A DNA stretch of 10,086 nt from Myxococcales bacterium (GTDB taxonomy: Bacteria; Myxococcota; Bradymonadia; REDH01): NCBI GenBank assembly GCA_018970625.1, contig JAGWVZ010000088.1, forward strand, positions 1 through 10,086, in the 5' to 3' direction. Shown here in pieces: positions 1 through 10,086 of this stretch. Made by a program: the position numbers and the translations under genes. Every line of letters begins with the position of its first letter. Position 1 is the first letter of the stretch. The notes under the pieces were generated by a model. That model worked only from the letters and a program-made list of their open reading frames with translations, was not told where the DNA came from and did no database searches.

Positions 1-2034
1 TCGGATTTTGAGCATACCCAGATCACGCGAGTTGAGCAGCGGCCTCCAGACTTCGCCGGCGAATCTCCTGATGTGGTCGATCGTGAGGCGCAATCCAACC
101 TGCAGGGTGCGACCCCTGAACCGGCCTCCCGCCAGCCGGAACCCGGCGAGATGGCCGATGATTCGGTGCTCCGGGGCGCGGCGCCTGCGAGAACCCGCAA
201 CCTTTTGACGGAGTTCCCGCTCGTCGTCGATGAATCACCGCAGTCGTCCGGGTCAGAATCGACAGGCGAGGTCGATGCGCCGGTCCTCTTGAACGCGAAC
301 ATGACCCTCGTGCCACTTGCGCGGCAGCAAGCCATCGAGCGTCCCGGGCGTCGCACAATAACGGGTGAGGACCCTTTCTGGGAGAGTGGGCTGGCCGCGC
401 TCGAACAATCAGACCTCGGCGCACCGATTTCGGGCTTCCCTGGCCTGGATTCACCGCCGACGGCGTCAGAAAGTGGTTCAACTGCGTCGCCACTTCCTTT
501 CGCTGGTGCATCGTCAAATGACGCCAGCGCACAAGTCTGGACAGCGTCACAGATCGGTCTCGAATCGCTGAATCCCGCACCGGATGACTTGCAGCCTGCT
601 TCACCTGAATCCACGTTGGCCGCGGATACCTCTGCCGTGCAGTCTCCTGCCGATGCGCTCGACGTCCAACCGCAGGTCACCGCGCAAGCGCGCAGGCGTC
701 GCGCTTTCGCCGACACGATGGACTCCTACGAGCCTTCATCGTCATCGCCTCGAACCGCATCTCTTTCGCCGCTCTACTCTGGCCAGACCGAGCCGCTGAT
801 CAATCCCGAGACACAGGCTGCAGCGGCCACATTCGTAGCCGAAGGAGGCCGACTCGACGAGCGCGTGGACCCCGTGTCTCCCACTCAGCCGCTGGACACG
901 ACGGCCGTTCGCCCGCGCATTATTGACCCGGTGAATCACGCCAGTGTGCCGGCTCAGTCCGCCACGTTGCTGCAACCGCCTCCGCAGCAGACCTTGCACG
1001 CTCCAGCCCATGAACCGGCGCCTCCTGTCGACGTCAACCGCATGTCGAGAGCCTCGTTTCCGGGTGAGTCGCGTGACTCCAGCGCGTTGCAGACGCCCAT
1101 GCATCTGATGGCCGCCGCCGAGCTCCCCGCAGCCGCCGGAGGACTTCCTGCCGGTGATCCACAGCTGCGTTCCCACGTGGCTCGATTGCCCGACGTACAG
1201 GTCATGGAGCTGCTGAACAGTGGTGTGCCAGCCTATCGCGAGGTCGCCTTCGCGGTGCTGGTAGAACGCGGCGCGTCGGCGCAGGCGGCGCTGCTCGCAT
1301 CATTCCCGCGCCCGCTCATCGGTCCACGCCGCGAGCTGGTCGCTTCTGGGCAGGCGCTCGAAGAACATGGACCTGTCATCTGGCTACTCACGCAACAGCT
1401 GCGCGACGTCGTCGAGCCGCTGCGCCAGTTCCTGACCCACCCTGACGCCGACCATCGCTACTATGCCACGGTCCTTCTGTTCCGGGCCAACGATCAGACC
1501 AGCCTCGGCCGGGTAGCCGAGCTGCTCTATGACGCTGACGAACAGGTTCGCGCCGCCGCGATGCGTTACGTCGAGACGTGGCGACTGAACAGCGCCGTCG
1601 AGTCCGTGCTCGCTGTCGTTCGCCGCCACTTCGGCAATGGCGACCCGCGAAATGTGGCCATTTCCGTAGTGGCCTCAGCCGAGCTGCGCGATGTGACCGC
1701 GGTTCCCACGCTGATTGAATTCCTTGACCATGCCTCTGACCATGTGCGTCGCCGTGCACAGACGTCGCTGGTGCGACTTACGTTTCAGGAGCTGGGGAGT
1801 GACCGCAGGGCCTGGGAGAAATGGTACAAAAAGGCGTCTGGCTCGGGCCGCGACCGCTGGCTGCTGGACGCCATGGTGGACCGCGATATTCGCGTCCGCG
1901 AAAATGCGGCACGAGAAATACGGTCGATTCCCAGACTGGTCGTAAATTATAATCCCGAATTTGACCTGCGCGGTCAGCAAACCGCACAGCGGACTGTCGA
2001 ACACTTCCTGAGTCTGCGTCGCGGACATTTCTGA
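1..2034 (+). CDS. HEAT-repeat protein with long disordered N-terminal region (5' partial)
   Basis: The frame is open from the first base of the window, so the true start lies upstream. An internal GTG at 73 has no convincing ribosome binding site, and the composition is the same on both sides of it. The visible 677 residues split in two. Roughly residues 1-395 are rich in Pro, Ser, Ala, Gln and Thr, with no predicted fold, and read as intrinsically disordered. From about 395 to the end there are alternating amphipathic helices typical of HEAT/PBS-lyase-like repeats, for example around VRAAAMRYVETW and VRRRAQTSLVRLT. A Trp-rich segment (RRAWEKWYKK) and the repeat DRDIRVRENAAREI follow. I see no cysteine anywhere in the visible part. 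HEAT repeats are protein-interaction scaffolds, so no reaction can be assigned. The gene ends TGA and converges on the lipoprotein operon, with 109 bp between the stop codons. Function unknown; the HEAT call is fairly safe. Confidence 0.8.
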   Translation, partial: SDFEHTQITRVEQRPPDFAGESPDVVDREAQSNLQGATPEPASRQPEPGEMADDSVLRGAAPARTRNLLTEFPLVVDESPQSSGSESTGEVDAPVLLNANMTLVPLARQQAIERPGRRTITGEDPFWESGLAALEQSDLGAPISGFPGLDSPPTASESGSTASPLPFAGASSNDASAQVWTASQIGLESLNPAPDDLQPASPESTLAADTSAVQSPADALDVQPQVTAQARRRRAFADTMDSYEPSSSSPRTASLSPLYSGQTEPLINPETQAAAATFVAEGGRLDERVDPVSPTQPLDTTAVRPRIIDPVNHASVPAQSATLLQPPPQQTLHAPAHEPAPPVDVNRMSRASFPGESRDSSALQTPMHLMAAAELPAAAGGLPAGDPQLRSHVARLPDVQVMELLNSGVPAYREVAFAVLVERGASAQAALLASFPRPLIGPRRELVASGQALEEHGPVIWLLTQQLRDVVEPLRQFLTHPDADHRYYATVLLFRANDQTSLGRVAELLYDADEQVRAAAMRYVETWRLNSAVESVLAVVRRHFGNGDPRNVAISVVASAELRDVTAVPTLIEFLDHASDHVRRRAQTSLVRLTFQELGSDRRAWEKWYKKASGSGRDRWLLDAMVDRDIRVRENAAREIRSIPRLVVNYNPEFDLRGQQTAQRTVEHFLSLRRGHF

Positions 2035-2143
2035 GTCGGGTCAGAATCCGGAAATGTGCGGCGTTGCAGGGGAATCCTCAATAGCACAAGACGTTCAGGG
2101 CGGCGGTTTATCTGCTTACATCTTTTACGCGAAGATGAGCCTG
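2035..2143. other. convergent intergenic gap between the HEAT gene and the lipoprotein operon
   Basis: This 109-bp gap separates two facing stop codons. The only structure I see is an imperfect hairpin, with arms CATCTT (2119-2124) and AAGATG (2132-2137) around a 7-nt loop and an outer GCT/AGC pairing across a 2-nt bulge. It has no clear T tract on either strand, so I do not call it an intrinsic terminator. It could still serve as a weak bidirectional end. Confidence 0.35.
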
Positions 2144-4441
2144 TTACCGCACCGTATCGCCGTCCAGACCGCCGTCGACAATTAAATACCCATCACGAAT
2201 CACAATCGGTCGGTCCAGCACGACCTGTAACGCGAACGTCGACAGGTTCGGTGCAAGGTCGCCCAGCGCTTCGGTTCCAAGCCTGGGCAATTCAATGGCC
2301 AGATTGTCAATCAGACCTGCTGAAATCTCCGGCCAGACCGCTGCCAGAATCAGGTCGCGCAAGTCGTTGGGGTCCTCGAAAATGGGGGCGTCGCCGCCCA
2401 CTGAAATCTGCCAGAAATCCAGCGTCGGCTCGGGCTGTATCTGCACAATAATGCGATTGTCTTCGACCAGCAGATTCGCGCCCGTGGTCAAATACGCGCC
2501 CAGCACATCCTCTGATTCCCCCTTGCCAAGCGTTAGTTCAAGCTGCCCCACCGTGATCAGAATGGCGTAGTCCGACTCGCCGGCGCGAGCAGGGCGGATT
2601 ATCGGAGGCAGTTGTCCGGAGACCTCCACGCGATCGACCAGAAAAGCCAGACCTTCGGGAAGCACCGAGGTCACGTCCAGCTCCAGCAGTCCGGCATTCC
2701 AGATGCTGTGCAAAAGCCCATTCAGCACCGGTAGACGAAGCGCGATCTGCACGCGGGACGTCTGAAAGAGGGAAGGCGCTTCGGTGAGCGCCGCGTTCAG
2801 TGCAATGCCGCGACTTTCCGGGTGCACAGGGGGCTGGTCAACCCCCAGCGAGACCCCCAGAGATGCCGTCAAATCCGTGCGACGACTGGGGGTCAGCGTC
2901 TCCAGATTCGCTCCCAGGCTCAGCGTAATCGGTGCGCCAAACCCCAGATCCAACGGGAACGTCTGGTTGCCCAACAAATCGTCGATTGACCCGACCGCAT
3001 CGCCAAGGACAGCGGGAAGCTCGTCCAGAAATTGCTCATTTACCAGGTCCAGCGCGACATTCTCGATGGCGCTGAACAGCGAGGTCTCGGCCAGCGCGAC
3101 AATGGCATTCGCCTGCGGACTGGCAAAATATCCGGTGATCGATTCCACAGCCAGATCGACCAGCTCTACCGCCACATCGATATCCTCGTCGATTCGCTGA
3201 CGCAGGCGCATGCGCACATAGCCCGAGAGGCTGACGCCCACGCCGCCATTCAGGTCCAGCACCGTGTCGCCGAGTCGCGCTGAACCCTGCGTGCGCAGAA
3301 ACAGCTCTGGAATGGCTACGAACACCTCCACGCCGCGCGTGGTCACGATGATGTCGATGCGGGGTGTCCCCGGATCCACTTCGGTGGCCCGAAGGAAGAG
3401 CTGCGTTGTATCGACCAGCGGATCAGGCAGCTGCGCCGTGAGCTCGAGCTCTCGAAACAGAAGCTCCAGAATCCCTGCAAGGTCGGTCGTCTCGTACGAA
3501 ATCACATCGGCGTCAGGGACGGTCGCCAGATTGGCATCCAGAAATCCCTGATTCAACTGCAGCGTCACCGCATTTCTGAAATTCGTCGCGATGGGCTGGT
3601 CAGCGCCCACCGGGGTCACATAATCCAGATATTCCTGCGCAACCAGAACATCGACGGCCTGTCGGGTTTCATCGGTGCGCAGCACATCGGTGGCGATCAC
3701 CTCAATATGGTTAATGCCATAGGCTGCCTCGATTTCGGTCGCAAAGGTGCCGTCGGGCTGCAATGTCACAGGCTGTCCATTTACAAAGACACGTATTTCG
3801 CCATGTGTATCGGAAGCCCGACCTGTTACCTCAATCCCCGAAAACACCTCGCTCGCCAGAAACTCTGTACCCGGCTCCGGCGTGATAACTTCCAGTGTGG
3901 GAGCGCCCGCGTCCACCACCAGCGTGCGGCTCGAACACAGGGGTTCGGTCAGCCGAACATCGTTGGCGCAGCCCTCCAGAACCAGCGAACCCTCGTCCAG
4001 AAATTTCAGCCGACCATCGTCCTGAATCTCAGCGGCGGCCTCGGGGTTTACCGTGAACGTTCCTTCTACAGGCCCAATCTCGACTCCCTCTTCGCTCCAT
4101 GCGCGAAGTGTGGGCGTAATCAGGAAATTGACCGGAAACACGCTCCGCGCCGGTGCGATTTCCACCGCTACGTAAGCAGGGACGGGTGCCTCGGCGTCCG
4201 TCTCGGTGTTGCCGGTATCGCCGGTGTCGGCGACGGCATCTTCGTCGGCACCCGCATCTCCGGCATCACCTGCATCCGGCGCACCGGTATCTGGTCCGGT
4301 GTCTATGGCATCGGGATCTGGAGTAGCGCCACTGCTCCCGGCGTCATCACCGCAGGCCGATGTCAGGGCGCAAATGCCGGAAATCAGCAACGCCCTGCGA
4401 AGCCAGACTGCGTTACCCATGAGGATATCGTTGGTTTTCAT
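2144..4441 (-). CDS. lipoprotein with Ig-like domains and a BPI/LBP-like (TULIP) C-terminal half
   Basis: This 765-residue protein carries a lipoprotein signal peptide with lipobox LTSAC (Cys30). The residue after Cys is Gly, not Asp, which by the E. coli Lol rule favours the outer membrane. An Asp/Gly/Ala/Thr linker spans about 31-84. A beta-rich Ig-like stretch (about 86-176) has one Cys pair (158, 169), and a glucodextranase-B-like module follows at about 178-267 (VNGQPVTLQPDGTF, then GIN and ATD). From about 282 on, hydrophobic strands and two long helices resemble BPI1 plus BPI2. ETSLFSAIENVALDL fits the long BPI1 helix, LNGLLHSIWNAGLLELDV fits the BPI2 helix with its conserved 'aG-L' turn, and the end has the BPI pattern of helix, Leu-Pro, then three strands. 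The family binds lipids or lipopolysaccharide in a hydrophobic groove. The ligand here is unknown and the fold call is inference. ATG at 4441 follows the upstream stop by 21 bp. ATG at 4420 would give a tidier 22-residue signal peptide. Neither has a clear Shine-Dalgarno. Confidence 0.85.
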   Translation of the reverse strand: MKTNDILMGNAVWLRRALLISGICALTSACGDDAGSSGATPDPDAIDTGPDTGAPDAGDAGDAGADEDAVADTGDTGNTETDAEAPVPAYVAVEIAPARSVFPVNFLITPTLRAWSEEGVEIGPVEGTFTVNPEAAAEIQDDGRLKFLDEGSLVLEGCANDVRLTEPLCSSRTLVVDAGAPTLEVITPEPGTEFLASEVFSGIEVTGRASDTHGEIRVFVNGQPVTLQPDGTFATEIEAAYGINHIEVIATDVLRTDETRQAVDVLVAQEYLDYVTPVGADQPIATNFRNAVTLQLNQGFLDANLATVPDADVISYETTDLAGILELLFRELELTAQLPDPLVDTTQLFLRATEVDPGTPRIDIIVTTRGVEVFVAIPELFLRTQGSARLGDTVLDLNGGVGVSLSGYVRMRLRQRIDEDIDVAVELVDLAVESITGYFASPQANAIVALAETSLFSAIENVALDLVNEQFLDELPAVLGDAVGSIDDLLGNQTFPLDLGFGAPITLSLGANLETLTPSRRTDLTASLGVSLGVDQPPVHPESRGIALNAALTEAPSLFQTSRVQIALRLPVLNGLLHSIWNAGLLELDVTSVLPEGLAFLVDRVEVSGQLPPIIRPARAGESDYAILITVGQLELTLGKGESEDVLGAYLTTGANLLVEDNRIIVQIQPEPTLDFWQISVGGDAPIFEDPNDLRDLILAAVWPEISAGLIDNLAIELPRLGTEALGDLAPNLSTFALQVVLDRPIVIRDGYLIVDGGLDGDTVR
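4190..4351 (-). repeat. low-complexity Asp/Thr/Gly/Ala linker of the 765-residue lipoprotein
   Basis: The DNA is made of short degenerate repeats such as GCCGGTATC, GCCGGTGTC and GCATCTCCGGCATC. They encode a flexible acidic tether (DTGPDTGAPDAGDAGDAG and similar) just after the lipidated Cys. Linkers of this kind hold the folded part away from the membrane. Repeat-rich DNA like this is prone to length change between strains. Confidence 0.7.
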
Positions 4442-4462
4442 GTTGGTATGCAGGTGCAGAGG

Positions 4463-7306
4463 TCAGCGATTTCCGAAGTTGCCTTCGGCCACAAAATGCG
4501 TCGCATTGGTAAACAGACGGGGCGCTACCAGACCCAGACGGGTGCCTGGCGCAAATCCAAACTCGGCCAGCGAATCAGGCAGGGCGAAATCCGGGATTGG
4601 CAGCGCCGGAAGCGCGGAGTTTACACTTTCGTCCACCAGGTACCCGAGCAGCTCCGTCAGGAAGCTCTCGAGCTCGTCGAGCTGCGTCGGCGTCAAGGCA
4701 CGATTCTCAGGCGAGAAATACAGCTCTTCCACCACGATATCGCGGAACTGAATGACGTTCTCGTCCAGCAGATCAAAGCCGGTGGTTGCAACGCCGCCGA
4801 GCTCAACGTCGAGCGGCTGGTCGATGATACCGGGAATGACCACGACTGCCTGAATGGCGCCGATGTGAACGCTGACGGAGTTTTCATCGGAGCCGGCGAC
4901 AACAGGTGGCAAGTTGGTGCGAATTGCGGCGATGGAGCCCGCTGGCACATCGCCAATGGCCGAGCCGTCGATGCTCGCGTCCAGAAGCCCCGAACGCCAC
5001 AGGGCATGTAGCGCCTGATTGAAGACGCCAATCGAAATGCCAGCCGCCACCACGCGTGAACCACTACCGATGAAGCGAACCGGGCCCGGCGGAACGGGCG
5101 CGCCAAGGGTCAGGCCGGCACGTTCGGCGTTATTGGTCAGGCGAGTCGAGATGCCAAACAGGGCGCGCGTCGAGGTAAAGTCAATGGACCCGAACTGAAT
5201 ACCAAACCCGATATTGCTCACCCCTTCGCCATCCAGGTGATTCACTGAGAAGGTCTGGCCAACCGAATCCAGGTTCAGGCCGCCCACGACGCCGTCGAGA
5301 ATCTCATTGAATGAATCACGCACGTAATCGCGAACGGTGTCGCGAATCAGGTTGCGAATGGTGCCTTGAAACAGATCCACAATAATATTGACGATAAATC
5401 CTGTCAGACCGCTGAAGTCGGTGTCCACACGGCCTACCGACACATCGTTCACACTTCGCAGCGTAATGCGCGGACGACCGCCGGAGAGCCCGGCGTTGAA
5501 GGTGAGGTCGACACCCAGTGACTCAAAGGTGACCCATCCCTGCGTGCTGAACGTGCCGCCAATACGCAGACGGAACCGAAGGCCGCGCACGTTGCCGACG
5601 GCTCGCATGCCACCGTCGACCAGCTGCAACGTGGTGTCGTTCGGACCATTCAGCGCAGTATCCTGATGATTGACGCTCACACTCAGGGCGCAGAAACACC
5701 CGAAAATGCATACCCGCTGCACGCACTCGTCATAAAGCGGATTGGCGGCCTGCAGGGTCGAGTGAAGGGTATTGCGTACGCCCGAGCTGTTGAGCGCGGT
5801 GTGCAGCAGGTCGTTGATGCTGTCCAGGCCATCAAAGCGGTCAAAGTCATCCAGCGCATTCTGGAACAGGGTCAGCGTGACCGAGTCGGTCAGAAATCCA
5901 CCTTCTGAAACAAACTGGTCGGCGACAAGGAAGGCACACGTGCGACGCGATGGGTTACCGTCGGTGTCGGTAGCGGCGACCTGCACGAAGTTAATGCCGA
6001 AGCGTGTTGGAATGGTGGCCACAAAGGAGCCGTCGGCGCTTAGTGTGGCGGGTACGTCGTTCACAACGACCGTGTCGGCGCCGAAGACATCGTTGACCCG
6101 GCCGCGGAACTCCATGTTGGAGCCGGGCGTCACCGAGAGAAAAGCGCCATCGCTGGGGCGGTCGCAGACAATCGCGGGCCCCTCGCTGTTCACGGTCACG
6201 TTGCGGGATGCCACGATGGGGCTCCCCGACAGCGTCGGCAGACCCACAATCAGGTTCAGCTGAAAAATGCCCTCGGTATCAAACCGGAACCGGCCCTCAC
6301 CGAACGATGGCACGGTCGGCAGGGAGCTGAACGTCACCAGCGCGTCGGGGATGAGGTTCCCAAACTCGTCGCTCACGCTGTATTGAAGCTCGACCGTGTC
6401 GCCCACGCCATACACCCGGCGCTCGGGTACCACGCCCACCGACGCCGCAGCCGGAAGGCCGGGAACGACCTCCAGCGTGGCCGGGATGATCTCGGCCGCA
6501 CCGTCCGTATCGCAACGCACGTCATAAACGCCGGCGCGTTCGACGATCACGTACTCACGGTCCACTTCGACACCCGAGCCACCCGGGTCGGTGCCGACGG
6601 TGAACTCCACGTCCGGAATCTCATTTCCCAGGATATCGAACGCGGTGCAGAAGACCTGCACAAACTCACCCGCTTCGATCGCGTCCTGGTCCAGCGTCGC
6701 GATCATCGTGTAGGGAAGGCCCGGCAACACTTCGAGCTGCGCCGGCGAATCGTCGACCAGCCCAAGCGTCGGCAGCGAACAGGCCACCTGCAACGTACCG
6801 GTTCGCAACGGGCGAAGCTCCGTTCCACCGGCTGCGATCTCTGCCGATGCTGCCGGGGCTGCAATCACGGTGCGCCGTGTATCGGGCGGGAGCGAGATCG
6901 CCTCCCCGTTTTCGTCGATCGCCTGACAGTTCACGACCACGGTCGAGCCGGCCGTCGTAGAGGTCGTGGACAACAACGTATCGACCGCAAAAGGTGCCGG
7001 CGGAAACTCTGGCCCCGTGTCACCCGAGCCGTCTGCAGCGTCCAGATCGACGGCGTCCGATGCGTCTGTCTCAGCGTCCGGCGTGCTATCGGGCGCGGCG
7101 TCCGAAGCCGCATCGCCCTGAACATCCGGTACCGGGACTTCGTTCGCATCAGCTACACCAGCGTCTGCACCCGTGCGCGCACTGCCTGTATCCTCGCTGC
7201 CGCAGGCAGAGAGCGTCGTACACAATACGACGAACAGGCAGAGCAACGCCTTCAGGCGTAGCGAGATCCGTGCCGCGCGCGGCTCAGCATCAAAGGAGTT
7301 TTCCAT
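4463..7306 (-). CDS. large lipoprotein with three Ig-like domains and a BPI/LBP-like (TULIP) C-terminal half
   Basis: From ATG 7306 the product has 947 residues. The signal peptide ends in lipobox TLSAC (Cys35, then Gly), followed by an acidic linker (about 36-101). Three tandem Ig-like repeats follow (about 103-195, 197-283, 285-373). The first two end in LEVLPGLP and LEVVPGLP and have Cys pairs (127/176, 220/265) placed like Ig-fold disulfides. A glucodextranase-B-like module follows (about 378-462; VNDVPATLSADGSF, then GIN and ATD; Cys381/457). About 490-947 resembles the BPI family. FSGLTGFIVNIIVDLFQ then RNLIRD fits the BPI1 helix (GWLIQLFHKKIESALRN in human BPI, from memory). VFNQALHALWRSGLLD fits the BPI2 helix. 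The end, ALPALPIPDFALP, fits the BPI Leu-Pro turn and last strands. A cluster of four Cys (528, 533, 537, 539) is peculiar to this paralogue. It is first in a two-gene operon. TTG 7363 and ATG 7318 are alternative in-frame starts. I chose 7306 because it puts the charged n-region nearest the hydrophobic core, but its Shine-Dalgarno is poor. Confidence 0.85.
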   Translation of the reverse strand: MENSFDAEPRAARISLRLKALLCLFVVLCTTLSACGSEDTGSARTGADAGVADANEVPVPDVQGDAASDAAPDSTPDAETDASDAVDLDAADGSGDTGPEFPPAPFAVDTLLSTTSTTAGSTVVVNCQAIDENGEAISLPPDTRRTVIAAPAASAEIAAGGTELRPLRTGTLQVACSLPTLGLVDDSPAQLEVLPGLPYTMIATLDQDAIEAGEFVQVFCTAFDILGNEIPDVEFTVGTDPGGSGVEVDREYVIVERAGVYDVRCDTDGAAEIIPATLEVVPGLPAAASVGVVPERRVYGVGDTVELQYSVSDEFGNLIPDALVTFSSLPTVPSFGEGRFRFDTEGIFQLNLIVGLPTLSGSPIVASRNVTVNSEGPAIVCDRPSDGAFLSVTPGSNMEFRGRVNDVFGADTVVVNDVPATLSADGSFVATIPTRFGINFVQVAATDTDGNPSRRTCAFLVADQFVSEGGFLTDSVTLTLFQNALDDFDRFDGLDSINDLLHTALNSSGVRNTLHSTLQAANPLYDECVQRVCIFGCFCALSVSVNHQDTALNGPNDTTLQLVDGGMRAVGNVRGLRFRLRIGGTFSTQGWVTFESLGVDLTFNAGLSGGRPRITLRSVNDVSVGRVDTDFSGLTGFIVNIIVDLFQGTIRNLIRDTVRDYVRDSFNEILDGVVGGLNLDSVGQTFSVNHLDGEGVSNIGFGIQFGSIDFTSTRALFGISTRLTNNAERAGLTLGAPVPPGPVRFIGSGSRVVAAGISIGVFNQALHALWRSGLLDASIDGSAIGDVPAGSIAAIRTNLPPVVAGSDENSVSVHIGAIQAVVVIPGIIDQPLDVELGGVATTGFDLLDENVIQFRDIVVEELYFSPENRALTPTQLDELESFLTELLGYLVDESVNSALPALPIPDFALPDSLAEFGFAPGTRLGLVAPRLFTNATHFVAEGNFGNR
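7004..7201 (-). repeat. low-complexity Asp/Ala/Pro/Ser linker of the 947-residue lipoprotein
   Basis: This stretch encodes about 66 residues of acidic tether directly after lipidated Cys35, for example DAASDAAPDSTPDAETDASD. It has the same position and composition as the linker in the downstream paralogue but a different sequence. The shared layout is therefore probably a conserved style of tether, not a recent copy. Confidence 0.65.
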
Positions 7307-7586
7307 GGGGCAGCTCATCGGGAGGAAGCGTTCGTTGCGGCACGCTAGTCGCTCAACTTCCAACAGGCAATCAGAGTTAGACTCGCCTGTCTGCCAGAAT
7401 TACCCACAGGTGACTGTAATTCCGATTGCCCGTCTCCGGGTGCTACAGGAACCAGACACGTCCCCTGCTCGGAAGCTGAATAGACCCATGGGTCCACGAT
7501 GAACCAGCCCTCGATGCAAACCGTTCGAGCGCCCGGTGGTCACGTTTGTGTGCTTACGGTCACAATTCGCACCGGTGGGTTGCCGC
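7307..7586. other. intergenic region between the lipoprotein operon and yciH, no gene seen
   Basis: About 280 bp without a credible gene. It must hold the promoter of the lipoprotein operon (reading left) and the end of the yciH transcript (also reading left). I could not find a -10/-35 pair worth naming. Visible items are a perfect 12-bp palindrome GACCCATGGGTC (7483-7494), an 8-bp palindrome CACCGGTG (7570-7577) just past the yciH stop, and two GGTCAC hexamers 20 bp apart (7538-7543 and 7558-7563). Any of these could be a protein-binding site or chance. Confidence 0.4.
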
Positions 7587-7961
7587 TCACTTCTTTACCT
7601 TAAACCCCTCGGCAACCAGAAATGTGAACACCGTTTCAACATGATCGCCCTGCACTTCAATCACGCCGTCGCGGGTGGTGCCCCCCGCCCCACAGCGCGT
7701 GCGCAGCTTCTTGCCGAGCGCCTCGAGCTCGATGGCGTTTAGTGGCAGGTCGGTCACCATGGTCACCGTTTTGCCGCCGCGCCCCTTGTTGTCGCGTTTC
7801 ACCCGGGCTGTTCCGGCGCCCTGCGGGACAGCCAGTTTTTTCAGGGCGGAGCAGATACAGGCGGTCACGGCCTTGCCGCAGTCCGGGCATAACCGACCTG
7901 TTTCCGAAGAAAACACCACACGGGGTGCATCATCACGCGAAGAGCTGGAGCGGGTGGCCAT
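7587..7961 (-). CDS. yciH: SUI1/eIF1-like translation factor, YciH family
   Basis: A 124-residue protein of the SUI1 family. These are the bacterial homologues of eukaryotic initiation factor eIF1, which bind near the ribosomal P site and affect initiation fidelity; the physiological role in bacteria is not settled. The N-terminus has the family's VVFSSETGR signature. Next is a zinc-ribbon-like knuckle with Cys25, Cys28, Cys35 and Cys37 (CPDCGKAVTACIC). The SUI1 core runs from about residue 50, with a basic, glycine-rich patch (KRDNKGRGGKTVT), then RTRCGAGGTTRDGVIEVQGDH and the closing EGFKVKK. ATG 7961 is chosen because GGAG lies 7 nt upstream and the sequence becomes YciH-like from there. 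The frame stays open back to 8126 but reads as noise. It is transcribed away from nadM, sharing a 188-bp intergenic region. Confidence 0.93.
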   Translation of the reverse strand: MATRSSSSRDDAPRVVFSSETGRLCPDCGKAVTACICSALKKLAVPQGAGTARVKRDNKGRGGKTVTMVTDLPLNAIELEALGKKLRTRCGAGGTTRDGVIEVQGDHVETVFTFLVAEGFKVKK

Positions 7962-7998
7962 GACTGGACTCCGACCTGAGGGCAAAGGTTGGGCGAAG

Positions 7999-8028
7999 GT
8001 TATGGCGCGGGGCACGGGCGAAAGGCAA
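7999..8028 (-). promoter_or_regulatory. possible weak promoter for yciH
   Basis: On the minus strand a -35-like TTGCCT (8023-8028) and a -10-like CATAAC (7999-8004) are separated by 18 bp, each matching sigma-70 consensus at 4 of 6 positions. The spacing to the yciH start (7961) is reasonable. The match is modest and could be chance. Confidence 0.25.
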
Positions 8029-8060
8029 CTGAAACAGTCGCCAGATGTGTGTGGCACCTC

Positions 8061-8089
8061 TTGACAACCCGGGTGCCTCGCACAATGCA
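8061..8089 (+). promoter_or_regulatory. possible promoter for the nadM-nadV region
   Basis: A perfect TTGACA (8061-8066) sits about 90 bp before nadM. The -10 is unclear. CACAAT (8081-8086) matches 4 of 6 but leaves only 14 bp of spacer, while 17 bp lands on the poor AATGCA. If this is the promoter, transcription would begin near 8093, placing the first leader hairpin (from 8099) at the very 5' end of the mRNA. Confidence 0.35.
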
Positions 8090-8098
8090 CTTCGCACA

Positions 8099-8117
8099 GG
8101 CTCACAGGGAGTGGGCC
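8099..8117 (+). promoter_or_regulatory. leader hairpin 1 of nadM, A-N-GGA pentaloop
   Basis: Arms GGCTCAC (8099-8105) and GTGGGCC (8111-8117) form 7 pairs, one of them G-U, around the loop AGGGA (8106-8110). GGA in the loop of a short hairpin is the recognised target of CsrA/RsmA-family repressors. It lies upstream of, and separate from, the Shine-Dalgarno. Confidence 0.5.
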
Positions 8118-8129
8118 GTACCACAACGT

Positions 8130-8144
8130 ACCTCAAGGAGAGGT
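8130..8144 (+). promoter_or_regulatory. leader hairpin 2 of nadM, holding the Shine-Dalgarno in an AAGGA loop
   Basis: Arms ACCTC (8130-8134) and GAGGT (8140-8144) pair perfectly around the loop AAGGA (8135-8139); two more G-U pairs are possible outside. The loop and 3' arm contain the ribosome binding site AAGGAG, 9 nt before ATG 8150. The hairpin can therefore hide part of the site, and a protein bound to the loop would block initiation. Confidence 0.55.
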
Positions 8145-8149
8145 GTATC

Positions 8150-9262
8150 ATGAGTCGTTTGCGACTTGGTATTGTGATTGGGCGATTTCAACCGGTGCAT
8201 CATGGGCATATGCTCGATGTCCTCACACCTGCGTATCGGGAGAGCGATCACCTGCTGATTCTGCTGGGTTCGGCCAATCGGGCGCCCAGTCCTCGCAACC
8301 CCTTTGATCCTGCGACACGCTACCGTCTGATTCAGGAGGCGTTGGTGGATGCCGGGTATCCCGAGGCCGTCACGTCATCGCCGAGCAAGGTGCAATTTCG
8401 GGAGCTGGACGACTTCAGTTACAGCGACTCGCTCTGGGTGGCTCAGGTTCAGCGGCTGGTCACGGAATATCAGGATGCCTTGCGCATCGCGTATCAGCGC
8501 GATGTGGATGTGGTGATCTACGCGACCGACAAGGACTCCAGCACCTATTATATTCGCATGTTTCCTCAGTGGGGGCTTCGACTTGGCGAGCCGAATCGTG
8601 TCGATCATTACAGCGCGTCTGTGGTGCGGAACTCGCTCTTTTCGGGAACTTCTGCATGGGAAACGCTGGTGCCCGACCGTGTTGCTGCCTTTCTTCGGGA
8701 GTGGATCGAGTCGCCCGAAGGCCAGTGGAACCGGAAAGAACACGAGTTCTATGAGAAATATCGGCAGCCCTACGACGACTTTCGCAAGCAGGTTGGGCAC
8801 GGATATATCGCCAACACCTGCGATGCGGTCGTCTGGCATAAGGGCCGAATTCTGCTGGTGAAACGAGCGTTTCACCCTGGCAAGGGGCTCTGGGCGCTTC
8901 CCGGCGGATACCTGAACGAGAACGAATTACCGCTTGACGGCGCCATGCGCGAATGTCGCGAAGAGACGCGGTTTCGATTGCGACCCTCATGGTGTTTCGC
9001 TGAACGTGTGTATGCGAATCCCGGGCGCTCCCTCAAGGGGCGAACCATTACGCATGGATTTGGTTTTCGGGTGCCCGACGTCGTGGACCTTGAGGAGGGC
9101 TCAGCCGAGCTGACCGCCGCCCTGCAAGCCATCCGTGGCGATAGTGACGCTTCGGGCGCTGCGTGGGTTCCTATTCATGACATTGTGTCACGCCCCGAGT
9201 TTCGGCGAGGCATGTTTGAGGACCACTGGGACATCGTGAACGATATGCTCAAGTCCCTGTAA
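8150..9262 (+). CDS. nadM: bifunctional NMN adenylyltransferase / Nudix hydrolase (NadM-Nudix type)
   Basis: A 370-residue cytoplasmic enzyme joining two known domains. The N-terminal NMN adenylyltransferase (about 1-185) makes NAD from NMN and ATP. It has the nucleotidyltransferase motif GRFQPVHHGH (HxGH at 17-20) and the second phosphate-binding motif YSASVVR (155-160). The C-terminal Nudix domain (about 215-370) has the full box starting at Gly253, with Glu259, Arg267-Glu268 and Glu271-Glu272. The usual Gly after EE-x is Arg274, as I recall for cyanobacterial Slr0787-like enzymes. Known relatives hydrolyse ADP-ribose, a breakdown product of NAD. ATG 8150 is chosen because AAGGAG lies 9 nt upstream and the enzyme family begins here. 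In-frame codons back to 8045 do not resemble the family. It precedes nadV on the same strand, and its leader carries two A-N-GGA hairpins. Phage KVP40 carries the same pair as natV and nadV. Confidence 0.95.
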   Translation: MSRLRLGIVIGRFQPVHHGHMLDVLTPAYRESDHLLILLGSANRAPSPRNPFDPATRYRLIQEALVDAGYPEAVTSSPSKVQFRELDDFSYSDSLWVAQVQRLVTEYQDALRIAYQRDVDVVIYATDKDSSTYYIRMFPQWGLRLGEPNRVDHYSASVVRNSLFSGTSAWETLVPDRVAAFLREWIESPEGQWNRKEHEFYEKYRQPYDDFRKQVGHGYIANTCDAVVWHKGRILLVKRAFHPGKGLWALPGGYLNENELPLDGAMRECREETRFRLRPSWCFAERVYANPGRSLKGRTITHGFGFRVPDVVDLEEGSAELTAALQAIRGDSDASGAAWVPIHDIVSRPEFRRGMFEDHWDIVNDMLKSL

Positions 9263-9292
9263 GGGCCGCGGAACGGAAGTTCGCGGAAACCC
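9263..9292 (+). other. stable intercistronic hairpin with a GGAA (GNRA) tetraloop after nadM
   Basis: Directly after the nadM stop, CCGC (9266-9269) pairs with GCGG (9283-9286) and GAAC (9271-9274) with GTTC (9279-9282). One G is bulged and the loop is GGAA. A further GGG (9263-9265) can pair with CCC (9290-9292) across a 3-nt bulge. There is no U tract, so it is unlikely to be an ordinary terminator. An mRNA-stability or attenuation role is possible. ACGGA also occurs across the loop edge. Confidence 0.45.
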
Positions 9293-9348
9293 GTTGCACG
9301 AATGGCGCGTCTGAATACACAACGGTGTGTGTCGTCCATGTGTTTGCT

Positions 9349-9365
9349 TCGCTCAAGGAGAGCGA
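9349..9365 (+). promoter_or_regulatory. leader hairpin 1 of nadV, AAGGA pentaloop
   Basis: TCGCTC (9349-9354) and GAGCGA (9360-9365) make a perfect 6-bp stem around AAGGA (9355-9359). The loop and inner stem repeat the 11-mer CTCAAGGAGAG found before nadM, while the outer stem bases differ and remain paired. No start codon follows at ribosome-binding distance, so the Shine-Dalgarno-like AAGGAG here is not explained by initiation. Confidence 0.55.
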
Positions 9366-9378
9366 TTTAACCCATACC

Positions 9379-9395
9379 ACTCCCACGGAGGGAGT
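9379..9395 (+). promoter_or_regulatory. leader hairpin 2 of nadV, holding the Shine-Dalgarno in an ACGGA loop
   Basis: ACTCCC (9379-9384) and GGGAGT (9390-9395) make a perfect 6-bp stem around ACGGA (9385-9389). The ribosome binding site GGAGG (9387-9391) straddles the loop and 3' arm, 8 nt before ATG 9400. The stem ends 4 nt before the start codon, against 5 nt at nadM. Confidence 0.6.
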
Positions 9396-9399
9396 AGAC

Positions 9400-10086
9400 A
9401 TGAAAGCACGTATTTTTTCGCCGGCGATGGTCCCTGTTTCTGTTGCGACTGACTCCTACAAACAGACGCACTACGAGATGTACCCTGCCGCTCGGGTCAT
9501 GAGCGCCTATGTGGAGGCTCGAACCCCCTTTGAAAAGGGCGATGATGAACGGGTTGTCTGCTACGGCCTGCAGTATTTCGTGGAACGCTGGCTGATGCAG
9601 CAGTGGACGGAAGCGGACGTCCAGGCTGCGGAGCAGTTTTATGCGACGTTCAACGCAGGCAATACCAACCACCCCTTTCCGCGCGATCTGTTTCTGAAAT
9701 TTGTCCGCGAAAATCAGGGATGGTTTCCGGTACGCGTTCAGGGTCTGCGCGATGGAACCGTGTGTTATGTGCACACACCGCAGCTGGTCTTCACGACTAC
9801 CGGGGAGTACGCACGCCTTGTCACGTGGCTCGAGACGGTGGGCTTGCAGACCATCTGGTACATGAGCACGGTGGCAACGCTGTCGCGACTGGTTGTGCAG
9901 TCCATTCAGGATGCCTTTGATGCATCGGTCGATGACAGCGCCCGGTGGAAGCTTCGCAGCCGATTTCATGACTTTGGATTTCGAGGCTGTACGTCTACCG
10001 AGCAGGCCGTCATGGGTGGTGCGGCACACTTGTTGAACTCGGACGGTACCGATACCTGCGCGGCAGCCTGGTATGCGCAATACTGG
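9400..10086 (+). CDS. nadV: nicotinamide phosphoribosyltransferase (3' partial)
   Basis: The frame starts at ATG 9400, 8 nt after GGAGG, and runs open to the window edge. It gives 229 of an expected roughly 460-490 residues. The enzyme joins nicotinamide to PRPP to give NMN, the rate-setting salvage step, and feeds the adenylyltransferase encoded just upstream. Family marks in order: DSYKQTHY (18-25, Tyr20 matching the nicotinamide-stacking Tyr18 of human NAMPT), YGLQY (55-59), VHTPQLVFTT (124-133), WLETVGLQTIWY, VATLSR, HDFGFRG (190-196, Phe192 and Arg195 matching human Phe193 and Arg196), and GTDT (216-219, Asp218 matching Asp219). These equivalences come from memory of the human enzyme. 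The active-site residues within the visible half are intact. The PRPP-site histidine and the C-terminal half lie outside the window. It probably forms one operon with nadM (137-bp gap), though a separate promoter cannot be excluded. Confidence 0.95.
   Translation, partial: MKARIFSPAMVPVSVATDSYKQTHYEMYPAARVMSAYVEARTPFEKGDDERVVCYGLQYFVERWLMQQWTEADVQAAEQFYATFNAGNTNHPFPRDLFLKFVRENQGWFPVRVQGLRDGTVCYVHTPQLVFTTTGEYARLVTWLETVGLQTIWYMSTVATLSRLVVQSIQDAFDASVDDSARWKLRSRFHDFGFRGCTSTEQAVMGGAAHLLNSDGTDTCAAAWYAQYW

Follow-up and report, generated by a model that had tools for sequence, protein, structure and literature searches.

A tandem-hairpin element in the leaders of nadM and nadV points to translational control of NAD salvage

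Two hairpins precede each of the NAD-salvage genes

At the 3' end of the window, the whole 10,086-bp stretch of DNA analyzed here, lie nadM and the 5' part of nadV. Each is preceded by two hairpins with an ANGGA pentaloop, giving four such hairpins in tandem pairs, at 8099-8146 in the nadM leader and at 9349-9395 in the nadV leader. The features are listed below, with stem lengths counted as uninterrupted pairs (G·U allowed) and with the matches of covariance model R3, described further on, included.

8099..8117, + strand: H1 of the nadM leader; 7-bp stem GGCUCAC/GUGGGCC, pentaloop AGGGA at 8106-8110; R3 match 8099-8152
8128..8146, + strand: H2 of the nadM leader; 7-bp stem, pentaloop AAGGA at 8135-8139
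8150..9262, + strand: nadM, NMN adenylyltransferase with Nudix domain, 370 aa; Pfam PF01467 and PF00293; open reading frame
9349..9365, + strand: H1 of the nadV leader; 6-bp stem, pentaloop AAGGA at 9355-9359; R3 match 9349-9402
9379..9395, + strand: H2 of the nadV leader; 6-bp stem, pentaloop ACGGA at 9385-9389, overlapping the Shine-Dalgarno sequence GGAGG
9400..10086, + strand: nadV, 5' part, nicotinamide phosphoribosyltransferase; Pfam PF18127 (NAMPT_N); open reading frame open at its 3' end, where it leaves the window

In the nadM leader, the Shine-Dalgarno sequence AAGGAG consists of the H2 loop and the first 3' stem base. The loops AGGGA, AAGGA, AAGGA, and ACGGA lie exactly where the original prediction had placed them, on stems of 7, 7, 6, and 6 bp, and the predicted GGA-to-GGA distances of 29 nt (nadM) and 30 nt (nadV) were recovered, as were inter-hairpin linkers of 12 and 13 nt when stems are counted as 6 bp. 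The claimed distance from the last stem to the ATG held for nadV (4 nt) and was off for nadM, where 5 nt had been given; with 6-bp stems we measure 4 nt in both. Relative to the ATG, the loops start at -44 and -15 in nadM and at -45 and -15 in nadV. The closing pair is C-G in all four hairpins, and the outer pairs differ in their letters yet remain paired, in agreement with the claim that only loop, closing pair, and pairing are kept.

Such hairpins are rare in this sequence. Across both strands of the window, only five ANGGA hairpins have stems of at least 4 bp, the four in the leaders and an intragenic one at 6321, and the leader hairpins alone reach 6 bp. A chance origin, named by the original prediction as its counter-case, finds little support in shuffles of the leaders' composition: among 20,000 dinucleotide shuffles of each 61-nt leader, none yielded two ANGGA hairpins with stems of 5 bp or more, and at 4 bp or more the count was 1 of 20,000 (nadM) and 0 of 20,000 (nadV). 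Three further genes of the window, with starts as assigned (one 3 nt off), have leaders that lack any ANGGA hairpin of at least 3 bp. Each of the four hairpins forms when folded in isolation. Folded whole, the nadV leader adopts both hairpins as described (z -2.92); for the nadM leader (72 nt, z -0.62), the minimum-energy structure swaps H1 for another pairing and the centroid keeps both hairpins. A promoter scan gave a single site, within nadM, and none in the leaders.

The window's hairpins as a local form of a more widespread element

Leaders with the same tandem geometry occur at these two genes in Pseudomonadota, Acidobacteriota, Chloroflexota, and phages, and the four hairpins of the window are a local variant of this wider tandem-hairpin element. 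H1 has a long stem and a mostly purine-rich pentaloop, generally 36-46 nt 5' of the ATG (31-46 nt when the GUUGA-loop leaders of Variovorax are included). H2 has a shorter stem, down to 3 bp in some leaders, and a pentaloop that bears the Shine-Dalgarno sequence and starts 8-17 nt 5' of the ATG. Across leaders, stem letters are free, but the pairing itself is retained, as are loop size, closing pair, and spacing; linkers differ in length and letters across our two alignments (A4 and A8, below), and loop letters shift between lineages. In most other lineages, the H1 loop is AYAGA (the commonest form, which lacks GGA), AGAGA, or AGGAA instead of ANGGA. The window's ANGGA variant does recur elsewhere: loci L197 and L198 carry ANGGA pairs before nadM and nadV on different stems, and genomes G802 and G813 have them at both genes, like the window. 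An initial scan of 1.7 Mb for ANGGA pairs appeared negative for relatives, an impression that was reversed by a scan of open reading frame leaders.

A tandem-hairpin detector was positive at 75 of 133 nadM genes and 74 of 112 nadV genes, counts that include some chance pairs. No element was found in phages XM05 and CcrPW or in a Sinorhizobium plasmid, each of which has nadM and nadV. Bacteriophage DSS3_MAL1 has the element in both leaders. Partial forms also occur, with Pyrinomonadaceae nadV leaders retaining H1 and leaving the Shine-Dalgarno sequence unpaired, and with some phage and acidobacterial leaders showing H1 alone or an H2-like hairpin alone. These single hairpins, together with the 3-bp H2 stems, would suit a model in which no regulator is involved and the hairpins only tune initiation, the loop displaying the Shine-Dalgarno sequence and H1 serving as a standby or stabilizing stem. 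We consider this quite unlikely, as it leaves unexplained the conserved letters of the H1 loop and its closing pair, the concentration of significant matches at NAD genes, and the agreement between the two leaders of a locus. In the 18 loci with a clear H1 in both leaders (stem of at least 5 bp, spacing 24-34), many of them close relatives, the nadM and nadV closing pairs are identical in 18 of 18, and the whole loop is identical in 9. A closing pair common to nadM and nadV of a locus is as expected if one trans factor reads both mRNAs.

Stems covary and wobble pairs are in excess

Alignment A4 holds 29 leaders from Pseudomonadota and phages, aligned by sequence, with rows required to show at least four contiguous H1 pairs. 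Alignment A8 holds 19 leaders from Acidobacteriota, Chloroflexota, and phages; it has no rows from the window, and one row, L103, is out of register. Rows of both were picked for showing hairpins, which biases their paired-cell percentages upward. In A4, both sides of the stem change at eight of nine H1 pairs, and the covariation score of the whole structure is 0.736, compared with 0.218 for shuffled alignments and at most 0.192 when the structure is slid along the alignment; the corresponding values for A8 are 0.631, 0.159, and at most 0.166. The plain count of A4 pairs with changes on both sides (12, compared with 10.6 shuffled) shows no excess, being reached by 98 of 500 shuffles. We also counted pair states with the register fixed by the RYAGA loop alone, scoring an H1 pair only where the other five of the six form. 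This gave 439 Watson-Crick pairs, 53 G·U pairs, and 54 others, so that G·U makes up 53 of 107 departures from Watson-Crick pairing where the letter types predict one in six, an approximately threefold excess.

These patterns bear on whether the repeats act as RNA or as DNA. NrtR, NiaR, and NadQ exert transcriptional control over NAD genes, and NrtR is Nudix-related, as is part of NadM. Every hairpin is an inverted repeat at the DNA level and might be an operator bound by a factor of this kind, for example NrtR, whose control of NAD genes is established (work cited in PMC9503650). We regard such an operator as highly improbable. Whereas those regulators use DNA operators, the arms here vary freely with compensation, G·U wobbles are over-represented among the departures, and it is the central pentaloop and its strand, not the arms, that are conserved at the RNA level. 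The fixed spacing to the ATG, the Shine-Dalgarno sequence within H2, and the viral matches described below, 82 of 82 of which lie on the nadV strand, also speak against it. An NrtR-type operator was rejected on the unconserved palindromic arms and the wobble excess. Comparison across lineages instead supports the earlier proposal of a selected RNA structure common to both NAD-salvage genes, with one hairpin over the Shine-Dalgarno sequence.

Covariance-model searches lead back to NAD genes

Run on the window, model R3, which was built from A8 and thus blind to it, hits the two leaders and nothing else (22.4 and 18.5 bits; E 1e-4 and 0.0011); in a 1.15-Mb database, the first alone of these two keeps an E-value below 0.1. 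Model R1, of a more distant type, has zero matches in the window. Combining the bacterial surveys, all 25 significant matches lie at nadM or nadV. Among 349 Pseudomonadota genomes, eight of eight R1 matches (one a training leader) precede nadM or nadV. In one Acidobacteriota order, represented by 119 genomes, all 17 R3 matches precede nadM (12) or nadV (5), two of them (L297 and L300) being placed at nadM by coordinates. The R3-positive genomes of this order are exactly the 12 with a nadM match, of which 10 gave training rows and two (G697 and G764) did not, and the other 107 are negative.

In viral sequence, 79 loci fetched by NadV, excluding the training locus L102 and including several near-duplicates (e.g. 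L225, L227, L228, and L229), gave 82 R1 matches. By gene, 44 lie at nadV, 28 at nadM, and 10 at other genes, one of them nadA, placing 72 of 82 at nadM or nadV; R3 had no match in these loci at E 0.1. Three small phage proteins encoded 3' of the element have no Pfam match; two match PHROGs of unknown function and one matches none. Specificity depends on score. Of 33 R1 matches in 14 genomes, all 18 of at least 30 bits, training leaders included, are at nadM or nadV. Of the 15 that score lower, we placed 12: position puts three, in G058, G060, and G057, at nadM leaders, and the other nine fall elsewhere. Weak R1 matches (17-25 bits) occur at unrelated sites, such as one of 20.7 bits directly before an hfq gene (L181). 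The element has a defined structure, is conserved, lies at the ribosome-binding site, and is associated with nadM and nadV, as well as with nadA and a few small genes on viral contigs.

The literature that we searched holds no description of this tandem-hairpin element or of RNA-level control of nadM or nadV. A protein-free reading would make the tandem hairpins and their linker the pocket of a riboswitch for NAD+, NMN, or ADP-ribose. The NAD genes, the Shine-Dalgarno-bearing 3' hairpin, and the tandem layout resemble the NAD+-I riboswitch (PMC7708056, PMC10702441), and the wide spread of the element, including viral contigs with their own copies, would fit as well. Rfam, however, gave no match, its NAD+ riboswitch models included, for the window's leaders or for those of 14 loci. 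Perfect short stems, 5-nt loops, few conserved letters (loop and closing pair), variable linkers, and lineage-dependent loops are also unlike known aptamers. The NAD+-I (nadA) and NAD+-II (pnuC) riboswitches share with the element a place in NAD-gene leaders and tandem or Shine-Dalgarno-occluding structures; the element differs in that no bulged aptamer or pseudoknot was seen, in preceding mostly other genes, and in spanning several phyla and phages. We therefore hold a riboswitch to be unlikely.

CsrA is an unlikely general reader of the element

The original prediction had proposed a CsrA-like protein as reader. CsrA/RsmA dual-site repression, in which one dimer spans a pair of ANGGA loops and masks the Shine-Dalgarno sequence as at E. 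coli glgC, is compatible with the window's loops, C-G closing pair, and spacing: each ANGGA sits in a hairpin loop, the 3' one lies over the Shine-Dalgarno sequence, and their distance is within the 10-63 nt range. ANGGA pentaloops with a purine N (AGGGA and AAGGA) reportedly bind the CsrA homologue RsmE with high affinity (PMC4005645), and bridging by CsrA tolerates site distances of 10-63 nt (PMC7652899). The GGA positions are similar too, at -41 and -10 in E. coli glgC, -42 and -13 in nadM, and -43 and -13 in nadV. In both systems, the two sites are about 30 nt apart, the upstream one in a hairpin loop and the downstream one over the Shine-Dalgarno sequence, whereas in the window both sites sit in stable stems.

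Presence of the protein was tallied in 25 element-bearing genomes: G003-G005 (hairpin pair before nadM); G043-G047, G697, G764, G775, G777, G785, G802, and G813 (R3); and G048-G055, G057, and G061 (R1 of at least 27 bits). CsrA is present in 11, and a PF02599 match is absent in 14, including G802 and G813, both of which carry the ANGGA variant. Some of the CsrA-less genomes are metagenome-assembled genomes of unstated completeness, but named strains are among them too, namely Burkholderia sp. Bp9143 (G049) and Ralstonia sp. A12 (G057). Outside the tally, PF02599 is lacking in G001 (a leader variant) and G002 (no element), and among G056, G058, G059, and G060, with R1 below 25 bits or no match, it was found in G056 only. 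In a search with a consensus CsrA protein that scored 7999 proteins, none of the names among the 120 listed bore on the window's lineage. GGA is not conserved, AYAGA and AGAGA standing in homologous H1 loops, and significant bacterial matches are limited to NAD genes, unlike a global regulon. Under the CSRA_TARGET rules, which set a minimum of three binding sites and two pairs (PMC4066749), nadV passes and nadM fails with 2 sites, while 114 of 2020 background leaders pass. The 14 genomes without PF02599 and the AYAGA loops led us to reject CsrA as the general reader, and we consider CsrA control very unlikely as the explanation of the element. CsrA binding to the window leaders, judged by analogy, is possible if CsrA is present. 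More generally, the presence of CsrA should be verified before ANGGA hairpins are read as its sites. The other option raised originally, a new translational RNA element, matches the comparative result, and the element points to a previously unrecognized translational control for NAD metabolism rather than to a CsrA target.

A possible NAD regulon shared by bacteria and phages

Salvage of NAD by NadV and NadM supplies central metabolism. We think that the two leaders are probably copies of one cis-regulatory RNA element through which a trans factor would repress translation of both salvage mRNAs. A multivalent RNA-binding factor would dock on the loops of H1 and H2 and, once bound, would cover the Shine-Dalgarno sequence and so repress translation of both salvage enzymes, presumably while the supply of NAD or a related nucleotide suffices; the direction, the effector, and the factor are all inferred. 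Autogenous translational repressors, such as those acting on ribosomal-protein leaders, offer a parallel in which a structured leader over the ribosome-binding site is possibly read by the gene's own product.

A conserved neighboring gene was rejected as the regulator: among 43 element loci, considering open reading frames within the fetched stretches, no neighbor family besides nadM and nadV occurs in more than three, save one cluster of 10 loci, whose example open reading frame is antisense to nadV. NadM itself, an adenylyltransferase-Nudix protein, is the leading candidate reader, since all bacterial genomes with a match have it together with the element, as do all long viral contigs checked (six of six contigs above 40 kb). 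The bacterial loci were mostly fetched by NadM, and physical linkage alone could explain the co-presence. We know of no RNA binding by NadM or NadV; homologues P0002-P0008 are 51-65% identical to the window's NadM. As to lineage, one distant homologue (P0030, 37% identity) bears the name Myxococcota, and homologues of SUI1 gave no information.

The broadest proposal, which we advance as a speculation with a modest chance of being right, is a single post-transcriptional NAD regulon common to at least three named phyla, the window's lineage, and many phages. NadM, as a sensor of NAD or ADP-ribose, would bind its own leader and those of nadV, phage nadA, and the small genes and shut off translation, and phages would carry the circuit. 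If so, an RNA-binding metabolic enzyme would be the NAD sensor. Phage NAD salvage via NadV and NadM is thought to counter NAD-depleting defenses (PMC9503650). The short architecture and wide spread of the element make NAD sensing in nadV-nadM bacteria and phages directly testable, and the tandem hairpins provide an anchor for finding the reader and further regulon members.

Across the viral set of 79, loci with and without a model match at nadV carry a NadM signature equally often (37 of 44 and 30 of 35, respectively), and this weak association led us to lower our rating of NadM, which we see as a doubtful, if leading, candidate. In phage EC-W2 (L209), which has no NadM beside nadV, the leader gives no model match and contains a compatible hairpin pair, with loops AACGU at -46 and GGAGU at -13.

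Paired hairpins precede both NAD-salvage genes of the window

Genes and leaders at the end of the window (ORF and Pfam assignments)
8150–9262, + strand: nadM, NMN adenylyltransferase–Nudix protein; leader pentaloops AGGGA and AAGGA, stems 7 and 7 bp, closing pair C-G in both
9400 to window end, + strand: nadV, nicotinamide phosphoribosyltransferase, 5′ part; leader pentaloops AAGGA and ACGGA, stems 6 and 6 bp, closing pair C-G in both

Consistent with the original prediction, four ANGGA pentaloop hairpins are present, paired before nadM and nadV, and in each leader the second hairpin carries the Shine-Dalgarno. No other ANGGA hairpin in the window, on either strand, has a stem of 6 bp or more, and the leaders of three other window genes contain none. 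Dinucleotide shuffling of each 61-nt leader, repeated 20,000 times, never produced two ANGGA hairpins of at least 5 bp, and across the fetched loci ANGGA hairpins of at least 6 bp have a background rate of 1.2e-5 per position and strand. Given the shuffle, background-rate and other-leader results, the paired hairpins are therefore real and not a product of chance. Beyond these four, the window has a single ANGGA hairpin of 4 bp or more (AGGGA, 5 bp, position 6321, + strand), which lies antisense inside a gene and is probably fortuitous.

The window belongs to a wider family of tandem-hairpin leaders

Only six of 2020 ORF leaders in an initial set of fetched loci have an ANGGA hairpin with a stem of 5 bp or more no further than 65 nt from the start. 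Four of the six belong to NAD genes and come from three distinct loci: a Chloroflexota MAG (nadM), its relative (nadM, with the complete pair) and a Pyrinomonadaceae MAG (nadV). Tandem hairpins before both nadM and nadV occur in Xanthomonas, Lysobacter, Burkholderia, Pseudoalteromonas, Acidobacteriota, Chloroflexota and many viral contigs. A detector requiring nothing but two pentaloop hairpins found them at 75 of 133 nadM and 74 of 112 nadV genes, counts that include near-duplicates and some chance pairings. In clear cases the upstream loop (H1) lies mostly at −36 to −46 relative to the ATG and the downstream loop (H2) at −8 to −16 (as far as −17 in Acidobacteriota), mostly 25–33 nt apart. 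Variovorax leaders with a GUUGA loop have H1 at −31 to −35.

Loop types by lineage (loop in brackets)
Pseudomonadota and many phages: H1 G[AYAGA]C with H2 [GGAGY] or [GGAUU]
Other phages: H1 C[AGAGA]G with H2 C[GGAGA]G
Pyrinomonadaceae: H1 C[AGGAA]G and similar with H2 C[GGAGA]G
Chloroflexota: H1 C[AGGGA]G with H2 C[GGGGA]G or C[AGGGA]G

The C[ANGGA]G pairs of the window are one lineage variant of this pattern. The nearest counterparts come from Acidobacteriota: in genomes G813 (locus L197) and G802 (locus L198), nadM and nadV are each preceded by an ANGGA pair whose stem sequences differ from those of the window. Variants were also seen: long H1-like hairpins (8 and 10 bp) with a GAGGU pentaloop, a loop outside the training sets of both models used below, precede nadM and nadV on the Rhodobacteraceae S2214 plasmid (L216), and in genome G847 (L201, L204) a third hairpin is visible by eye in the H1–H2 linker of both leaders.

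A covariance model trained on leaders from Acidobacteriota, Chloroflexota and phages with the window left out (R3) gave exactly two matches on both strands of the window, both at the NAD leaders, of which only the nadM one keeps E <0.1 in a 1.15 Mb database.

R3 matches in the window
8099–8152: nadM leader, 22.4 bits, E 1e-4
9349–9402: nadV leader, 18.5 bits, E 0.0011

The Pseudomonadota–phage model (R1) has no match in the window. Across one Acidobacteriota order (119 genomes), R3 matched 12 nadM leaders (two assigned by coordinates) and five nadV leaders, 17 in all; the matched genomes are exactly the 12 with a nadM match, with none among the other 107. Ten of the 12 had supplied training rows, and the remaining two, G697 and G764, matched at 39.5 and 60.8 bits. 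In 349 Pseudomonadota genomes, R1 at E ≤0.001 gave eight matches (one a training leader) in four genomes, one nadM and one nadV each, a prevalence that is underestimated because stricter filters were applied. Under permissive settings in 14 genomes, mostly sources of training leaders, all 18 matches scoring 30 bits or more lie at nadM or nadV, and weaker ones (17–25 bits) also fall elsewhere. The only fittingly placed non-NAD bacterial match, 20.7 bits just upstream of hfq (L181, genome G055), is probably due to chance.

Covariation and wobble pairs argue for a selected RNA structure

In an alignment by sequence of 29 Pseudomonadota and phage leaders, 85.0% of cells are paired, H1 shows both-side changes at eight of nine pairs, and the structure reaches a covariation score of 0.736, compared with 0.218 on average after shuffling and at most 0.192 when slid. 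The number of pairs with both-side change, 12, did not stand out from shuffles (mean 10.6; 98 of 500 reach 12). The 19 leaders of other types, without window rows, scored 0.631 against 0.159 shuffled and a slid maximum of 0.166, and 24 non-Pseudomonadota-type leaders including the window, placed in H1-loop register, are 97% paired and scored 0.99 against 0.21. As rows in all three alignments were picked for visible hairpins, the paired percentages are biased, and the stronger case for a selected structure comes from the diversity of pair types.

Two further tests are less affected by this bias. In the first, an RYAGA loop on a stem of 5 bp or longer was looked for: 51 of 226 distinct nad leaders have one, versus 13 of 1255 other ORF leaders, seven of these 13 being nad genes that the signature missed or frames overlapping one. 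In the second, with register set by RYAGA alone and each of six H1 pairs scored where the other five pair, 390 distinct upstream regions (relatives counted repeatedly) gave 439 Watson-Crick, 53 G·U and 54 other states. G·U makes up half of the 107 departures from Watson-Crick pairing, where letter types predict one in six. This excess fits RNA and counters a DNA palindrome as the explanation of the H1 arms.

Scanning the window's leaders and those of 14 loci against Rfam 15 returned no family. No such RNA element of nadV or nadM leaders was found described among the papers listed in the literature search (most subscription papers lay outside its scope); the accessible parts of PMC11109978, PMC8632094 and PMC9503650 do not mention a tandem-hairpin element, and a term search of PMC6429828 gave no match. 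The original prediction had offered a new translational RNA element as an alternative to CsrA sites, and the multi-lineage tandem leaders, covariation and lack of an Rfam 15 match agree with it. We file the element as an apparently new RNA family of a known kind, the translational leader, read by a putative factor.

CsrA is unlikely to be the common reader

Repression by a CsrA-like protein, the other reading proposed originally, has a fair case in the window. Its GGA motifs (−42/−13 and −43/−13) resemble those of the Escherichia coli glgC leader, a CsrA target (−41/−10); AGGGA and AAGGA pentaloops are described as high-affinity RsmE ligands in the accessible text of PMC4005645, and that of PMC7652899 allows CsrA bridging between sites 10–63 nt apart. 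Under the CSRA_TARGET rules, as given in the accessible part of PMC4066749, the nadV leader passes and the nadM leader fails, against 114 passes among 2020 leaders of the background set. However, the CsrA family (PF02599), found in 12 of 31 genomes searched, is present in 11 and absent from 14 of the 25 that bear the element; many are MAGs of unstated completeness. Among those without it are G802 and G813 as well as two named strains, Burkholderia sp. Bp9143 and Ralstonia sp. A12. Homologous leaders also carry AYAGA loops. The absence of PF02599 from these genomes, together with the AYAGA loops, makes CsrA unlikely as common reader.

The element in phages, viral contigs and plasmids

R1 has 82 matches in the 79 viral loci that were retrieved with NadV, and every one lies on the nadV strand: 44 at nadV, 28 at nadM and 10 at other genes. 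R3 had no match in these loci at E 0.1 (1.15 Mb database). One of the ten precedes nadA, encoding quinolinate synthase (Pfam NadA, E 1.6e-84), on a viral contig that also has the element before nadM, and the element is therefore not confined to salvage genes. The other nine, four of them in near-identical loci, precede small function-unassigned proteins of three unnamed kinds, one PHROG 12218 and one PHROG 33851 (both "unknown function"), which are possible further members of a NAD regulon.

Viral elements before genes other than nadV and nadM
L264, 1105–1157: before nadA
L225, L227, L228 and L229, 5526–5574: before small proteins
L279, 5316–5366: before a small protein
L256, 5558; L267, 5210; L290, 3567: before small proteins
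L224, 1990–2038: before a small protein

Both leaders of phage DSS3_MAL1 match R1 (37.0 and 34.7 bits). NadM adjoins nadV in six of 12 opened NadV-bearing phage and plasmid records; of these six, L205 has a strong element, L212 and L216 have variants or weak matches, and three have none. None of the six records without adjacent NadM matches R1, though in one of them, Enterobacter phage EC-W2 (L209), two hairpins stand in a geometry compatible with the element. In L209 and in Klebsiella phage Miro (L210), nadV is preceded by an H2-like hairpin whose loop holds the Shine-Dalgarno (ACGUGGAGUACGU or ACGUGGAGCACGU), as is nadM in L121, L125 and L126; L209 has a second pentaloop hairpin at −46, and the other four have no clear H1.

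A putative factor bridging the two loops

Element leaders share two hairpins at fixed spacing, the Shine-Dalgarno at the H2 loop, and conserved loops and closing pairs. Within a locus, the nadM and nadV leaders have the same closing pair; this holds at 18 of 18 loci, a set that includes many close relatives. We propose that a factor with two or more sites for RNA would bind the H1 and H2 loops and so block initiation on nadM and nadV mRNAs, by which NAD supply would set salvage. A riboswitch is also possible, as is plain tuning of initiation by the hairpins. For the two-site factor, Pyrinomonadaceae nadV leaders, which retain H1 with an unpaired Shine-Dalgarno as in glgC, suggest by analogy that H1 may serve as its anchor.

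NadM, whose Nudix domain might act as the sensor, is our leading, if doubtful, candidate for this factor. It is encoded in all six element-bearing viral contigs checked above 40 kb, and was not visible in four element-bearing viral fragments below 12 kb. Against NadM, its signature is equally frequent in viral loci without and with a nadV match (30 of 35 versus 37 of 44; 79 loci). Another protein as reader is possible; no neighbouring family besides nadM and nadV is widely common to 43 element loci.

Other genes of the window

2144–4441 and 4463–7363, − strand: adjacent large lipoprotein-like genes
7587–7961, − strand: SUI1/YciH-like translation initiation factor gene, divergent from nadM

The lipoprotein-like genes have D/A-rich N-termini and one Glucodextran_B domain each (Pfam), and are perhaps a tandem duplication. 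The SUI1/YciH-like protein has homologues 93% and 83% identical from metagenome-type sources.
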